A stretch of 64,000 bases of DNA. Origin: an uncultured Prevotellaceae bacterium. GTDB taxonomy: Bacteria; Bacteroidota; Bacteroidia; Bacteroidales; Bacteroidaceae. A program made the translations under genes and the position numbers. Of the stretch, positions 1 to 64,000 are shown one piece after another. Location of the stretch: the NCBI GenBank assembly GCA_900316285.1, contig ONCG01000013.1, positions 79,344 to 143,343 on the forward strand, written 5' to 3'. Position 1 is the first letter of the stretch; each line of letters starts with the position of its first letter. Under the pieces are notes generated by a model. That model had not been told where the DNA came from. It made no database searches and saw nothing but the letters and a program-made list of their open reading frames with translations.

Positions 1-2
1 GT

Positions 3-101
3 GTAGCGAAGTTGGGCGAGGATGTCAGGAAGGCTGCCGAGAAGAAATTCCAGGAAATCAACGACGCAAAGGATAAGATTTATAAGGCGAGAGGGCTGTA
101 G
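3..101 (+). CDS. C-terminus of a DnaJ-like co-chaperone (partial)
   Basis: The window opens inside a gene. The frame from position 3 encodes 32 residues ending ...EKKFQEINDAKDKIYKARGL before TAG. The pattern of basic residues, then KFQEIN-A---IY, is the last helix of a J domain (compare the common 'F..I..AY..L' ending). DjlA-like proteins of Bacteroidetes end with such a J domain, so a TerB-DnaJ co-chaperone is the likely identity, but the N-terminal part and the HPD motif lie outside the window. The stop is followed at once by a mini-hairpin repeat array. Confidence 0.6.
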   Translation, partial: VAKLGEDVRKAAEKKFQEINDAKDKIYKARGL

Positions 102-250
102 GCGGCGAAGCCGCTGGTTCAAAGCTGCTACGCAGCGTTCAAATGCAGCAAAGCCGCGTTCAATGGCCTGCGGCCTGTTCAATGCGCCAAAGGCGCGGTT
201 CAATGCTGCTACGCAGCGTTCAAAGCCCTACGGGCGTTCAAAAGGTTTAA
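102..250 (+). repeat. Mini-hairpin array with GTTCAA linkers
   Basis: About seven short perfect or near-perfect palindromes follow one another (for example GCTGCTACGCAGC, GGCCTGCGGCC, GCGCCAAAGGCGC, GCCCTACGGGC). Each is separated by the constant linker GTTCAA. The stems differ between units while the linker does not. The same modular design recurs, on either strand, at about 430-556, 5815-6020, 7793-7945, 8795-8865, 13440-13520, 29120-29160 and 38305-38380. There is no coding potential. Confidence 0.85.
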
Positions 251-345
251 TGCGACTGTAGCGCGGGAGGACCCTCCCCCCTGCCCCTCCTCCCGTGAAG
301 GGAGGGGAGTAGAATGCTTTTGCAATTGAGAAGTCGTAGATATAC
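251..345. repeat. GC-rich palindromic element (CCCTCCC type)
   Basis: This holds the sequence CCTCCCCCCTGCCCC followed by CCTCCCGTGAAGGGAGGGG, a strong inverted repeat. Elements of the same type occur at about 1427-1455, 37910-38085 and 47800-47890 and inside several genes. I see nothing else here. Confidence 0.6.
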
Positions 346-420
346 ATGTAGGGACGCGACGTGTCGCGTTACTTGGTTTGTTTTCCAACTCCAGTAACGC
401 GGCACGCCGCGTCCCTACAT
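346..420. repeat. REP-like inverted pair (TGTAGGGACGCGGC family)
   Basis: Two copies of a ~25-bp sequence beginning TGTAGGGACGCG face each other, separated by about 24 bp. Each half carries its own short palindrome (CGGCGTGCCG type). The family recurs at 8475-8550, 13788-13813 (one half), 32263-32399 (three halves), 37477-37588 and 53995-54068. The paired, inverted arrangement resembles bacterial BIME elements, but no RAYT-type transposase is present in the window. Confidence 0.8.
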
Positions 421-556
421 TACTTGTGCGAAGCGCTTTACACGGCGACGCAGTCGCGATTGAACAGGCCGAAGGCCATTGAACGCGCGAAGCGCTTTGA
501 ACGCCCGAAGGGCTTTTGAACGCTGCGTAGCAGCCTTGAACAGCGACGCAGTCGCC
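421..556 (-). repeat. Mini-hairpin array with TTGAAC and TTTACACG linkers
   Basis: Reverse-oriented array of small palindromes (GCGCGAAGCGC, GCCCGAAGGGC, GCTGCGTAGCAGC, GCGACGCAGTCGC) joined by TTGAAC. Its first unit uses the alternative linker TTTACACG, which dominates the array at 63455-63535. The array runs to the stop codon of the gene that ends at 557. Confidence 0.8.
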
Positions 557-1414
557 TTAGGCCTCTTCTACGGGAGCCTCGGTTTCGGCCTTTTTCTTGG
601 TTGTGGTCTTGCGGATGGCGCGCTTGCGCTTGGGCTTCTCCTCACCCGTAGCGGCGTCGATCTTCACACCAGCGAGTTCAGGGTCGATCATGATACGTCC
701 GCAGTATTCGCAGACGATGATCTTCTTGTGCATCTTGATATCGAGCTGGCGCTGTGGCGGAATCTTGTTGAAGCAACCACCACAAGCATCACGCTGCACG
801 TAGACGATGCCCAGACCGTTGCGGGCATTCTTGCGGATGCGCTTGAAGCTGGTGAGCAGACGGTCTTCAATCTTCGTCTCGTATTCTTTGGCTTTCGCCT
901 TCAGCTTCTCCTCTTCCTCACGCGTCTCCTGCATGATTTCGTCGAGCTCGCTCTTCTTGTCGGCCAATGCGACCAAGCGGTCTTCCTTCAGAGCAGCAGC
1001 CTGCTCCAAGTCGTGGTTACGTTCATCGATGCGAATCAGAGCCTCTTTGATTTTCTTCTCGCAGAGCTGAATCTCGAGAGACTGGAACTCTATCTCCTTT
1101 GTCAGCGTGTCATACTCGCGGTTGTTCTTCACCTCGTCGAGCTGCTTCTGATAGCGGTCGACATACGACTGGGCCTCGTTGATCTCGCCCTTCTTCATCG
1201 TGATAGCGCTCTGGTAGTCCTTGATTTCGTTCTGGATCTTCTCGATACGAGTGTCCAAACCAGCAATCTCGTCTTCCAGGTCCTGCACTTCGAGCGGCAG
1301 CTCGCCACGCATGGCGCGCTTCTCATCGATACTCGAAAGCGTTGTCTGCAACTGATACAACGTCTTCAGCTTCTCTTCTACTGAGAGATCGGTAGGGTCT
1401 TTCCTTGATGCCAT
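557..1414 (-). CDS. Zinc-ribbon coiled-coil protein (CT398 / C4-type family)
   Basis: The 285-residue protein has a long charged coiled coil (roughly residues 10-180) and a C4 zinc ribbon with CGGC at 211-214 and CEYC at 235-238. A Lys/Arg-rich tail rich in Ala, Glu and Thr follows. This is the architecture of the CT398-like family (zf-RING_7). These proteins are widespread; a nucleic-acid or secretion-related adaptor role has been proposed, but the function is not firmly known. It lies downstream of the Nif3-like gene on the same strand, separated by 120 bp, and the two are commonly adjacent in Bacteroidetes, suggesting an operon. The basic tail ends right at a repeat array. Confidence 0.85.
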   Translation of the reverse strand: MASRKDPTDLSVEEKLKTLYQLQTTLSSIDEKRAMRGELPLEVQDLEDEIAGLDTRIEKIQNEIKDYQSAITMKKGEINEAQSYVDRYQKQLDEVKNNREYDTLTKEIEFQSLEIQLCEKKIKEALIRIDERNHDLEQAAALKEDRLVALADKKSELDEIMQETREEEEKLKAKAKEYETKIEDRLLTSFKRIRKNARNGLGIVYVQRDACGGCFNKIPPQRQLDIKMHKKIIVCEYCGRIMIDPELAGVKIDAATGEEKPKRKRAIRKTTTKKKAETEAPVEEA

Positions 1415-1534
1415 AAATTAAAACCTCCCCCACCCCCTCCAAAGGAGGGGAGGGCCTGCCGGTTAATGGGGAGTTTGATGGCAGGCACTGATGGTTATTT
1501 TTTTGAGTTTCTAGTTTCTAGTTTCGAGTCTCTA
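1415..1534. repeat. Intergenic repeats between nif3-like and zinc-ribbon genes
   Basis: Contains a GC-rich palindrome around CCCTCCAAAGGAGGGG (1433-1452) and a run of TTTCTAG/TTTCGAG heptamers (about 1504-1532). The heptamer run is also found at 39147-39178. No promoter is obvious, in keeping with cotranscription of the flanking genes. Confidence 0.55.
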
Positions 1535-2314
1535 CTACAAGTAGACGATAGGGTTGGTCTGCGTCTCGGCAATGCAGGTCTTCACCTCAGGACATTCACG
1601 GCTGATGATGTCGCGGAAGATTTCCGTGGTGTACTGTTCACTCTCGTAGTGACCGATGACGCATATCTGAATGTGCTGCTCGTGGCCGAAGAACTCGTGG
1701 TAGCCCATCTCGCCAGTGACAAATGCATCGGCACCAGCACGAAGGGCATCGGCCAGCATGAACGAGCCGGCACCACCACACAACGCCACGTGGCAGACCT
1801 CACGCCGTAGCAGTTCGTTAGCACGCACCGAAGCCACGCCAAAACGCTCTTTCAGCATGCGGATGAAGGCCTCAGCAGGCATGGGAGCAGGCAGCGTGCC
1901 CACAACACCACACCACTTGCCGTCGACGACGGGACCCTGCAACGGCTGCAGGTCGGCGAGTCCCATTTTCTCAGCCATCTTGAAGTTCACGCCATCGAGT
2001 GCATTGTCCATGTTCGTATGCATAGCCACGATGACTACATCGTTTTTGATAGCTTTGATGACGGCACGCTCCACATAGCTCCCGTCGCTGACATGAGCCA
2101 GCTTACGGAAGATGAGCGGATGGTGGGCCACAATGAGATTACACCCCTTCTGGACGGCCTCGTCGACCACCGCCTCCGTCACGTCTAAACACAACAATGC
2201 CCCTGAAATCTCCGCTTCTGTTAGTCCAACCTGCAAGCCAGCATTATCGTAGCTCTCCTGTAGGGGCAGAGGCGCGAATTGTTCAAGGGCATCAATCACC
2301 TTTTTTATTTTCAC
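1535..2314 (-). CDS. Nif3-like dinuclear metal-centre hexameric protein
   Basis: The 259-residue protein begins with the typical MKIKKVIDALEQFAPLPLQE-SYDNAGLQVG and has metal-ligand motifs IVAHHPLIF, MHTNMDNA and the C-terminal GHYESEQ. This is the Nif3/YbgI (DUF34) family, often annotated as GTP cyclohydrolase 1 type 2. Members form toroidal hexamers with two metal ions per subunit; physiological substrates are uncertain. The length matches the short YbgI form; it lacks the ~100-residue insertion of longer homologues. A -7 box lies at 2319-2326, so the gene probably has an almost leaderless transcript and leads the operon with the zinc-ribbon gene. Confidence 0.9.
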   Translation of the reverse strand: MKIKKVIDALEQFAPLPLQESYDNAGLQVGLTEAEISGALLCLDVTEAVVDEAVQKGCNLIVAHHPLIFRKLAHVSDGSYVERAVIKAIKNDVVIVAMHTNMDNALDGVNFKMAEKMGLADLQPLQGPVVDGKWCGVVGTLPAPMPAEAFIRMLKERFGVASVRANELLRREVCHVALCGGAGSFMLADALRAGADAFVTGEMGYHEFFGHEQHIQICVIGHYESEQYTTEIFRDIISRECPEVKTCIAETQTNPIVYL

Positions 2315-2318
2315 GCTG

Positions 2319-2326
2319 CAAAGGTA
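2319..2326 (-). promoter_or_regulatory. -7 promoter box of the Nif3-like gene
   Basis: Read on the minus strand this is TACCTTTG, the Bacteroidetes TAnnTTTG -7 element. It ends only five bases before the ATG at 2314, implying a very short or absent 5' UTR. Confidence 0.6.
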
Positions 2327-2390
2327 CGCATTTCTATTGAAAAACGGGCTACAGACCCGCTGCGTTTAAACTTTTTTAAAACTTTTTTCC

Positions 2391-3293
2391 TTACCACTCA
2401 CGCAAACTGGCTTCTGCTTCGATGCGACGTTCCACATCATCGGCAAGCAACGGATAGAAGTCGATGCCGGTGAGTCGCTCCACATCGTCCACTGTGCACA
2501 TGCAGTCGCTCATGCGCTGCTGACCACCTCGGTTCTCGTAGATGAAGCCAATAGCCTTGGGGTCGCGCCCACGACAGAGCACCACCTTGAAGAAGGCATC
2601 GGGCACCCACACCTTGTTTCGGCCGATGAAGCGCTGCAGCGACGAAGGTCGCATCTTGTCATCGGTGCGCGTTGCGGTGCGATAGACGGGACCACAGACA
2701 ACGTCGACGGCGCCATATTCGCGAGCCCAGTCGCGACACTGAATCTCCAAGTCGTTCCAGGCATTCTTGTTCAGCCCGTGGTTCTGCGGACAAATATTGG
2801 TGAGCAGGAACGTCTGCCGCATGGCCTCTTCGCTCCACTTGTTGTCGCCAGCCGGACACATGTGCCCGCGGTCATAGCGAGAGTTGTAGTAGTCGTCGAG
2901 CGTGGCACGCGGAGCCGAGACGCCGGGGTCTTCATCAAAGGCATAGGTCTCGCGCTGGATGCTACCATAGGTGTGGTTCTTCGTCAGATGCCAGGCCACC
3001 CAGTTGGGGGTTTTCGTGGTTTTGTTATACGATATCGTGAAACTCTGCCGATGAAGAATCTGCTCGGGACGGTCGGTGAGACGTGCAGGCACCTCATACA
3101 TTTTAATGTTGCCACCCCTACCCTCTTTCGCAGAAGAAGGGGTCTCGGTCGTCGATGCCTCGTCAGCAGCTGCGCTGGCAGCCTCCTGGTCGTAGAATTC
3201 ATCAACTTCCTGGCTGTCGTTGGGTCTGGGTCCTGGGTTGCAAGCCATGAACAGAAGCATGGCAAACACGAAAAGGAATAGTTTCTTCGTCAT
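2391..3293 (-). CDS. Lipoprotein DNA/RNA non-specific endonuclease (NUC1 type)
   Basis: The start MTKKLFLF at 3293 gives a 300-residue protein with a lipoprotein signal (lipobox LFMAC, Cys18) and a low-complexity Ala/Ser/Glu linker to about residue 60. The ββα-Me nuclease domain follows. The catalytic DRGH is at 141-144 in SRYDRGHMCPAGDN, and the Mg-binding Asn lies in the NICPQNHGLNKNAW region around 167-180. The fold and motifs match Serratia-type nucleases that cut DNA and RNA without sequence preference. It should be anchored to an outer or periplasmic membrane face and serve in nutrient nucleic-acid breakdown or biofilm DNA turnover. A longer in-frame start at 3362 lacks a signal peptide and is less likely. 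Confidence 0.9.
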   Translation of the reverse strand: MTKKLFLFVFAMLLFMACNPGPRPNDSQEVDEFYDQEAASAAADEASTTETPSSAKEGRGGNIKMYEVPARLTDRPEQILHRQSFTISYNKTTKTPNWVAWHLTKNHTYGSIQRETYAFDEDPGVSAPRATLDDYYNSRYDRGHMCPAGDNKWSEEAMRQTFLLTNICPQNHGLNKNAWNDLEIQCRDWAREYGAVDVVCGPVYRTATRTDDKMRPSSLQRFIGRNKVWVPDAFFKVVLCRGRDPKAIGFIYENRGGQQRMSDCMCTVDDVERLTGIDFYPLLADDVERRIEAEASLREW

Positions 3294-3322
3294 GGGTATA
3301 TGAACAATTGATGTTTCGAGTG

Positions 3323-3330
3323 CAAATATA
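3323..3330 (-). promoter_or_regulatory. -7 promoter box of the endonuclease gene
   Basis: Minus-strand TATATTTG, 30 bp upstream of the chosen start at 3293. It overlaps the longer in-frame extension, which supports the downstream start. Confidence 0.55.
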
Positions 3331-3380
3331 CAAAAAAAGCGAACACAACGGAAAGAAATCATCAGAAAAAACGCTCGCTG

Positions 3381-4754
3381 CTACTTGATTTTCGCTACAA
3401 TGACATCATCGATATTGGTGGTGTACTGATGGGAGAGGTATTCGTGTTGCAGGCCGAAGCGCACGTCGGTGCCCTGTGTGGCGATGCGAACGGTGTCGTG
3501 GCCGTTGCGGCGGTTGATTTCGTCGACAGCCTCGAGAAGGGCTTTCTGCTTCGAACGGTCGACGGTGTCGAAAAGGTCTTGCTGCACCACGCGTGCCGAG
3601 GTGATGTTCCAAATGATCACCCCCGCCTTCTTGAAAAGGGGAGCATACCCCGTCGTAGAACCCGCTCCTGCCTCCACTCGAGAATTGTCCACTTTCTTCC
3701 GCCAAGGCAGATGAGGAACGGAGGCAGAAGGCATCTGACTGGCTGACGAGAAGCGCTCGTGCAGCATCTCGACGGCAGCTCGCACTATTTCGGCCGTGTC
3801 CTGTGTAGGCACGGAGAGCTGCACCGACTGCTGGAGGAAGCAGGGCGGCACGTCTTCGCGGAAGAGACTGGTATAGGCAAACATCGTGATGCCCTGACAG
3901 CATGAGTGCTGGCGGCGCAGCTTCGAAGCACAGCGTGCTGCAAAGTTGGCCACGGCCTCCTCTAAGATGCCAAGGTCGCTAATGCCCTGTCCGGAGAAGC
4001 TGCGGCTGGTGCAGATAGACTTCTTCTGACTCATGTCGTCGAGCACGATGCAGCTCTCGCCATTCAGCTCCTTCCATGTGCGCACGGTGGTCACATTGAA
4101 CTTCCCACGCACCCAACTTTCCTTCTGGCGGGCAAAGTCGGCAGCCGTGGTGATTCCATAATAGGCCAACTGTTTGGCGATGCGGCGGCCGATGCCCCAT
4201 ACATCCTCCACGGGAAACAACTCGAGTGCCTTCCAGCGCCGCTCGTCGGTGTCGATCAGACAACAGCCGCGGTAACCCTTATACTTCTTTGCGAATTTGC
4301 TGCCCATCTTTGCCAGCGTCTTCGTGGGTGCAATGCCCACGGAGATGGGGATGCCCGTTGCCTTGTGCACACGGCTGGCTATCTGCTCACCATAGCGCTT
4401 GATGTAGCTGCTGTCGCCCATATCGCTCAAGTCGAGAAAAGCCTCGTCGATGGAGTAGACGTCGAGCGTAGGTGTATACTGGCTGAGGAGCGACATCACA
4501 CGCCCCGACATAGAACCATAGAGGGTGTAGTTGCTGGAAAACACCGCCACGCGTTCGCGCTCGAGCAGCTCGCGCACTTGGAAGAACGGGTCGCCCATCT
4601 TCAACCCGAGCTTCTTGGCCTCCTCCGAGCGCGCAATCACACATCCGTCGTTATTGCTCAGCACAACGACAGGCTTGCCCACGAGCTCGGGATGGAACAC
4701 CCGCTCACATGAACAATAGAAATTATTGCAATCGGCTACGGCGAAAAGCTGCAT
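3381..4754 (-). CDS. umuC: UmuC-type Y-family DNA polymerase
   Basis: The 457-residue protein has the Y-family catalytic motifs: Asp8 in FAVADCNNFYCSCERVF and the pair Asp103-Glu104 in YSIDEAFLDLS. The fingers motif SNNDGCVIARS and the C-terminal DUF4113-like ending are also present, giving the full length of UmuC. It is the catalytic subunit of DNA polymerase V-like translesion synthesis. It is last in a three-gene minus-strand cluster with umuD and a macro-like gene; the gap to the macro-like gene is 14 bp. SOS control is expected but I cannot identify a LexA box with confidence. Confidence 0.95.
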   Translation of the reverse strand: MQLFAVADCNNFYCSCERVFHPELVGKPVVVLSNNDGCVIARSEEAKKLGLKMGDPFFQVRELLERERVAVFSSNYTLYGSMSGRVMSLLSQYTPTLDVYSIDEAFLDLSDMGDSSYIKRYGEQIASRVHKATGIPISVGIAPTKTLAKMGSKFAKKYKGYRGCCLIDTDERRWKALELFPVEDVWGIGRRIAKQLAYYGITTAADFARQKESWVRGKFNVTTVRTWKELNGESCIVLDDMSQKKSICTSRSFSGQGISDLGILEEAVANFAARCASKLRRQHSCCQGITMFAYTSLFREDVPPCFLQQSVQLSVPTQDTAEIVRAAVEMLHERFSSASQMPSASVPHLPWRKKVDNSRVEAGAGSTTGYAPLFKKAGVIIWNITSARVVQQDLFDTVDRSKQKALLEAVDEINRRNGHDTVRIATQGTDVRFGLQHEYLSHQYTTNIDDVIVAKIK

Positions 4755-4768
4755 CTCTGTATTATCGG

Positions 4769-5143
4769 TTACCAGTTTGGCGGCAGCACAACGTTCGACA
4801 ATTGGTGAGCCTCAGTAAACAACGGGGCAATCTCTTCGTCGCGGAAGCCGGCGATGCCACATCCGATACGGGTGACGAGGAATGTCAACTCTGGATGCTG
4901 GCGGGCAAAGTCGATGAATTCATCGACGTAGGGCTTGATGGTTTCCACGCCGCCCTGCATGGTAGGTATTGCATAGCTCTGACCCTGCAGGCCTACGCCC
5001 TGCCCCATGACGGCACCAAACTTATGATAGGCTGCACGGGCGGCACCGCCTGCATGCATGCCTCTGAGGTTGCTGCCAAAGACGAAGATTTCGCCTGGCT
5101 GCAATTTGTCAATGTGATTAGGAGTTGTTCGTTTCTGTTCCAT
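4769..5143 (-). CDS. Macro-domain-like protein between umuD and umuC
   Basis: The 124-residue protein carries FVFGSNLRGMHAGGAA at about residues 20-35, followed by AIPTMQGGVETI and LVTRIGCGIAGF. These are the glycine-rich phosphate-binding loops of the small macro-like family seen in phages and bacteria, related to ADP-ribose-binding domains. The biochemical activity is not known from the sequence. Its placement 14 bp upstream of umuC and about 210 bp downstream of umuD suggests co-expression with the mutagenic polymerase. ADP-ribose or nucleotide-metabolite handling during DNA damage is an inference. Confidence 0.75.
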   Translation of the reverse strand: MEQKRTTPNHIDKLQPGEIFVFGSNLRGMHAGGAARAAYHKFGAVMGQGVGLQGQSYAIPTMQGGVETIKPYVDEFIDFARQHPELTFLVTRIGCGIAGFRDEEIAPLFTEAHQLSNVVLPPNW

Positions 5144-5352
5144 GGTGGAGTTGATTTTACTGAAGTTTTCTTCCCAAGGGCATAAAAGGGCCTAAAGGGG
5201 AGTGGAAGGGATTAAAAGGGACGAATGCTTTGCAGCCAACTGTAGGGGCAGCCCCCGTGTCTGACCGCGTATCTGGGGTGAATGGGAGTGCGGGTTGCTC
5301 GCTGTTGTTCGGGCAGACACGGGGGTCTGCCCCTACGGCTGTTTGTCGCTCA
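5144..5352. repeat. Repeats between umuD and the macro-like gene
   Basis: Two elements fill the gap. At 5183-5225 is a run of AAAGGG-spaced sequence (AAAAGGGCCTAAAGGGGAG), a family also seen at 39195-39245, 60636-60685 and 62213-62262. At 5230-5337 is an inverted pair whose ends read TGTAGGGGCAG and CTGCCCCTAC, with GACACGGGGG inside. Partial copies of this pair lie near 37429, 60862 and 62170. Confidence 0.65.
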
Positions 5353-5811
5353 CTACCCTTTCTTCGCCGGATGAATGACATAGGTGACGACACCCCAGAT
5401 CATGAAATCGTTGGAGGCATCGACACGGATTGCGGGATAGTGGTCGTTCCAAGGCTGCAGCCAGCCGAAGGTGCCACTCTTGTCCATACGGAATTGTTTG
5501 ATGGTGAACTCACCATCGACATAGGCGATGACGAAATCGCCGTCGCCAGCCTCCAGCTCTTTATCGACGACAGCGAGGTCGCCGTCGAGGATGCCGGCAT
5601 CGGTCATCGAGTCGCCCGACACCCGCACGTAGAACGTTGCCTCGCGGTGTCGAACGATAAGTTTGTTGAGGTCTATCTCCTCTCCCATATAGTCCTGGGC
5701 AGGCGAAGGGAATCCTGCCCTCACACTGCTTTGTGCGAGTGGAATGGCCAACTCTGTATCGGTGTTAGCCTTATGGAAGGTCAGTCGGATGTTGTTTGGT
5801 TCTGGTTTCAT
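5353..5811 (-). CDS. umuD: UmuD-like S24 self-cleaving peptidase
   Basis: The 152-residue protein has the cleavage site Ala32-Gly33 in SVRAGFPSP, catalytic Ser68 in VSGDSMTDAGI and Lys105 in GEFTIKQF. The Ser-Lys spacing of 37 equals that of E. coli UmuD (Ser60/Lys97). There is no N-terminal helix-turn-helix, so it is UmuD rather than LexA. RecA-stimulated autocleavage would produce UmuD', which activates the UmuC polymerase encoded downstream. The start is followed on its upstream side by a long mini-hairpin array. Confidence 0.93.
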   Translation of the reverse strand: MKPEPNNIRLTFHKANTDTELAIPLAQSSVRAGFPSPAQDYMGEEIDLNKLIVRHREATFYVRVSGDSMTDAGILDGDLAVVDKELEAGDGDFVIAYVDGEFTIKQFRMDKSGTFGWLQPWNDHYPAIRVDASNDFMIWGVVTYVIHPAKKG

Positions 5812-6030
5812 AAAAATCTTGAACGCCCGAAGGGCAATTGCGCTCTTGAACCGCGACGTAGTCGCATTGAACGGCCGAAGGCCATTGAACGCTGCGAAGC
5901 AGCTTTGAACCGAAGGTCATCGACCGAAGCAGTGCTGTCACGCAAAGCGTGGTGCACGAAAAAGCGAGGGAGGTAACCGCGACGTAGTCGCTTTGAACCG
6001 CTGCGAAGCAGCATTTGAAAGGGAGCAGCG
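5812..6030 (-). repeat. Mini-hairpin array upstream of umuD
   Basis: About eight small palindromes joined by TTGAAC or a close variant, including CGCCCGAAGGGC, GGCCGAAGGCC and GCTGCGAAGCAGC. The array abuts the umuD start codon, so the umuD promoter must lie inside or beyond it. Confidence 0.8.
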
Positions 6031-6115
6031 TCAAAGGAATACAGTTAGCTAAGCGGTAGTGCTACATGCGATATGAATCATGCGACATGCAGTTGTGCTG
6101 AACATGCGCCGTGAG

Positions 6116-6176
6116 TTGGTCGGTCAGACCAAGTCAGCCGTTCCGAGCTGACGATCAGGATATGAATCTTACGATT
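6116..6176. other. Cluster of three consecutive inverted repeats
   Basis: Three symmetric sites follow each other: TTGGTC-n5-GACCAA (6116-6132), GTCAGC-n8-GCTGAC (6133-6152) and GAATC-TTAC-GATTC followed by six T (about 6162-6177). The last looks like a weak terminator on the plus strand. The 10-mer GATATGAATC occurs twice (about 6070 and 6157). It could be an operator region for umuD or a small RNA gene; the sequence alone does not decide. The rest of 6031-6275 shows nothing recognisable. Confidence 0.4.
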
Positions 6177-6275
6177 CTTTTTTAGCTCACCCTGCAACCC
6201 ATGAACACTGCTCCCAGTAAATCAGTATTGGTTGTGTCAATATAGAGAATGATGGATGAAAAGTCGCTGCCTGTG

Positions 6276-6401
6276 GTCCCCTCCTCCTGGGAGGAGGGGT
6301 GCGGGGTGGTAGAGAAAAACAATGTTCGACATATTTGTTTAATAGGTTTTGACCTTATTTGTCTCTACCACCCCTAACCCCTCCTTCCAGAAGGAGGGGA
6401 C
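6276..6401. repeat. MITE-like inverted-repeat element, copy 1
   Basis: 126 bp bounded by GTCCCCTCCT and AGGAGGGGAC. Each terminus has an internal palindrome, and beside each is an inverted GGGGTGGTAGAGA / TCTCTACCACCCC. The AT-rich centre contains AATGTTCGAC. Further copies are at 31964-32097, 60717-60842 and 63251-63388. There is no open reading frame inside, so mobility would have to be supplied in trans. Confidence 0.8.
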
Positions 6402-6416
6402 TGCAAACTGACTCCA

Positions 6417-6914
6417 TCAGCGACGTCGGCCTGGCGACCCAGTCTGTCTGACCACACCTTTCTCCTCGAGGTCGGTGGAGAAGTTCAATGTCTGAATCTC
6501 CATGTCGAGCTTCCGCAGTTGCTGCGAATAGGTGTCTATCTGCTTGCGCAGGGCGGGCACATCGATGGTGGTGACATATCGGATTTCATTGCGACCATAG
6601 CGGTCTTGCGACTGCGAGGCACGATCGAAGACCTCACGTAACACCTGCAGACGTTTGCCCAGCACGTCGCGTTCGGCCATCATCTCGGTGAGCGTTCGGC
6701 CATCCTTCACCGTTTTCATGTTGGTAGCATTGATGCGATAAATCATCTCCTCGAGTTGCACCAAACAGGTGTCGAGTTCCTTCATCAGGTCGGCAGGCTG
6801 CTCGGCCGGTTTGTCGCCTTCCTGCACTTTCATGTTGTTCAAAAGGCGCACCTTGAGTTGTTCGATGCGCATTTGCAAATCCTTACGATTGCTAAGTCCT
6901 TCAGCGAGTTTCAT
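6417..6914 (-). CDS. DIP1984 family protein
   Basis: The 165-residue protein starts MKLAEGLSNRKDLQMRIEQL, followed by RLLNNMKVQEGDKPAE, LVQLEEMIYRINATN and TLTEMMAERDVL. These are the recurrent motifs of the DIP1984 family (sometimes called septicolysin). The protein is almost entirely helical and probably forms a coiled-coil oligomer. Its role is unknown. It stands alone, flanked by repeats on both sides, with its stop 16 bp from a MITE-like element. Confidence 0.85.
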   Translation of the reverse strand: MKLAEGLSNRKDLQMRIEQLKVRLLNNMKVQEGDKPAEQPADLMKELDTCLVQLEEMIYRINATNMKTVKDGRTLTEMMAERDVLGKRLQVLREVFDRASQSQDRYGRNEIRYVTTIDVPALRKQIDTYSQQLRKLDMEIQTLNFSTDLEEKGVVRQTGSPGRRR

Positions 6915-6919
6915 AAGCT

Positions 6920-7006
<87 letters not shown>

Positions 7007-7783
7007 TTAGGGTTTGGGATTCCCTGCTTTCAGGCGGCCATAGCCGTCGAAAGAGTAGCGGCGGGCAACGAAGAGGGCTACCACCAGCGCCACCACCGAT
7101 GCGGTGAAGCCAGCCACCAACACGAGTAGTTGCACGGCTACGGCCTCAACGACACTACTGCCGCTAAGCAGCATTGCCCATACCACGAGCGGCGACATCG
7201 TCAACACAAAGGTCGACATCTGCTTCACGTGGGGAAGCACCGTGGCCTGCAGCGAGCGGCGCACATACCACGACAGGGCTTCTGCCTGCGAAGCACCGTT
7301 ACCTATTATATAATAATACAGTTCGTCGTGATGTATGAGGCTGCGGTAATAGACCGAGAGCGCATGCGAGAGCGTCTGCGTCATACTACCCACGAGGAAT
7401 CCGGCCACAGGAAGCAGATACTGAGCCTCGAGCGGACGGCGCACGCCCAGCGCGAGCAACAACAGCCAAGCACCGATGACGATGAGTGCAGCCAGCAAAC
7501 CGGCACCGATAGGCACAAGCATCTGTTTGCCCAACCGTGCATGGCGCACCACCAGCCACATACCCACTACTGCCATCAGGAACACGACAAGCAAGTTCAC
7601 AGCCCAGTGATTCCAGTGGAACACCAGATACAGGCAGACACCAAGTGCCACAAGCATAACTGCTGCACGGCCGAATGCCCGCAACACCTTACCTATCATC
7701 GGCACCTGCAACACATGTAGCAGGTAGAGAGGCAAGGCCAAGAGCAGGATGCCCAGCATGAAACTAACAATGGTGATGTTCAT
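7007..7783 (-). CDS. fetB: FetB-like (UPF0014) ABC transporter permease
   Basis: The 258-residue integral membrane protein has about seven hydrophobic segments and the UPF0014 signature region around FLVGSMTQTLSHALSVYYRS. The following stretch, with an ALSWYVRRSLQATVLPHV-like coupling helix and SPLVVWAMLLSG, is also typical. FetB pairs with the ATPase FetA; in E. coli the pair exports iron and protects against oxidative stress. Here it follows the FetA-like gene by 163 bp of repeat DNA. Metal specificity is not shown by the sequence. Confidence 0.85.
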   Translation of the reverse strand: MNITIVSFMLGILLLALPLYLLHVLQVPMIGKVLRAFGRAAVMLVALGVCLYLVFHWNHWAVNLLVVFLMAVVGMWLVVRHARLGKQMLVPIGAGLLAALIVIGAWLLLLALGVRRPLEAQYLLPVAGFLVGSMTQTLSHALSVYYRSLIHHDELYYYIIGNGASQAEALSWYVRRSLQATVLPHVKQMSTFVLTMSPLVVWAMLLSGSSVVEAVAVQLLVLVAGFTASVVALVVALFVARRYSFDGYGRLKAGNPKP

Positions 7784-7946
7784 ATTTTATTTGGTTCAAT
7801 GCGACGAAGTCGCGGTTCAAAGTTCTTTCTCCACTTCGTTACGAAAGCGGCAAAGCCGAGCGCAAATGTCGCTGCGCGACGTTCAAGGTTCAAAGTTCAA
7901 TGCGACTACGTCGCGGTTCAAAGCTGCAACGCAGCGGTCCAAGGGT
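7784..7946. repeat. Repeat block between fetA-like and fetB-like genes
   Basis: Contains mini-hairpin units with GTTCAA linkers (GCGACTACGTCGC, GCTGCAACGCAGC) and one GTTCTTTCTCC...ACGAAAGCGG element. The repeats separate two genes that would otherwise be expected to be adjacent. Confidence 0.75.
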
Positions 7947-8435
7947 TTAAGTGCTGATTTGATAAGCGAGGGTTTCAGAGGGTGTGAAGCGAACGGCATC
8001 GAATGGCGAGCATGTCACGACAACGGTTTTGCCAGCTTCAGCAAGCGTCTGCAGGCGATTGGTGAGCAACACTGCCCGCTCGTCATCCATACCGCAGAAC
8101 GGATCATCGACGATGATACAGCACTTCTCGGGAGTTGGTTCTTGGTCGTCGAGCACCTCGAGAGCATCGGTGAAAGGTTGCGGTAGTTGCTGGGGCACAT
8201 AGGTCATCAACCGTCGCAGCCACTTTGCAGAACGCAACGTAACGGGTTCACCCTTGAGCGAGACATAGCCCCGCTGCAGCGGCCACAGACCCAGCAGCGT
8301 CCGCACCAGCAAGGTCTTTCCACTGCCATGCACACCCGTCAGGCAAGTCACCTTGCCTGCTGGTGCTACGAACGAGAGGTCGTCGATGACCACTTGTCCG
8401 CCTGCTTCTATCCGTCCGTTTTTCAGTTCTATCAC
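7947..8435 (-). CDS. FetA-like ABC ATPase lacking the helical/signature region
   Basis: The 162-residue protein has a good Walker A (GVHGSGKT, 34-41) and a Q-loop (YVPQQ, 79-83), but only about 20 residues separate the Q-loop from Walker B (CCIIVDDP, 105-112). The helical subdomain and LSGGQ signature are missing, the catalytic Glu after Walker B is Asp111, and the switch His is replaced (VVVTCSPFD). A normal FetA is about 220 residues. The upstream half and the C-terminal core strands look intact and in frame, so this may be a functionally reduced rather than a decaying gene. It precedes the FetB-like permease gene. Confidence 0.75.
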   Translation of the reverse strand: MIELKNGRIEAGGQVVIDDLSFVAPAGKVTCLTGVHGSGKTLLVRTLLGLWPLQRGYVSLKGEPVTLRSAKWLRRLMTYVPQQLPQPFTDALEVLDDQEPTPEKCCIIVDDPFCGMDDERAVLLTNRLQTLAEAGKTVVVTCSPFDAVRFTPSETLAYQIST

Positions 8436-8580
8436 AACTATAAACTAGGTTGTTATATACTTTTTGACCCTCACATGTAGGGACGCGGCGTGCCGCGTTT
8501 TTGGAGGGGGAAAGCTATATCCAGTAACGCGACACGTCGCGTCCCTACATTTTCAGGGCACAAATTCTAGAAACTCTCAA
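8436..8580. repeat. REP-like inverted pair between fetA-like and aguA
   Basis: The paired TGTAGGGACGCGGC element occupies 8475-8550. I see no promoter for the FetA-like gene with a clear TAnnTTTG box. Confidence 0.75.
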
Positions 8581-9714
8581 CTATTTTGGCACTTGCATCG
8601 TCAGACAATGCACGGAGCCATGCTGGCGAATGATTGTGCGGGCATCAATGGGTATCATTTCCCTATCCGGGAAAGCCCGCTGCACCACGCGCAAGGCCTC
8701 GGCATCCTTCTCCGGCTGATCATAGGTGGGCACGAGCACCGCCCCGTTAATAACCAGGAAGTTTGCATAGGTTGCAGGCAGCCGCTCCCCTTGCACCTCT
8801 TGAACCTTTGAACGTCGCGCAGCGACATTTGAACTTTGAACCGCGACGCAGTCGCCTTCCACCTCATAGATGCCATCCGGCATCGGCAGGCGGAGCAGCC
8901 TATAGGGCTTGCCATCAGCGGTGCGCAGCGCCTTCAGTTGTTCCTCCAATGCATGGAAGTCGGCATACTGTTCATCCGCAGAATCGTCGCACCCCACATA
9001 CACCAGCGTGTCGTCGGGGGCACAGCGCACGATGGTGTCGATATGTCCATCGGTGTCGTCGCCAACGAGATTTCCATAGTCGAGCCACACCACACGACTG
9101 ACGCGCAGACGACGCTTCAGCTGCTCCTCAATCTGCTCTTTAGTTAGAGGCTGATTGCGGTGCGGTGCCAGCAGACACTGCGAGGTGGTGAAGAGCGTTC
9201 CCTGCCCGTCGGCCTCTATAGACCCGCCTTCGAGCACGAAGTCCTGATGGTCCTCGTAGTCGGCGTCTTCAAAAAAGCCGTAGAGGGCCCAGAGCTTATA
9301 GGGAATCATATTATCCCAAGCAGCCTGGAACTTCTCGCCCCAGCCGTTGAAGCGGAAGTCGAGCCAAAGGTAGTCCTTTTCCTCTTCCTCGTCGTTGGCA
9401 GATGCTCCTCCTTCAGCGGCAGAATCGGCCGGCTGAGTACTCTTCAGTACGATAGGACCGAAATCGCGCGCCCAGGTGTCGTTGTTCGGCAGTTCAGCCA
9501 CATACACGTTCGGCATCTCGCGAAGCTCGTCAGGCACGTCCGTCTTGAACATCGAGAGAAGCATCACCTCCTCATGCCGGGCGATGGCGCGAACCATCTC
9601 GGCAACAGTCTGGCGTATTTCTTCGAGGTAGGGAGCCCAGTCGGTGGTTTCGTTCGGCCACGTCAGCAGTACAAAGTCCTGCGGTTCCCATTCAGCGGGT
9701 AAGCGGTATGTCAT
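8581..9714 (-). CDS. aguA: Agmatine deiminase (porphyromonas-type PAD family)
   Basis: The 377-residue protein matches agmatine deiminase. It has LPAEWEPQDFVLLTWPN at the start, NDTWARDFGPI, DFRFNGWG, GGSIEADGQG, TDGHIDTIVRC and the catalytic Cys370 in GSVHCLTMQ. The enzyme converts agmatine to N-carbamoylputrescine and ammonia for polyamine synthesis. Two insertions stand out: a Ser/Ala/Glu-rich stretch after PIVLKSTQ, and AVQSSNVAARRSKVQEVQ near residues 290-310. The second is encoded by mini-hairpin repeat units at about 8795-8865, kept in frame. All catalytic motifs remain. Confidence 0.92.
   Translation of the reverse strand: MTYRLPAEWEPQDFVLLTWPNETTDWAPYLEEIRQTVAEMVRAIARHEEVMLLSMFKTDVPDELREMPNVYVAELPNNDTWARDFGPIVLKSTQPADSAAEGGASANDEEEEKDYLWLDFRFNGWGEKFQAAWDNMIPYKLWALYGFFEDADYEDHQDFVLEGGSIEADGQGTLFTTSQCLLAPHRNQPLTKEQIEEQLKRRLRVSRVVWLDYGNLVGDDTDGHIDTIVRCAPDDTLVYVGCDDSADEQYADFHALEEQLKALRTADGKPYRLLRLPMPDGIYEVEGDCVAVQSSNVAARRSKVQEVQGERLPATYANFLVINGAVLVPTYDQPEKDAEALRVVQRAFPDREMIPIDARTIIRQHGSVHCLTMQVPK
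8795..8865. repeat. Mini-hairpin repeats inside the agmatine deiminase gene
   Basis: TTGAACC, TTTGAACG, a GTCGCGCAGCGAC palindrome, TTTGAACTTTGAACC and GCGACGCAGTCGC lie in succession within the coding frame. This adds about 20 residues without a stop. It is the same family as the intergenic arrays. Confidence 0.8.
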
Positions 9715-9757
9715 GTTTTTAGTTCACTCTTCAATCGTTCTTTTTTTATATCGCTGG

Positions 9758-9765
9758 CAAAGATA
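9758..9765 (-). promoter_or_regulatory. -7 promoter box of agmatine deiminase
   Basis: Minus-strand TATCTTTG, 44 bp upstream of the ATG at 9714. Confidence 0.6.
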
Positions 9766-9816
9766 CGAATAAGTGAGAGAAAAACAAAACAAAAAACAAA
9801 AAAAAGATTCTATCAA

Positions 9817-10268
9817 TTATATCTTTTCCTCCATCTTCGTGATCAGCTTGGCGATTCGTTTGGCCAAGGCCATGATGGTCAACATGGGTGGAAGGCCTAA
9901 TGCCTGCGGAAGGATGGTGGAAAGAGCCCCCCCTACTGCCCCCGAGGGGGCTTCTATAGTATTGGTGGCAACAGACGAGGCATTAGAAGCCCCCTCGGGA
10001 AATAGCCCTGCGTGTTGTCGCGGTCGAGCGTCATCACGGTCAGCTCCACGTTGTCGGTGCCAAGGGCCTCCTCCAGCTGGCGCACCAGTGCCACCACGCG
10101 AGCGTCGGCACCCGTGTTGCGAGCGCCGTTATAGCCCACGAGGAGCAGTTTGAGCTTCTCACCCTTGTGCCATTCCTCATAACGGCAAAGGCCAATCCGT
10201 GAGAGTGGCTTTGCAAATCCTGCCAGCCATACCATCAGACGGACGATGTACGACAAATATCTATCCAC
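9817..10268 (-). pseudogene. Polysaccharide pyruvyltransferase-like gene remnant
   Basis: The frame from ATG at 10268 gives about 90 residues of a plausible N-terminus: hydrophobic/basic start, then LKLLLVGYNGARNTGADARV and ELTVMTLDRDN. This resembles the first strand-loop of the polysaccharide pyruvyltransferase (CsaB-like) family. It then meets a palindromic element (about 9926-10005) and stops at 9954. In another frame the element continues as PEGASNAS...APSGAVGGA into LSTILPQALGLPPMLT and ...AKLITKMEEKI, ending at 9819. That could be the C-terminus of the same gene or of another. Most of a ~380-residue enzyme is missing, so the locus is non-functional or strongly shortened. Confidence 0.5.
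9926..10005. repeat. GCCCCC/CTCGGGG palindromic element
   Basis: Arms GCCCCCGAGGGGGCTTC and GAAGCCCCCTCGGG flank about 25 variable bases. A close relative lies in frame in the RND pump gene at 52245-52324, and both translate to ...APSGAVGGA. Confidence 0.7.
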
Positions 10269-10326
10269 GCGAAGTCTATTTTAGTTGTATTGTTATTGGA
10301 GTTGCCCGGCGCACTTGGCGCGCGCT

Positions 10327-11310
10327 TCAGGCCTTGTTGAACTTTTCCTTGCCTTGCTTGCAACGCGGGCAGCGCCAGTCGTCGGGAAGGTCTTCGAAGG
10401 CTACGCCGTCGTGCTCGGCAGGGTCGTAGACATAGCCACAGATGGAGCACACATACTTGCCGGAAGCCTTCTGCTCAGTGAAGTCCACCTCGGCCAAGAC
10501 CGTCGGTACGGGGTTGTCGAGGTCCATCACGCGTTTAGCCTCGAGGTTCTCATAGCCCTGCGGGGTGTGCGTTCCACAATACACTGTGGGATGCTTGCGG
10601 ATGAACTCACGAATGCGGTCCTGCGTCTCGCGGGCTGCTGGGAGGTCGTCGAACACCACCGACAGTTTGTCCTCATAGAGGGCTTCGTCGACGTAGGTGA
10701 TGTCGCCGTGAATCATGTAGAACAGTCGCGGTTGCGCCCCTAATATAGGGGAGCTGTCCGAAGGACTGAGGGGTTCCTCCACCACGATGATGCTGTTTCC
10801 CTTCGTGTGGCCCTTGGCCTTGATGAGATAGACGCCGTCGGCAATCTTCTGGCTCTCAGGGAAGTTGTAATAGGCGCCGTCGGTGAAGCTGACGGGAACA
10901 AGGTTCGTGAGTCCCTGCAGCTCGGCAGCGTCCATCTCTTCCTGGTTCACATACACCTTCGCCTCAGGGAAGCTTTTCAGCTCGCCCGAGTGGTCGGCGT
11001 GGCGGTGGGTGAGCAGAATCTTCGTCACCTGCTTGGGCTTGTAGCCGAGAGCTGCGAAGGCCTCCATATAGGAGCAGATGTCGTGACCAGTGAAAGCCAG
11101 CGAGTTCTCGTCGGGAGCCTCTTCGGGTGTTCCTGCAGGCAGACCGGTATCCACTAGAATCACCTCGCTACCGGTGTCGATGAGATAGTTCTGCAGGCTG
11201 CCGCGATAGCGTACGTTCTTGTCGAACTTCTCCATGCCCTCTTCACCGCCGAAAGCAAAGGGCTGGGTGTAGAAGCCGTCTCTTCTGAATTTTACCGCTT
11301 TGATTTCCAT
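10327..11310 (-). CDS. MBL-fold hydrolase with C-terminal rubredoxin domain
   Basis: The metallo-β-lactamase domain has THRHADHSG (His103, His105, Asp107, His108 in the longer numbering from 11313), [10 protein letters not shown] and MIHGDI. The last ~42 residues are a rubredoxin: CSIC at 289-292 and CPRC at 315-318, ending QGKEKF. The fusion suggests an electron-transfer function such as oxygen or nitric oxide detoxification, though the flavodoxin domain of classical flavodiiron proteins is absent. A stretch [15 protein letters not shown] near residue 185 is encoded by a GC-rich palindrome (about 10735-10772). It looks like an in-frame repeat insertion. Confidence 0.85.
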
Positions 11311-11332
11311 CATGCAAACGTTTTAAATGATT

Positions 11333-11506
11333 CTACTGAGCCGGAGCCCACTTGCAACGCACGGGCGACACGATGGCGCCTTCTTTCTTCAACTCGGCAA
11401 ATGCCTTGTCCACTTCCTTACGATCGGCACCCAGCGCCTTCGTCACTTCACCTGCCGAGACGGGCTTGCCAGCCTCGCGCATGCACTGTAAAACTTGTTC
11501 TTTCAT
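11333..11506 (-). CDS. Small winged-helix-like regulator (57 aa)
   Basis: The 57-residue protein starts MKEQVLQCMREAGKPVSAGE, followed by VTKALGADRKEVDKAFAELKKEGAI. This reads as a helix-turn-helix of the MarR/winged-helix kind reduced to a single domain, ending with VSPVRCKWAPAQ. Similar mini-proteins are common in Bacteroidales and usually labelled transcriptional regulator. It is transcribed from a -7 box at 11575-11582 and precedes the MBL-rubredoxin gene by 22 bp, so the two are probably cotranscribed. DNA binding is an inference from the helix pattern. Confidence 0.75.
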   Translation of the reverse strand: MKEQVLQCMREAGKPVSAGEVTKALGADRKEVDKAFAELKKEGAIVSPVRCKWAPAQ

Positions 11507-11574
11507 TGTTTCAAATTGTTTTGGGTTATAGCTAATGATAATTCTTTTTCGCGTTCAAACGACCTTTCTGCCTA

Positions 11575-11582
11575 CAAAGATA
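11575..11582 (-). promoter_or_regulatory. -7 promoter box of the small regulator / MBL-rubredoxin unit
   Basis: Minus-strand TATCTTTG, about 69 bp upstream of the ATG at 11506. Confidence 0.55.
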
Positions 11583-11656
11583 CGAAAAAGTGAGGGAAAT
11601 ACAAAAGGAAAACTCATTTTTCTTTTGTTTTTCCAATCAAGAAAGAAGAGCAACTC

Positions 11657-12109
11657 GTGGATTTTGACATCCTGCTGGCATTCCGCTTCATGCGCATGCA
11701 GATCAACATCGATATTGAAAAATTAGCGTCAGTGACAAAAAGTGACGTCATGCCTTTCATAGAAAAAGAAAATGAAAAAGAAATAGAAAATGAAAAAGAA
11801 ATAGAAAATGAAAAAGAAATAGAAAATGAAAATGAAAAAGAAAATGAAAAAGAAAGCAGCAGCATAGCTGCTGTTGACATTAGAGATCCAGTCGCTAATG
11901 CAGAGGAAGCGGCGGCAGCGGCGGCAAGTTTTAATATAGAAGAAGCAAAGGAATACTGCCTAAAGAACGTCTTGCCGTGGTTTAACAGCATTCTTAAGAA
12001 CGCAGATAGCAAGACACCGCGAATCCAGGATTTTAACGACCAAAGAACGGAAAGATATGTTGCGGCACACAAGAAATACGGAATCGGGAAGGAGGGGACA
12101 ACAGGTTGA
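11657..12109 (+). CDS. Hypothetical Glu/Lys/Asn-rich protein, possible remnant
   Basis: The frame opens at GTG 11657 (next Met at about 11690) and encodes about 150 residues. An N-terminal helix (DFDILLAFRFMRMQINIDIEK) is followed by an EKEIEN-type hexapeptide repeat made by 18-bp tandem repeats, an Ala-rich stretch and a C-terminal NVLPWFNSILKNADSK segment ending KKYGIGKEG. The C-terminal part reads like a replication-initiator or DnaD-like tail, but I cannot name a family. The lack of a good ATG and the missing front suggest a truncated gene. Confidence 0.35.
   Translation: MDFDILLAFRFMRMQINIDIEKLASVTKSDVMPFIEKENEKEIENEKEIENEKEIENENEKENEKESSSIAAVDIRDPVANAEEAAAAAASFNIEEAKEYCLKNVLPWFNSILKNADSKTPRIQDFNDQRTERYVAAHKKYGIGKEGTTG
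11764..11855 (+). repeat. 18-bp tandem repeat (GAAAAAGAAATAGAAAAT)
   Basis: Three to four near-perfect 18-bp units followed by shorter GAAAATGAAAAAG variants. It is in frame in the Glu-rich reading frame and therefore encodes a repeated EKEIEN peptide. Confidence 0.85.
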
Positions 12110-12146
12110 CATCCAGCCGCAGGGGCAAATGGTAGTGGTGCCAAAA

Positions 12147-12298
12147 GCATTGCTTTCGGACACCGGAAGCATTGACTTTGCATCGCTACCTCATTGACTT
12201 TAGACGCTGGGAGCTATGCTTTTGCAGTCTGAAAGCAATGCTTTTGCAATCTGAAAGCTATGCTTCTGCTGGCTGAAAGCTATGCTCCGACACTCTGG
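12147..12298 (+). repeat. Seven-unit degenerate 22-bp tandem array
   Basis: Units start at 12147, 12169, 12191, 12213, 12235, 12257 and 12279, exactly 22 bp apart (the last is cut to 20). Most begin GCATTG, GCAATGC or GCTATGC, and the later ones end CTGAAA; the middle of each unit varies. Because 22 is not a multiple of three and stops occur, this is not coding. The period equals about two helical turns, which would place repeated protein contacts on one face of the DNA. Confidence 0.75.
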
Positions 12299-12446
12299 AA
12301 TGATTGCAACGGGAACCTCCCCTGTCGCCTCCAAAGGAGGGGACTACGCTGGGTGCTAAGCTTTTGAACCTGCGGGCAGGTTTGCCCCCTGCAAACTTTT
12401 GCGCACTCCTTTTCCCCTTGCTGCGAATTATTGCAAACCAAAATGC
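12299..12446. repeat. GC-rich palindrome upstream of the secreted-protein gene
   Basis: Contains CTCCCCTGTCGCCTCCAAAG with an AGGAGGGG arm. A short GCGGGCAGGTTTGCCCCCTGC palindrome follows near 12370-12395. Nothing else is recognisable. Confidence 0.45.
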
Positions 12447-12477
12447 TTGCAGGGGTGACGGAAAAGCATTACCTTTG
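12447..12477 (+). promoter_or_regulatory. Promoter of the secreted-protein gene
   Basis: -33 TTG at 12447-12449 and -7 TACCTTTG at 12470-12477, with a 20-bp spacer. The start codon is at 12523. Confidence 0.7.
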
Positions 12478-12522
12478 CCGACGAAATTCATTCACAAACA
12501 TTCATAACAAAAAGCAAAAACA

Positions 12523-13434
12523 ATGAAAAAAACAATGATGACACTGGCGCTCCTGCTCACAGCCATCGTGATGAGCGCACAAGTAGCAAGCGTGAAGATC
12601 GCGCCGAAGTATCAAAAAGGTGACAACATGCTCTATCGTTCCGTTGGTACGATGACCGTCGGGGGTGAGATTGTCAATCTGACGTCGCTGAACCGTTATT
12701 ACATCGCCGAGGCAAACAAAGACGGATACGTCATCGAAACCGTGCTGGAGAAGATGGACAACGATGCGAAGGACCTCACGGGAAAAATTTTGCAGCTCAT
12801 GCAAGGAGGTCTGAAGGGCGTGAAGACGGTGTTCACGGCCGATGCCGACGGTAAGATTACGGGCATCAAGAACTTCGACGAGGTGAGGGAACAAGCCACG
12901 AAAATGGTTGAAGAACTGATGAAGGCGCTTATTGAGGAGATGCCTGAAGCCGCTGGCGTGCTGCCTACCGACATGCTGAAGAACCAGATAACCAGCAGGA
13001 TCACCGAGGAGGCGGTCGTCGCACAGGTTGCCAACTCGCCTGGTCCGTTCTCGCTCAACGGAAAGACCATCAGCACAGGCACGATGGATGAGTCGAAGGA
13101 TGTTAACGGCCGTAAGGTGAAGAATATGTACTTCCTCTCTGCCCCCGACGGTAGCAAGGTAAAGTCGACGACGACCCTCAACATGTCGAAGGAGGACATG
13201 AAGAAGATGGTTGTGGAACAGGTAAAGGCCATGATGCCCGACCAGGCAGAGATGGTGGAGCAGAACATCGATCAGCTCATGGAGAGCGGCATGATGAAGA
13301 TGGAGTCCACCGTGACCGCCGACTACGAGTTCCTGCCCAATGGCTGGCTGAAGAGCCTGCGCGTCGTGCAGAAGCAGGAGAACATGGGACAGTTCACTGA
13401 GATGAACATGAAGACCGAGCTCGTCGAAGAGTAA
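12523..13434 (+). CDS. Secreted hypothetical protein (DUF6263-like)
   Basis: The 303-residue protein has a clear signal peptide (MKKTMMTLALLLTAIVMSAQ) and then a soluble β-rich sequence starting VASVKIAPKYQKGDNMLYRS. The pattern of a precursor that measures GDxxxY-type N-terminal repeats followed by IETVLEKM and TADADGKITGIKN recalls the DUF6263 family of Bacteroidetes envelope proteins, but I am not certain. It has its own promoter and no operon partners; a mini-hairpin array begins right after the stop. Confidence 0.65.
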   Translation: MKKTMMTLALLLTAIVMSAQVASVKIAPKYQKGDNMLYRSVGTMTVGGEIVNLTSLNRYYIAEANKDGYVIETVLEKMDNDAKDLTGKILQLMQGGLKGVKTVFTADADGKITGIKNFDEVREQATKMVEELMKALIEEMPEAAGVLPTDMLKNQITSRITEEAVVAQVANSPGPFSLNGKTISTGTMDESKDVNGRKVKNMYFLSAPDGSKVKSTTTLNMSKEDMKKMVVEQVKAMMPDQAEMVEQNIDQLMESGMMKMESTVTADYEFLPNGWLKSLRVVQKQENMGQFTEMNMKTELVEE

Positions 13435-13883
13435 CAAGGGCAGCAAAGCTGCGTTCAATGCCCTGCGGGCGTTCAAAGCAGCAGAGCTGCGTGTAAACCC
13501 CGAAGGGGTGTAAAGAATACAGGCAGGTGGTGGAGTGCGTAGCACGACGCTCGGCGACGAAGGAGACGCTTTCGTAGCACAGCGGAGAAAGAACCCCTGC
13601 TTATTGTGTCAACAACAAATCAAACCCCGAAGGGGTGACAGAATTCTCACCACCGTATTCTGTCACCCCTTCGGGGTTTAAAATCCCCCCTCACCTTCAA
13701 GCAGGGGTTTCGCTTCGCTCCACCGCCTGCCTGTATTCTGCCGCACCTTCGGCGCTCGTGCAGCGATTCCCTCGCTTTTCCCCTCCAGTACGCGGCACGC
13801 CGCGTCCCTACATTGCAAAAAGGTGGCCGACCACGTGCGGAGGGAAGGGGAATGCATCGTGGCCGGCCGGGGGAAGGAGGAGG
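13435..13883. repeat. Dense repeat block between secreted protein and tmRNA
   Basis: In order: mini-hairpin units with GTTCAA (13440-13495) and a CCCCGAAGGGGTGTAA unit. Then come a GACGCTTTCGTAGC...GGAGAAAGAAC element (13560-13592), two face-to-face CCCCGAAGGGGTGACAGAAT sequences (13624-13680) and a TTCAAGCAGGGGTTTCGCTTC stretch. It ends with a single REP-like half (13788-13813). No coding region is supported. Confidence 0.7.
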
Positions 13884-14279
13884 TGGAGCTGGTGGGAGTC
13901 GAACCCACGTCCGAACAAGGAAACCGCACGCTTTCTACACGCTTATTCCAGACTTCATTTTCGAGCGACGGCAAGACCTGGACCACCAACCGGCGCCTTA
14001 TCCTCTAAAATTTCATCAAGATGGCGAGGCACACCCTGACTATTTCCGATTTTCCTGCGCCGCCGGTTCCTCAGATTCGGAACAACATCCTTGGGGCGAC
14101 GTCTCGTTCCCCCACCTAGTGAAGGAATTAAGCTAGTAATCTACTGTGCTTCGATTAAGCAGCGAGAGCATACTGTGTGTTGCCAATTAATTTGTTGAAA
14201 ACTCAGATTTAGGTGGAAGCCCTCGAGCCACCGCGTGCTTACGTACCATTTCATCTCGCCGTCAAATCCAGTCAACCCC
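13884..14279 (-). ncRNA. ssrA: Transfer-messenger RNA (tmRNA)
   Basis: The minus strand starts GGGGTTGACTGGATTTGACGG at 14279 and ends with the T-arm and acceptor GGGTTCGACTCCCACCAGCTC, then CACC, at about 13884. The 5' GGGG and TTG pair with the 3' CAGCTCC to close the tRNA-like domain. The terminal CCA is not encoded (ACC is followed by T). The resume reading frame lies at 14184-14155 and encodes GNTQYALAA. tmRNA with SmpB rescues stalled ribosomes and tags the nascent chain for proteolysis. The total of about 396 nt is normal for Bacteroidetes. Confidence 0.96.
14155..14184 (-). other. tmRNA proteolysis-tag reading frame
   Basis: Codons GGC AAC ACA CAG TAT GCT, then CTC GCT GCT TAA, give the tag GNTQYALAA. 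The YALAA end is the ClpXP-recognised signal; known Bacteroides and Porphyromonas tags are of the GETNYALAA / GENNYALAA type. Confidence 0.9.
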
Positions 14280-14315
14280 ATGACAAAGAAAAGACCGCTT
14301 GGTCGTTTGCGGCTG

Positions 14316-14345
14316 CAAAGATAGTAATAAGTTTTGAAACGCAAA
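14316..14345 (-). promoter_or_regulatory. tmRNA promoter
   Basis: Minus-strand TATCTTTG at 14323-14316 with a TTTG at 14345-14342, spacer 18 bp. The predicted 5' end at 14279 lies about 37 bp downstream of the -7 box, so processing of the leader is expected. Confidence 0.6.
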
Positions 14346-14458
14346 AAGAAAACGGCGTTTTTTTTCATTTCCTTGAAAAGTTTCATCGAGTGACGACAAG
14401 ACATGCGTGACAAAGGTACATTTTTCGCCATACATGCTTTTTTTCAATAAAAATTGCT

Positions 14459-14466
14459 TACCTTTG
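14459..14466 (+). promoter_or_regulatory. -7 box of the capsule operon
   Basis: TACCTTTG about 100 bp upstream of the first capsule gene. A -33 TTTG is not clear; a T-rich stretch stands at the expected place. Confidence 0.5.
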
Positions 14467-14568
14467 CAACAATTTAGCGTTTTTTGAGTTATTATATATA
14501 ATAATGTCGGAAGTTAATGAAGTTAAAGGAAGTTCTTTAACTCCCTAAACTATAGTAGATACCAGAAT

Positions 14569-17124
14569 ATGAAGAAAACTCTGATATACATCCTCATCGG
14601 GCTGCTGTTGCCACTGGCGGCGGCTGCCCAGTCGTCGATGACCGACGACCAGGTGATGCGCTTCGTGCTGAAGGAGCATGAGGCCGGTACGACACAAGAA
14701 CAGATTGTGACGAAGCTCATGCAGCGTGGTGTTGACATTCAGCAGATTCGCCGTGTGAAGAAAATTGCTGAACGCCAGAAGAACGAGTCTGGACTGGGCA
14801 TGGTGCAGGACGAGACCATGAGCAAGGCCAACGACCGCACTCGCAAGACCGAGACGGAGAAGAAGGCTGCTGAGATGACGAACTTGCGCATGCAGGGTGA
14901 GCGCAACCAGAAACACACCTACGATGAAGAAGACGACGACTTCCTGCAGATGCAACTGGAGCTGGGTGGGCTGATGCCTGTGGACTCCATCGCCTTGCTG
15001 GAGAAGATTCTTGCCGACCGCGAGAAGGAGAAGCAGAAGGTGTTCGGTCGCGACATCTTCGACAACGAGGAACTGACGTTTGAACCCAGTGTGAACATCC
15101 CTACCCCACAGAACTACGTGCTTGGCCCTGGCGATGCCGTCTACATCGACGTCTACGGAGCTTCGGCACGCCAGATTGAAACCACCGTAAGCCCCGATGG
15201 CTACATCAACATCGAAGGCTTCGGCCCCGTGCAGGTGAGCGGCCTCACGGTGTCGCAGGCCAATGCCCGTGTGCGGTCGACGCTTGGTGCCCGCTACCAG
15301 AGCAGCCAGATTAAGCTCACGCTGGGCGAGACGCGCTCCATCACCGTGAACGTGATGGGTGAGGTAAAGGCGCCTGGCACCTATACGCTGTCGGCATTCT
15401 CCACCGTGTTCCACGCCCTCTACATGGCGAAGGGCATCAGCGATATTGGTACGCTGCGTAACATCAAGGTGTACCGCCGCAACAAGCTCATCTCGACGGT
15501 CGACATCTACGACTATATCCTCAACGGCAAACAGACGGGCAACATCCGCCTGGCCGACAACGACTTCATCGTGGTCGAGGCCTACGACTGCCTGGTGAAC
15601 CTCACAGGTAAGGTGAAGCGCCCGATGTTCTACGAAATGCGTAAGGACGAGAGCGTGGGGACGCTGCTGAAATACTCCGGCGGCTTCACCGGCGACGCCT
15701 ATAAGAAGTCGGTGCGCGTGTTCCGCAAGACGGGCCGCCAGTTCTCCGTATTCAACGTGGGCGAGTTCGACATGTCGACGTTCCATGTGGCCGATGGCGA
15801 CTCGGTGAGCGTGGACAGCATCCTCGACCGCTATGAGAACACCGTCGAACTGAAGGGTGCCGTGTTCCGTCAGGGCATGTACCAGCTGGGCGGCAACATC
15901 ACCACCGTACGCACGCTCATCGAGGCTGCCGAAGGAGTGACCGAGGAGGCGTTCTTGAACCGTGCCGTGATGCACCGCATGAAGCCCGACCGCACGCTGG
16001 AAGTGCTGAGCGTAGACCTGAAGGGCGTGCTGGATGGCACTGTAGCCGACATTCCGCTGCGCGAGAACGATGTGCTCTTCGTACCCACGAAGCAGGAAGC
16101 ACAGATTGAGCGCACCATCACCATTCATGGTGAGGTGATGTATCCCGGCATCTACCAGTATGCCGACAACGAGACGCTTGAAGACTTCATCCTGCAGGCC
16201 GGTGGTCTGAAGGAGAGCGCCTCGACGGTGAAGGTCGATGTGGCACGCCGCATTGTTGACCCACAGGCCTTAGTGGCCGACACCGTCATCGCCCATACCT
16301 ATAGCTTCGCGCTGAAGGACGGTTTTGTTGTAGATGGTGAAACGGGCTTCACGCTCATGCCCTTCGACGAAGTGTATGTGCGCCAGAGCCCAGGCTACAA
16401 CAAGCAGCAGAATGTCACCATCGAAGGTGAGGTGATGTTTGCCGGTACTTACACGCTCTCGAGGAAGAACCAGCGCCTGAGCGACCTCATCAAGATGGCT
16501 GGCGGCGTGAACGACCGCGCCTTTGCACAGGGTGCCCGTCTGGAACGCAAATACACCCAGCAGGAACGCCAGCGTGCCGAGGCTGTGTTGAAGAAGACGC
16601 GTGAGGACTTGGAGGCCAGCATGCAGGAGCAGGCTGCCCGCACGGGTAATGCCAACCTTGCCAACCTGAGCAACACCGAGCAGCTGAAGAAATACCAGGT
16701 GGGCGAGACCTACCCCGTAGGTATCGAGCTCGACAAGGCACTTGCCAACCCCGGCGGCACCGAGGACATCGTGCTGCGTGAGGGCGACCGCATCTACGTG
16801 CCGCAGTATGAGGCCACGGTGAAGATCAATGGTGAGGTGCTCTACCCGAACACCGTCGGTTACGTGAAAGGCAAGTCGGTGGGCTACTACATCGACCAGG
16901 CCGGTGGATTCTCCAGCAAGGCGAAGAAGCGCCAGACATACATCATCTATATGAATGGTACGGTGGCAAAGGTGGGACACAACGCCAAGCCCATGCCGGG
17001 CTGCGAAATCGTCGTGCCTTCGAAGTCGATCAACAAGACATCCATCGCCGAGACCCTGAGCATCGCAACGGGTGTGGGCTCGCTGGCTGCCATCATCGCC
17101 ACGCTGGCTAACCTGCTGAAGTAA
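14569..17124 (+). CDS. SLBB polysaccharide export outer-membrane protein
   Basis: The 851-residue protein has a signal peptide (to about residue 20), a charged helical stretch (30-135) and the polysaccharide-export domain with NYVLGPGDAVYIDVYG near 185-200. About six SLBB-type repeats follow, marked by VNVMGEVKAPGTYTL, NLTGKVKRPMFYEM, ELKGAVFRQGMYQLG, TIHGEVMYPGIYQYA, TIEGEVMFAGTYTLS and KINGEVLYPNTVGYV. A hydrophobic helix closes the protein. It is a large Wza-like channel for capsule or exopolysaccharide, longer than Wza because of the extra SLBB units. It leads the operon. Confidence 0.92.
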   Translation: MKKTLIYILIGLLLPLAAAAQSSMTDDQVMRFVLKEHEAGTTQEQIVTKLMQRGVDIQQIRRVKKIAERQKNESGLGMVQDETMSKANDRTRKTETEKKAAEMTNLRMQGERNQKHTYDEEDDDFLQMQLELGGLMPVDSIALLEKILADREKEKQKVFGRDIFDNEELTFEPSVNIPTPQNYVLGPGDAVYIDVYGASARQIETTVSPDGYINIEGFGPVQVSGLTVSQANARVRSTLGARYQSSQIKLTLGETRSITVNVMGEVKAPGTYTLSAFSTVFHALYMAKGISDIGTLRNIKVYRRNKLISTVDIYDYILNGKQTGNIRLADNDFIVVEAYDCLVNLTGKVKRPMFYEMRKDESVGTLLKYSGGFTGDAYKKSVRVFRKTGRQFSVFNVGEFDMSTFHVADGDSVSVDSILDRYENTVELKGAVFRQGMYQLGGNITTVRTLIEAAEGVTEEAFLNRAVMHRMKPDRTLEVLSVDLKGVLDGTVADIPLRENDVLFVPTKQEAQIERTITIHGEVMYPGIYQYADNETLEDFILQAGGLKESASTVKVDVARRIVDPQALVADTVIAHTYSFALKDGFVVDGETGFTLMPFDEVYVRQSPGYNKQQNVTIEGEVMFAGTYTLSRKNQRLSDLIKMAGGVNDRAFAQGARLERKYTQQERQRAEAVLKKTREDLEASMQEQAARTGNANLANLSNTEQLKKYQVGETYPVGIELDKALANPGGTEDIVLREGDRIYVPQYEATVKINGEVLYPNTVGYVKGKSVGYYIDQAGGFSSKAKKRQTYIIYMNGTVAKVGHNAKPMPGCEIVVPSKSINKTSIAETLSIATGVGSLAAIIATLANLLK

Positions 17125-17276
17125 AGACCCACCCCCTGCCTGCTCTCCGTCGCGAATGGGGATTCGCTCCCCTTTGTGGGGCCGCAGCCACACCGGTGGC
17201 TGCTCTGAAGACCCCAGTCGCCCGTAAGGGAGGAGAGTCGCACCCCATGCGAAACTAAAAATAATTCATTTGCAAT
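17125..17276. repeat. ~85-bp repeat shared with the symporter gene
   Basis: The segment at about 17145-17225 (TCGCGAATGGGGATTCGCTC through GCCGCAGCCACACCGGTGGC to CCCCAGTCGCCCG) is nearly identical, inverted, to 58283-58368. The latter lies in frame inside the sodium/solute symporter gene. Confidence 0.85.
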
Positions 17277-18827
17277 TTGGGAACAGAAGAACTGACAAAG
17301 TCGAAGCGCATTGCGTCGAACACCATGATACTTTTCGTGCGCGTAGTGGTGACAATGGTCATCAACCTCTATGCCGTACGCGTAGTAGTGAAAGCCCTAG
17401 GAGTAGAGGACTACGGCATTCTGAATGCCATCGCCGGTGTAGTGCTTACGAGCACATTCCTCAGCTCAACGCTTACCGTAGCCATCCAGCGTTTCTACTC
17501 GTATGCCATCGGCAAGCACGAGGAGCGACGCATGCGGGAGATATTCTCGAGCAGCGTGAACATCGTGCTGCTGCTCTCGGTGCTAGTGCTGGTGCTGTTT
17601 GAAACCATTGGCGTGTGGTTTGTCACCACGCACATGATGGAGCCTGCAGGCAAGATTCCGTTGGAACGACTCGACGCAACGCTCTGGATATTCCACTTCA
17701 CGCTGCTCTCGTTCGTGTTCACGCTGTTGCAGATACCCTACACCGCAGCCATCTTCGCCCACGAGGACATGAAGCACTACACGGTGATTTCCATCCTCGA
17801 CTACACCGGGCGACTCATCGTGGCCTGCCTCATCGGAAAGGCACTGGCCGACGGACTCATCTTCTACGGTGCCGGACTGCTCGTCGTGGCAGCGCTGGTG
17901 TATCTGCTCTACGTCATTGTGGCCCGCAGCCGCTATGCCGAATGCCACTATCAGCGCGTGACGACGAAGGAGCTCTATCGCGACTTGCTATCGTTCTCCG
18001 GCTGGACGATGTATGGAGCGATGGCGGGCGTAGGCATCGTGCAAGGCACGAACATCCTGCTCACCATCTTCTACGGACCGCTGGCCGTTGCCTCGTATGC
18101 CATCGCCAACCTGGTCTACAACTCAGCCAACTCGCTCTGCAACTGCGTGGTGCTGGCGTTCCGACCTGCGATGGTGAAGTCGTATGCACAGCGGCAGGAC
18201 AACTATCTGTGGCGGCTGTTCAATGCCAACAACAAGCTTATCATGTATCTGCTCATGAGCGTCGCCGTACCCCTGATGGCCGAGATGCGCACGCTGCTGC
18301 ATTGGTGGCTGGGCGACATCAGCGAAGACGCCATTCTGTTTGCCCGCCTGATGATGATTATGATGGTGGTGCTCGCCATGCATCATCCCATCACCACGCT
18401 CATCGAGTCGACAGGCCGCGTGAAGCGCTATCATGTGGTGGTCGACACACTTACGTTGAGCACACTCATCATCACCTGGACCATGTTCCGACTGGGCATG
18501 CCTGCCTATGGTGCTTTTGTGTCGATGATCTTCGTGTGCATCATGGCACATGTGGTCAGACTCATCAGCCTGAAGAAGGTCTATCCCGCCTTCTCCTATG
18601 CCACCTACGCCAAGACCGTTGTCCTGCCGGGACTGTTCATCACCGTCTGCACCGCTGCCGTCGCCCTGCTGCTGCACCTGACCATTGCGAACACCGTGCT
18701 GCGCTTCATCGCGGTGATGGTTGCCTCGCCGCTTATCACCCTGCAGCTGGTATGGCTGGCAGGCCTCAACGGCAACGAACGCACGATGTTCGGCCAATTC
18801 ATCAGAAATTACAAACATAAACAATAA
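17277..18827 (+). CDS. Wzx-type oligosaccharide flippase, copy 1
   Basis: The 516-residue protein has 12-14 hydrophobic segments. The N-terminus SKRIASNTMILFVRVVVTMV, VRVVVKALGVEDYGIL and the SFSGWTMYGAMAGVG segment are typical of the PST/Wzx flippase family that moves lipid-linked repeat units across the inner membrane. No ATG lies between the upstream in-frame stop (17262) and the first hydrophobic helix, so TTG at 17277 is the most likely start. The next gene follows after 9 bp. A second flippase (19892) is closely related in layout, including the L/VxxLxVxxYGIx motif. Confidence 0.88.
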   Translation: MGTEELTKSKRIASNTMILFVRVVVTMVINLYAVRVVVKALGVEDYGILNAIAGVVLTSTFLSSTLTVAIQRFYSYAIGKHEERRMREIFSSSVNIVLLLSVLVLVLFETIGVWFVTTHMMEPAGKIPLERLDATLWIFHFTLLSFVFTLLQIPYTAAIFAHEDMKHYTVISILDYTGRLIVACLIGKALADGLIFYGAGLLVVAALVYLLYVIVARSRYAECHYQRVTTKELYRDLLSFSGWTMYGAMAGVGIVQGTNILLTIFYGPLAVASYAIANLVYNSANSLCNCVVLAFRPAMVKSYAQRQDNYLWRLFNANNKLIMYLLMSVAVPLMAEMRTLLHWWLGDISEDAILFARLMMIMMVVLAMHHPITTLIESTGRVKRYHVVVDTLTLSTLIITWTMFRLGMPAYGAFVSMIFVCIMAHVVRLISLKKVYPAFSYATYAKTVVLPGLFITVCTAAVALLLHLTIANTVLRFIAVMVASPLITLQLVWLAGLNGNERTMFGQFIRNYKHKQ

Positions 18828-18836
18828 AACAGAGAG

Positions 18837-19895
18837 ATGGAAGAAAACAAAAATAAGGACGTCATTGACTTGAGACAACTGTTCAAGAAAATCAAGGATC
18901 GGAAACGGCTGTTCTTCATTACGCTGCCCGCCACGTTTGTGTTGTCGTGTCTCTACATCATCTGCTTCCCCCGTTACTACGACACCGACGTGCGACTGGC
19001 ACCAGAGATGGAGAACTCGATGTCGGGTGGAGCTCTCGGCTCGATTGCCGCCTCGTTCGGCTTTGACCTGTCGAACATGGAGTCGGCGGATGCCATCTCG
19101 CCCATGCTCTATCCCGACCTGATGTCCGATAATGGCTTCGTGTCGAAGTTCTTCAATTTCAAGGTGGTGAGCGCCGACGGCGAAATCAACACCAACTACC
19201 ACGACTACCTGCAGAAGATGCAGAAGCATCCGTGGTGGGACGACGTGTTCGAGTGGATGCGCAATCTGCTGCCGAAGAAGCAGGAAGAGACCATTGCCGG
19301 AGCCGGCGGCGACGGGAAGTACAATCCCTATGTCCTGTCGCGGCGCGAAGACGGCCTGATCCACAAGATTCAGGACAACGTGCAGTTCAGCATGGACAAG
19401 AAGACGGGCGTCATCACTATTATGGTGCGCGACCAAGACAAGCTCATCTGCAAGACCGTGGCCGACTCCGTTTGCTCGCTGCTGCAGCAGTTCATCACCG
19501 ACTACCGCACGAACAAAGCCCGCAACGACCTGAAATACTACACGAAGCTCGCCGCCGATGCCAAGCACGACTATGAGCGTGCCCGCCAGCTCTACGGCAG
19601 TTACTCCGACCGCAATATGGATGTAGTGCTCGAGAGCTACCGCGCCAAGCAGGAAGACCTGGAGAACGACATGCAACTGAAGTTCAACACCTACACCGCC
19701 ATGCAGACACAGCTGCAGCAGGCCAAGGCGAAGGTGCAGGAGCGCACACCCGCCTTCACGTTGCTGAAGGGAGCCTCCGTGCCCATCAAGCCAACGGGTC
19801 CGAAGCGCATGATCTTCGTCATTGGTATGGTGATTCTCGCCTTCTTCGGCACCATCGGCTGGATTCTGAAGGATGAACTGAAGAAAACCGTATGA
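18837..19895 (+). CDS. Wzz-like chain-length determinant without kinase domain
   Basis: The 352-residue protein has transmembrane segments near residues 23-43 and 323-345, with a long periplasmic region between. That region includes the coiled stretch DAKHDYERARQLYGSYSDR. The PxxP-like GASVPIKPTGPKR before TM2 is the Wzz signature. The cytosolic tail ends after about eight residues, so the tyrosine kinase found in Wzc/Ptk fusions is absent. It should set polymer length together with the SLBB export protein. It overlaps the next gene by 4 bp. Confidence 0.9.
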   Translation: MEENKNKDVIDLRQLFKKIKDRKRLFFITLPATFVLSCLYIICFPRYYDTDVRLAPEMENSMSGGALGSIAASFGFDLSNMESADAISPMLYPDLMSDNGFVSKFFNFKVVSADGEINTNYHDYLQKMQKHPWWDDVFEWMRNLLPKKQEETIAGAGGDGKYNPYVLSRREDGLIHKIQDNVQFSMDKKTGVITIMVRDQDKLICKTVADSVCSLLQQFITDYRTNKARNDLKYYTKLAADAKHDYERARQLYGSYSDRNMDVVLESYRAKQEDLENDMQLKFNTYTAMQTQLQQAKAKVQERTPAFTLLKGASVPIKPTGPKRMIFVIGMVILAFFGTIGWILKDELKKTV

Positions 19896-21427
19896 ACCCA
19901 ACGAAGCGCATCATAGTCAACACATTAGCCCAATATACCAGAGCCATCCTGAATATTGGGCTTTCGCTCTATTCCACCCGCTTGGTGCTCGAAGCACTCA
20001 GCGTTGACAACTACGGCATCTACTCCCTCGTTGCCAGCGTGGTTGGAATCTTGGGCTATCTGACGAATGCGCTGGTGGTGACGACGCAACGGTATATGTC
20101 CTACTATCACGGTGTAGGAAAGATTGACAATGTCAGGAAGATTTTCGCCAACAGCCTCCTCATTCATTTTGGTGTTGCCCTCCTGATTGGAATCGTGCTT
20201 TTTGCCTTAAGAGGGCTGTTTATGAATGGCAGCACGCTCAATATTGATGCCAGCCGACTCGATGCAGCCAAGTATGTGTATGACATTACGGTGTTAATGC
20301 TGCTCGTGACCATCATCACTTCGCCGCTGAAGGCAATGCTCATCGCCCGCGAAAACATTGTCTACATCTCAATCGTCGAACTTGCCGACGGCTTCCTGAG
20401 ACTTTTCCTGGCTATCTCGCTTCTGTTCTTTGCCGGCGACCGACTGATTGCATACGCCGTTGGAATGGGGTTGATACTGGCCATCAATCTGATTGCCTAC
20501 ATTGCCTATGCCGGCATCAAGTATGAAGAAAGCCACTTTCCCTTGAGACGCTCTACATTCGACATGCCAAGCATCAAAAAGCTGCTGGGATTTGCCGGAT
20601 GGACCACCTACGGAATGTTCTCGACAATCTGTCAGACACAAGGCCTCTCCATCTTGCTGAACCAATTCTTCGGCACGATTGTCAATGCTGCCTTCGGACT
20701 CGCCACACAGGTGAACGGTGCCGTGCGCTTTGTCTCCACGTCGGTCCTCAATGCCATGAACCCACAAATCATGAAGGCCGAAGGCAATGGTGACCGCGAG
20801 AAGATGTTGAAACTGGCCGGCAAGGAGAGCAAGTTCTCGGCTGCGCTGATGATGGTGCTTTCCATTCCTATCATCGTTGAGATGCCTGACATCCTGGACT
20901 TCTGGCTGCGTGGCAAAAACGTTCCGCCAAACACCTGCCTGTTCTGTCGTGCCATGATGATTGCGTTCATCATCGACCAGCTGACGCTCGGTCTTCACGC
21001 CGCCAATCAGGCTATCGGCATCATCCGCAACTACTCGCTGCTGATGTATACGCCAAAAGTGCTGATAGTTCCTATTTCGTGGGCCATGCTTGCTTGTGGC
21101 ATGTCGGTCAGAAGCGTAATGTGGCTTTTTGTGGCCATTGAGCTGGCTGTCGCTATTGCACGCATCCCGTTCTTAAAAGTCACTGCCGGCCTTCGTGTCA
21201 GAAACTACATGAAGCATGTCATCCTGCCACTGCTGCCTTTAGCCCTGACCGCCTGTCTGTCCTCGTTCATCTGCATCACGTTATTCCACTTCCCTCTGCG
21301 TTTCTTCGTGACGATTGCAGTGTCTGTCGTCTGCAGCCTTACTGCCCTTTGGACATTCACACTCAGCCATAACGAACGGCTTTACATCACACAATCCATC
21401 AAAAATCGCCTGAGACATGACCCTTGA
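19892..21427 (+). CDS. Wzx-type oligosaccharide flippase, copy 2
   Basis: The 511-residue polytopic protein has TKRIIVNTLAQYTRAILNIG, ALSVDNYGIYSLVASVVG and LLGFAGWTTYGMFSTICQTQ. It starts in the ATGA overlap with the Wzz-like gene and overlaps the polymerase gene by 11 bp. Together with the 17277 gene it makes two flippases in one operon. They may act on different repeat units, or one may be a heteromeric or redundant partner. Confidence 0.88.
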   Translation: MNPTKRIIVNTLAQYTRAILNIGLSLYSTRLVLEALSVDNYGIYSLVASVVGILGYLTNALVVTTQRYMSYYHGVGKIDNVRKIFANSLLIHFGVALLIGIVLFALRGLFMNGSTLNIDASRLDAAKYVYDITVLMLLVTIITSPLKAMLIARENIVYISIVELADGFLRLFLAISLLFFAGDRLIAYAVGMGLILAINLIAYIAYAGIKYEESHFPLRRSTFDMPSIKKLLGFAGWTTYGMFSTICQTQGLSILLNQFFGTIVNAAFGLATQVNGAVRFVSTSVLNAMNPQIMKAEGNGDREKMLKLAGKESKFSAALMMVLSIPIIVEMPDILDFWLRGKNVPPNTCLFCRAMMIAFIIDQLTLGLHAANQAIGIIRNYSLLMYTPKVLIVPISWAMLACGMSVRSVMWLFVAIELAVAIARIPFLKVTAGLRVRNYMKHVILPLLPLALTACLSSFICITLFHFPLRFFVTIAVSVVCSLTALWTFTLSHNERLYITQSIKNRLRHDP

Positions 21428-22655
21428 CCTGAGTAAAATCTATCTGATTGAGAAGAGCTCGCTGGTCAAAGGTCTCTTCTATGCAGGGGTGTTAATAGCA
21501 TACATAACATCCCTCAACCCATGGTTTCTCTGGTGGTTCTTTCCATACTATCCAATCGTAAGCAGTCTTTTTTTCATAGCTGCGATGGCTTTGTCAAATA
21601 CAATGACAAAGCCCGTCTTCACGCGCAACGACTTTCTTCTTCCATTGTTAGTCTACATCGTATTGGGTTTTTACCAGCGTCTTGTCAATGCCGACAATTT
21701 CAATGGCTACATTACTACTGTTTTCCATATATTCATCTTCTTCTCCCTCTTCCGATACGACTCGAAGCTGCTATTCCGGCTATCCACCTTCATGGCAAAG
21801 TCAATGGCATGCCTGCTGGCGGTGTCTATTCCTTTCTTCATCCTCTACATCTTAGGATTCCCACTGCCGTCTAAGGATTTACAATACCGCGACGCTTTCT
21901 ACACGTTCTCTAACTACTATTTCTTCCTCATCGACGACCGCCAGCTGTTGCTGTTTTTCCCACGTTTCCAGTCGGTCTTTCTTGAACCGGCTCACCTTGG
22001 TACGGCCTTAGCCGTGCTCCTACAAGCCCAGCGCGGCCATTGGCGCAAATGGTATAACATGGTTTTACTGGCGGGACTGCTCATTTCGTTCTCTCTTGGT
22101 GCCTACGTTTACTTGGTGATTATCATCATTCTGAATCTATGGACGAAAGGACGACGGATATTCATCAATCTGATAATCGCTGTCATTGTTGTTGCATCCA
22201 TCGTTGTTGGGTCATTTTATTATAATGACGGCGAAAACCTTATTCACAACCTCATTGTCCTACGATTAGAGATAGATGACGGTGAAATGGTCGGAAACCA
22301 ACGCACATCAGAAGGATTTGATGCTGACTTTGAGAATTTCCTGCAATCATCCGACATCCTATTCGGTCGAGAGAAAGAAAATGTCTTCGGTGACTCTGGC
22401 TACAAGGTCTTTATCTACGACCATGGCTTTGTCGGAGCCTTCCTACTCTTCGCTTTCTACATTTCTTCTTTCTATAGGGCTCGTAACAAACGTGCCATGC
22501 TTTCAGCATTGATCATTGCCTTACTCATTTTCGGCGTTGATGCTTTTGTGCTATGGTATAACCGTTTTATTCCCCTTTTCTGTGCCGCATATTCCGATGA
22601 GGGCACACCCCACGACCTTTCCCCGACTGATCAACCTCAAACACCCAACAACTGA
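21417..22655 (+). CDS. Wzy-like polysaccharide polymerase
   Basis: The 412-residue membrane protein has about ten hydrophobic segments and the periplasmic-loop motif FPRFQSVFLEPAHLGTALAV, common in Bacteroidetes O-antigen polymerase-like proteins. A soluble loop (about 270-325) contains TSEGFDADFENFLQSSDILFG. Position after flippases and Wzz supports a Wzy role: joining repeat units in the periplasm. Sequence identity among Wzy proteins is low, so this rests on topology and context. A Pro/Thr-rich tail overlaps the next gene by 1 bp (TGATG). Confidence 0.75.
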   Translation: MTLDLSKIYLIEKSSLVKGLFYAGVLIAYITSLNPWFLWWFFPYYPIVSSLFFIAAMALSNTMTKPVFTRNDFLLPLLVYIVLGFYQRLVNADNFNGYITTVFHIFIFFSLFRYDSKLLFRLSTFMAKSMACLLAVSIPFFILYILGFPLPSKDLQYRDAFYTFSNYYFFLIDDRQLLLFFPRFQSVFLEPAHLGTALAVLLQAQRGHWRKWYNMVLLAGLLISFSLGAYVYLVIIIILNLWTKGRRIFINLIIAVIVVASIVVGSFYYNDGENLIHNLIVLRLEIDDGEMVGNQRTSEGFDADFENFLQSSDILFGREKENVFGDSGYKVFIYDHGFVGAFLLFAFYISSFYRARNKRAMLSALIIALLIFGVDAFVLWYNRFIPLFCAAYSDEGTPHDLSPTDQPQTPNN

Positions 22656-23830
22656 TGAACTTACTATTCGACTTCATACCGTTCCAAGATGCCGGTGGCA
22701 TAGGTGGCGCCGCAGGCTTTACGAAAGCAGTCCTTGACGAAATCGTCCGTCGCAAAAACGACAAGGTGCAACTATTTGCCATTTACGACGGTAGCGTGCC
22801 TGTCGGACGACTCTACGACTATCGGATCTTAGCGGAGCAATACCACATAACCTTGCTAAACATATCGCAGAAGCCAATATCAGAGATGATTGCAGAGCAT
22901 CACATCGATGTCGTCTTCATCAGTGTCGGTCAGTTCTATGGCCGCTACAATCTGACTGGCATCACCTGCAAAACAATCATGTTCATTCATGATATTTTCG
23001 ACATTGAAGCTGCTGACAACCGCATAGAACTTGCCATCCATGACGCGAACATTGAAAGCAACTGGCAATGGACAAAACGATTGGTAAACGTCTTGTCTGG
23101 CCGATGGAACAGGCAACGCACCAAGAACTATCGGAACATCATGTCGCTTTATGCTGCTCAGAACACCATACCTTATACTGTTTCAGAATACACAGCAGCG
23201 GCCTTACGATACTATTTCCCTGAAATCAACAGCATTCGAGTCTGCTATTCGCCTGCACGCAAAGTTACCATGGAAGAACACATACACGACACGAAACTAC
23301 GGCAACTCATAGAGCAGGGCAGCCCCTACCTGCTATTACTGGCAGCTAACCGCCGATTTAAGAATGCCCACGTGCTGACAAAAGTTTTCAAGCGTCTGCA
23401 AAGCGAATACCCTGAACTGCATCTACTCACGCTGAAATACGGGAAAAGCATTGGCTCGCATCACATAGACATACCGTTACTTTCTGAGTCTGACCTGCAA
23501 TATGCCTACATTCACGCCAAGGCATTGGTCTTTGCGTCCTTCTTTGAAGGATTCGGGTATCCTCCCATTGAAGCCCTAAGATATGGCACACAGGTAGTGG
23601 CATCCAACACGACAAGCATTCCCGAAATTCTTGGCAATGCAGGTATCTACTTTTCTCCATTCTATCCTGCCGGCTTATATCAAGCACTGAAGAAAGTACT
23701 TTCCACAGATTGTACTTGCAGCACGGCTATGCAAGAACGCTATACTGCCGTCAGCCAACGCCAGGAAGAAGACCTGCGTAAGCTCGTCAATGAACTTTTA
23801 ACTTACAACGGTTGTCTGTATATACAATAA
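22655..23830 (+). CDS. Glycosyltransferase, GT4-like (GT-B fold)
   Basis: The 391-residue protein has the C-terminal GT-B nucleotide-sugar site YAYIHAKALVFASFFEGFGY, then PPIEALRYGTQVVASNTTSIPEILGNAG. The E-F-G-x-P-x-x-E-A-L pattern and EILG are typical of GT4. The N-terminal half contains QDAGGIGGAAGFTKAVLDE and CKTIMFIHDIFDIE. It probably adds a sugar to the repeat unit in the cytoplasm; donor and acceptor are unknown. Confidence 0.85.
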   Translation: MNLLFDFIPFQDAGGIGGAAGFTKAVLDEIVRRKNDKVQLFAIYDGSVPVGRLYDYRILAEQYHITLLNISQKPISEMIAEHHIDVVFISVGQFYGRYNLTGITCKTIMFIHDIFDIEAADNRIELAIHDANIESNWQWTKRLVNVLSGRWNRQRTKNYRNIMSLYAAQNTIPYTVSEYTAAALRYYFPEINSIRVCYSPARKVTMEEHIHDTKLRQLIEQGSPYLLLLAANRRFKNAHVLTKVFKRLQSEYPELHLLTLKYGKSIGSHHIDIPLLSESDLQYAYIHAKALVFASFFEGFGYPPIEALRYGTQVVASNTTSIPEILGNAGIYFSPFYPAGLYQALKKVLSTDCTCSTAMQERYTAVSQRQEEDLRKLVNELLTYNGCLYIQ

Positions 23831-23884
23831 ACCATGAACCTTTCACGTTATCAGAATGAATAACGAAAGATTCATGAATGTTTT

Positions 23885-25027
23885 ATGAAAGCAAGAATCA
23901 TAGCATATTACCTGCCTCAATTTCACCCAATTCCCGAGAATGACGATGCATGGGGAAAAGGGTTCACCGAATGGACGAATGTGGCTCAAGCCCGTCCGTT
24001 ATTCCGCGGTCACTACCAGCCACGCATCCCTGCCGACTTAGGATTCTACGACCTGCGCTTGCCCGAAACACGCGAGCAGCAGGCACAAATGGCACGCGAA
24101 GCCGGCATCGAGGGGTTCTGCTATTATCACTACTGGATGGGTGGCGGCAAGCAACTGCTGCAACGGCCGTTCGAAGAAGTGCTGCAAAGTGGAAAACCAG
24201 ACTTTCCTTTCTGTCTGGCGTGGGCCAACCATGAGTGGACTACCCGCACATGGCAAAACGGAGGCAAGGTAAAAATGATTGCACCGATGCTCTATCCCGG
24301 TGACGATGACTACATAGCCCACTTCAACTACGTGCTGCCCGCCCTGCGCGACAAACGCTATATCACCGTTGATGGTAACCCCATCTTCTCCATCTACGAT
24401 CCCTATCGCTTTGCCGACGTGGCTCACTTCATTGAGCTATGGCGCGAACTGGCCGACAAGGCTGGCCTGCCCGGCATTCATTTCAGTGCCATGATAAGTA
24501 GCACTACCACCGTCAAACGAACTGTCGACGGCAGCCGACAGCGTGTTATTCCGAACCTTGAGAGCAGTGCTGAGGTCTACAACGACATTCTTACGTTGGG
24601 TTTCGACAGCATCACGTCCTACGGAAAGTCGCGGGCCGAAATGATTTACATGGGCAAATATCGCCGTAACATCAGCAAACTATTGCATAAATATCTGCCC
24701 TTGCCAACACTGAAGTATAACTATCCGAAAGTAGTGCCACACTTCTTTGCACCCGAGGACAAGTGGGAGAACGTATTCCCCACCATCCTTCCGCAATGGG
24801 ACCGCACGCCACGCGCTGGCAACAACGAGGGAATCTATGTCAATGCCACACCAGAGAACTTCCTAAAGCACATTGAAGATGCCCTGCAAGTGATTAAAGA
24901 AAAACAACCAGAACACCAGCTGTTGTTTCTGAAATCATGGAATGAATGGGGTGAAGGTAATTATGTTGAGCCTGATCAGAAATACGGTCATGGCTATTTA
25001 AATGCACTTCAAAAAGCTTTATTATGA
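23885..25027 (+). CDS. WbsX family (GH99-like) polysaccharide biosynthesis protein
   Basis: The 380-residue protein starts [20 protein letters not shown], then [20 protein letters not shown] and [16 protein letters not shown]. It also has [21 protein letters not shown] and the terminal [17 protein letters not shown]. These are the hallmarks of the WbsX family, found in many O-antigen and capsule clusters and related in fold to GH99 α-mannan enzymes. It may act as a glycosyltransferase or a glycosidase during repeat-unit building. It overlaps wecB by 4 bp. Confidence 0.9.
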
Positions 25028-26226
25028 AAAGAAAAGTAATGCTTGTTTTCGGCACACGACCCGAAGCTATCAAGATGGCTCCACTCGTGCTGGAACTTAA
25101 AAAATACAATACGTTCGAGACATGTGTCTGCGTGACAGGCCAACATCGCGAGATGCTTGACCAAGTGCTTCAGATATTCAGCATCACCCCTGATTACGAT
25201 TTGAATATTATGAAGCCAGGACAAGATCTCTACGACGTGACTAGCCGTGTGCTCCTGGGCATGCGCGACGTGCTCAGAGAGGTCAAACCCGACGTGGTGC
25301 TCGTGCATGGCGACACGACAACGTCGACGGCAGCCGCACTGGCAGCTTTCTATCAACAGATTCCAGTAGGCCACGTGGAGGCAGGTCTGCGCACCCACAA
25401 CATCTACAGTCCGTGGCCGGAAGAAATGAATCGACAGCTTACAGGTCGCATTGCCTCCTACAACTTCTCGCCCACTGAACTAAGCCGCAGCAATTTGCTC
25501 AACGAGGGCATCGATGCCGAGAAGATCACTGTCACTGGCAACACGGTGATTGATGCTCTTCATCTTGTCGTCGACAAGATTTCCTCTAACACATCGCTTC
25601 GCCAGGAACTTGCTGAAGTGCTGAGACAGAGCGGCTACGACATTAACCGTCTCAACGACACGCAACGACGACTTGTCCTCATCACTGGACATCGACGTGA
25701 GAACTTTGGTGAGGGTTTCTTGCATATCTGCACAGCTATCAAAGATCTCTCCATGAAGTATCCGAATGTAGACTTTGTATACCCCATGCATCTCAATCCC
25801 AATGTGCGCCGACCTATTGCCAAGATCTTTGAAGGAAACGAGCAACTTACCATAAACAGTCAATCTGTCAACGAGAAATATCCTAACATGTTCTTCGCAG
25901 AGCCTCTTGAGTATCTAAGTTTTGTTTATCTCATGGAGAAAGCCTATATAGTCCTTACCGACAGTGGCGGCATTCAGGAAGAGGCCCCAGGATTGGGGAA
26001 GCCCGTTCTCGTGATGCGCGACACCACTGAACGTCCAGAGGCTGTTGCTGCCGGCACCGTGAAACTTGTTGGCACTGATTACGACGCCATCGTAAGCAAT
26101 GTGTCGGAACTGCTCGACTCGTTGCACACCTACGAGCAAATGAGCAAAGCCGTGAATCCCTATGGCGACGGCAAGGCTTGCCAACGCATCATCAACGTTC
26201 TTAAATCCAAACATACATGCGAATAG
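25024..26226 (+). CDS. wecB: UDP-N-acetylglucosamine 2-epimerase (non-hydrolysing)
   Basis: The 400-residue protein has [61 protein letters not shown] and [13 protein letters not shown], plus [20 protein letters not shown]. This is the WecB/MnaA family that interconverts UDP-GlcNAc and UDP-ManNAc. No wecC-type dehydrogenase is in the window, so the polymer may contain ManNAc itself or a product made elsewhere. The start is in the ATGA overlap with the WbsX gene, and the gene overlaps the next by 10 bp. Confidence 0.95.
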
Positions 26227-27293
26227 GACTACTTTTACCCCTGAATCCTTCATATGCCCCCTATCTAAGCATCTACACCAACATCCTCGACAAAATAGAG
26301 GGGGTGGAATACGACATCATCTACCCTGACAAGAAAGGTCTCAGAGAACCGGCCAAACACCGTTTCGACGTGAGAACAGAAGATCGGGTGAGCAATCTTA
26401 ATAAGGTTGTCTATTACCTGCGCTACTCACACTTTCTGGTACGTGTTCTCAAACAGGAGAAATACGACAAGCTGATCGTTTTCGGCCAGCAAGTGGCGGT
26501 GTTCATTTATCGATACCTGTCACGACATTACCGCGGACGTTTCATCATGGACTATCGCGACCTTGGCCTCGACCAGAAATTCAAGGGATTTTTCCGACAG
26601 ATTCTTGACTCGTGTGCACATATTATCATATCATCACCAGGGTTCAAAAAGTATCTGCCAGAACGTAGCGACTACATTCTCAGCCACAATTTCGACATCA
26701 ACATCCTGCGAAAAGCTATCGCCGATGTACGGACAGAACCATATAACCTCACGTTCAAAGACGGAAAAATGGATGTCCTAACTATTGGGAGCATTCGCGA
26801 CTACGTGCAAAATTCTGCTGTCATACAAGCTCTGGCCAACGACGACCGCTTCCACATCACATTTACTGGCCGTGGCTATGCAGCCGCCGACCTCCAGCAT
26901 TTCGCCGAGGACCACCATGTAAGAAACATTGTCTTTACAGGTTACTATGAGAAAAGCACTGAACCTGACATCATCAGCCAGACTACATTTCTCAATATCT
27001 TCTACCCAAGACGTCCCACACATGAGACAGCCATCTCGAACCGTTTCTACAACTCTCTCATTTTCCGCAAACCCATGATTACGACCATCGGCACCATACA
27101 AGGTGACTACGCGCAACATTATGGTCTCGGATTGGCCATCGCCGATACGGAAGATCTTGCCACAAAGCTCGACAACTACTTCCGCAATTTCGACTCAATA
27201 GAATTCGAACGGCAACGACAGGTTCTACTCAACGAGTTCAAGAACGACTACGATCTATTTGAGAAAACCGTAACTGCTTTTGCGTCATGTTAA
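26217..27293 (+). CDS. Glycosyltransferase, GT-B type (capsule cluster)
   Basis: The 358-residue protein begins [20 protein letters not shown] and contains [30 protein letters not shown] and SHNFD. A C-terminal half with [26 protein letters not shown] and [20 protein letters not shown] fits the GT-B Rossmann pair of GT4-like enzymes. The exact family is not certain. It is embedded in the operon with overlaps on both sides (10 and 7 bp). Confidence 0.75.
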
Positions 27294-28300
27294 GAATCAC
27301 TGGCGACATCAACTTCTCCGACGGATATTTCGACACAGGGATAGGAACCGGCAGCCGCATCAGGATGGGAATGAATCCATTCCGCCACCTGAAACGCGAT
27401 TCCGACGATTACTGGATTGGCAACTTCGAATGTGTTTGCGCTGACACTTCCGATCAACAAGGGCTGAAGGCACGACAGTTTCTGATTACTCCAGAAGCAC
27501 TTCAGCATGTTAGCCATCTGAACTGCTATGGTGTAGCCAACAACCACGTCAGCCAGCACGGACCTGAAGCTTTCCGCAGACTTATTGACTACCTCGGGTC
27601 AAAAGGTGTAGCCTATGCTGGGACCCGCGAAAAGCGTACACATGTGCTGCAGCATCAGGGAAAGCAAGTTTCGCTGACAGCGTTTAGCTTGCGTCCAGAC
27701 AACTTCACCGATGCACCAGCCTACTGGCATCTGCCCGAACTGAGTGATGTTCAGAGCGAACTCTCCCGTCATGCCGACAGCGATTACCGCATTGTCTTTG
27801 TGCATTGGGGAAATGAATTCATCAATTATCCTTACATTGACCAAAAACATGTCGCCCACTTCCTCATTGACAGCGGGGCCGATCTAGTCGTAGGCATGCA
27901 TCCCCACGTCATGCAAGGCAGCGAGCAGTACAAAAACGGATGGATATTCTACTCGTTGGGTAACTTTGTTTTCAATATGCCTTGGGAGCCTGCACAATAC
28001 GGACTTATAGTCAACGTCGATCTCAGCAAGACACAACCTGCTATCAGCTTCAACTATGTACGCATCGGAGAAGACGCCTGCCCAGTCATCACCAACGACG
28101 TACCTGCCGACTACAGCATGTCTCGGCTGAACAAACTGCTCGGCATTCAGGAGGAAAATGAGAAATACTATGCTCACGTAAGGAAATGCTGCAAGAACTA
28201 CCGTCGGGTGAATCGCCGGAAGATTCTCAGCAATTTCATGCAGATGAAGCCACACGACTCATGGGGCATCATCATGGAGTTCGTCAGGAAAAGAATTTAA
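27287..28300 (+). CDS. CapA family (PGA_cap, metallophosphatase-like) protein
   Basis: The 337-residue protein has the CapA motifs [39 protein letters not shown] and DLVVGMHPHVMQG, then YSLGNFVFN. These residues form the calcineurin-like metal site of CapA proteins. CapA is required for poly-γ-glutamate capsule in bacilli, but in polysaccharide operons its homologues may modify or anchor the polymer. No signal peptide or membrane anchor is visible, unlike Bacillus CapA. It is the last gene of the operon and overlaps by 4 bp the end of the convergent GH16 gene. Confidence 0.88.
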   Translation: MLRITGDINFSDGYFDTGIGTGSRIRMGMNPFRHLKRDSDDYWIGNFECVCADTSDQQGLKARQFLITPEALQHVSHLNCYGVANNHVSQHGPEAFRRLIDYLGSKGVAYAGTREKRTHVLQHQGKQVSLTAFSLRPDNFTDAPAYWHLPELSDVQSELSRHADSDYRIVFVHWGNEFINYPYIDQKHVAHFLIDSGADLVVGMHPHVMQGSEQYKNGWIFYSLGNFVFNMPWEPAQYGLIVNVDLSKTQPAISFNYVRIGEDACPVITNDVPADYSMSRLNKLLGIQEENEKYYAHVRKCCKNYRRVNRRKILSNFMQMKPHDSWGIIMEFVRKRI

Positions 28301-29103
28301 TTGCGCTGATACACGCGTATCCAGTCGAACTGCGTCTCGTAGGTCTTCCGCACATGAGGCGCGAAATAGCCATACACACCATTGCCCACACTTTGGTTCA
28401 GCAGCAAATATAGCGGCTGATCAAACGACCATTGTCCCTGCTTAAGTAAATTCTTGTTGCCCGACTTCCTGTAAACGGCAACAGTAACTCCGTCAATAGT
28501 CCATATCACCTCTGTTTCTGACCACTCCACACCATACACATGCCATTGCGTGATATCCAGATCTTGGCGGAAAGAATTCTTCTCGCCATGTTTTGCCTTT
28601 GTAAAAGTCAGCTGCGAATGGATATTTTGGTGGGCCTGCCGTCGGTCGCCAAACATTTCGACAATGTCAATTTCTGCATACGGGTCGCCTGGTTTCTTCG
28701 CTTTGCGTCCCATCCACGCCGCAGGGAAATTGCCCTGCCGCAGGTTGGTCTTCATGCGCACCTCCACACGGCCATATTGGAACTCAAACTTATCCTTCGT
28801 GTAGATGGCGCCAGTGAACATGCGAGCCGTGTCGGTTTTTTCTGTCTTGTTTGGTATGGCTCGGCACACCAAAGCACCGTTCTTTATATAGATGGTCTTC
28901 GGCGTATTCTTAATCCAGCGGCTCCAGATAGAGGTTCCTCGTGGCGGCTGACTCCACTTTGTTGCGTCGGGCTGCGAACCATTCGGACCATTAAACTCAT
29001 CGCTGAACACCAGCTGCCACTGCGGCTGCTGGGCTTTCAGCTGTGTGCTGTCGGCAGTCATCACAAACAGCATCGCTATGAGAAACATTCCATTTTTCAT
29101 CAT
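28297..29103 (-). CDS. Glycoside hydrolase family 16
   Basis: The 268-residue protein has a signal peptide (to about residue 24), WQLVFSDEFNG, YGRVEVRMKTN, the catalytic EIDIVE in PYAEIDIVEMFG, and GVEWSETEVIWTIDG. The E-x-D-x-x-E array is the GH16 nucleophile and acid/base set with the β-bulge, so a β-1,3 or mixed-linkage glucanase or related activity is likely. It is convergent to the capsule operon. It might trim the cell's own polymer or digest dietary glucan; the sequence does not say which. Confidence 0.92.
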   Translation of the reverse strand: MMKNGMFLIAMLFVMTADSTQLKAQQPQWQLVFSDEFNGPNGSQPDATKWSQPPRGTSIWSRWIKNTPKTIYIKNGALVCRAIPNKTEKTDTARMFTGAIYTKDKFEFQYGRVEVRMKTNLRQGNFPAAWMGRKAKKPGDPYAEIDIVEMFGDRRQAHQNIHSQLTFTKAKHGEKNSFRQDLDITQWHVYGVEWSETEVIWTIDGVTVAVYRKSGNKNLLKQGQWSFDQPLYLLLNQSVGNGVYGYFAPHVRKTYETQFDWIRVYQRN

Positions 29104-29222
29104 TACAAGATTAAGAATTGGACTTTGAACCTTGAACGCTGCGCAGCAGCATTTGCGCTCGCCTATGCCGCTTTCGTAGCGAAGCGGAGAAAGAACTCTA
29201 AACTCTCAACTGACTCTAAACA
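29104..29222. repeat. Repeats upstream of the GH16 gene
   Basis: A mini-hairpin unit with TTGAAC (29127-29150) is followed by a GCTTTCGTAGCGAAGCGGAG...AGAAC element (about 29168-29197). Then comes an ACTCTAAAC/ACTCTCAACT simple repeat that continues to 29250. Confidence 0.65.
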
Positions 29223-30146
29223 CTAAACTCTCCACTCTAAACTCTCAACTACCCTCTCTCCCATCTCCAGGAGATACTCTGGCGTGTAGTAGTTCATCAT
29301 TCCGCAGAGCGACGTAAATGTCAGTTCACCAAACCACACACGGCCTTGCGACTCATACAAATCGACGCGTACTTCGGGAAAACCTTCCGACAGCGTCCGA
29401 GCAACACGAATCATCTCTTCCAGACACTGCGGACGGGGCAGTGGCTCTGGCTCCTGCGGATAACGGGCAGAGACCACCATGTTCTCTGGATGATAACCCC
29501 AGTCAAGGTCGTAGCAGCCTAAGCAAGTATCGTGACCGTTCTCCTTGCGATTGGAACACACCAGGAAGGAATGCGGCTCACCATGGAAGCACCACAACTT
29601 GTAGTCGACCAACGACGACTGTCCTGCGTCCACAGGCAACAGCTGCTCAGCAATAATCATCGGGCGAATGCCGCGATACTGCGGTTCGCCAGCCAGTGCT
29701 CCGATATGCCGCAACGACAGCCAACGCTGCAGTTCTTTCTTCAAGTCTGCCCAGTCGGCATCGCTCATCTGCGTTTTGTCTACGACCCGATTTGTTCCCT
29801 TCCCGTCACCATTGTTTGCTTTTAGGATAAAGCGGTCGGGCAACTCCTCGAAAGGAATGTCCTCCACCCGTTCCCAAGCGCCATAGAGGGGTATCAGAAT
29901 GTCTGCCAAACCCTTCTCGGCCACATACTGTCGCACCTGATACTTATCGGCCAGGCGCGTCCATGCCGTAGTATCCGTGAAGAGTTTCAAATAGAGTATC
30001 TTCTCGTTCAGATCCTTCGGGTGCTTCAGATCGGGCAAACGGTGAAAGCGAGCCAGATAGCGCAACCTCACCATCGTGACGGGTGAATGCTCTCCCAACC
30101 ACGACAACGGCTTTGCAACAATATGTTTCAAACGATCAGCAAACAT
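29223..30146 (-). CDS. TupA-like ATP-grasp protein
   Basis: The 307-residue protein contains LNEKILYLKLFTD, LADKYQVRQYV, DRFILKANNGDGKGTN, PMIIAEQLLP, DYKLWCFHGEPH and the C-terminal VRVDLYESQGRVWFGELTFT. This is the ATPgrasp_TupA family common in polysaccharide clusters, thought to form an amide or peptide-like bond between a carboxylate and an amine. The C-terminus ...LEWRV is read from an ACTCTAAACTCTCAACT simple repeat. It is divergent from the following GT2 gene; a -7 box lies at 30168-30175. Confidence 0.85.
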   Translation of the reverse strand: MFADRLKHIVAKPLSWLGEHSPVTMVRLRYLARFHRLPDLKHPKDLNEKILYLKLFTDTTAWTRLADKYQVRQYVAEKGLADILIPLYGAWERVEDIPFEELPDRFILKANNGDGKGTNRVVDKTQMSDADWADLKKELQRWLSLRHIGALAGEPQYRGIRPMIIAEQLLPVDAGQSSLVDYKLWCFHGEPHSFLVCSNRKENGHDTCLGCYDLDWGYHPENMVVSARYPQEPEPLPRPQCLEEMIRVARTLSEGFPEVRVDLYESQGRVWFGELTFTSLCGMMNYYTPEYLLEMGERVVESLEWRV

Positions 30147-30167
30147 GATTTATCTCTATTTCCGTTG

Positions 30168-30175
30168 CAAAGGTA
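30168..30175 (-). promoter_or_regulatory. -7 box of the ATP-grasp gene
   Basis: Minus-strand TACCTTTG, 22 bp upstream of the ATG at 30146. Confidence 0.6.
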
Positions 30176-30294
30176 CAAAAAACTTTAGAGTTTATCACAT
30201 AATTTCAACTTTTCTTTGTACCTTTGGCTCATCTTTGGCTTCGCCAAGGGTATTTCCACTCGGAAATGAAAAACCAAAAAACTTCGTATTTTGT

Positions 30295-30325
30295 TTTGCA
30301 ATTCGCTCGTTTATTCGTACCTTTG
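30295..30325 (+). promoter_or_regulatory. Promoter of the GT2 gene
   Basis: -33 TTTG at 30295-30298 and -7 TACCTTTG at 30318-30325, spacer 19 bp, about 20-28 bp before the start. A second TACCTTTG lies at 30219-30226. Confidence 0.65.
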
Positions 30326-30352
30326 CAGCCGCTATCTCAAAAAATGAGTAAT

Positions 30353-31171
30353 ATGAACAAGGAATTAGTGTCTGTCATCATGCCAACTTACAATGCCGGG
30401 AAGTACCTTTCCGACAGCATCGACAGCATCCTTGCACAGACCTACGAGAACCTGGAATTGCTCATCACCGACGATGGTTCAACTGAGGAACGCACGCTGC
30501 AACTGCTGAAGGAATTCTGCGAGAAAGACCCTCGCGTAAAAGTGGTTTATCTGAAGGAGAACCTCGGCTCGGGTCATTCGCGCAACAATGCCATTGAGCG
30601 TGCCGAAGGTCGCTACATCGCCTTCTGCGACTGCGATGACCGCTGGATGCCAGAGAAGCTGGAGCGACAGATTGCCTACATGCAGGAGAAGGACTGCGCG
30701 CTGGTCAGCTCGTCGTACCTCATCTGCAACGAAGATAGCGAAATCACCGGCATCAACATCTCGCCCGACAAGGTGACGTTCGGTATGGAGAAGCGCGACA
30801 ACAAGATTGGTTGTCTGACAGCCGTCTACGACACCCGTCGCCTGGGCCGAAAATTCCTGATGCCCTCCATCCGCAAGCGCCAGGACTGGGGATTGTTCCT
30901 GAACATCTTGAAAGAATGCGGCGTATGCTATGCCATCACCGAGCCGCTGGCCGTCTACCGAAACCGCACGGGTTCCATCTCCAGCCGCAAGTTCCCGCTG
31001 GTGAAATACAATGTACGCATCTACCACGATATTCTAGGCTACAGCTGGCCGCAATCGCTCTTCTACTTTTTGTTCTTCTTCCTGCCTACCTATGGAACAA
31101 AAGTACTCAAGCGCAAGGTTGACAGCTATCGCCTGATGAAGCAAATCAAGCAGGGCAAAAAGCCTTTTTAA
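30353..31171 (+). CDS. Glycosyltransferase family 2
   Basis: The protein (272 residues from 30353; ATG 30344 is an alternative) opens ELVSVIMPTYNAGKYLSDSI, then LLITDDGSTEERT, AFCDCDDRWMPEKLERQI (the DxD motif region) and RQDWGLFLNIL. This is a classical GT-A inverting GT2 enzyme. An upstream in-frame extension to 30224 crosses a promoter and is unlikely to be translated. A C-terminal hydrophobic stretch (SLFYFLFFFLPTYG) may attach it to the membrane. It is followed after 92 bp by the initiating sugar-phosphate transferase. Confidence 0.92.
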   Translation: MNKELVSVIMPTYNAGKYLSDSIDSILAQTYENLELLITDDGSTEERTLQLLKEFCEKDPRVKVVYLKENLGSGHSRNNAIERAEGRYIAFCDCDDRWMPEKLERQIAYMQEKDCALVSSSYLICNEDSEITGINISPDKVTFGMEKRDNKIGCLTAVYDTRRLGRKFLMPSIRKRQDWGLFLNILKECGVCYAITEPLAVYRNRTGSISSRKFPLVKYNVRIYHDILGYSWPQSLFYFLFFFLPTYGTKVLKRKVDSYRLMKQIKQGKKPF

Positions 31172-31263
31172 CCCCAAGCTAAAATCTCGAAACTTTTTTG
31201 CTTTTTCATGCAATAAATATCGTATGGATACGTTTATAAGATATAAAACGTAGAATACGACGC

Positions 31264-31893
31264 ATGACAACACTCGAAAACGGATATGTGCTTGACGGAA
31301 TGAATGAGCTAGAACGCAACACGAAGCGTATCTTCGACTTCTTCATTGCCTTGTTTTGCCTTATCATATTTTCCCCTCTCTTCCTGATTTGCTACATTGC
31401 GGTGAAGCGTGAGGATGGCGGACCGGCCATCTTCAAGCAGGAACGCATCGGACGCTTCGGCAGACCGTTCAACATCTACAAGTTCCGCTCCATGCGCATG
31501 GATGCCGAGAAAGACGGACCCGCACTCTATCAGCACGAGAACGAGACACGCATGACGAAGATTGGAAAGTTCCTGCGTGCCCATCACCTCGACGAGCTGC
31601 CACAGTTGTGGAATGTGCTAAAGGGTGAGATGTCGTTCGTTGGTCCGCGTCCCGAGCGCGAATACTTCATCAAGCAAATCATGGAACACGACCACCGCTA
31701 CACCTACCTTTATCAGGTACGGCCGGGCGTGACGTCGTATGCTACACTTTATAACGGCTATACCGACACGATGGAGAAGATGCTGCGCCGCCTCGAACTC
31801 GACCTCTACTATCTGGAGCATCGCTCGTGGTGGTTCGACATCAAGATTCTTTTCAACACCTTCACGAACATCGCCATCGGCAAGAAGTTCTAA
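31264..31893 (+). CDS. Initiating polyprenyl sugar-phosphate transferase
   Basis: The 209-residue protein has one N-terminal hydrophobic helix (FDFFIALFCLIIFSPLFLIC), then FKQERIGRFGRPFNIYKFRS, RAHHLDELPQLWNVLKGEMS and FVGPRPE, followed by VRPGVTSYATL. This is the small monotopic PglC-like type, not the long WcaJ form. It transfers sugar-1-phosphate to undecaprenyl phosphate and so starts the repeat unit. Its position just past the main operon supports a role in the same capsule. Confidence 0.93.
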   Translation: MTTLENGYVLDGMNELERNTKRIFDFFIALFCLIIFSPLFLICYIAVKREDGGPAIFKQERIGRFGRPFNIYKFRSMRMDAEKDGPALYQHENETRMTKIGKFLRAHHLDELPQLWNVLKGEMSFVGPRPEREYFIKQIMEHDHRYTYLYQVRPGVTSYATLYNGYTDTMEKMLRRLELDLYYLEHRSWWFDIKILFNTFTNIAIGKKF

Positions 31894-31963
31894 TACCCAC
31901 ACTCTCCTCCTTCAATCCGTGTCTTATTTGGAGTCTCCTCATTTGGGGCGACTGGGGCTTGTT
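31894..31963. other. Start of the gap after the sugar transferase
   Basis: Contains TTGGGGCGACTGGGGCTTGT at 31943-31962, a short match to the repeat at 17145-17225. Nothing else is recognisable. Confidence 0.35.
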
Positions 31964-32097
31964 GTCCCCTCCTCTTGGGAGGAAGGGTTGGGGGTGGTAG
32001 AGAAAAACACGGTCATAACCTATTATATACCAATTACCTAAAATTGGTCATGCATTATTTGTCACTACCACCCCTAGCCTCTCCTTCCCGAAGGAGT
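31964..32097. repeat. MITE-like element, copy 2
   Basis: Bounded by GTCCCCTCCT and a decayed AAGGAGTGCCCC, with GGGGGTGGTAGAGA and TCACTACCACCCC inside. The AT-rich centre (TAACCTATTATATACC) differs from copy 1. The right end has accumulated changes. Confidence 0.75.
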
Positions 32098-32262
32098 GCC
32101 CCTACTGGCTGTTGGGCGACTCTTTCAGAGTCGACTACGGGTGTACGCACAAAAATCCGTAGGTGCGCCTACGGCGTACCCACGGCTATTGAGCGGTGAC
32201 GCTTTCAGCGTCCTTGTGCCACCTGCGATATTATTCCACAATACTTTTTGGGCTTTCATGGG
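32098..32262. repeat. Palindromes CGACTCTTTCAGAGTCG and similar
   Basis: Several short palindromes occur in a row: GGCGACTCTTTCAGAGTCG (32113-32131), GTAGGTGCGCCTAC (32159-32172) and GTGACGCTTTCAGCGTC (32196-32212). They resemble the mini-hairpin design but with other linkers. Confidence 0.5.
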
Positions 32263-32399
32263 ATGTAGGGACGCGGCGTGCCGCGTTCTTGGATTTAGCT
32301 TTTCCCCTCCACAACGCGGCACGCCGCGTCCCTACATTTAGTTGCCTTAACTTGATTTGCTTTCTGTACCCAAGAACGCGGCACGCCGCGTCCCTACAT
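32263..32399. repeat. REP-like cluster with three halves
   Basis: One forward and two reverse copies of the TGTAGGGACGCGGC unit at 32263-32290, 32312-32338 and 32374-32399. Confidence 0.8.
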
Positions 32400-32402
32400 A
32401 TA

Positions 32403-32876
32403 TCAATGTCTCTTGAACACGAGGCGAAGCTCTTCGCCGCTGAGCGTCATGCCGCCGCCGGTGAGTTCCTCGATATCGTACGATTCACCAGCCAACTTGT
32501 TGATGCCGAAGGGCTGCAGCAAATCTACCTTTTCAAGAATAGGATCGCCTTCCGCGCGTTGGTCGTAGTAGAACTGCTGGAAAGAGAGTTTCTCGTTTTC
32601 ATAAGAGAAATGGCTGACATAGCGTTGACCAAAGGAGAGATCGGGGGAGTAGAGCTGGAACACTGTGCCCTGAACGATCCAGAAGAAACGCTCCTGTCGC
32701 AGGTCGAGCGAACCACCCGTCGAGAGTGTATCTACTTGCACGAGATGCCAGTAGCCATCGAGTTTCCCGTTTTCCGAATGCTCAATATCCACCAATCCGC
32801 ACGAGGCCAGCAATGCCACCATGCTCAGTAGTAACATCCGCCTCACCTTATTATATAATATAGATATCTTTTTCAT
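32403..32876 (-). CDS. Lipocalin-like lipoprotein (hypothetical)
   Basis: The 157-residue protein has a signal with lipobox LLASC (about residue 26) and then DGYWHLVQVDTL, LRQERFFWIVQGTVFQLY and a C-terminal ...MTLSGEELRLVFKRH. The G-x-W-x-L-x-x-V start and alternating β pattern suggest a lipocalin-like barrel, as in several Bacteroidetes DUF families. I cannot assign a precise family. It sits immediately downstream of the Wzi gene. Confidence 0.6.
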   Translation of the reverse strand: MKKISILYNKVRRMLLLSMVALLASCGLVDIEHSENGKLDGYWHLVQVDTLSTGGSLDLRQERFFWIVQGTVFQLYSPDLSFGQRYVSHFSYENEKLSFQQFYYDQRAEGDPILEKVDLLQPFGINKLAGESYDIEELTGGGMTLSGEELRLVFKRH

Positions 32877-32958
32877 TTCTCTTTTGTCACTTTGTTCTTT
32901 CTCCGCTATGCTACGAAAGCGAGCAGAGCTCGTAATCCCTTGTTATTTTGTCACCTTG
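32877..32958. repeat. Short repeats between Wzi and the lipocalin-like gene
   Basis: Contains TTGTCACTTTGTTC, a GTTCTTTCTCCGCT...CTACGAAAGCG element, and CTTTGTTA octamers that continue into the Wzi 3' end. Confidence 0.55.
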
Positions 32959-34569
32959 TTACTTTGTTACTTTGAACAGTCCGCTCTTACTCACGGTGAG
33001 CTGTGCACCGTAGTTATGCCCGAGCAACCCACCCATGTCCATTCCGTAAGCGCCCTTGATGAGCCATCCTTGTGGCAATCGGTAGGCAGCCTCCAGCATC
33101 GCACTCACGTTGTGATGCTTCTTGGTGTAAGGCTGGTCGTAAGTGCCGAGGCCTTCCTGATAGGTTGCCATGAGGCGATAGGACAGGCGCGTGGAAGGCT
33201 GACCGCTCACGCCCAGATGCAATGCCATGAAGCGATTATCCTTGAAGTCGATGACACCATCGGTGTTGTAGATGGGCGACCGATAGAGCGGATTGCCCAT
33301 GGTCTGCCCCCAGTGCTGCCAACCCGTGTAGATGTAGTGGTTGTAGAAGTTGTCCTTACCGCTGATGTGGTCGGACAGAGAGGGTGTGTGGTCGTGATAG
33401 ACGGGGCCGCTCTGGTACTTCGTGTAGATGTACTCGAACACCACGTCGCGCAGCCAGGTGCCATACTTCATGTTTAGTTCTAAGCCAAGCAACATGTCCT
33501 TCAGGTCATAGAGGAAGTAGCGGCGCTTCTTCCTGACGTTCCACTCATCGCCAGTGCCATAGCCGTTGTAGTCGAGTTGCAGCATCGACGAGTGATCCTC
33601 GAAGTATTTCTCAGCATAGAAACCCACCTTCCATGAGTCTTCGTCGTAGTTCACACGCATCGTGTAAGAGCCCAACTGGTTTCCCTCAGCATTCTGATAC
33701 TCCGTTCCCGTCTCCGGCACATCGGCTCCACCGGGCATGAAGGCATGCCACATGCCGCTCAACCCGTTGTTGCCCTTGTATACTCGCATCTCATGGCCAT
33801 AGGGCACATGGGCTGTTCCACCAAACTGGGCAGCCATCTCGAGTCCCAACTCCACCGACAACGGGAAGAAACGCTCGGGATAGCCAATCATCAGATAGCC
33901 GGCTTTCGAATGAAAGAGGGCTCCATCGGTATATTTCTGCGTGCGATTCGTAAAGTCGTGCTGCCAGTTTTGGTCGGTGGTTTTTCCGTAGGCCACATGA
34001 CCTTTTAGCCTCAGCCAACCATTGGCGACGGGTAGCACCCAATACTCGGGCAGCGCCAGACGCACCTGCGGCACAGGACGGGCATTGATGCCCAGCAACT
34101 GCGAGCCGCTGCTCAGCTGGTTGTTCTTCAGCTGCATGGGAAATTCCTTCGCACCCACCGTCAGCACACCATGCAACCAACGCATCTCACCAAACGCCTG
34201 CTGCACCACCAACCGACTGGTGTAGTGATGGGCAACGGCCACATCCAAACCATAGCCGAATCCCCAATGGCGCAGCGAGTCCTCTGCCAAGGGACGAACT
34301 AGACTCCCACGCAGATAGCCATTTGTGCTCTCTAGCGAACTCAGTCCGTGTTTGTTGGCATTCAGCCAGAGCGGCGTCTTTCCATCCGACAGCGAGGCTT
34401 GTGCCTCCAGCTTATATTCCAGTCCTTTCAGCAATAGCAACGGCTCTTTCTCGTTATATTGCTGCTGAGCCCACACTCCTTGTGTGAGCAGACCACCAAA
34501 CAGCACGGCAATCAGTTTTGCCACACCGCCTCGGTTCCTGAAATATTGTTTCGTTATTCTTTTCAACAT
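32959..34569 (-). CDS. wzi: Capsule assembly Wzi family outer-membrane protein
   Basis: With ATG 34569 the protein has 536 residues: a signal peptide ending about GVWAQ, then a long alternating β-strand pattern rich in Tyr, Trp and Gly. WLNANKHGLSSLESTNGYLR and WVLPVANGWLRLKGHVAYG are typical of the Wzi capsule-assembly fold (18-strand barrel with lectin activity in E. coli). It would hold the capsule at the outer surface. The extreme C-terminus (LFKVTK) is read from CTTTGTTA octamers. The longer start at 34608 is also octamer-derived and lacks a signal at its beginning. Confidence 0.88.
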   Translation of the reverse strand: MLKRITKQYFRNRGGVAKLIAVLFGGLLTQGVWAQQQYNEKEPLLLLKGLEYKLEAQASLSDGKTPLWLNANKHGLSSLESTNGYLRGSLVRPLAEDSLRHWGFGYGLDVAVAHHYTSRLVVQQAFGEMRWLHGVLTVGAKEFPMQLKNNQLSSGSQLLGINARPVPQVRLALPEYWVLPVANGWLRLKGHVAYGKTTDQNWQHDFTNRTQKYTDGALFHSKAGYLMIGYPERFFPLSVELGLEMAAQFGGTAHVPYGHEMRVYKGNNGLSGMWHAFMPGGADVPETGTEYQNAEGNQLGSYTMRVNYDEDSWKVGFYAEKYFEDHSSMLQLDYNGYGTGDEWNVRKKRRYFLYDLKDMLLGLELNMKYGTWLRDVVFEYIYTKYQSGPVYHDHTPSLSDHISGKDNFYNHYIYTGWQHWGQTMGNPLYRSPIYNTDGVIDFKDNRFMALHLGVSGQPSTRLSYRLMATYQEGLGTYDQPYTKKHHNVSAMLEAAYRLPQGWLIKGAYGMDMGGLLGHNYGAQLTVSKSGLFKVTK

Positions 34570-34612
34570 GAGTTTCGAATATTCTTGATCTCCTTGTGAC
34601 TTTGTCACCTTG
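34570..34612. repeat. CTTTGTTA-type octamer repeat
   Basis: A run of octamers (CTTGTGA, CTTTGTCA, CCTTGTTA, CTTTGTTA) joins the Wzi and aminotransferase genes. Members of the same octamer family lie inside the aminotransferase gene at about 35200-35236 and at the 3' ends of wzi, this gene and the RND pump gene. Confidence 0.75.
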
Positions 34613-35734
34613 TTACTTTGTTACTTTGAACTCGTTGACGAGCCTGATGACCTCGCTCACTTCTTCATCCGTCAGAACGGGACTCATGGGCAACGACAGT
34701 TCTTCGCGACTGAGTTGCTCGGTGATGGGCAGCGACAGGTTGTTCCATTCGCAGTAGCACTTCTGCCGATGAGGTGGAACAGGATAGTGAACCAGTGTCT
34801 CTACTCCATGTTCCATGAGGTATTGTTGCAGCGCATCGCGCTCTGCCGAGAAAACCGGGAACAGATGGTAGACATTCTCACCATCGCCCATCGGCCGCGG
34901 CAGCCAGATGAGTGGATTGCAGATTTCCTGCTCATAGCGGCGACCGATTTGTTGCCGGCGGGCATTGTCTTCGTTAAGGTACTTCAACTTCACCTGCAAA
35001 AAGGCTGCCTGCAGTTCGTCGATACGCGAATTGCGGCCCTTGTAGTCGCTGACGTATTTCTCACTCGAACCATAGTTTCCCAAAGCCCGTATCACAGCAG
35101 CAAGCTCGTCGTCGTCGGTGGTAACGGCTCCGCAGTCACCCATCGAACCAAGGTTCTTACCCGGATAGAAGCTATGTCCAGCCGCATGACCCAACGCCCC
35201 CGTTACTTTGTCACTCTGGTACTTTGTTACTTTGCACCCATGTGCCTGGGCATTGTCTTCAACGAGCAGAAGATTGTGATCGCGGCAGAAAGCAGCGATG
35301 CGCTCCGTCCATGCACAACGACCATAGAGGTGGACAAGCATGAGCGAACGCGTGCGGGAAGTGACATGTTGTTCCAACAACTCCTCGTCAATCTCCAGCG
35401 TGTCTTTGTTCGGTTCCACCAGCACTGGGCGCAGTCCGTTCTCGGTGATGGCGAGGATGGAGGCAATGAACGTATTGGCGGGCACCAGCACTTCGTCGCC
35501 AGGTTGCATCCTGCCCATCTCTATATAGGCACGATAGATCAGCGTGAGTGCATCGAGTCCGTTGCCGACTCCGATGCAATGACGGGTGCCGATAAACGAC
35601 GCATAAGCCGACTCGAACGCCCGCGTCTGCTCACCTTGCAGAAACCAGCCCGAGTCGACCACCTGCCTCATTGCCTCGTGATATTCCTCGGCGTGACAGG
35701 CCGTCACCTTCTGTAAATCCAGAAATCTGATCAC
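34613..35734 (-). CDS. DegT/DnrJ/EryC1 sugar aminotransferase
   Basis: The 373-residue PLP enzyme has GVGNGLDALTL, GDEVLVPANTFIAS, LLVEDNAQAHG, the PLP-lysine segment HSFYPGKNLGSMGDCG, and RNSRIDELQAAFL. It makes an amino sugar nucleotide such as a 3- or 4-amino-deoxyhexose for surface polysaccharide. The stretch KVTKYQSDKV, between AHGC and TGALGH and next to the active site, is encoded by CTTTGTTA-type octamers. It replaces the usual short GxxxG loop. The C-terminal FKVTK comes from the same octamers. Confidence 0.92.
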   Translation of the reverse strand: MIRFLDLQKVTACHAEEYHEAMRQVVDSGWFLQGEQTRAFESAYASFIGTRHCIGVGNGLDALTLIYRAYIEMGRMQPGDEVLVPANTFIASILAITENGLRPVLVEPNKDTLEIDEELLEQHVTSRTRSLMLVHLYGRCAWTERIAAFCRDHNLLLVEDNAQAHGCKVTKYQSDKVTGALGHAAGHSFYPGKNLGSMGDCGAVTTDDDELAAVIRALGNYGSSEKYVSDYKGRNSRIDELQAAFLQVKLKYLNEDNARRQQIGRRYEQEICNPLIWLPRPMGDGENVYHLFPVFSAERDALQQYLMEHGVETLVHYPVPPHRQKCYCEWNNLSLPITEQLSREELSLPMSPVLTDEEVSEVIRLVNEFKVTK

Positions 35735-35975
35735 TTTCTATGATTAATAACGCGCGCAAACATTAATTATTGCATAGGGTCAAGAAAAACTCTCCGCTCT
35801 CCATTCTAAACTATCCGCTCAGTTCTGCCGCTTTCATAGCGCAGCGGAGAAAGAACTATAAACTCTATACTCTCAACTGACTCTAAACACTAAACTCTCA
35901 ACTGACTCTAAACTCTACACTATCAACTATTAACTTTCAACTATAGGGATTTTCCCCTCTCACTTTAGGGAAAAT
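35735..35975. repeat. ACTCTAAAC simple-repeat region
   Basis: Long degenerate ACTCTAAAC/ACTCTCAACT runs and one GCTTTCATAGCGCAGCGGAG...AGAAC element (about 35826-35853). An AATCCT/AGGGATTTTCCC stretch precedes the promoter of the next gene. Confidence 0.65.
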
Positions 35976-35978
35976 CCT

Positions 35979-36009
35979 TTTGGAGGCTTGATTATTCGTC
36001 GTATCTTTG
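35979..36009 (+). promoter_or_regulatory. Promoter of the Gly/Asn-rich protein gene
   Basis: -33 TTTG at 35979-35982 and -7 TATCTTTG at 36002-36009, spacer 19 bp. The leader is about 75 bases to the ATG at 36091. Confidence 0.7.
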
Positions 36010-36090
36010 CAACGTGAAAAGGTCTATAAAGCCAATTTACAACCGAGAACAACGAAAATAAATAATAAACAACTTAAAACAAACAAGAAT

Positions 36091-37230
36091 ATGAAGAAGA
36101 TGATGACCGCCCTTGTGGCACTGTTCGCATTCGTAGCATCGGCAAGCGCCATGAGCTACGAGCAGGCCCGCCAGCAGGCTCTGTTCCTGACCGACAAGAT
36201 GGCCTATGAGCTCAACCTTACGGAAGAGCAGTATGAAGCAGCCTACGAGGTAAACCTCGATTACCTCATGGGCGTAAACACACAGGACGACCTCTATGGC
36301 ATCTATTGGGAGCGCCGTAATCTCGACCTGAGCTATATCCTCCTCGATTGGCAGTATCGTCTGTATCTGGATGCCACGTACTTCTATCGCCCCCTCTACT
36401 GGAGCGCAGGCTACTGGCACTTCGGCATCTACGCCCGCTATCCGCACCGCGACTACTTCTATTTCGGAATGCCTCGCTTCTATAGCGTTTATCGCGGTGG
36501 CCACGCATGGCACATGAACGGCGGTCGCTCGTGGTATCACGGACGCTCCTTCGCTCCCACCGGACGCGGACGCAACGAGCACTTCGGCATGCACAACCGC
36601 TTCGAGCGTGGTGACTACGGACGCGGCTCGCGCGGCCTCGACAATCGCGGCAACAACCGTGGCTACAACAACGGCAATCGCGGCAACGACAACCGTACAT
36701 TCGGAAACCGTGGCACAAACCGCGGCAACAACAATCGCAGCTTCGACCAGGGCCGTGGACAGCGCAACGTTGGCTCGTCCGTACAGAGCAGACCTAACAA
36801 CGTACAGCCCGGCCGTTCCTCACAGCCTGGCTACAGCAACCAGAATGGCAACTTCGGAGGCTCGCGCCAAAGCAGCACCCGCACCACTGTTGGTCGCCAA
36901 TACAACGGCTCCAACCATAGCGAGGGCACAACGCCGCGCAGCACCTTCACTCCCACTCCGCAGCGTTCCGTCCAGGGTGCTTCGCCCTCACGCTCCATCA
37001 ACCGCTCCGGCAGTTCATCGGTGAACCGTTCTACCACCCACTCAGCTCCCACTCGCAGCTATAGCACGCCCAGCCGCGGCAGCTCCATGAGCTCGCACTC
37101 CTCGGCTCCCACACGTTCTATCAGCGGTGGTTCGCGCGGTGGTTCCAGCCACAGCAGTGGTATGAGTGGCGGCAGCCGTGGCGGTGGCTCGCGCGGCGGT
37201 GGCGGTGGACACTTCGGTGGTCGTCGCTAA
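36091..37230 (+). CDS. Secreted protein with conserved N-terminus and disordered Gly/Asn/Ser-rich tail
   Basis: From ATG 36091 the 379-residue protein has a signal peptide (MKKMMTALVALFAFVASASA). A compact domain of about 110 residues follows (MSYEQARQQALFLTDKMAYE, LNLTEEQYEAAYEVNLDYLM, YWERRNLDLSYIL). The remaining ~250 residues are low complexity with RGNN/NRG, then SSS/GGS runs. It ends GGGGGHFGGRR. A paralogue on the minus strand (38378-39139) shares the domain and the ending HFGGKR. The function is unknown; the helical Y/E-rich domain resembles DUF-type heteromeric periplasmic proteins that sense or bind envelope partners. Confidence 0.75.
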   Translation: MKKMMTALVALFAFVASASAMSYEQARQQALFLTDKMAYELNLTEEQYEAAYEVNLDYLMGVNTQDDLYGIYWERRNLDLSYILLDWQYRLYLDATYFYRPLYWSAGYWHFGIYARYPHRDYFYFGMPRFYSVYRGGHAWHMNGGRSWYHGRSFAPTGRGRNEHFGMHNRFERGDYGRGSRGLDNRGNNRGYNNGNRGNDNRTFGNRGTNRGNNNRSFDQGRGQRNVGSSVQSRPNNVQPGRSSQPGYSNQNGNFGGSRQSSTRTTVGRQYNGSNHSEGTTPRSTFTPTPQRSVQGASPSRSINRSGSSSVNRSTTHSAPTRSYSTPSRGSSMSSHSSAPTRSISGGSRGGSSHSSGMSGGSRGGGSRGGGGGHFGGRR

Positions 37231-37298
37231 CCAAGAGGAACGATGATAATACATTCTCTCTACATTCATACATTTACACACAATCCATTGCGAAAGAA

Positions 37299-37327
37299 AA
37301 ATCCCAGGCCGTGACGGTCTGGGATTT
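37299..37327 (+). terminator. Rho-independent terminator after the Gly/Asn-rich protein gene
   Basis: A 12-bp stem (AAATCCCAG with GCC, loop GTGAC, then CTGGGATTT) is followed by TTTCTTCG. It lies 69 bp past the stop codon. Confidence 0.75.
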
Positions 37328-37633
37328 CTTCGTATAAGGGATGAGAGTTTAGTGTTGAGAGTTTAGTGTTTAGAGTCAGTTGAGAGTGGAGAGTGGAGAG
37401 TGGAGAAAGGTTGAGAACGCCGCCAACCGTAGGGGCAGCCCCCCGTGTCTGACCGCTCCGTGAGAGAATCATGCAAATGTAGGGACGCGGCGTGCCGCGT
37501 TTATGGAGCAAGTCGGGCAAACCAAACATACCACATTACTTGATTTTGCCTTTCCCCACCAAAAACGCGGCACGCCGCGTCCCTACATCAACAAACATTG
37601 GGCAAATGACCAACAGTAATCGAAAAAATAAAA
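37328..37633. repeat. Repeat-filled gap between terminator and phosphatase gene
   Basis: GAGAGTTTAGTG/GAGAGTGGAGAG simple repeats (37337-37400), a half of the TGTAGGGGCAG element (37429-37456) and a REP-like inverted pair (37477-37588). No gene is supported. Confidence 0.75.
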
Positions 37634-38299
37634 CTACAACTCCAACACGCGAACCTCGCAATTTGCCATCTTCTGTATCTCGTTCATTGGCTTGCCTAAG
37701 TATACGCTTTGAATGGCTTTATTGATGATGCCATGCCCCACCGCGAGCACGGTCTTTCCCGGATAGTTGTCGCGCACGAAGTCTAGGAACTGGCGAGCGC
37801 GAGCCTTCATCGCGTCGAGGGTTTCAATATCGTCGGGCCACACCTCGTTCTGCAAGTCGGGGATATAGCGACCCGTGAACGATCCCCAGTCGCGTTCGCG
37901 CAACAAGAGACCCACCCCCTGGTCCCTACCAGAAGGAAGAAGGCCCACCCCCCTGCCCCTCTCAGAAGGGAGAAGACCCACCCCCCTGCCCCTCCCGTAA
38001 GGGAGGGGAGTAGATACCTTTTCAGATTGGGAACTACTACCTCCCAAAGGCATTTCACTCCCCTCCCTAACGGGAGGGGTTTGGGGGTGGGTCTCCTTCT
38101 TAATAATCTCCAGCGTCTCAACGGCCCTCGCCAAATCGCTCGACAGAAAAACATCGATGTGTTCCCCTCGCAACTGGCGACCCAACTCGTGAGCCTGCTC
38201 TATACCATTCAGGGTCAGACGTCCGTGCGTCTGACCCTGCATGATCTTGTTTACGTTGTCCACGGTCTCGCCGTGACGAACCAGCAACAACCTAGTCAT
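37634..38299 (-). CDS. Histidine phosphatase family protein with repeat insertion
   Basis: The 221-residue protein has the phosphatase start MTRLLLVRHGETVDN, LTLNGIEQAHELGRQLRG, FLSSDLARAVETLEII, and the C-terminal TVLAVGHGIINKAIQ. Both catalytic His regions are intact. Between residues ~70 and ~140 the expected 'ET...ERdwG' segment is expanded by about 65 residues. These residues read THPQTPPVREG, EKVSTPLPYGRGRGVG and LLPSERGRGVGLLPSGR and are encoded by tandem GC-rich CCCACCCCCCTGCCCCTC palindromes (37905-38090). RERDWGSFTG resumes the enzyme. It is probably a phosphoglycerate-mutase-like or α-ribazole-type phosphatase; the substrate is unknown. Confidence 0.85.
   Translation of the reverse strand: MTRLLLVRHGETVDNVNKIMQGQTHGRLTLNGIEQAHELGRQLRGEHIDVFLSSDLARAVETLEIIKKETHPQTPPVREGSEMPLGGSSSQSEKVSTPLPYGRGRGVGLLPSERGRGVGLLPSGRDQGVGLLLRERDWGSFTGRYIPDLQNEVWPDDIETLDAMKARARQFLDFVRDNYPGKTVLAVGHGIINKAIQSVYLGKPMNEIQKMANCEVRVLEL
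37905..38090. repeat. GC-rich palindromic repeats inside the phosphatase gene
   Basis: Three tandem CCCACCCCCCTGCCCCTC-like units, with arms such as CCTCCCGTAAGGGAGGGG, then an inverted CCCCTCCCTAACGGGAGGGG. All are in frame, with no stop on the coding strand. Confidence 0.85.
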
Positions 38300-38377
38300 T
38301 ACTTAACCTTTGAACGCTGCGTAGCAGCTTTTAAACTTTGAACGTAGCGAAGCTACCTTGAACGCAACGAAGTTGCC
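38300..38377. repeat. Mini-hairpin array between phosphatase and Gly/Asn-rich paralogue
   Basis: Units TTGAACGCTGCGTAGCAGC, TTGAACGTAGCGAAGCTAC and TTGAACGCAACGAAGTTGC, one of the clearest examples of constant linker and variable stem. Confidence 0.85.
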
Positions 38378-39139
38378 TTATCGCTTTCCTCCGAAGTGGC
38401 CACTGCTGTTCGACGTACCTGCCGGCCGTGTCGACTGCTGAGTGGGCGTCTGCTGCGGAGCGCGGTTGGTGTTCTGACGGTTCACGCCAGCTGGCTGCCC
38501 GTTGTTCGGCGAGCTTGTGCCTAAGCGACGCGTACCCGTGTTCGAATTGTTCTGACGGTTGTTCGTGCCGGGCTGGTAGCCATTGCCACTTGGGCGACCG
38601 TTATTGGGCTGGCTGAAGTGGGTGTTACCTTTTCCAGACGGCTGCGTGTTCCACGAGCGACCCGTGCCCACATGGCGGTCGGCAGGCTTCGCAATGGTGC
38701 GACCCTCGTAGAAGCTAATCGTGCCACGGTTGCGGCCTCCACGATAAGTGCCATAGACCATAGGCGGCTGGCGGAAGTGGTTACCACGGTCGTAGCGTGT
38801 ATAGATGCTGAACACCCACGAGCCCCGGCGCCACATGGCGGGCTGATAGAAGTCAACCGTTGTGATATACTTGCGATACTGCCACGTGTTGAGCACGAAG
38901 CGCAGGTCGGTGTTACGACGGTTCCAATAGATGCCGAACACATCCTCCTCGTAGCGGATGGAGAGGAAGTAGTCGAGGTTGATCTCGTAGACTGCCTCAT
39001 ACTGATCCATCGTCAGGTGCAGTTCGTACGCCATCTTGTCGGAGAGGAACAGAGCTTCTTGCCGTGCCTGCGTAAAGCTCATTGCCTGGGCGGCTACGAC
39101 TATCGTCGTCAGCACTGCCGTCATCATCATCTTCTTCAT
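38378..39139 (-). CDS. Paralogous secreted protein with disordered tail
   Basis: The 253-residue protein has a signal peptide (MKKMMMTAVLTTIVVAAQA) and a domain starting MSFTQARQEALFLSDKMAYE. It continues DQYEAVYEINLDYFLSIRYE and YWNRRNTDLRFVLNTWQYRK, closely matching the protein at 36091. The tail is shorter and rich in Gln, Asn, Thr and Pro (TQPSGKGNTHFSQP, NNRQNNSNTGTRR), ending SSGHFGGKR. Only the signal, the domain and the final HFGG[RK]R are conserved between the two, which points to a specific role for the C-terminus. A -7 box is at 39289-39296. Confidence 0.75.
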   Translation of the reverse strand: MKKMMMTAVLTTIVVAAQAMSFTQARQEALFLSDKMAYELHLTMDQYEAVYEINLDYFLSIRYEEDVFGIYWNRRNTDLRFVLNTWQYRKYITTVDFYQPAMWRRGSWVFSIYTRYDRGNHFRQPPMVYGTYRGGRNRGTISFYEGRTIAKPADRHVGTGRSWNTQPSGKGNTHFSQPNNGRPSGNGYQPGTNNRQNNSNTGTRRLGTSSPNNGQPAGVNRQNTNRAPQQTPTQQSTRPAGTSNSSGHFGGKR

Positions 39140-39288
39140 ATCAGTTTCAAGTTTCTAGTTTCTAGTTTCTAGTTTCAAGGATATCAAGGAGCCAAAACAT
39201 TGTCCTTTATGCCCTTTTACTCCCCTTTAATCCTTTTATGCTCTTTCTTTTTGCATGCTGCTTCGGCAGCCTTACACTCTTTTGACTG
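39140..39288. repeat. TTTCTAG and CCCTTTTA simple repeats
   Basis: GTTTCTAGTTTCTAG repeats at 39147-39178 and a CCCTTTTACTCCCCTTTAAT run at about 39209-39235, then a CTGCTTCGGCAG palindrome. This is the leader of the minus-strand gene. Confidence 0.6.
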
Positions 39289-39296
39289 CAAATATA
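39289..39296 (-). promoter_or_regulatory. -7 box of the 38378-39139 gene
   Basis: Minus-strand TATATTTG, about 150 bp upstream of the start. Confidence 0.55.
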
Positions 39297-39305
39297 CAAA
39301 AAAGT

Positions 39306-40964
39306 TTAGAAATCGCCATCAGTATTCGTCATTTTTTTCATTCTTGAGAGCATAGTCCTCCAAGCGCCCTCGCTCATTCCCATGATTGTTCGTATCTCCT
39401 CATCGCTCTTCCCCAAGTGGCTCATGATCAAGGTGAAACGCTGCTGGGGCGTGAGCAGCGAATAGCCATCCTGCAGCACCACCGAGAACGGAATGTCGCG
39501 TATGCAGTAGTAAGTCTCGAAGTCTTGATAGTCGCGCTTATACCAGTTCTTCGTGTTGCCTCCTGCCATGAACTGCTCGAAGAGCACGCAGCCATGCGAC
39601 AGCTGCTGCACGTAGTTTTTCTTCATTCGCTCGAGGGTGTCCTCCTGCGCCTGCTCCAGTTGTGTGAGCCGTTCGTTGGCATACTGCAACTGCCCTCGCG
39701 ACTTGCGATTGTCGGAAGCCATCGAGTCCATGAGCTGCTGGGTGCGGGCGGCCTCTTCCTTCACCTTCTCAATGGCCTGGGCATTCTCAGCCATCTGCCG
39801 CTGCAGCGCCTGCAGCCTGTTTTCGCTATGTCGCTTCCGCTGGTAGGCAAGCACGGCTCCTACCGCCAGCACGGCGAGCAATCCCCCACTCCACAGCCAC
39901 GCCGTGCGCCTGCCCGTCTCCAGTTGCTCGTGCTCAATGCGCTTGTCGAACTGCTGTTGCTGTCGCTCCACGTTGTCCTCCCGCCGTTGCCGGTCTACGG
40001 AGTCTTTCAGCTGCGCTATCTCCGAGGCCAGGTCGTTGGCGCGGCGGTAGTCGCCCTGCTGCATCTTCAGCTCCCTAAATGCCTGCAACGTGCTGATGCG
40101 CGTATCAGAACGGCGGGCCACCTCCAGCGCCTTCACATACATCTCCTCAGCCTGCTTCATGTCGCCACGGTCGGCATACAGTCCTGCCAACGACCTGTAG
40201 GCAAATCCGTGTGGCTCTATGTCCAGTGAACGTCGCAGCAGTTCCTCGGCCTTCTGCACACTGCCCAGGTTTTTATAGTACACACCCAGATTGGCCAGCA
40301 CGTGTGCCTGCTCCTCCTTGCTCACCGATGCGATGAGCGGAATGCACTGTTCGAAGTAGTAGAGCGCGCTGTCGGTTTTACCCACATGATGATAGGCCAC
40401 AGCCAGCACCTCGTAGTCCTCCACCAGCAGCTTCGGGTTGTTCAACCCCCGACAGCAGGCCACGGCCTCCTTGGCATAGCGCAACGCCGTCGGATAGTCG
40501 CCTGCCGTGAAGTTGATGTCCTCCAGCCGGTTGCATATCTTACTGCGCAGCAGTTGGTCGCCCACATCGGCCGCCAGCAGTTCTGCCTGCTTCAGGTTCT
40601 CCACCGCCTCGCGCGTCTTGCCTTTCTCGCTCTGCACCGCTCCTTTATAATAATAGGTGCGAGCCAACAGGTTGCTCGGGCCGTGCGCTTTGTAGAAAGC
40701 TAGGCTGAAGTCGAGCAGCGAGTCCGATGCCACTGGCACGTAGGCCTTCCACATCGCCTGCACGCGCAGCAACTGGTAGTAGGCACGCTCCTCGTCGGTC
40801 ATTGCCGCCGTGTCCACACGCTGCACTTCTCTCCACGCCGAGTCAGAGAGTTCCTTGTTCAGCAGCGAGTCTATCTGCACCAACTGTTGCCTTGTCGGCT
40901 GGTTGCCTTGTCTGCATCCTGCCAATAGGGGCAGCACCAGAAGCAAAGGGAATAGTCTTTTCAT
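39306..40964 (-). CDS. TPR membrane protein with C-terminal HTH-like segment
   Basis: From ATG 40964 the 552-residue protein has a lipoprotein-like signal (LLLVLPLLAGC) and eight or so TPR units (YYYKGAVQSEKGKTREAVEN, ANLGVYYKNLGSVQKAEELL, LAGLYADRGDMKQAEEMYVK). A transmembrane helix (WLWSGGLLAVLAVGAVLAY), a coiled coil (about 380-450) and a C-terminal region end in EIRTIMGMSEGAWRTMLSRM. The last part resembles a helix-turn-helix. This is a widespread Bacteroidetes design: periplasmic TPR sensor joined through the membrane to a putative DNA-binding tail. The upstream -7 box is at 40990-40997. Confidence 0.8.
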   Translation of the reverse strand: MKRLFPLLLVLPLLAGCRQGNQPTRQQLVQIDSLLNKELSDSAWREVQRVDTAAMTDEERAYYQLLRVQAMWKAYVPVASDSLLDFSLAFYKAHGPSNLLARTYYYKGAVQSEKGKTREAVENLKQAELLAADVGDQLLRSKICNRLEDINFTAGDYPTALRYAKEAVACCRGLNNPKLLVEDYEVLAVAYHHVGKTDSALYYFEQCIPLIASVSKEEQAHVLANLGVYYKNLGSVQKAEELLRRSLDIEPHGFAYRSLAGLYADRGDMKQAEEMYVKALEVARRSDTRISTLQAFRELKMQQGDYRRANDLASEIAQLKDSVDRQRREDNVERQQQQFDKRIEHEQLETGRRTAWLWSGGLLAVLAVGAVLAYQRKRHSENRLQALQRQMAENAQAIEKVKEEAARTQQLMDSMASDNRKSRGQLQYANERLTQLEQAQEDTLERMKKNYVQQLSHGCVLFEQFMAGGNTKNWYKRDYQDFETYYCIRDIPFSVVLQDGYSLLTPQQRFTLIMSHLGKSDEEIRTIMGMSEGAWRTMLSRMKKMTNTDGDF

Positions 40965-40989
40965 ATCGCTTATACTCAAAAATACGATG

Positions 40990-40997
40990 CAAAATTA
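40990..40997 (-). promoter_or_regulatory. -7 box of the TPR protein gene
   Basis: Minus-strand TAATTTTG, 26 bp upstream of the ATG at 40964. Confidence 0.55.
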
Positions 40998-41039
40998 CGA
41001 GAAAAAAGTCACATTTCAAAGCAAAAGCCCCCGTGGGAG

Positions 41040-41136
41040 TGTTACAATTTTTTCGCCCTTTTTCGGGGGTAAAACCGCGACAAACGCCCTAAACATGGGG
41101 ATTCTTGATTCTTACCCCCCGGAAAAAACTGTAACA
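41040..41136. promoter_or_regulatory. ~97-bp nested palindrome upstream of lipoprotein gene 1
   Basis: The ends TGTTACAATTTTTTCG and CGGAAAAAACTGTAACA are inverted copies. Further in, CGGGGGTAAAAC opposes TTCTTACCCCCCGG. A nearly identical copy lies at 45777-45873, in front of lipoprotein gene 4. It sits about 50 bp upstream of the promoter. Confidence 0.7.
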
Positions 41137-41164
41137 ATGTTAAAGCGATTTAACACTAAAATGC

Positions 41165-41195
41165 TTGCAAGGAATCTTTTTTCATCCTAACTTTG
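41165..41195 (+). promoter_or_regulatory. Promoter of lipoprotein gene 1
   Basis: -33 TTG at 41165-41167 and -7 TAACTTTG at 41188-41195, spacer 20 bp. It is identical in spacing to the promoter at 45902-45932. Confidence 0.7.
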
Positions 41196-41269
41196 CCTAC
41201 GGAAAGCCGCAAACGCCGGCTCCCACGCGATAAGAAAAAATAATGTGTAAACCTAAAAACAATACGACA

Positions 41270-42607
41270 ATGAAGAAACTGGTTTATCTCCTCAGCTGTC
41301 TGTTCCTGCTCTCTGCAGGTTTCGCAGCCTGCTCCAGCGACTACGATGATCCGCCAGAACAGCCCGAATCGCATCAGAACGAGACACCTATGGACAGCAC
41401 TACAGTTGATAAAGACACGACGGAGGTTGATTCTGTAGATGTGGATACAGTCATTTATAATGATGGTGACAGTTTGCCAATGCTAGAGGTGGGGCGCAGT
41501 TGGAACTACGTGCGCACTCATGCCAATGGTATGACCGACAAAGTTTCGCTAAAGCTGACAGAATCCTTAATCATAGGCTCTGATACAGCATATAAACTTG
41601 CCTACTGCACACCAGAAGACACTATGGTCAGATATGCGATTTCACTGCCTGCCTTCTACATGAAGAAACTGTTGTTCAGCTACGACCTTGAGAACGGAAA
41701 GGAGAAGAAGGGATTCCTGCCCTTCTTGCTCGGATGGGGCGCCTCTACGTTCAAGTGGAATTTCGGTGGAGGACCAGCCTACGAGCAACATCTTCCCGGT
41801 AAGTTGCGAGTGATGGATGAGATAGCCGTCGGTAGAACCAAGTACAAACGGTATGCACTCTTTGATGATAATAATAAGACCGTCGATCTATGGATAAGTG
41901 GTATCGGTTCCATGAAGACGGGCATTTTAGTCGGTGAGAGGTATCAGGATATTGTTGGAACCGATGTACTGACCTTCGAGTCGCTGACCGACGGCGAAGG
42001 GAGTTTACTGTGTCGTGCCACCGACTTCACTGCCTCCTCGATTGTTGATGCCAACTATCGCCCGCTGGTAGAGGACAAGAAGGTTTGGTATTGTGCCGAA
42101 TTCAATGGTGCAGGAACCGCAGGCTGGCAGTTCCAGTATTTCACAGATGGCGATACTATCGTCGGCGGTCAGCAGTGCCTCAGGCTCTATGGGCAGAACC
42201 ACTACAAGAGCGGCCTCACGGAATATCTTTGTGCGCTTTACGAGAAAGACCGTCAGGTGTGGTTTGCTGAGGCTGGTTCTGAAGAGTTCCGTCTGCTGTA
42301 CGACTTTTCGATGAGCTATGACGAGACGATGACGCTGATGTTTGAGAACATCCGCGGCCGTAGCGGAACGATGACAAAACGGGGCGACAACTATTACATA
42401 CACGACGGCCAGGCTTGGCATGCACACATTTTCAACGGCCCTTGCATCTTGGAGGGTGTTGGGGCCGATAGTGGATTGCTAATGCCGCTACTTGTGAATA
42501 TTACGGGTGGCTACTATTCGCTGCTGCTCTGCACGGTTGACGGCAAGGTCATCTACGACAGCCATGAGATGAATCGTGAGGATATTCTGCCTGTAACACT
42601 GCAATAG
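41270..42607 (+). CDS. Lipoprotein 1 of the SSDYDDPPEQP family (445 aa)
   Basis: Start MKKLVYLLSCLFLLSAGFAA, lipobox GFAAC, then CSSDYDDPPEQPESHQNE, the module shared by four genes here. A Thr/Asp-rich linker is followed by about 390 residues of unknown fold. It contains two similar parts, each with a 'LEVGRSWNYV' or 'VEDKKVWYCAEF' start. The first has YKLAYCTPED and FKWNFGGGPA; the second has QQCLRLYGQNHY and FRLLYDFSMSY. This suggests an internal duplication. I cannot name a family. The gene has its own promoter and is followed closely (33 bp) by lipoprotein 2. Confidence 0.75.
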   Translation: MKKLVYLLSCLFLLSAGFAACSSDYDDPPEQPESHQNETPMDSTTVDKDTTEVDSVDVDTVIYNDGDSLPMLEVGRSWNYVRTHANGMTDKVSLKLTESLIIGSDTAYKLAYCTPEDTMVRYAISLPAFYMKKLLFSYDLENGKEKKGFLPFLLGWGASTFKWNFGGGPAYEQHLPGKLRVMDEIAVGRTKYKRYALFDDNNKTVDLWISGIGSMKTGILVGERYQDIVGTDVLTFESLTDGEGSLLCRATDFTASSIVDANYRPLVEDKKVWYCAEFNGAGTAGWQFQYFTDGDTIVGGQQCLRLYGQNHYKSGLTEYLCALYEKDRQVWFAEAGSEEFRLLYDFSMSYDETMTLMFENIRGRSGTMTKRGDNYYIHDGQAWHAHIFNGPCILEGVGADSGLLMPLLVNITGGYYSLLLCTVDGKVIYDSHEMNREDILPVTLQ

Positions 42608-42640
42608 TCATCGAAAGGAAACCTCAAAAACAATACAACA

Positions 42641-43429
42641 ATGAAAAAACTGGTTTATCTCCTCAGCAGTCTGTTTCTGCTCTCTTCAGGTTTCACCGCC
42701 TGCTCCAGCGACTACGATGATCCGCCTGAGCAGCCTGGCTCACATCAGAACGAGACGCCTACGGATAGCATCGGAGGTTTCGAAGAAGATTCTGCTCAGT
42801 TGGAACCAGAGTTTTCTGAAGAGATGGGAAATAACCCAAGGTATGCAGATAACCATCAAACCACAACGGAGGAAAACGGCGTGGTGATAACCCGTGACGC
42901 TTTTGGAGGAATCAAATGGATCATCTTCTCAAACGACATCAGGCCTACGACGGCTGCAGAATTGTTTTCCCAATATATGGGGCTTTCACCAGATGACTAC
43001 CAACTTTATTATAAGGAGGAAAATACCTGGATGACCAATCCACTGACCGTTGAACGCTATCAACAGCTATATAGGGGAGTCACAGTCTATGAGGGTTGCT
43101 ACGTCGTGAGATTCCAGAATGGGAGTGTAACCGATGCAAACGGCTGCTACATCAAAGTAGAAAATCTCGATATCACGCCATCTTTCGATGAGCAGACAGC
43201 TAAGAAAATCTATGCAAAGTATTTGAACGTGCCCATTGATAGAGTGGGTACAGGACAAAATGAAGATGCTCTGATGATTGCAGAGTTTCCTGTAAAGAAA
43301 GGCTCCACAGAATGGGCACCTCGGTTGGTCTATCGCTTGAATGACCGTTATATAAATGATGAGGGATCTTGCTTCATCGATGCTCACACTGGCCGCATTC
43401 TCCAAACGTGGCGCAACTACGTAGATTAA
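42641..43429 (+). CDS. Lipoprotein 2 of the SSDYDDPPEQP family with FTP/PepSY-like domain (262 aa)
   Basis: The signal and linker nearly equal those of lipoprotein 1 (MKKLVYLLSSLFLLSSGFTA, then CSSDYDDPPEQPGSHQNE). The cargo is different: NGVVITRDAFGGIKWIIFSN, TVYEGCYVVRFQNGSVTDAN and LVYRLNDRYINDEGSCFIDA followed by HTGRIL. The Y-G/E-x-x-V-x-F-x-N-G pattern and the D-x-x-T-G-x-I-L end are those of the thermolysin-type propeptide (FTP/PepSY) domain, but no peptidase follows. A stand-alone protease inhibitor-like role is an inference. Confidence 0.7.
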   Translation: MKKLVYLLSSLFLLSSGFTACSSDYDDPPEQPGSHQNETPTDSIGGFEEDSAQLEPEFSEEMGNNPRYADNHQTTTEENGVVITRDAFGGIKWIIFSNDIRPTTAAELFSQYMGLSPDDYQLYYKEENTWMTNPLTVERYQQLYRGVTVYEGCYVVRFQNGSVTDANGCYIKVENLDITPSFDEQTAKKIYAKYLNVPIDRVGTGQNEDALMIAEFPVKKGSTEWAPRLVYRLNDRYINDEGSCFIDAHTGRILQTWRNYVD

Positions 43430-43461
43430 TGGAATAGATCTCATTCAAATAATCAAACAAT

Positions 43462-44109
43462 ATGAAAAAGCTTGTCTATCTCTTCGGCCTATTGGCCTGC
43501 GGCCTTCGATGCTCACGCTCGGGAAAGCAAAGGCCTTTGCTTTCCTCTCGCTTACTCGCATTGTTCCTGCTCACCGCAGCCCTTGCCGCCTGCTCCAGCG
43601 ACTACGACAATCCGCCCGAGCAGCCCGATTCGCATCAGAACGAAACACCTACTGACAGCGTTGAGATCACCCCGGATGAAGGAGCCTCAAAAGACTACAC
43701 CGTCATCTCCTCCGTCCCCGTCAGCGACGAGGTGAAGGCTTTCTTCGATGAGGCGCTGCCAAATGAAAACAGGACACCTGCTTTCTCTTTTTCAACAGAA
43801 AACAAGGCTGAGTTTTTTGTGATTAACTCACAGGACGAGTTAGAAAGCAGATACAAAGGCGAGAGTATTTTGCCTGAGATTGATTTTGCCAAATTCACAT
43901 TAATAATTGGCAAAGCCTATATGCTTGGAATGACCTACCATGTTAATTCGTTAGAGATTCACAAATATGAGAATGATCAAACTTTATGCGTCTTTACCGA
44001 CGACCCAGAAGGATTGTTTTGGATGGCCTACAACATGTACTTCTGGGGAATGTTCCCAAAGATTGAGCAAGAAATATCTAGTATTAACATAATTACGGAA
44101 GAGGATTGA
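43462..44109 (+). CDS. Lipoprotein 3 of the SSDYDDPPEQP family with interrupted signal peptide (215 aa)
   Basis: After MKKLVYLF, the frame reads GLLACGLRCSRSGKQRPLLS, then SRLLALFLLTAALAAC and SSDYDNPPEQPDSHQNE. Against its paralogues an extra ~25 residues are inserted in the signal. The inserted DNA (about 43486-43562) contains GGCCTATTGGCCTGCGGCC and an AAAGCAAAGG-CCTTTGCTTT palindrome, i.e. repeat DNA. It creates an early lipobox (LLAC) before the original one (LAAC). The cargo matches lipoprotein 4: EGASKDYTVISSVPVSDEVK, EFFVINSQDELESRYKGESI and YFWGMFPKI. Confidence 0.75.
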   Translation: MKKLVYLFGLLACGLRCSRSGKQRPLLSSRLLALFLLTAALAACSSDYDNPPEQPDSHQNETPTDSVEITPDEGASKDYTVISSVPVSDEVKAFFDEALPNENRTPAFSFSTENKAEFFVINSQDELESRYKGESILPEIDFAKFTLIIGKAYMLGMTYHVNSLEIHKYENDQTLCVFTDDPEGLFWMAYNMYFWGMFPKIEQEISSINIITEED

Positions 44110-44111
44110 TT

Positions 44112-44513
44112 ATGAAAACTATTAAACTATGGCTAATACTTATTGCTATAATCGCAAGTTTATAATCAGTGGCTCAATCTATCACGAGTGATGAGGAACT
44201 AAGGTACTTGGGAAACGAATTATACATCCAGAAAAATGGGGAATCCCATAGAATTGAACAAGGTACTATTATTGTAAAACCAAAATCAGATAGTGTAACT
44301 AGAAAAACACAACTCGGAACTAGCATCCTCGGTTATTATTGTATTACCGTACCAAAAGGAATTTGTATTGAAGATTATGCAAAAGAATTGCAAGATTCAG
44401 GTGACTTTGAATCTGTTGAATATAACTCCTATGCTGATTTGTTTATGACTCCAAATGATACCAAAATAGGTTATCAGTGGTATTTAGAGAAAATAAATGC
44501 TTATTTGTGGTGA
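44112..44513 (+). pseudogene. Remnant of a subtilisin-like (S8) peptidase N-terminus
   Basis: The frame starts MKTIKLWLILIAIIASL at 44112 but has an in-frame TAA at 44163, inside the signal peptide, just before SVAQSITSDEE. It then continues GTIIVKPKSDS, YCITVPKGICIEDYAKEL and MTPNDTKIGYQWYLEKINAY, the prodomain-to-catalytic junction of Bacteroidetes S8 proteases ('PNDP--QWYL--I-A--AW'). It ends at a TGA right after ...LW. The catalytic domain is absent. The gene is therefore both nonsense-mutated and 3'-truncated. Confidence 0.7.
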
Positions 44514-44661
44514 AGTGAGCGATATCATTTAACTCTCAAAACAATGATATGATGACGGGAGGGGCGCAGGCCGCCTGCGTCCTTCCTTGATTCCACTCTT
44601 CCCTAGAGATAGAGTGACAAGGAGTGCAACGAACCTCTTTCTTGATAATCTTTCCTTTTTC
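44514..44661. other. Gap upstream of the RhuM-Fic gene
   Basis: A short GGGAGGGGCGCAGGCCGCCTGCG stretch with a palindrome (GCAGGC/GCCTGC) is the only structure. No gene is supported. Confidence 0.3.
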
Positions 44662-44693
44662 TTTGTCGTTTCCAGAATTATTGCCTATATTTG
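44662..44693 (+). promoter_or_regulatory. Promoter of the RhuM-Fic gene
   Basis: -33 TTTG at 44662-44665 and -7 TATATTTG at 44686-44693, spacer 20 bp. The ATG at 44698 falls near the expected +1, so the mRNA may be leaderless. The ATG at 44716 is an alternative start. Confidence 0.7.
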
Positions 44694-44697
44694 CACC

Positions 44698-45711
44698 ATG
44701 AAACAGCGTGAAGAAATGGACGAGAACAAGATTGTCATATACCAGACTGAAGACGGACAGACCCAGATCGATGTGCGTCTGGAGAAAGAAACCGTGTGGC
44801 TGACGCAAGCCCAAATGGCTGAATTGTTCCAGAAAGACAGAACTGTAATAACTCGTCATATTAACAATGTGTTTAAGGAAGGTGAGTTAGAGAAAGAACA
44901 GGTATGTGCAAAATTTGCACATACCACTCAACATGGAGCAATGGTAGGAAGAATGCAAACCCAAGAAACGGTTTTGTATAACCTAGACGTCATCATTTCT
45001 GTAGGCTACCGCGTCAAAAGCAAGCGAGGCACAGCATTTCGCATTTGGGCGCGCAATGTCCTCAAGCAGTATCTCGTCAAAGGCTACGCTGTCAATGAGC
45101 GCATGCGGCGTGAACAGATTGGCGAGTTGCGACAACTGGTGGGGATGCTGGGACGCACCATCCAAAACCAACCCGTGCTCTCCACCGATGAAAGCAACGC
45201 CCTGTTTGAGGTGGTGACAGACTACACCTATGCCCTCGACACCCTTGACAACTACGATTATCAACGGCTGACCATACAGGGAACCACCCAAGAGGAACCC
45301 TTCCATGCGACGTACGAGAACGCGATGAAGGAGATAAACCTATTGCGGGAGAAATTCGGCGGCTCGGTGCTCTTTGGCAATGAGAAGGACGACTCTTTTA
45401 AGAGCAGCATCGGGCAAATCTACCAGACCTTCGGAGGCAAAGAACTATATCCCAGCGTAGAGGAGAAAGCCGCCATGCTGCTTTATCTGGTCACGAAGAA
45501 TCATTCTTTCAGCGACGGAAACAAACGTATTGCCGCCACGCTGTTTCTGTGGTTCCTCAACAACAATCGCATTCTCTATCATGCCGACGGATCAAAGCGT
45601 ATTCCTGACAACACGCTTGTTGCCCTCACGCTGATGATTGCCGAAAGCCGAACAGAGGAAAAGGACGTGATGGTAAAGGTTGTGGTAAACCTCATTAACC
45701 ACAACAACTGA
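44698..45711 (+). CDS. RhuM-type virulence protein fused to a Fic/Doc domain
   Basis: The 337-residue protein begins with a RhuM domain: KETVWLTQAQMAELFQKDRT, VITRHINNVFKEGEL and a conserved NLDVIISVGYRVKSKRGTAF plus RIWARNVLKQYL. The C-terminal ~130 residues form a Fic fold with HSFSDGNKR at 269-277. The motif sits between the AMPylase pattern (HPFxxGNGR) and the Doc kinase pattern (HxFxDANKR). An inhibitory-helix motif [ST]xxxE[GN] is not obvious. It may be a stand-alone toxin or defence effector that modifies a protein target. It lies between two lipoprotein blocks that share a promoter. Confidence 0.85.
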   Translation: MKQREEMDENKIVIYQTEDGQTQIDVRLEKETVWLTQAQMAELFQKDRTVITRHINNVFKEGELEKEQVCAKFAHTTQHGAMVGRMQTQETVLYNLDVIISVGYRVKSKRGTAFRIWARNVLKQYLVKGYAVNERMRREQIGELRQLVGMLGRTIQNQPVLSTDESNALFEVVTDYTYALDTLDNYDYQRLTIQGTTQEEPFHATYENAMKEINLLREKFGGSVLFGNEKDDSFKSSIGQIYQTFGGKELYPSVEEKAAMLLYLVTKNHSFSDGNKRIAATLFLWFLNNNRILYHADGSKRIPDNTLVALTLMIAESRTEEKDVMVKVVVNLINHNN

Positions 45712-45739
45712 ACACGATCATATTATCAATTTACACCTA

Positions 45740-45775
45740 CGCCCGCCTGGCTTTCATGGCCTGGCGGGCGCTTTT
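45740..45775 (+). terminator. Terminator after the RhuM-Fic gene
   Basis: Stem CGCCCGCC / GGCGGGCG with inner CTGGC and loop around TTTCAT, followed by CTTTTGTG. It lies 29 bp after the stop and directly precedes the promoter palindrome of the next gene. Confidence 0.75.
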
Positions 45776-45776
45776 G

Positions 45777-45873
45777 TGTTACAATTTTTTCGCCCTTTTT
45801 CGGGGGTAGAACCGCTGCAAACGCCCTAAACATCGGGATTCTTGATTCTTACCCCCCGGAAAAAACTGTAACA
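45777..45873. promoter_or_regulatory. ~97-bp nested palindrome, second copy
   Basis: The same ends and centre as 41040-41136 (TGTTACAATTTTTTCG ... CGGAAAAAACTGTAACA), differing at only a few central bases. Confidence 0.7.
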
Positions 45874-45901
45874 ATGTTAAAGCGATTTAACACTAAAATG
45901 C

Positions 45902-45932
45902 TTGCAAGGAATCTTTTTTCACTCTAACTTTG
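45902..45932 (+). promoter_or_regulatory. Promoter of lipoprotein gene 4
   Basis: -33 TTG at 45902-45904 and -7 TAACTTTG at 45925-45932, spacer 20 bp, in a ~230-bp segment duplicated from 41040-41270. Confidence 0.7.
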
Positions 45933-46009
45933 CCTACGAAAAGCCGACAACAACGGCTACCACACGATAGAAAAAACAATATAATGTAGAACTCAAAAAC
46001 AATACAACG

Positions 46010-46600
46010 ATGAAAAAACTGTTTTACCTCCTCAATGGCTTGCTGCTCACCGCATCCCTTGCCGCCTGCTCCAGCGACTACGACGATCCGCCCGAGCAGC
46101 CCAACTCGCATCAGAACGAAGTGTCTGTGGACAGCGTTGACATCACCCAGGATGAAGGAGCCTCAAAGGACTACACCGTCATCTCCACCGTACCCGTCAG
46201 CGAGGAAGTGAAGGCTTTCTTCGATGAGGCGCTGCCTTATTTGCCAGATTTGCCTATAGAGCTATCTCCATTCTCATTCCAAGCAAATGCGAATAACGAA
46301 TTTTTTGTCATTAACAACGAAAAAGAACTCCAGAACATATATAAAGGGGAAAAAATTCTCCCTCAACTGGATTTTGAGAATAACACATTGATTATAGGTC
46401 AGTTGCTCATGCCGAGAGAGTCATTTCATTTGGAGGCTATTTACATACGGGTCTATGGCGATGGAAACGTACTGACAATTCAAACCTGGGAACCGCCATA
46501 TCAATACTCGGCTTTATATCACATGTACTTTTGGGGGATTTTTCCCAAGATGTTAGAAGAAATCGACAATAAAATCTTATGGCTTAATACAAAAATGTAG
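46010..46600 (+). CDS. Lipoprotein 4 of the SSDYDDPPEQP family (196 aa)
   Basis: Signal MKKLFYLLNGLLLTASLAAC, then SSDYDDPPEQPNSHQNE. The cargo EGASKDYTVISTVPVSEEVK, EFFVINNEKELQNIYKGEKI, DFENNTLIIGQ and YHMYFWGIFPKM is clearly homologous to lipoprotein 3, so these two are a true duplicate pair. Lipoproteins 1 and 2 share only the N-terminal module. The cargo is unknown, β-rich by appearance. It has the duplicated promoter segment and its own terminator. Confidence 0.78.
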   Translation: MKKLFYLLNGLLLTASLAACSSDYDDPPEQPNSHQNEVSVDSVDITQDEGASKDYTVISTVPVSEEVKAFFDEALPYLPDLPIELSPFSFQANANNEFFVINNEKELQNIYKGEKILPQLDFENNTLIIGQLLMPRESFHLEAIYIRVYGDGNVLTIQTWEPPYQYSALYHMYFWGIFPKMLEEIDNKILWLNTKM

Positions 46601-46705
46601 AACTAGGAATAAAACAATAATTTCTGTTTTCATTCTTTTACCTTCTCTAACCTGATTACCGGATAGTAGACATAATTTTGCTTTTTAATTTCAAAGAAGG
46701 ACGGA

Positions 46706-46746
46706 GTGCCCGTCTGGCCGTGGTGGCCGGGCGGGCACGTTTTTTT
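46706..46746 (+). terminator. Rho-independent terminator between lipoprotein 4 and HU-like gene
   Basis: Stem GTGCCCG / CGGGCAC with inner TCTGGCC/GGCCGGG and seven T in a row. Symmetric enough to stop both the plus-strand lipoprotein and, less well, the convergent HU-like gene. Confidence 0.8.
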
Positions 46747-46760
46747 GCCATGACGGCAGT

Positions 46761-47165
46761 TCAATACTGCCAGCGCTCGATGTCGACGTAGTCGCAGAAG
46801 GGTCTCTCCAACTTGCGATTGAAGGGATTGCGGTGACCGGCAGGCGTGAACTTGCATAGCACGCGGCGTATGTGCTTGCGCAGGTCGAAGTCCTCTTTCT
46901 TCTCCACCATGTCGCTCTGCACGGTGAGGTGGAAGCGGCCGAAGTCGTCGAGCACCACCGTATGGCCCTCGCGCAGGTAGTTTTTCATCTCCTTCACCAG
47001 AGCGATGATGACGCCATGTACGTCGGACTCCGTCACTGAATTGTTGTGACTGATGATGCGGGCCAAGTCCTTTGTTGTCACTTCGCCTGCCTTCACGGTA
47101 CGTCCGTACCACTTTCCTTGCAGGTCTTTACGCTTGTGTTGATAGAGTTTAATCTTGATAGCCAT
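46761..47165 (-). CDS. HU/IHF-like DNA-binding protein
   Basis: The 134-residue protein starts MAIKIKLYQHKRKDLQGKWY, then VTTKDLARIISHNNSVTESD, GVIIALVKEMKNYLREGHTV and VLDDFGRFHLTVQ. The last matches the HU 'l.gfGtF.v' region. A longer C-terminus (RKHIRRVLCKFTPAGHRNPF) follows than in classical HU. This is the Bacteroidetes HU-like family often found in genomic islands. It may bind the 22-bp array just upstream of its own start, an inference from position only. Confidence 0.88.
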   Translation of the reverse strand: MAIKIKLYQHKRKDLQGKWYGRTVKAGEVTTKDLARIISHNNSVTESDVHGVIIALVKEMKNYLREGHTVVLDDFGRFHLTVQSDMVEKKEDFDLRKHIRRVLCKFTPAGHRNPFNRKLERPFCDYVDIERWQY

Positions 47166-47240
47166 GTCTTTAATCGTTTAAGATGTATGCTTTCATAACG
47201 CTAAAAGCATCCTTTTATTGTATAATAGTTCATATTTTAT
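47166..47240 (-). promoter_or_regulatory. AT-rich leader of the HU-like gene
   Basis: AT-rich 75 bp between the ATG and the tandem array. I cannot identify a clear TAnnTTTG box. Confidence 0.3.
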
Positions 47241-47328
47241 AAAGTAATATATCATATATTGCAAAGTAATATATCATATATTGCTCAGTAATATATTATA
47301 TATTAGTCAGTAATATATCATATATTAC
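47241..47328. repeat. Four-unit 22-bp AT-rich tandem array
   Basis: Units start at 47241, 47263, 47285 and 47307, each 22 bp. The core TAATATATCATATATTA is nearly palindromic. The first two units are identical. The period matches that of the array at 12147-12298 although the sequence differs. Confidence 0.9.
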
Positions 47329-47337
47329 TTCATCAAA

Positions 47338-47425
47338 GCATAGCAATTGACTTACAAGAGGCATGCTTTTGCATGATTAGAAGATGCTTCCGGCAGGCTT
47401 TCGGCAGTCTTCCAGCTGGCGTGAC
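47338..47425. repeat. Degenerate continuation of the 22-bp array
   Basis: GCATAGCAATTGACTT, GCATGCTTTTGCATGATT and GATGCTTCCGGCAGGCTTTC, then CAGTCTTCCAGC, follow with steps of about 22-23 bp. The first two resemble the units at 12147-12298 (GCWATGCTTTTGCA). Confidence 0.5.
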
Positions 47426-47601
47426 TAATAGTTTTTTGAGTGAAAAGAAGGTGTTTTTATTATTATTTTTGTCGCTCGGCGACTTTAGGAGACGCTTTCG
47501 TAGTGGAACGGAGAAAGAACTTTGGCTACGCCGAATTTACTCCCGTTCGGTAATGAAATCAAAAACTTTGGTTTTTGTTTTGCATTTCCCTCACTTATTC
47601 G
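47426..47601. repeat. GTCGCTCGGCGAC palindrome and GGAGAAAGAAC element
   Basis: A GTCGCTCGGCGAC palindrome and one GACGCTTTCGTAGTGGAACG...GAGAAAGAAC element (about 47490-47522). Otherwise AT-rich sequence leading to the promoter of the HdeD-like gene. Confidence 0.5.
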
Positions 47602-47609
47602 TATCTTTG
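47602..47609 (+). promoter_or_regulatory. -7 box of the HdeD/RND operon
   Basis: TATCTTTG, 24 bp upstream of the ATG at 47634. Confidence 0.65.
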
Positions 47610-47633
47610 CAGCAGAGATAAGAAAAAAGGCTT

Positions 47634-48332
47634 ATGAAGATTTTGCAAAGTTCACTGGTGCGCGCGGTGATGGCATTTGCCGTTGGCGCACTCATCATTA
47701 AGTATAGGGAAGAAACGGTGCACTGGCTCACAGTAGTTATCGGTGCATTGTTCTTTGTGTCGGGACTCATCTCGGTGGTGCTGAATAGGCGGCCCACCCC
47801 ATCCCTCCCTAAGGGAGGGAGCTTAGAATCCTATAGCGAGAGCAACACTGATGCTAATCAAACTCCCTCCCCTCGGGAGGGCGGGGGTGGGTGGCTCACT
47901 TCCCTCGTCGGTTTCGGTAGTATCATTCTTGGTATCATCTTGGCGCTGATGCCCACGACGTTCATCACCGGCCTACAGTATGTGCTGGCGGCGATGCTCG
48001 TGCTGGGAGCCGTGAACCAATTCGTGAACCTCGCACAAGCATCACGGTGGTGCCATGTGGGATGGTTCTACTGGCTGTTGCCCGTTGTGGTGTTGCTTGT
48101 TGCTATCTTCATGATTTGGCGACCGGTGGAGACAGCTGCCGCCCCGTTGTTTATCATCGGCTGGTGCATGTTGCTCTATGGCGCTGCCGAGTTGCTGGGC
48201 GGCGTGATGGTATGGAAGGCAGGCCGTGTTGTGAAGAAAATGGCTGAGCAACAAATGAAGGAGGAACAAAAGATGATAGAGGAGAAAACAGAAAGTGAAC
48301 AAAACGTGGAAGAGGAATCGACAAGTCTATGA
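47634..48332 (+). CDS. HdeD/DUF308-like membrane protein
   Basis: The 232-residue protein has six predicted membrane segments in pairs with IGALFFVSGLISVV, FGSIILGIILALMPTTFITG and IIGWCMLLYGAAELLG, matching the HdeD family. About 37 residues after LNRR (RPTPSLPKGGSLES... to PSPREGGGGW) are encoded by CCCTCCCTAAGGGAGGGA-type repeat DNA, in the loop between two helices. The C-terminus is a long charged helix (KMAEQQMKEEQKMIEEKTES). It overlaps the adaptor gene by 4 bp and so leads the efflux operon. Confidence 0.82.
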   Translation: MKILQSSLVRAVMAFAVGALIIKYREETVHWLTVVIGALFFVSGLISVVLNRRPTPSLPKGGSLESYSESNTDANQTPSPREGGGGWLTSLVGFGSIILGIILALMPTTFITGLQYVLAAMLVLGAVNQFVNLAQASRWCHVGWFYWLLPVVVLLVAIFMIWRPVETAAAPLFIIGWCMLLYGAAELLGGVMVWKAGRVVKKMAEQQMKEEQKMIEEKTESEQNVEEESTSL

Positions 48333-49375
48333 AAGAGATAAAGATACTTCTGCTGCTGGCTATCGTTATCATCGGTAGCGCTTGCAGCAACAAGAAAGAG
48401 AATCGGCTGAAAGCCCCCACGCAGGTGAAAACAGAAGTGGTGACGGCGGGCGGCCAGATGACGAATGAGAGCTACGTGGGCATCGTTGAGGAGAACGAGG
48501 CGACGGCCGTTAGCTTCACGGGCATGGGTGTTGTAAAGCGTATGCTCGTAAGAGAAGGTCAGGCCGTCGGTCGTGGACAGCTCCTGGCCTTGATGGACGA
48601 CACGCAGGCTCGCAACTTGCTGACGGGTGCCGAGGCGCAGATGGCACAAGCCGAAGACGCCTTGCAACGCTATGGCATGTTGCACAATGCCGGTTCGCTG
48701 CCCGAGGTGCAATGGGTGGAGATACAAAGCAAGGTGGCACAGGCGCGGTCGCAACTGGCTGTTGCCAAAAAGAACCTCGCCGACTGTCGGCTGGTGGCTC
48801 CTGTGAGCGGCATCATCGGTCGTCAGCAGGTGAAGGCCGGCGAAACGGCTGTACCCTCACAGGCTGTGGTGACCATTCTCGATGTGTCGCGCGTAAAAGT
48901 AAAGGTGTCGGTGCCTGAAGCCGAGATGAATGCCATCACACCCCACACGCCATCGATGATCATCGTCGAGGCCGCAGGCAAGAAGGTCAGCGGCGGACGT
49001 ATAGAGAAAGGTGTGGTGGCCGATGCGATGACGCACACCTATGACATTCGCATCAACGTGCCCAATGGCGATCGCAAGTTGTTGCCAGGAATGGTGGCAC
49101 AGGTGAGAATGAAGACCTCCCCCAGCCCCTCCAAAGGAGGGGAGGGCCTCGCGGGCAATGGGATTACCCTCCCTATCACCAGCGTGCAGAGGCGACCTGA
49201 CGGCTCGTTGTTTGTGTGGACGGTAGACAACCAGAAGAAAGCTCATCGCACAGCAGTCACCGTAGGTGCTTCGCAAGGCAATCGCATTAGCATCATGAGT
49301 GGTGTGACGGCAGGCCAGCGGGTTGTCACCGAAGGCTATCAGAAACTGAGTGAAGGAACGGAAGTGAAGTTATGA
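48329..49375 (+). CDS. RND efflux periplasmic adaptor (HlyD/MFP family)
   Basis: The 348-residue lipoprotein (lipobox GSAC) has MVVKRMLVREGQAVGRGQLL-like lipoyl halves, the α-hairpin (AQMAQAEDALQRYG...SQLAVAKKNLADC) and RLVAPVSGIIGRQQVKAGET. MKTSPSPSKGGEGLAGNGIT in the membrane-proximal domain contains a repeat-coded insertion (CCCAGCCCCTCCAAAGGAGG at about 49122). It links the inner-membrane pump encoded next (4-bp overlap) to the TolC-like channel. Confidence 0.93.
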   Translation: MKEIKILLLLAIVIIGSACSNKKENRLKAPTQVKTEVVTAGGQMTNESYVGIVEENEATAVSFTGMGVVKRMLVREGQAVGRGQLLALMDDTQARNLLTGAEAQMAQAEDALQRYGMLHNAGSLPEVQWVEIQSKVAQARSQLAVAKKNLADCRLVAPVSGIIGRQQVKAGETAVPSQAVVTILDVSRVKVKVSVPEAEMNAITPHTPSMIIVEAAGKKVSGGRIEKGVVADAMTHTYDIRINVPNGDRKLLPGMVAQVRMKTSPSPSKGGEGLAGNGITLPITSVQRRPDGSLFVWTVDNQKKAHRTAVTVGASQGNRISIMSGVTAGQRVVTEGYQKLSEGTEVKL

Positions 49376-52300
49376 CAAAGAATACCAAGTGGATCAGTTG
49401 GCCACTCGACAACTATAAGATTACGCTCCTGCTCGTTGCCATCTTCTTCGGCATCGGCATCTACGGCATGTGGGTGATGCCAAAGGACGAGTTCCCGCCG
49501 TTCACCATCCGTCAAGGCGTGGTGGTGGCCGTCTATCCTGGTGCCACGAGTGAGGAGGTGGAAGAGCAGGTGACGCGCCCGCTGGAACGCTATCTCTTCA
49601 CCTATGGCGAGGTGAACCGCACGAAGACTACGTCGACATCGCAGAATGGCATGGCGATGGTGCTCGTCCACCTCAACGACGAGGTGAACAACAAGGACGA
49701 GGTGTGGTCGAAAATCAAGCACGGCCTGGCACTCTACAAGCAGAGCCTGCCCTCGGGTGTGCTGGCACTGGTTGCCAACGACGACTTCGGCAACACCTCT
49801 GCCCTGCTCATCGCCATCGAGAGCAAGGAACGCAGCTACCGCGAGTTGCAGGACTATAGCGACCGCCTCTCCGACCGACTGCGCAAGATTCCATCGGTGG
49901 CCAACGTGCGCCTGTACGGTGACCATAAGGAGCAGGTGAGCCTCTACATCGACCGCCAACGCCTGGAGGCGTTCGGCATCGGTCAGCAGACGCTTATGGC
50001 AGCCCTGCAGTCGCAAGGGTTCACCACGCTGGCAGGCAGCCTCGTGAGCGACCACCAGCAAACACTCATCCACTTGGAGCCTACGCAGAACAGCCAACAA
50101 GAGGTGGCCGAACAGATTATCTACAGCGATCCGCTCACGGGGAAGGTGGTGCGCATTCGTGACATCGCCCGTGTGGAGCGCGAATATGACACGTCGGAGA
50201 GCTACATCGAGCAGAACGGGCACCCCTGCGTGTTGCTTTCGTTGGAGATGATTTCGGGTAACAACATCATGGCTTATGGCGACGATGTAGACCGTGTGCT
50301 CGACGACTTCCGCGCCGATGAACTGCCCGACGACGTCACGCTGACACGCATCGCCGACCAGCCGAAGGTGGTAGGCGACAGCATCCGTGACTTCCTGCGT
50401 GACCTGCTGCTGTCGATGGCTGTTATCATCCTTGTGATGATGGTGCTCTTCCCCTTGCGCTCAGCCATTGTGGCAGCCATCACCATCCCACTGAGCACAT
50501 TCATCTCCGTCGCCATCATGTATTTTGCCAACATCCCGCTGAACATCGTCACGCTGGCAGGCCTCATCGTAGTGTTGGGAATGATTGTCGATAACTCCAT
50601 CGTGGTCATCGATGGCTATCTGGAATATGCCCGCAAAGGCATCGAGCCCAAGCAGGCAGCTATCATGTCGGTCAACCAATACTTCATGCCGATGATGCTC
50701 GCCACCATCTGCATCTGCGCCATCTTCTATCCTTTCCTCCTGACGTTCAAGGGTGCTTTCCTCGATGCGCTCGAAGACTTCCCATGGACCATCACCATCA
50801 ACCTTATGGTGTCACTCATGTTAGCGGTGACGGTTATCCCATTCTTGTGTGTAACGGTGATAGGAACACCTTCTACAGAGAAAGAAGGAAAACGACTGAC
50901 CGACCGCGTGCAAGCCATCTACGACCGCGTCTTGGCAAAGACGTTCCGCCATCCGTGGCTGACCATTGCCACATGCCTGGCCGTCATCGCCGCCTCGCTG
51001 CTCATCCTCCCCACGCTGAAGATACGTCTCTTCCCCTTTGCCGACCGCGACCAATTCGCCGTTGAAATCTTCCTGCCTGAAGGCAAGGGGTTGCAGGATA
51101 CGCGACTAGTGGCCGACAGCGTGCGCCATGCTATAGAGAAGGATGAGCGCATCATGGGTATTACATCGTTCATCGGCTGTTCGTCGCCACGCTTCCAGAC
51201 CACCTACGCTCCACAGATGGCGGGCCGCAACTTCGCCCAGTTCATCGTGAACACCACCTCGCATCAGGCCACCCTCGACCTCTTGGCCGACTATCAGCCA
51301 CGTCTCTCCGAGTCGTTCCCCGAGGCTTACGTGAAGTTCAAACGCCTCGACCTGTTGGAAGTGCCCGAGCTGGAGTTCCGCTTCTATGGCGACAACCTCG
51401 ACTCGCTGCACGTGGCAGCCGAACGCATGATAGCAGAGATGCGCCAGATGCCTGAGCTGGAGTGGGTGCACAGCGACTTCCTGCAGCCGTTCCCGCTCAT
51501 CAACGTCGAACTCGATCCCGTCGCCTCTGCTCAGCTGGGCATCAACCGCACCACGGCAGCCCTCTCGCTGGCTTCGCAAACAGGCAATCTGCGTGTGGGT
51601 AGCATCTGGGAAGGCGACTACGAGTTGCCCATCGTCGTGCGCGACACCACATCGCTCACCATCTCCGACGTCGAAGACCTGCCCATCGCCTCTCCGTTAA
51701 GCATGCTCTCCTCTCTTGGAGGAGATGCATCCCGGCAGGCCCTCCCCTCCTTCGGAGGGGTCGGGGGAGGTTCTCCTCTGCGCCAAGTTGCCCACGTCGC
51801 TCCCAAGTGGAGCGAGAGTCGCATCATGCATCGCTCGGGCGAACGCTGTCTGACCGTTACCGCCGAGTTCCAACGGGGCATCTATGCAGCACCCGTCGAG
51901 GCCCGTCTGGCAAAGATGCAAGAGGAACTGCAGCTGCCAGAAGGCGTGCGCGCTGAACTGGGTGGTGAGCTGGAATACAACGATCAGAACATGCCGCAAA
52001 TCTATAATGGCATCATCATTGCGATGATCATCATTTTCTTCTTCCTGCTGTTCAACTTCAAGCGGTTCGGCATCACCACACTCTGCATGGCCGCCTTGGG
52101 CTTGATGCTGCCCGGCACGCTCGTCGGTCTTGGCATCATGAATCGCATGATTGGTCTCACGAGCATCTTCGGACTCATCACCCTCATGGGAATGATCATG
52201 CGCAACGAGATTCTCATCTACGAGCATGCTGACAATCTATTGAGAGCCCCCCTTTCGTCCCCCGAGGGGGACACAAATGTCCAGAAGAGTAATGAAGCCC

Positions 52301-52566
52301 CCTCGGGGGCCGTAGGGGGGGCTAAGGTTCGCCAAGCAGCTTATGAGGCAGGGCGTCGACGCATGGTGCCCATCTTCCTGACTACCGCCACCACAGCCGT
52401 GGGTGTCATCCCGATGATTATTGCCGGCTCATCGTTCTGGATGCCCGTGGGCGTCACAATCTTCGCTGGTGGCATCGGTGCACTTATTCTCGTGGTTACC
52501 GTCCTGCCCGTGGCGTATTGGAAAACCTCGAAACAAAGTAAAAAAGGTAACAAAGTAACAAGGTAA
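49372..52566 (+). CDS. RND efflux pump, inner-membrane permease
   Basis: The 1064-residue protein follows AcrB architecture: TM1 (ITLLLVAIFFGIGIYGMWV), the large periplasmic domain with PGATSEEVEEQVTRPLERY, and TM cluster VVLGMIVDNSIVVIDGYLEY with the paired Asp residues. A second periplasmic domain and TM set follow. Two in-frame repeat insertions occur: about 51690-51780 (GGDASRQALPSFGGVGGGS) in the second porter region and about 52245-52324 (RAPLSSPEGDTNVQKSNEAP) after the cytoplasmic helix. The first lies in the porter domain and might be tolerated as a surface loop. The 3' end (KGNKVTR) is octamer-derived. Confidence 0.93.
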   Translation: MTKNTKWISWPLDNYKITLLLVAIFFGIGIYGMWVMPKDEFPPFTIRQGVVVAVYPGATSEEVEEQVTRPLERYLFTYGEVNRTKTTSTSQNGMAMVLVHLNDEVNNKDEVWSKIKHGLALYKQSLPSGVLALVANDDFGNTSALLIAIESKERSYRELQDYSDRLSDRLRKIPSVANVRLYGDHKEQVSLYIDRQRLEAFGIGQQTLMAALQSQGFTTLAGSLVSDHQQTLIHLEPTQNSQQEVAEQIIYSDPLTGKVVRIRDIARVEREYDTSESYIEQNGHPCVLLSLEMISGNNIMAYGDDVDRVLDDFRADELPDDVTLTRIADQPKVVGDSIRDFLRDLLLSMAVIILVMMVLFPLRSAIVAAITIPLSTFISVAIMYFANIPLNIVTLAGLIVVLGMIVDNSIVVIDGYLEYARKGIEPKQAAIMSVNQYFMPMMLATICICAIFYPFLLTFKGAFLDALEDFPWTITINLMVSLMLAVTVIPFLCVTVIGTPSTEKEGKRLTDRVQAIYDRVLAKTFRHPWLTIATCLAVIAASLLILPTLKIRLFPFADRDQFAVEIFLPEGKGLQDTRLVADSVRHAIEKDERIMGITSFIGCSSPRFQTTYAPQMAGRNFAQFIVNTTSHQATLDLLADYQPRLSESFPEAYVKFKRLDLLEVPELEFRFYGDNLDSLHVAAERMIAEMRQMPELEWVHSDFLQPFPLINVELDPVASAQLGINRTTAALSLASQTGNLRVGSIWEGDYELPIVVRDTTSLTISDVEDLPIASPLSMLSSLGGDASRQALPSFGGVGGGSPLRQVAHVAPKWSESRIMHRSGERCLTVTAEFQRGIYAAPVEARLAKMQEELQLPEGVRAELGGELEYNDQNMPQIYNGIIIAMIIIFFFLLFNFKRFGITTLCMAALGLMLPGTLVGLGIMNRMIGLTSIFGLITLMGMIMRNEILIYEHADNLLRAPLSSPEGDTNVQKSNEAPSGAVGGAKVRQAAYEAGRRRMVPIFLTTATTAVGVIPMIIAGSSFWMPVGVTIFAGGIGALILVVTVLPVAYWKTSKQSKKGNKVTR

Positions 52567-52578
52567 CAAAAGCCCTTT

Positions 52579-53988
52579 ATGAGAAAATTCATTCTTGCAA
52601 TCCTTACCATAGTCAGTCTGCCGCTATCTGCACAAGTATCTACTCCCCTCCCTCACAGGGAGGGGCAGGGAGGAGAGTCTCTTTCCCTCCGCCAACTCAC
52701 CGACTCTGCGCTCCAGAATAACTTCGCCACGCGTGCGGCTCACCACGACATTGAGGCAGCACACGAGCAGAGGCGAGAGGCCTTCACGAAGTACTTCCCT
52801 AACGTGAGTGCTACTGCTGCCACATTCAATGCCAACCGAGGAATGGCAAAGATGACACTCGACCCACAGACGATGATCTCGCCTGAGCTGGGTGCCGCGC
52901 TTGCCCAGTCGTTCCCACCGGAAGCAATGGCAGCCTTGGCCGCCCCTATGAATATGACAATGATGAAGAGTGGTGTCATTGCATCCGTCACCGCCATGCA
53001 ACCCGTCTTTGCTGGTGGACAGATAGTCAACGGAAACCGCCTGGCACGTGTGGGTGAGGAGGTTAGCGAACTCCAACTGCAGTTGGCCGAGCAAGAGGTG
53101 GAACGTACCGTCAGCCAGTACTATTGGCAGTTGGTGTCGCTCTACGAGAAGCTCGCCACCATCGATGCTGTGGAAGCCTTGCTGGCCGACCTGCACAAGG
53201 ACGTTGATGTGGCAGTTCGTGCCGGCGTGGCCATGCGCAACGACCTGCTGCAAGTGGAACTCCGACAGAATGAAGTGGAGAGTCAGAAGGTGAAGCTTCG
53301 GAATGCCATTGACATCGTGAAGATGACGCTGGGGCAATATGCAGGCCTTACTCCCGCCCCCTTTTCAACGGGAGGGAGGAGTAGCTACACTTTTGAAATC
53401 GAGTATCCCGACCTTTCGCAACAAGACATACAAAAACTCTCTTCCTTGGGGAGGGAAGGGGTGAGCACTCTCCCCGAATACTCTCTCCTGCAGAAACAGG
53501 TGGAGGCAGCGAAGTTGCAGAAGAAGATGGCCGTGGGCAAGAATCTGCCAAGCGTGGCCGTGGGAGCAGGCTACAACTACCATAATCTTTTGGACAACGA
53601 CCGCACGTTCGCCATGGTGTTTGCAACGCTGAGCGTGCCCATTAGCGATTGGTGGGGAGGCTCACATGCCGTGAAGCACAAGAAGATTGAGTTGCAGAAG
53701 GCGCAAGAGCAACTGGAGGATAACGCTCAGCTGCTCGGCATCCGCTTGCAAAAAACATGGAACGATGCCGACGAGGCCCGCCAACTGGTAGAGATTGCCA
53801 GCCGCGGCATCAAGCAAGCCGAAGAAAACCTCCGCCTGAACCGCGACTACTACCGTGCCGGCACGTCTACGATGAGCAATCTGCTCGAGGCCCAGCTACT
53901 CTATCAGCAGGCTCGCGACCGCCACACGGAAGCCTATGCCGACCTCCAGCATAAACTGCTCCTCTATCGCCAAGCTGGAGGAGAGTGA
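52579..53988 (+). CDS. TolC family outer-membrane efflux channel
   Basis: The 469-residue protein has a signal peptide (to about residue 20), SLRQLTDSALQNNFATRAAH and the long α-helical barrel pattern with a coiled, Ala/Gln/Glu-rich helix near its end (NLRLNRDYYRAGTSTMSNLL, EAQLLYQQARDRHTEAYADL). Three small repeat-coded pieces are visible: STPLPHREGQGGES at the mature N-terminus, PFSTGGRSSY near 260, and SLGREGVSTLPEYS near 290. It starts 12 bp after the pump gene, forming the exit duct of the same pump. Confidence 0.9.
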   Translation: MRKFILAILTIVSLPLSAQVSTPLPHREGQGGESLSLRQLTDSALQNNFATRAAHHDIEAAHEQRREAFTKYFPNVSATAATFNANRGMAKMTLDPQTMISPELGAALAQSFPPEAMAALAAPMNMTMMKSGVIASVTAMQPVFAGGQIVNGNRLARVGEEVSELQLQLAEQEVERTVSQYYWQLVSLYEKLATIDAVEALLADLHKDVDVAVRAGVAMRNDLLQVELRQNEVESQKVKLRNAIDIVKMTLGQYAGLTPAPFSTGGRSSYTFEIEYPDLSQQDIQKLSSLGREGVSTLPEYSLLQKQVEAAKLQKKMAVGKNLPSVAVGAGYNYHNLLDNDRTFAMVFATLSVPISDWWGGSHAVKHKKIELQKAQEQLEDNAQLLGIRLQKTWNDADEARQLVEIASRGIKQAEENLRLNRDYYRAGTSTMSNLLEAQLLYQQARDRHTEAYADLQHKLLLYRQAGGE

Positions 53989-53994
53989 AAAAAC

Positions 53995-54068
53995 TGTAGG
54001 GACGCGGCGTGCCGCGTTTTGGAGAGAGAAAGACTAATCAAGTTACGCGGCACGCCGCGTCCCTACAT
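53995..54068. repeat. REP-like inverted pair after the efflux operon
   Basis: TGTAGGGACGCGGC unit, ~25-bp spacer, inverted unit. Its end lies 20 bp before the ThuA-like start and could act as a transcription boundary. Confidence 0.8.
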
Positions 54069-54088
54069 GCATGAATCAAATGGAAATA

Positions 54089-54886
54089 ATGATGAAGACC
54101 ATAAAACTTTGGCTACTGATAGTCCTTGCGACATTGCCCGTTTTGAGTAAGGCACAAACCATACCCTATTCAGCCGACTATGCAGGCGATAGGGTGCGCT
54201 TCAACGTGTTGTTCATCTGGGATCCACATGCGGAGTCGGCACATGTCGACTTCGACCAGCAAGCCCTGCAGTTCTTCCACAAGCTGTCGTATGGCAAGGG
54301 GTTTACGTATGACGTTCGCACCGAATGTCCTGCGAGCCTCGATACGCTTCGTCGATACGATGCCGTTATCATGCTCAACGCCCTACCCCACGGCGATGCA
54401 GAGCGGCTGGCATTCCAGCAGTATATGGAGCAGGGAGGCGGCTGGATGGGCTTCCATGCCACGGGCTACAACGATGCGAACACCCATTGGCCTTGGCTGA
54501 ACGAGTTTCTGGGCTGTGGTCCTTTCTATGCCAACAACTGGCCACCACAACCCGTGCTGGTGGATGTAGAGACAACAGAGCATCCCATCACGCGTTCACT
54601 GCCTCGCGAGTTCGTGGCACCGGCCAGCGAGTTCTATCAGTTCAATCCCTCGCCGCGCGACAATAAAAATGTAGAGGTACTCGTGAGCATTTCTCAGAAA
54701 AACTATCCGCTAGGTATCAAGGACATCGTGATTCATGGCGACATACCCGTTGTTTGGACAAACAAAAACTATCGGATGGTTTATCTGAACATGGGACACG
54801 GCGACGAAGGGTTTATCGATGCCACACAGAACCTGCTCTTCACCAACGCCTTCCGTTGGATTTGCCTCCCTCGTTCCCTTCAATAA
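54089..54886 (+). CDS. ThuA-like domain protein
   Basis: From ATG 54089 the protein has about 265 residues: signal peptide (MMKTIKLWLLIVLATLPVLS), then FNVLFIWDPHAESAHVDF, YDAVIMLNALPHG, GGGWMGFHATGYND and VWTNKNYRMVYLNMGHGDEG. This is the ThuA (trehalose-utilisation) fold, a class I glutamine amidotransferase-like domain. It is common in Bacteroidetes carbohydrate loci; the activity is not established. The longer start at 54071 adds only MNQMEI. Confidence 0.85.
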   Translation: MMKTIKLWLLIVLATLPVLSKAQTIPYSADYAGDRVRFNVLFIWDPHAESAHVDFDQQALQFFHKLSYGKGFTYDVRTECPASLDTLRRYDAVIMLNALPHGDAERLAFQQYMEQGGGWMGFHATGYNDANTHWPWLNEFLGCGPFYANNWPPQPVLVDVETTEHPITRSLPREFVAPASEFYQFNPSPRDNKNVEVLVSISQKNYPLGIKDIVIHGDIPVVWTNKNYRMVYLNMGHGDEGFIDATQNLLFTNAFRWICLPRSLQ

Positions 54887-54916
54887 GTAGAGCGTTTCCC
54901 GTAGCGACGGGTTTTA

Positions 54917-55801
54917 TTATTTCACCGGCTCCATGTGAAGGGCAACATGTGTGTCTGCACCAAAGCGCTCTTTCAGTTTTCGCTCAATGGTTGTTGCACG
55001 CTCATGCACGACATCCAAGGGCAAACGTCCGTCCATGCGCACATGGACCTCAATGGCTATGCGATTGCCGATGCGACGAGTGCGAAGGTTGTGAGGCTGC
55101 TGAACGTCGTCGAACGATTGGATAATCTGCTCAATCTCTTGTTCCGTCTCAGCCGGCAGCGAGCTTTCCGTTAGCTCGTTGATGCTCGTCTTCAGCAACT
55201 CGTAAGCCACCTTCACAAGCATCAGTCCAACAACGATGGATGCCAGCGGGTCGCAAACCGCCCAGCGCCTGCCCAGCCAGATGGCCAAGCCGATACCAAT
55301 GGCCGCCCCTACAGACGACAAGGCATCGCTGCGATGATGCCAGGCGTTGGCAATCATCACCTGCGAGTTGAGTTTCCTTCCCTTCCGGGCTGTGTATTGA
55401 TAGAGCAATTCCTTGATGGCAATCGATAAAAGTGCCGCCCAAAGTGCAATCCAACCAGGCGACTCAAGTTCTTCGCCGTTAATCCAAGCTAGTAGTTTCA
55501 GAATGCCTGATACTACAATTCCCGTTGCCGCGGCCACCAAAGCCAAGCCAATCAGAAACGAGGCGATGGTCTCAAACTTTCCATGTCCGTAGTCGTGCGA
55601 CCGGTCTTGCGGTTTGGCACTAATGCTCACAAACACCAACACCAGGATATCGGTCACGAAGTCCGAAAGCGAGTGCACGGCATCGGCCACCATTGCCGAG
55701 CTGTTGCCCAGCACGCCCGCAATGAACTTAAAGGTCAGTAGTGCTGCATTTCCCGCACTACCCACCAGCGTCACCTTATATATTTCTTTCTCGCGAGTCA
55801 T
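54917..55801 (-). CDS. Cation diffusion facilitator (CDF) transporter
   Basis: From ATG 55801 the 294-residue protein has six membrane helices, with MVADAVHSLSDFVTD (HxxxD) in TM2 and AWHHRSDALSSVG (HxxxD) in TM5. A cytoplasmic tail ends with EVHVRMDGRLPLDVVHE and THVALHMEPVK. These are the metal-binding sites of the CDF family, which export Zn2+, Mn2+ or Fe2+ by proton antiport. It begins 19 bp after the antitoxin-like gene and probably shares its promoter. Confidence 0.93.
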   Translation of the reverse strand: MTREKEIYKVTLVGSAGNAALLTFKFIAGVLGNSSAMVADAVHSLSDFVTDILVLVFVSISAKPQDRSHDYGHGKFETIASFLIGLALVAAATGIVVSGILKLLAWINGEELESPGWIALWAALLSIAIKELLYQYTARKGRKLNSQVMIANAWHHRSDALSSVGAAIGIGLAIWLGRRWAVCDPLASIVVGLMLVKVAYELLKTSINELTESSLPAETEQEIEQIIQSFDDVQQPHNLRTRRIGNRIAIEVHVRMDGRLPLDVVHERATTIERKLKERFGADTHVALHMEPVK

Positions 55802-55820
55802 GAGAAACATCCCACCATTC

Positions 55821-56069
55821 TCATTTATCCAAATCAGCAAACATCCCTCCAACGTCGGTGTAGACTTTTTGAGGATTCTTGCCCGACATAACCTCCTCAA
55901 TAGCAGCCTTCGTCTCCTCATTGGGTTCATGACACACGACATCGAGCAGCACACTCTCCACGTAGTTGTTAAGTGTGCGGTTCTCTCGTGTTGCATTCCG
56001 CTTCAATTTCTCTATGAGATCAACCCTCAAACGGAATGAGGCGGGCTTTCTTACCACAGTTGTTGCCAT
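55821..56069 (-). CDS. Antitoxin-like ribbon-helix-helix protein without toxin gene
   Basis: From ATG 56069 the 82-residue protein begins MATTVVRKPASFRLRVDLIE, then KLKRNATRENRTLNNYVES. This is the MetJ/Arc-type fold of antitoxins that in Bacteroidetes usually precede a YafQ/RelE-like toxin gene. Here the following gene is the CDF transporter, 19 bp away, with no room for a toxin. It may be an orphan repressor or a relic. A -33 TTTG (56144-56141) and -7 TATTTTTG (56120-56113) promoter lies upstream. Confidence 0.75.
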   Translation of the reverse strand: MATTVVRKPASFRLRVDLIEKLKRNATRENRTLNNYVESVLLDVVCHEPNEETKAAIEEVMSGKNPQKVYTDVGGMFADLDK

Positions 56070-56112
56070 ACGATGTAATCTATTTGTAATACAATTGCAA
56101 TACTTTCGCATG

Positions 56113-56144
56113 CAAAAATAATACATTTATCGGTTACCACCAAA
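56113..56144 (-). promoter_or_regulatory. Promoter of the antitoxin-like / CDF unit
   Basis: Minus-strand TTTG, 20-bp spacer and TATTTTTG -7 box. It is well placed before the ATG at 56069. Confidence 0.65.
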
Positions 56145-56191
56145 TAATTTGCAACTTATTTGATTACGATATAAAAAACTCGCTCCTGTTG

Positions 56192-57163
56192 CTATTGTCT
56201 GAATGCGCTGACACGCTGTTGCATGTTCTCGCGCAGCTGGTCGCGATAGAGCCAGATTTCGCGTGAGTGGTAGTTGCCTTCGCAGCCGATGAGCGGGAGG
56301 ATATAATCTGTTGCGGTATAGCCGCTGACGAAGAGAAGGTTGGAGGTGGTGTCGAGATGCACCTTCAGCGTGTCCTTCTTCTGCTGGTCAACGGGCAGAA
56401 GAGGGGTAGGCTCAGTCATGAGGGTTGCTTCGGTGTCATCTGTTTGCCAGTTGACGGGGTTGATAGCGACAGCGCTTCTCGGCCACAGGGCACACGAGGC
56501 ATCGCGCACGGAGTTGTAGCAGATGGTTACGCCCGTATCGTCAGCTCGCTGGGCAGGACGGATGCGAGGATTGTCGTTGAGCATCTCCTGACTGATGCTT
56601 GTACCGATGATATAGGCCGCTACCATGCGACGATAGGTCTCATCATCCATCTCCCGCATTAGCTCAAGGGCAATCAGCGCACCTTGACTGAAGCCGCAAA
56701 GGATGAACGGACGTCCTTGGTTCATACGCTTCAGGTAGTAAGCAAAGGAGCGACGCACGTCGGCAATGGGGAGTTGCATGCGCTTAGATGCGAGGCTGTC
56801 GCTCATGAACGATTGCAGGGAGCATTGACGATAATATGGCGTATAGAAATTCAGCTTACCGCTGAGCAACGTATCAACGCCTTCCATCTCGCTGAGCATG
56901 GGCAGACGCAGGCTATCAGCATAGGTGTCGGCATAGTGACACATGGAACCATCAGCACTCGGATAGTCGCCCGTCTCGGTGGAGATGATGTAGAAGATGT
57001 CGGCGTCGCCTTGACGGTCGGTGATGTACCATTGCGACGACTCTTCGTAGTTGGGTTCTGCAGGGATGACGCCATCGGCCGTTTGCTTTGTTGAACAAGC
57101 CACGATGGCAAACAGAACGGCCACGAGGCTCATCGTTGTTTCCAAATAGTTTCTTGTTTTCAT
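56192..57163 (-). CDS. DUF3089 α/β-hydrolase lipoprotein
   Basis: From ATG 57163 the 323-residue protein has a lipobox IVAC, WYITDRQGDADIFYIIST, YYLKRMNQGRPFILCGFSQG with the nucleophile elbow GFSQGA, and CYNSVRDASCALWPRSAVAI plus a C-terminal His region (GNYHSREIWL). This fits the DUF3089 α/β-hydrolase family of unknown substrate. Surface-lipid or ester hydrolysis in the periplasm is the likely chemistry. The next gene on the same strand starts 48 bp upstream. Confidence 0.85.
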   Translation of the reverse strand: MKTRNYLETTMSLVAVLFAIVACSTKQTADGVIPAEPNYEESSQWYITDRQGDADIFYIISTETGDYPSADGSMCHYADTYADSLRLPMLSEMEGVDTLLSGKLNFYTPYYRQCSLQSFMSDSLASKRMQLPIADVRRSFAYYLKRMNQGRPFILCGFSQGALIALELMREMDDETYRRMVAAYIIGTSISQEMLNDNPRIRPAQRADDTGVTICYNSVRDASCALWPRSAVAINPVNWQTDDTEATLMTEPTPLLPVDQQKKDTLKVHLDTTSNLLFVSGYTATDYILPLIGCEGNYHSREIWLYRDQLRENMQQRVSAFRQ

Positions 57164-57210
57164 GTTGTTTGTTTTAATCATTATTTCTATGTCGGGACGC
57201 CACATTCCTA

Positions 57211-58827
57211 CTATTTCCGCAGGTGGTCAACAGCCCAGAGTCCGCTGAAAGACAGCAGACCGTTGAGCATGAGCAGTTCATAGCCGAAGCGGTAGCCCCA
57301 TAGGTGCTGACTCAGCTGGTCGATGGCGAAGCAAAGAAGAGGGGCGGCAATACAGACTGCCCCCATCAGAACTCCCCTCAAAGGACTGGCATTTTCGTCA
57401 CCTTTCCTTACCGTAGAGGGGAAAGGAGAAAGGCTATACGCAAACAATCCCAGCAGAGGACCGTAAGTGTAGCCGCACATCACGTAGATGGCATCGATGA
57501 CGCTGGGCGAATTGGCCAATCGGAAGAGCATGATGACAGCAATGAAGACGAGTGCCATGCCTATATGCACACGACGGCGAAGGCGTTCATCGTCGGGCCT
57601 TCCGCAGAGGTCGACGCAGAAACTGGTGGTCATGGCGGTAAGGGCGGAATCGGCAGAGGAGAACGCGGCAGCTACGATGCCGAGCACGAACAACACCAAT
57701 GCCCCCTGCCCCAGCGAACCCGTAGCGGCAAACATCGGCAGAAGCTGGTCGCCGGCAGCAGGCAGGTCCACTCCCCGCTGCTGAGCCAGCAGCACCAAGA
57801 GCACGCCCAGCGACAGGAATAGCAGATTGGCAGGGAAGAACGCCAGTCCATAGACCGCCATGTCCTTTTGTGCATCACGCAAGGAGCGGCAGGTAAGGTT
57901 CTTCTGCATCATGTCCTGATCGAGACCCGTCATCACGATGACCACAAAGATTCCGCTGAGGAACTGCTTCCAAAAGTTCTGCCGCGACACCCAGTCGTCC
58001 CAGACGAACACACGCGAATGGCTGTCGTGGGCAATAGCCGAGACGGTTCCTGCGAAGTCCAACCCCAGCTCGCCCATCACCTTATATATAATAAGTAGCA
58101 GAGCTCCGAACATGCAGAGCGTCTGTAGCGAGTCGGTCCACACGAGTGTCTTGATGCCTCCGCGCCGAGTGTAGAGCCAGATGAGGGCAATCATCGCAAG
58201 GACAACGAGGAGGAAGCCCACACTCCCACTCCAAGCGGCACTATTAACGACGCTATCCCCCAAGCCAATCAGACTCCCCTCCCCTCGGGCGACTGGGGCC
58301 TTCAGAGCAGCCACCGGTGTGGCTGCGGCCCCACAAAGGGGAGCGAATCCCTCATTCGCGACGGAGGGCAGGTTGGGGGTGGGTACCAAGGTCTGTGCCA
58401 ACACTCCCCAAATCACCATGCACACCAAGTAGAAGCGTGCCGCCGCTCCCGTCATCTTCGACAGCAGGAAGAACGACGCACCCGTCTTATAGGCCTCGCG
58501 ACCGAGCCGTTGGCCGAGGAACGTATAGATAGAGGTGAGGTTCAGCTTGTAGTATATCGGCAACAGCACCAACGCCACGATAAAATAGCCCGGTATGAAT
58601 CCCAAGCACATCTGCAGATAGGTCATGTCCTGCTTCAACACCATACCTGGCACAGACACGAATGTCACGCCCGAAATCGACGCTCCAATCATGCCCCACG
58701 CCACCATATACCACGGACTCCGACGCTCACCGCGAAAGAAAGCGTCGTTCGTCGACCGTCGTGCCGTGAGTCTGCTCAGCAGCATCAGCACCGCCAAATA
58801 ACCGAGAATTACCAGTAATATCACCAT
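57211..58827 (-). CDS. Sodium:solute symporter (SSS family) with repeat insertion
   Basis: From ATG 58827 the 538-residue protein has about 13 membrane helices, with MVILLVILGYLAVLMLLSRL, GASISGVTFVSVPGMV and the conserved GGIKTLVWTDSLQTLCMF. The stretch VPTPNLPSVANEGFAPLCGA to EGSLIGLGDSVVNSAAWSGS is encoded by GC-rich repeat DNA (58247-58396). About 85 bp of that is a copy of the intergenic repeat at 17145-17225. It falls in a loop between two helices. The substrate cannot be named; SSS members carry sugars, amino acids, sialic acid or organic ions. Confidence 0.9.
   Translation of the reverse strand: MVILLVILGYLAVLMLLSRLTARRSTNDAFFRGERRSPWYMVAWGMIGASISGVTFVSVPGMVLKQDMTYLQMCLGFIPGYFIVALVLLPIYYKLNLTSIYTFLGQRLGREAYKTGASFFLLSKMTGAAARFYLVCMVIWGVLAQTLVPTPNLPSVANEGFAPLCGAAATPVAALKAPVARGEGSLIGLGDSVVNSAAWSGSVGFLLVVLAMIALIWLYTRRGGIKTLVWTDSLQTLCMFGALLLIIYKVMGELGLDFAGTVSAIAHDSHSRVFVWDDWVSRQNFWKQFLSGIFVVIVMTGLDQDMMQKNLTCRSLRDAQKDMAVYGLAFFPANLLFLSLGVLLVLLAQQRGVDLPAAGDQLLPMFAATGSLGQGALVLFVLGIVAAAFSSADSALTAMTTSFCVDLCGRPDDERLRRRVHIGMALVFIAVIMLFRLANSPSVIDAIYVMCGYTYGPLLGLFAYSLSPFPSTVRKGDENASPLRGVLMGAVCIAAPLLCFAIDQLSQHLWGYRFGYELLMLNGLLSFSGLWAVDHLRK
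58247..58396. repeat. GC-rich repeat inside the symporter gene
   Basis: Contains CCCCTCGGGCGACTGGGGCC, the GCAGCCACCGGTGTGGCTGC palindrome and GGGGAGCGAATCCC. It matches, inverted, 17145-17225, and lies in frame with the transporter. Confidence 0.85.
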
Positions 58828-58991
58828 TTCGAGGTGCGAAGGTAATGAAAAAACCGCAAACCTGCAAACAAATAAGTCAATTAATGCTTCTGAGCGCATT
58901 TCCAAACCTTGGGGAACACGTAGAAACTTTCAAGGCCCGATACGCAAAAACGACAAATTTTAAGTAAAAATGAAAAATTTCTTTCAATTTG
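58828..58991. other. Gap between symporter and trpB2 promoter
   Basis: Short AT-rich stretches, no palindrome family and no gene recognised. The symporter -7 box may be TACCTTCG-like around 58840, but I am not sure. Confidence 0.3.
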
Positions 58992-59023
58992 TTTGGTGGT
59001 TTCAGATTATTGTTTTAATTTTG
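58992..59023 (+). promoter_or_regulatory. Promoter of the trpB2 leader
   Basis: -33 TTTG at 58992-58995 and -7 TAATTTTG at 59016-59023, spacer 20 bp. It is 53 bp upstream of the leader-peptide ATG. Confidence 0.7.
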
Positions 59024-59076
59024 CAGCCGATAAGTATGTTTAAACCGCGCATGGCGCAATAGAACTTCTTAAGAAT

Positions 59077-59136
59077 ATGATTACAATGAATGCTACATGT
59101 TGGTGCTGGCGTCGCTCAAGATCTAAAAAGTCGTGA
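59077..59136 (+). CDS. Trp/Cys leader peptide of trpB2
   Basis: ATG at 59077 opens a 19-residue peptide MITMNATCWCWRRSRSKKS ending in TGA at 59134. The adjacent Cys-Trp-Cys-Trp (codons 8-11, 59098-59109) is strikingly enriched for rare residues, as in attenuator leaders. About 37 bp after the stop begins the hairpin at 59174-59207. ATG 59086 could also be used. This reads as a tryptophan-responsive attenuator of the TrpB-like gene downstream. I found no clear antiterminator pair. Confidence 0.65.
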   Translation: MITMNATCWCWRRSRSKKS

Positions 59137-59173
59137 GTCGTCTGACCGCATGGAGTATTTTACATAGCCATCT

Positions 59174-59207
59174 AAAGGGTCTGCCGTTCTCAACGACAGG
59201 CCCTTTT
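59174..59207 (+). terminator. Attenuator terminator of trpB2
   Basis: A 15-position stem (arm 59174-59188 with 59192-59206; one G·T pair and one mismatch) around a three-base loop, closed by AAAGGG / CCCTTT. T-run of four bases (59204-59207), followed by AAG. Confidence 0.7.
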
Positions 59208-59277
59208 AAGTTGATAGTTGATAGTTAATAGTTGATAATTAAATAACCAACACAATTACATTAAAAATAAAACCGTT

Positions 59278-60633
59278 ATGAAACAGAAAAGATTTATCCT
59301 TCAGGAGAATGAGATGCCTACGGCATGGTACAACATTCAGGCTGACATGCCCAACAAGCCTCTGCCTCCCATCCATCCCGCTACGAAGCAGCCGCTGGGC
59401 GTGGACGATCTCGCACACATCTTCCCACGCGAGTGTTGCGTGCAGGAACTCGACCAGGAGCATTCCTTCATCCCCATCCCCGAAGAGGTGCTGGAGAAGT
59501 ACAAGTACTACCGCTCCACGCCGCTGGTGCGTGCCTATGCGCTGGAAGAAGCTCTCGGAACGCCTGCCCACATCTACTTCAAGAACGAGTCGGTGAACCC
59601 GCTGGGCTCGCACAAGATCAACTCTGCCCTGCCCCAGTGCTACTACGCTAAGCAGGAAGGCACCACCAACGTCACCACAGAGACGGGTGCTGGCCAGTGG
59701 GGTGCTGCGCTGAGCTATGCTGCTTCGGTGTTCGGACTGGAGGCTGCCGTCTATCAGGTGAAGATCTCCATGCAGCAGAAGCCCTACCGCTCTTCCATCA
59801 TGCGCACGTTTGGTGCTGCCGTGACGGGTTCGCCCTCTATGTCGACACGTGCCGGTAAGGATATCATCACCCGCGACCCACGCCATCCAGGCTCGCTGGG
59901 AACGGCCATCTCTGAAGCCGTGGAGCTTGCTACTACCACGCCCAACTGTAAGTACACGCTGGGCTCTGTACTCAACCACGTGGCCATTCATCAGTCTATC
60001 ATCGGCCTTGAAGCCGAGAAGCAGATGGAGAAGGCCGGCGAATATCCCGATGTGGTTATCGCCTGCTTCGGTGGCGGCAGCAACTTCGGCGGCATCGCCT
60101 TCCCCTTCATGCGTCACAACATCCTCGACGGCAAGACAACTGAGTTCATTGCTGCTGAGCCCGAGAGCTGCCCGAAGCTCACACGCGGCGAGTTCCGCTA
60201 CGACTTCGGCGACGAGGCTGGCTACACACCCCTGCTGCCCATGTACACGCTCGGCCACGGTTTCAAGCCTGCCAACATCCACGCCGGAGGTCTGCGCTAT
60301 CACGGTGCCGGCATGATTGTCTCGCAACTCATCAAGGACGGTCTGATGCACGGTGTCGACATTCCGCAGCTCGAGACCTTCGAGGCAGGCATGCTCTTCG
60401 CCCGCACCGAGGGCATCATCCCTGCTCCCGAGTCGAGTCACGCCATCGCCGCCGCCATTCGCGAAGCCCAGAAGTGCAAAGAGACGGGCGAGGAGAAGGT
60501 CATCCTCTTCAACCTCTCAGGTCACGGACTCATCGACATGACCGCCTACGAGCAGTTCCTCAACGGCGACCTGCAGAACTACAAGATCTCCGACGAGGAC
60601 ATCGAGAAGAATCTCGAGAGCGTGCCGCAGTAA
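59278..60633 (+). CDS. trpB: TrpB-like PLP enzyme (tryptophan synthase β type 2)
   Basis: The 451-residue protein has KYYRSTPLVRAYALEEALG, YFKNESVNPLGSHKINSALP (PLP-Lys in HKINSA), ETGAGQWGAALSYAAS, CFGGGSNFGGIAFPF and the C-terminal VILFNLSGHGLIDM. This is the TrpB2 (long) class, which works without TrpA and may use free indole or act in serine deamination. A leader with adjacent Trp codons and a terminator sits in front. It is followed by cysK, which has its own cysteine leader. Confidence 0.92.
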   Translation: MKQKRFILQENEMPTAWYNIQADMPNKPLPPIHPATKQPLGVDDLAHIFPRECCVQELDQEHSFIPIPEEVLEKYKYYRSTPLVRAYALEEALGTPAHIYFKNESVNPLGSHKINSALPQCYYAKQEGTTNVTTETGAGQWGAALSYAASVFGLEAAVYQVKISMQQKPYRSSIMRTFGAAVTGSPSMSTRAGKDIITRDPRHPGSLGTAISEAVELATTTPNCKYTLGSVLNHVAIHQSIIGLEAEKQMEKAGEYPDVVIACFGGGSNFGGIAFPFMRHNILDGKTTEFIAAEPESCPKLTRGEFRYDFGDEAGYTPLLPMYTLGHGFKPANIHAGGLRYHGAGMIVSQLIKDGLMHGVDIPQLETFEAGMLFARTEGIIPAPESSHAIAAAIREAQKCKETGEEKVILFNLSGHGLIDMTAYEQFLNGDLQNYKISDEDIEKNLESVPQ

Positions 60634-60716
60634 AAAAGGGTTTAAAGGGTATAAAGGGGAGAAAAGGGCATAAATGGGACGATAGTTCCGCCTCTGAATG
60701 ACCAACACCCAGTGTG
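60634..60716. repeat. AAAGGG simple repeat
   Basis: AAAAAAGGGTTTAAAGGGTA-type repeat with AAAGGGGAGAAAAGGGC, a family also found at 5183-5225, 39209-39235 and 62213-62262. Confidence 0.6.
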
Positions 60717-60842
60717 GTCCCCTCCTTCTGGAAGGAGGGGTCAGGGGTGGTAGAGAAAAAAGAGGTCATTACCTAATAATTTAATTGGTCGAGCCTTATT
60801 TGTCGCTACCACCCCGCACCCCTCCTCCCCAGAGGAGGGGAC
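60717..60842. repeat. MITE-like element, copy 3
   Basis: Ends GTCCCCTCCT and GAGGAGGGGAC, with GGGGTGGTAGAGA and TCGCTACCACCCC inside, 126 bp, the same length as copy 1. Closest in structure to copy 1. Confidence 0.8.
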
Positions 60843-60963
60843 AACAGGCCAACACCCACCGTAGGGGCAGACCCTATTGCTACCCTCCTTCGGAGGGGCT
60901 GGGGGAGGTCGTCTGCCCGAACAATTCCCCCTTTATCCTTAACAATAAAAAAAACGAAAGCAA
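60843..60963. repeat. Repeat tail and cysK leader upstream region
   Basis: A half of the GTAGGGGCAGAC element with CTCCTTCGGAGGGGCTGGGG inside (60862-60923), then AT-rich sequence. The promoter for the cysK leader was not identified. Confidence 0.5.
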
Positions 60964-61056
60964 ATGAACCGCAAGCACTACCGCCAGAACGCATGTTGTT
61001 GTTGCGCTAATCTCCCTCGATTAGCGGCTGGTGCTGCATGCTCCTGTTCTGGCTGA
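60964..61056 (+). CDS. Cysteine-rich leader peptide of cysK
   Basis: ATG at 60964 opens a 30-residue peptide, MNRKHYRQNACCCCANLPRL followed by AAGAACSCSG and TGA at 61054. Codons 11-14 are four consecutive Cys (TGT TGT TGT TGC, 60994-61005), with two more at 26 and 28. Six Cys in 30 residues is far beyond chance for a bacterial protein. The hairpin segments that begin immediately after the Cys run are listed separately. The peptide acts, I infer, as a cysteine-sensing ribosome-stalling leader for cysK. Confidence 0.85.
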   Translation: MNRKHYRQNACCCCANLPRLAAGAACSCSG

Positions 61057-61131
61057 ACGCTTTCGGTCATCAGAGACAACAAAACCAGAGAAGCTCCGCT
61101 AATCAAACGAAACTGATTGGCGGAGTTTTTT
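61006..61131 (+). promoter_or_regulatory. Cysteine attenuator: alternative hairpins and terminator of cysK
   Basis: Segment 1 GCTAATC (61006-61012, just past the Cys codons) pairs with segment 2 GATTAGC (61019-61025), with a six-base loop. Segment 2 extended, GATTAGCGG (61019-61027), is the perfect complement of segment 3 CCGCTAATC (61096-61104). Segment 3 within CTCCGCTAATC (61094-61104) pairs with segment 4 GATTGGCGGAG (61115-61125). An 11-bp stem forms, with one G·T, a 10-base loop and then six T (61126-61131). Stalling at the Cys codons would cover segment 1, free segment 2 to pair with 3, and block the terminator. Confidence 0.85.
61094..61131 (+). terminator. Attenuator terminator of cysK
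   Basis: Stem CTCCGCTAATC / GATTGGCGGAG, ten-base loop, TTTTTT tail, ending 46 bp before the cysK start. Confidence 0.88.
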
Positions 61132-61177
61132 CATTAAAACGAACAAATATCAATCAACCAACCAATACACAAAAATT

Positions 61178-62089
61178 ATGATTTACAAGAGTCTTACTGA
61201 ACTGATTGGGAGTACACCGCTCCTGAGTTTGAAACCACAAGAAGGTCAGCTGGCCAACATCGTCGCCAAGCTGGAGTATTTCAACCCTGGAGGCAGCGTG
61301 AAGGATCGCATCGCACGCGCCATGATAGAGGATGCCGAGGAGCGCGGACTGCTGAAGCCCGGCGCAACCATCATCGAGCCCACCAGCGGCAACACGGGCG
61401 TTGGCCTGGCATGGGTGGGCACGAGCAAGGGTTATCGTGTTGTGCTCACCATGCCCGACACGATGAGTCTGGAGCGACGCAACCTGCTGCGCGCCTATGG
61501 GGCAGAGCTGGTGCTGACGCCTGGTGCAGAGGGCATGAAGGGCGCTATTGCCAAGGCCACCGAACTAAAGGAGCAGACACCCGGTGCCATCATCCTCGGC
61601 CAGTTTGTGAACCCTGCCAACCCTGCTGCTCACGAGCGCACCACAGGTGAGGAAATCTGGGCCGACACCGAAGGCCGCATCGACATCTTCGTGGCTGGCG
61701 TGGGCACCGGTGGAACCGTCAGCGGTACGGGTCGCGCGCTGAAGAAACACAACCCGTCCGTGAAGGTGGTGGCCGTGGAGCCGGCTTCGTCGGCTGTGTT
61801 GTCGACGGGCACGCCTGGCAAGCACAAGATTCAAGGCATCGGCGCAGGCTTCGTCCCGCAGACCTACGCAGCTGATGTAGTCGATGAAATCGTGGCCGTG
61901 AGCGACGACGATGCCGAGCTTCACGCCCGTCTGCTTGCCCAGGGCGAAGGACTGCTCGTTGGCATCTCCTCGGGTGCCGCCTATGCCGCCGCACTTCGAC
62001 TGGCCCGCCAGCCTGAGAATCAAGGCAAGACCATCGTCGCCCTGCTGCCCGACACCGGCGAGCGCTATCTCTCGACTGGCCTTTTTTAG
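61178..62089 (+). CDS. cysK: Cysteine synthase A (O-acetylserine sulfhydrylase)
   Basis: The 303-residue PLP enzyme has [18 protein letters not shown] (Lys42 binds PLP), the substrate loop [10 protein letters not shown] (67-76), [13 protein letters not shown] and [12 protein letters not shown], and the end [10 protein letters not shown]. It makes cysteine from O-acetylserine and sulfide. The acetylserine donor gene cysE follows after 185 bp. The leader at 60964-61131 suggests that cysK, and perhaps cysE, is raised when cysteinyl-tRNA is scarce. Confidence 0.97.
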
Positions 62090-62274
62090 AAGTTGAGACG
62101 TTGAGAAGTTTAGTACCCCCTCACCCCTCCTTCCCGAAGGAGGGGACTACGCTGGGGCTCGTTATTGTTCGGTCAGACACGGGGGTCTGCCCCTACCCTT
62201 GGCTGCAAAAGCATACGTCCCTTTTCTCCCCTTTTCTCCTCTTTAAACCCTTTAAACCCTTTCAGTAAAGCAAC
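62090..62274. repeat. Repeats between cysK and cysE
   Basis: CCTCACCCCTCCTTCCCGAAGGAGGGG palindrome region (62115-62145), a half of the GACACGGGGGTCTGCCCCTA element (62170-62200), and CCCTTTTCTCC/CCCTTTAAAC simple repeats (62219-62262). No clear terminator or promoter separates the genes. Confidence 0.6.
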
Positions 62275-63126
62275 ATGAACAGACAACACATTCGTCAGAA
62301 CACCCTGCCTACAGCCACCGATATCGATAACCTCATGGACCTCTTCCGCGAAGTCATGTTCCCGATGGTCTACAGCCCCCAGTCTCTCTCTTCCCCCACC
62401 CCACAGGAGGAAGAGGGGATGGGGCTGCAAACCGCCACCGCGGAGATTAATGCTAAGCTGCGGCAACTGGCACAGCAGGTCCTGATCGTTGCCACACAGG
62501 CCGACGAACAGGATGCAGCTGCCCACGCCGATGTCATCGCACAAGGCCTGCTCGAACAGCTCACCGACATTCGCCAGCTGCTGCTCTCCGATGTTGAAGC
62601 CGTGGCACTCAACGACCCTGCCGCCGGTTCATCGGTGGAGGTCATCTGCTGCTATCCCGCCATCACCGCCATGCTGCATCATCGCATCGCCCACGCCCTG
62701 CACAAGCTCGGCCTGCCGCTGCTGCCACGCATCATCAGCGAACGGGCACATTCCATCACGGGCATCGACATCCATCCTGCCGCACAAATCGGAGCCTCCT
62801 TCGGCATCGACCACGGCACAGGCATCGTCATCGGTGCCACCACCATCATCGGCCATCACGTCATGCTCTATCAGGGTGTCACCCTCGGTGCCCGCAACTT
62901 CCAACACGATGCCGACGGACGCCTCTTGAACGAGCCCCGCCATCCCATCATCGAGGACCACGTCACCATCTATTCCAACACCTCCGTTCTCGGTCGCATC
63001 CGCATAGGCCATCACTCCGTCATCGGCGGTAACCTCTGGATCACTCACGACGTGCCACCTCAGTCGCAGATTCGCCAGTCGAGGCCCGAAAGGCACACCC
63101 TCTTCATCGACGGCGCCGGCATCTGA
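62275..63126 (+). CDS. cysE: Serine O-acetyltransferase
   Basis: The 283-residue protein has the C-terminal left-handed β-helix with SITGIDIHPAAQIGASFGID, HGTGIVIGATTIIGHHVMLY and YQGVTLGARN. These contain the CysE catalytic His and Asp (IDHGTG). It makes O-acetylserine for CysK. Near residues 32-50, YSPQSLSSPTPQEEEGMGLQ is partly coded by a short repeat piece. A helix-rich N-terminus is typical. It likely belongs to the cysK transcript. Confidence 0.95.
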   Translation: MNRQHIRQNTLPTATDIDNLMDLFREVMFPMVYSPQSLSSPTPQEEEGMGLQTATAEINAKLRQLAQQVLIVATQADEQDAAAHADVIAQGLLEQLTDIRQLLLSDVEAVALNDPAAGSSVEVICCYPAITAMLHHRIAHALHKLGLPLLPRIISERAHSITGIDIHPAAQIGASFGIDHGTGIVIGATTIIGHHVMLYQGVTLGARNFQHDADGRLLNEPRHPIIEDHVTIYSNTSVLGRIRIGHHSVIGGNLWITHDVPPQSQIRQSRPERHTLFIDGAGI

Positions 63127-63250
63127 GGAACAAACAGCAGAGCTGCAGGCTATGATGCAGGGATCTCTTTTCACGCGCGAAGCGCTTTCACATCCGCAGG
63201 GCTTTATATAAATGTGGGTGTGTCAAAATAGAGCAAGGAGTTCATTTGTT
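63127..63250. repeat. Mini-hairpin remains after cysE
   Basis: A TTCACGCGCGAAGCGCTTTC unit (63172-63190) and CACATCCGCAGGGC. Nothing else recognised. Confidence 0.5.
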
Positions 63251-63388
63251 GTCCCCTCCTTCGGGAAGGAGGGGTTAGGGGTGGTAGCGATAAATAATGT
63301 TCGACCTTTCCTAAATATTTAATTTATAATAGGTTATATCATTATTCTTCTCTACCACCCCGCACCCCTCCTCCCAGGAGGAGGGGAC
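63251..63388. repeat. MITE-like element, copy 4
   Basis: Ends GTCCCCTCCT and GGAGGGGAC, with GGGGTGGTAGCGA and TCTCTACCACCCC, and the AATGTTCGAC central motif also seen in copy 1. The AT-rich centre is longest here. Confidence 0.8.
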
Positions 63389-63535
63389 TACTGGCTGCGA
63401 CTGTAATTTGTAACACTGTAACGCAGACCTAGCCTATTGGCATAACGCCCCAGGCTTTACACGCGACGACAGTCGCTTTACACGAGCCGTAGGCTCTTTA
63501 CACGCCGAAGGCCTTACACGCGCGTAGCGCTGTTT
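63389..63535 (-). repeat. Mini-hairpin array with TTTACACG linkers
   Basis: CGACGACAGTCGC, GAGCCGTAGGCTC, CGCCGAAGGCC and CGCGCGTAGCGC are joined by TTTACACG or TTACACG. It shows that the linker is constant within an array and that at least two linker types exist. A CTGTAATTTGTAACACTGTAA direct repeat lies at 63399-63425 and again near 63553-63575. Confidence 0.8.
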
Positions 63536-63999
63536 ATTGGGCATTTTTTAAAACTGTAATCTGTAACACGTAACGCATATTTTCGGAATAGCCACTGACG
63601 AATCATACCCTCGCATTTACCCTTTTCGTTACTCAGTCCCTGCTGCTGGCGCACACGTCGGGCATCAGCAATTGTGAACACGTCGGGCAACAACTCCAGC
63701 AGGTTGCGAGGACCACGCTTGGTGGTGGGTTCTGTTTCCATATTCGCCTTCGCGATGTCTTCGCCGAAGAACTCCATCTTGCACCAGAGGTCGTACTCGA
63801 GCGACCAGCGAATGAAGTCGTCGATGGCTTTCTCCCACTTGCAGCCGTTCGCCACGTAGAGCACGCAGGCCTTCAGCCAGGCAATCACGCAGGCGCGGTG
63901 CGAGAGGTTCCAGTACACCTCGTTCTGACTCAGGCGGGCAAACTCCGCACACTCCTTCTGCAGCTTGCGCGCCAGCGCGTCGGCCTGCTTGCAGACGAT
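63514..63999 (-). CDS. C-terminus of a VirE/DUF3987-like helicase-primase (partial)
   Basis: The frame enters the window at its right end and encodes 161 residues: IVCKQADALARKLQKECAEF, VYWNLSHRACVIAWLKACVL, DFIRWSLEYDLWCKMEFFGE and PRNLLELLPDVFTIADARRV, ending QWLFRKYALRVTDYSFKKCP. The all-α tail with W/Y-rich turns is like the C-terminal region of Bacteroidetes DUF3987 (VirE-associated) island proteins, but the N-terminal ATPase part is outside, so confidence is limited. The last residues (INSATRV) are read from a mini-hairpin array. Confidence 0.45.
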   Translation of the reverse strand: MVCKQADALARKLQKECAEFARLSQNEVYWNLSHRACVIAWLKACVLYVANGCKWEKAIDDFIRWSLEYDLWCKMEFFGEDIAKANMETEPTTKRGPRNLLELLPDVFTIADARRVRQQQGLSNEKGKCEGMIRQWLFRKYALRVTDYSFKKCPINSATRV

Positions 64000-64000
64000 G

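Follow-up and report, generated by a model that had tools for sequence, protein, structure and literature searches.

A predicted ribosome-mediated cysteine attenuator upstream of cysK in one lineage of Bacteroidales

The window, i.e., the whole 64-kb stretch of DNA that was analyzed here, contains on its forward strand a gene for cysteine synthase A, cysK (61178–62089), which is assigned to TIGR01139 with 442.6 bits (curated cut-off 350.95), followed by a gene similar to those for serine O-acetyltransferases (cysE/epsC; 62275–63126), which stays below the cut-offs of both TIGR01172 (153.5 vs. 210.65) and NF041874 (149.3 vs. 150). On the same strand, 5′ of cysK, there is a leader peptide frame of 30 codons (60964–61056) that is translated as MNRKHYRQNACCCCANLPRLAAGAACSCSG and has six Cys codons, four of them in tandem as codons 11–14 (60994–61005), and comparable frames are present 5′ of cysK at 19 other loci. 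A relative of the cysE-like gene is found in 15 of these 19 other leader loci. Directly upstream of the leader and in the same direction lies a trpB-like gene (59278–60633); considering frames of at least 150 codons in the sequence stretches examined, such a neighbor is present in only one of the 19 other loci, namely L088 of genome G440, the other member of the window's genus found with a leader, where it likewise precedes the leader and shares 95.7% identity over 399 residues. The starts of the leader frame (60964–60990, MNRKHYRQN) and of the cysE-like gene (62275–62301, MNRQHIRQN) resemble each other, perhaps by chance. The intergenic space near cysK and the cysE-like gene also harbors interspersed palindromic repeats of about 26–60 nt around CCCCTCCTTC..GAAGGAGGGG, which are REP- or MITE-like (60713–60765, 60794–60846, 60883–60908, 62117–62156, 63247–63306, and 63340–63395). 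Moreover, a purine-rich stretch of 47 nt (60635–60681) and its inverted copy (62216–62262, 89% complementary) lie on both sides of cysK, the former in the space that precedes the leader and the latter in the one that precedes the cysE-like gene.

The initial annotation had described the short frame with its four consecutive and two additional Cys codons, and this description holds at all positions. The four-Cys-codon pattern occurs twice in the window if both strands are considered, where 0.25 occurrences are expected by chance, the second one being at 39952–39963 (TGCTGTTGCTGT); therefore, the Cys run alone is only mildly unusual and the main weight lies on its conservation. Four segments of the forward strand can pair in alternative ways: segment 1 (about 61005–61012) with segment 2, segment 2 (GATTAGCGG, 61019–61027) with either segment 1 or segment 3, and segment 3 (61094–61104) with either segment 2 or segment 4 (61115–61125), the latter being the 3′ arm of a predicted intrinsic terminator with a run of six T (61126–61131). 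The four segments and the six T had been placed correctly; the statement that they come after the frame does not apply to segments 1 and 2, since segment 1 starts within the last Cys codon and both lie inside the leader frame. The claimed perfect 9-bp match between segments 2 and 3 was verified, as segment 3 contains the exact reverse complement of GATTAGCGG, namely CCGCTAATC. The region of 231 nt folds with −70.3 kcal/mol compared to −45.1 kcal/mol (sd 4.0) for shuffled sequences (z −6.3), and none of 200 shuffles was as good. The hairpin of segments 3 and 4 is absent from a general terminator scan of the window, for which the limit of the loop was 8 nt. From the end of the predicted terminator it is 46 nt to the ATG of cysK, which is left uncovered.

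A comparison of the leader DNA with 399 genomes of the window's family gave six matches, out of which the window itself, L002, and L003 are homologous. The other three are read as unrelated, L004 being a terminator-like stretch and L005 and L006 being judged by sequence, with no annotation; DNA similarity alone is a poor guide to these leaders. Leaders were also sought upstream of cysK itself. From a CysK protein scan of named genomes the best 80 of 582 relatives were used; 500 nt upstream of all 80 loci were screened for short Cys-rich frames, and the upstream sequences of 34 were also read. Nine leaders were found among these best 80 (L009, L010, L013, L015, L019, L020, L021, L025, and L074), with L010 being detected on reading and not by the screen. 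Within the window's genus, 50 of 60 genomes have a CysK match, and two of the 30 cysK loci examined from these genomes carry a leader, the window and L088 (for L095, the upstream sequence is limited to 11 nt). Neither a run of three Cys nor a model match was found upstream of 29 loci from an order-wide sample of 393 genomes. A final screen covered 139 cysK loci with up to 400 nt of upstream sequence and frames starting at any ATG. At least three consecutive Cys codons are present at eight of these loci, all of them leaders (L009, L015, L020, L021, L025, L074, L088, and L087, which is the window's own locus), and an upstream frame with only two adjacent Cys at 14. From the latter, L010 and L013 were kept because of their segments and terminator; the remaining 12 (L017, L037, L040, L041, L042, L046, L049, L061, L107, L120, L127, and L135) were dropped, and the model R2 finds no leader there. 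L019, in which the Cys codons are scattered, escapes both the three-in-row and the two-in-row screen. Three of the dropped loci, L040, L041, and L127, belong to a Bacteroides lineage outside the leader-bearing branch and have similar short peptides with two adjacent Cys about 100–190 nt before cysK, which could be a different and weaker case; folding of L040 and L127 gave no clear terminator.

Independent of the downstream gene, leaders were predicted with the covariance model R1, which was built from the pairings 1:2 and 3:4 without the 2:3 pairs and is blind to what follows. Of the six matches that R1 gave over 301 genomes of the window's family, three are training leaders, L149 (52 bits) is a new leader, and two are false, scoring 38.2 and 35.5 bits, below the new leaders. 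These false matches are plain terminators without a Cys leader, one at the end of a gene of a ribosomal-protein cluster (L150) and one at the end of a transporter-like gene (L151). In the family of G838, eight matches were obtained from 199 genomes, two training and six new leaders (41.5–58.7 bits), with five of the six being near relatives of L020. All seven new leaders have a Cys run and are positioned before cysK, and segments 2 and 3 are paired in 56 of 56 cells, a count to be read with the model's preference for the usual letters and with the kinship of the five relatives of L020 in mind. cysK also follows the leaders L002 and L003, which were found by DNA similarity; ten other leaders say nothing on the link to cysK, since they were found via cysK loci. 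When R1 was run on 13 genomes at an E-value of 0.001, exactly one match was obtained in 11, each time the known leader before cysK, and none in the genomes of L012 and L013. A wider search in the phylum matched one of 213 genomes, the own one, and in the families of G846 and G845 one of 150 and one of 114 genomes, respectively, was matched, in each case the center genome itself. Six of 149 genomes matched in the family of G847, comprising the center and five already found in the G838-family search. All searches across more than 40 genomes used stricter filters, with which weak matches are lost.

Two alignments were evaluated for pairing, A2 with 12 leaders (MAFFT, no structure used) and A3 with 19 leaders. 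L013, which has only two Cys in a row and scores 19.9 and 31.4 bits, is outside both, as MAFFT misplaced its segment 3 in A1, and is counted as leader-bearing in the tree only. Three to five Cys in a row are present in 17 of the 19 aligned leaders; a run of three is absent from L019, L010, and, outside the alignment, L013. The third aligned codon is Cys in 19/19 leaders and the second and the fourth each in 17/19, and the conserved codons vary synonymously with T or C at the third base. Outside the Cys run the peptides differ widely between groups of leaders, as judged by eye. A terminator stem followed by at least four T in a row is seen by eye in 18 of the 19 leaders, the weak case being L088, in which the T run is poor (TTAT) and the placement of segment 2 uncertain. 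Segments 2 and 3 are paired in 95.8% of 96 cells in A2 and in 97.4% of 151 cells in A3, with both sides changed at four of eight pairs in either alignment, whereas versions slid by 1–3 columns give 15–44% in A2 and slid controls 18–45% in A3, a comparison in which the registers are favored because they were picked by eye from the same sequences. Out of five measures for 2:3 in A2, three were reached by none of 500 shuffles, one by 8, and one, further pair types, by 452. In A3, 500 shuffles that ignore kinship reached the both-side changes in 44 cases, the further pair types in 56, and the other three measures in none. One example is the pair of columns 30/122, where U-A is replaced by C-G in L009, L010, and L088, which stem from different parts of the tree (with segment 2 of L088 being uncertain), and by G-C in L166. 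The pairings 1:2 and 3:4 taken together are formed in 92.7% of cells in A2 and in 91.9% of 285 cells in A3, and 14 of 16 and 13 of 15 pairs, respectively, show changes on both sides. Considered singly in A3, 3:4 is paired in 96.2% of cells with both sides changed at six of seven pairs; 1:2 has the weakest pairing (88.2%) and covaries. In the initial annotation the attenuator had been made to depend on conservation of the Cys run and of 2:3 in relatives, and on this sequence side it stands: both are kept across 19 leaders, with compensatory changes. Thus, a frame with a Cys run, three mutually exclusive helices that covary, a T run, and the link to cysK are what the comparison of related sequences supports.

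In 18 of the 19 leaders, segment 2 lies 14–18 nt from where the last Cys codon of the run begins; the exception is L019 with its scattered codons, where the last Cys before segment 2 is 17 nt away. The edge of a ribosome with a Cys codon in the A site lies about 14–18 nt further on. The spacing, a part of whose constancy is accounted for by kinship, hence agrees with a ribosome whose footprint takes in segment 1 and does not reach segment 2. Five leaders have a further Cys codon nearer to segment 2 (5–9 nt). The start codons of the frames were picked by eye. The stop codon is located 22–35 nt past the start of segment 2 in 16/19 leaders, 6 nt past it in L010, and directly at this start in L025 and L149. 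Segments 2 and 3 are separated by 40–78 nt. Folding of the nascent RNA of the window predicts 1:2 with a probability of 0.85 when segment 1 is free and 2:3 with 1.00 when segment 1 is masked. As long as segment 4 is missing, masking of segment 1 gives 2:3 a mean pair probability of at least 0.5 in 18 of the 19 leaders, L088 being the exception. With segment 1 free, 1:2 exceeds 2:3 at equilibrium in only three of 19 (the window, L003, and L074), using fragments that begin with the Cys run. In full-length fragments 3:4 reaches at least 0.9 in 13/19, and with segment 4 present and segment 1 masked 3:4 is still at least 0.58 in 18/19 and 0.00 in L015. Equilibrium thus ends in the terminator whether segment 1 is masked or not, except in L015, and therefore the switch must be kinetic, i.e., depend on the order of events, as is also required in known attenuators.

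A quick maximum-likelihood tree was calculated from 148 CysK rows (147 loci plus the window). One branch of 35 rows (SH-aLRT 95) comprises all 20 cysK genes that bear a leader, and no leader was found among the 113 rows outside this branch, where L095 is not judgeable with its 11 nt. The leader label requires a minimum of nine changes on the tree, of which three are forced by starred branches. Consequently, the leader is a trait of one CysK lineage and was either lost several times in it or gained more than once. The element is present in several groups of Bacteroidales; in the sample from the window's genus the leader-bearing CysK lineage is the exception, and the element is patchy and rare there. 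The initial proposal of a cysteine attenuator of Bacteroidales is upheld by the comparison as an interpretation; the element is not general in the window's genus (two of 30 loci) and follows one CysK lineage. At L012 (1356–1487), cysK is preceded by a terminator that closely resembles the one at the sister locus L074, without a Cys frame; this locus was not counted as a leader and looks like a natural loss of the sensing half.

Taken together, the element in front of cysK very likely acts as a ribosome-mediated transcription attenuator, with charged Cys-tRNA being the signal. From its architecture we infer that the frame is translated, that ribosomes stall on it, that transcription terminates in the cell, and that the element responds to cysteine. 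A ribosome would translate the leader while RNA polymerase makes it. When Cys-tRNA is scarce, the ribosome would stall at the Cys codons and cover segment 1, by which segment 2 would be freed to pair with segment 3 once this is made, so that 3:4 would not form in time and the polymerase would read through into cysK and the cysE-like gene. With ample Cys-tRNA, the ribosome would reach the stop codon, and either 1:2 would form or the ribosome would cover part of segment 2; then 3:4 could form and transcription would end near 61131. cysK would very probably be turned up under cysteine shortage in this way.

How the leader is transcribed may differ between loci. In 8 of the 19 leaders a TAnnTTTG box, which we take to be a promoter box and from which we presume the position of the start site, ends 6–8 nt 5′ of the leader ATG, and for this reason the transcript would be nearly leaderless in these cases. 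The window has no such box in the 364 nt preceding the leader even with one mismatch allowed; therefore its leader may use a promoter before the trpB-like gene or a promoter of another kind. At L015, 4 nt separate the Cys leader frame from the end of a tRNA gene upstream of it (1249–1321; anticodon GTG as read by eye, His), and as this gene has its own TAnnTTTG box upstream, leader and tRNA may share a transcript. Bacteria of this phylum make little use of Shine-Dalgarno sites. Rather tentatively, one may think of a class of attenuators of Bacteroidales whose leader frames are read from nearly leaderless transcripts, with the first ribosome loading at the 5′ end as the polymerase starts, an idea we regard as doubtful. 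If true, transcription attenuation would be tied to leaderless initiation in this phylum.

The nearly leaderless look of these eight leaders is shared with poly-Cys leaders that have been reported in mycobacteria, and both would agree with attenuation at the level of translation, in which stalling frees the start of cysK and the hairpin is incidental or only ends upstream transcripts. This is improbable, as the terminator is conserved, with a stem and at least four T in 18/19 leaders and a well-paired, covarying 3:4 helix, and as the terminator of the window ends well before the ATG of cysK without covering it. Slightly less probable still is an ordinary terminator of the upstream gene next to a small Cys-rich peptide with a role of its own, such as metal or redox binding, so that there would be no switch at all. 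The trpB-like gene upstream in the same direction in the window and in L088 would suit a terminator of this kind, as would the similar terminator without a Cys frame at L012; yet that gene was found at none of the other leader loci under the frame limit given above, the peptide beyond the Cys run differs widely between leader groups, and covariation of 2:3 would be needless for a bare terminator. A metabolite riboswitch or a T-box that controls cysK, the frame being fortuitous, would fit in that the leader is structured and a terminator precedes an amino-acid gene. This is hardly credible, since no Rfam family reaches its gathering score in the leader of the window, where matches at a loose threshold stay far below, or, except for the tRNA of L015, in a scan of 11 leader loci, and the spacer between segments 2 and 3 varies widely.

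The element favored here would be a classical attenuator that responds to cysteine and controls a biosynthetic operon, and whose parts (control codons and the helices 1:2, 2:3, and 3:4) are conserved. It would occur in Bacteroidales of rumen and gut, for whose cysteine genes no control at the RNA level is described in the literature searched. In this literature, largely open-access main texts, no leader of a Bacteroidales cysK was found, which does not prove absence from print, and passages of PMC2965389, PMC8040213, and PMC11109978 name none. The element would offer a reporter of Cys-tRNA charging for anaerobic Bacteroidales as well as a test of coupled transcription and translation there.

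Classical attenuators of Proteobacteria are known from the trp, his, leu, thr, and ilv leaders. The element resembles them in its tandem codons for the regulated amino acid, in segments 1–4, in the mutually exclusive antiterminator and terminator, and in the biosynthetic genes downstream; it differs in the amino acid, which is cysteine, in its occurrence in Bacteroidales, in the lack of an Rfam match, and in the 8 of 19 start codons that lie 6–8 nt past a predicted promoter box. The Bacteroid-trp RNA (RF01692), a trp attenuator, matched neither the leader of the window nor the 11 loci. It is listed for Bacteroidetes (PMC2864571). For Flavobacterium psychrophilum, clues to leader-peptide attenuation upstream of amino-acid operons have been reported (PMC9723704). 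Upstream of cys operons in Mycobacterium and other organisms, Cys leader peptides have been predicted that lack conserved terminators (PMC1262725), and translation attenuation of cysteine genes is reported for M. smegmatis, with leaderless transcripts in mycobacteria (Canestrari 2020). Like the Bacteroidales leaders, these are short frames with consecutive Cys codons 5′ of cysteine genes, but they are described without a conserved terminator and, in M. smegmatis, as translation attenuation, whereas the terminator is conserved here. A precedent is uORFC-8-2 before cysS of Rhodobacterales, a candidate attenuator with two Cys codons in tandem, stems, and a U run at the end; ribosome-mediated attenuation by Cys-tRNA has been proposed for it, and a third pairing is described as rare and without covariation (PMC8632094). 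Therefore, the cysteine attenuator claimed as new in the initial annotation is new in its position before a Bacteroidales cysK and not without precedent. Both elements share a uORF with Cys codons, stems, a U run, and the proposed attenuation by Cys-tRNA, but uORFC-8-2 differs in its target, a cysteinyl-tRNA synthetase, in its occurrence in alpha-proteobacteria, and in having two tandem Cys instead of the three to five of 17/19 leaders here. Judged from sequence, the element is thus new as a member, with the full anatomy of a classical attenuator put together for cysteine before cysK of Bacteroidales, and not as a kind.
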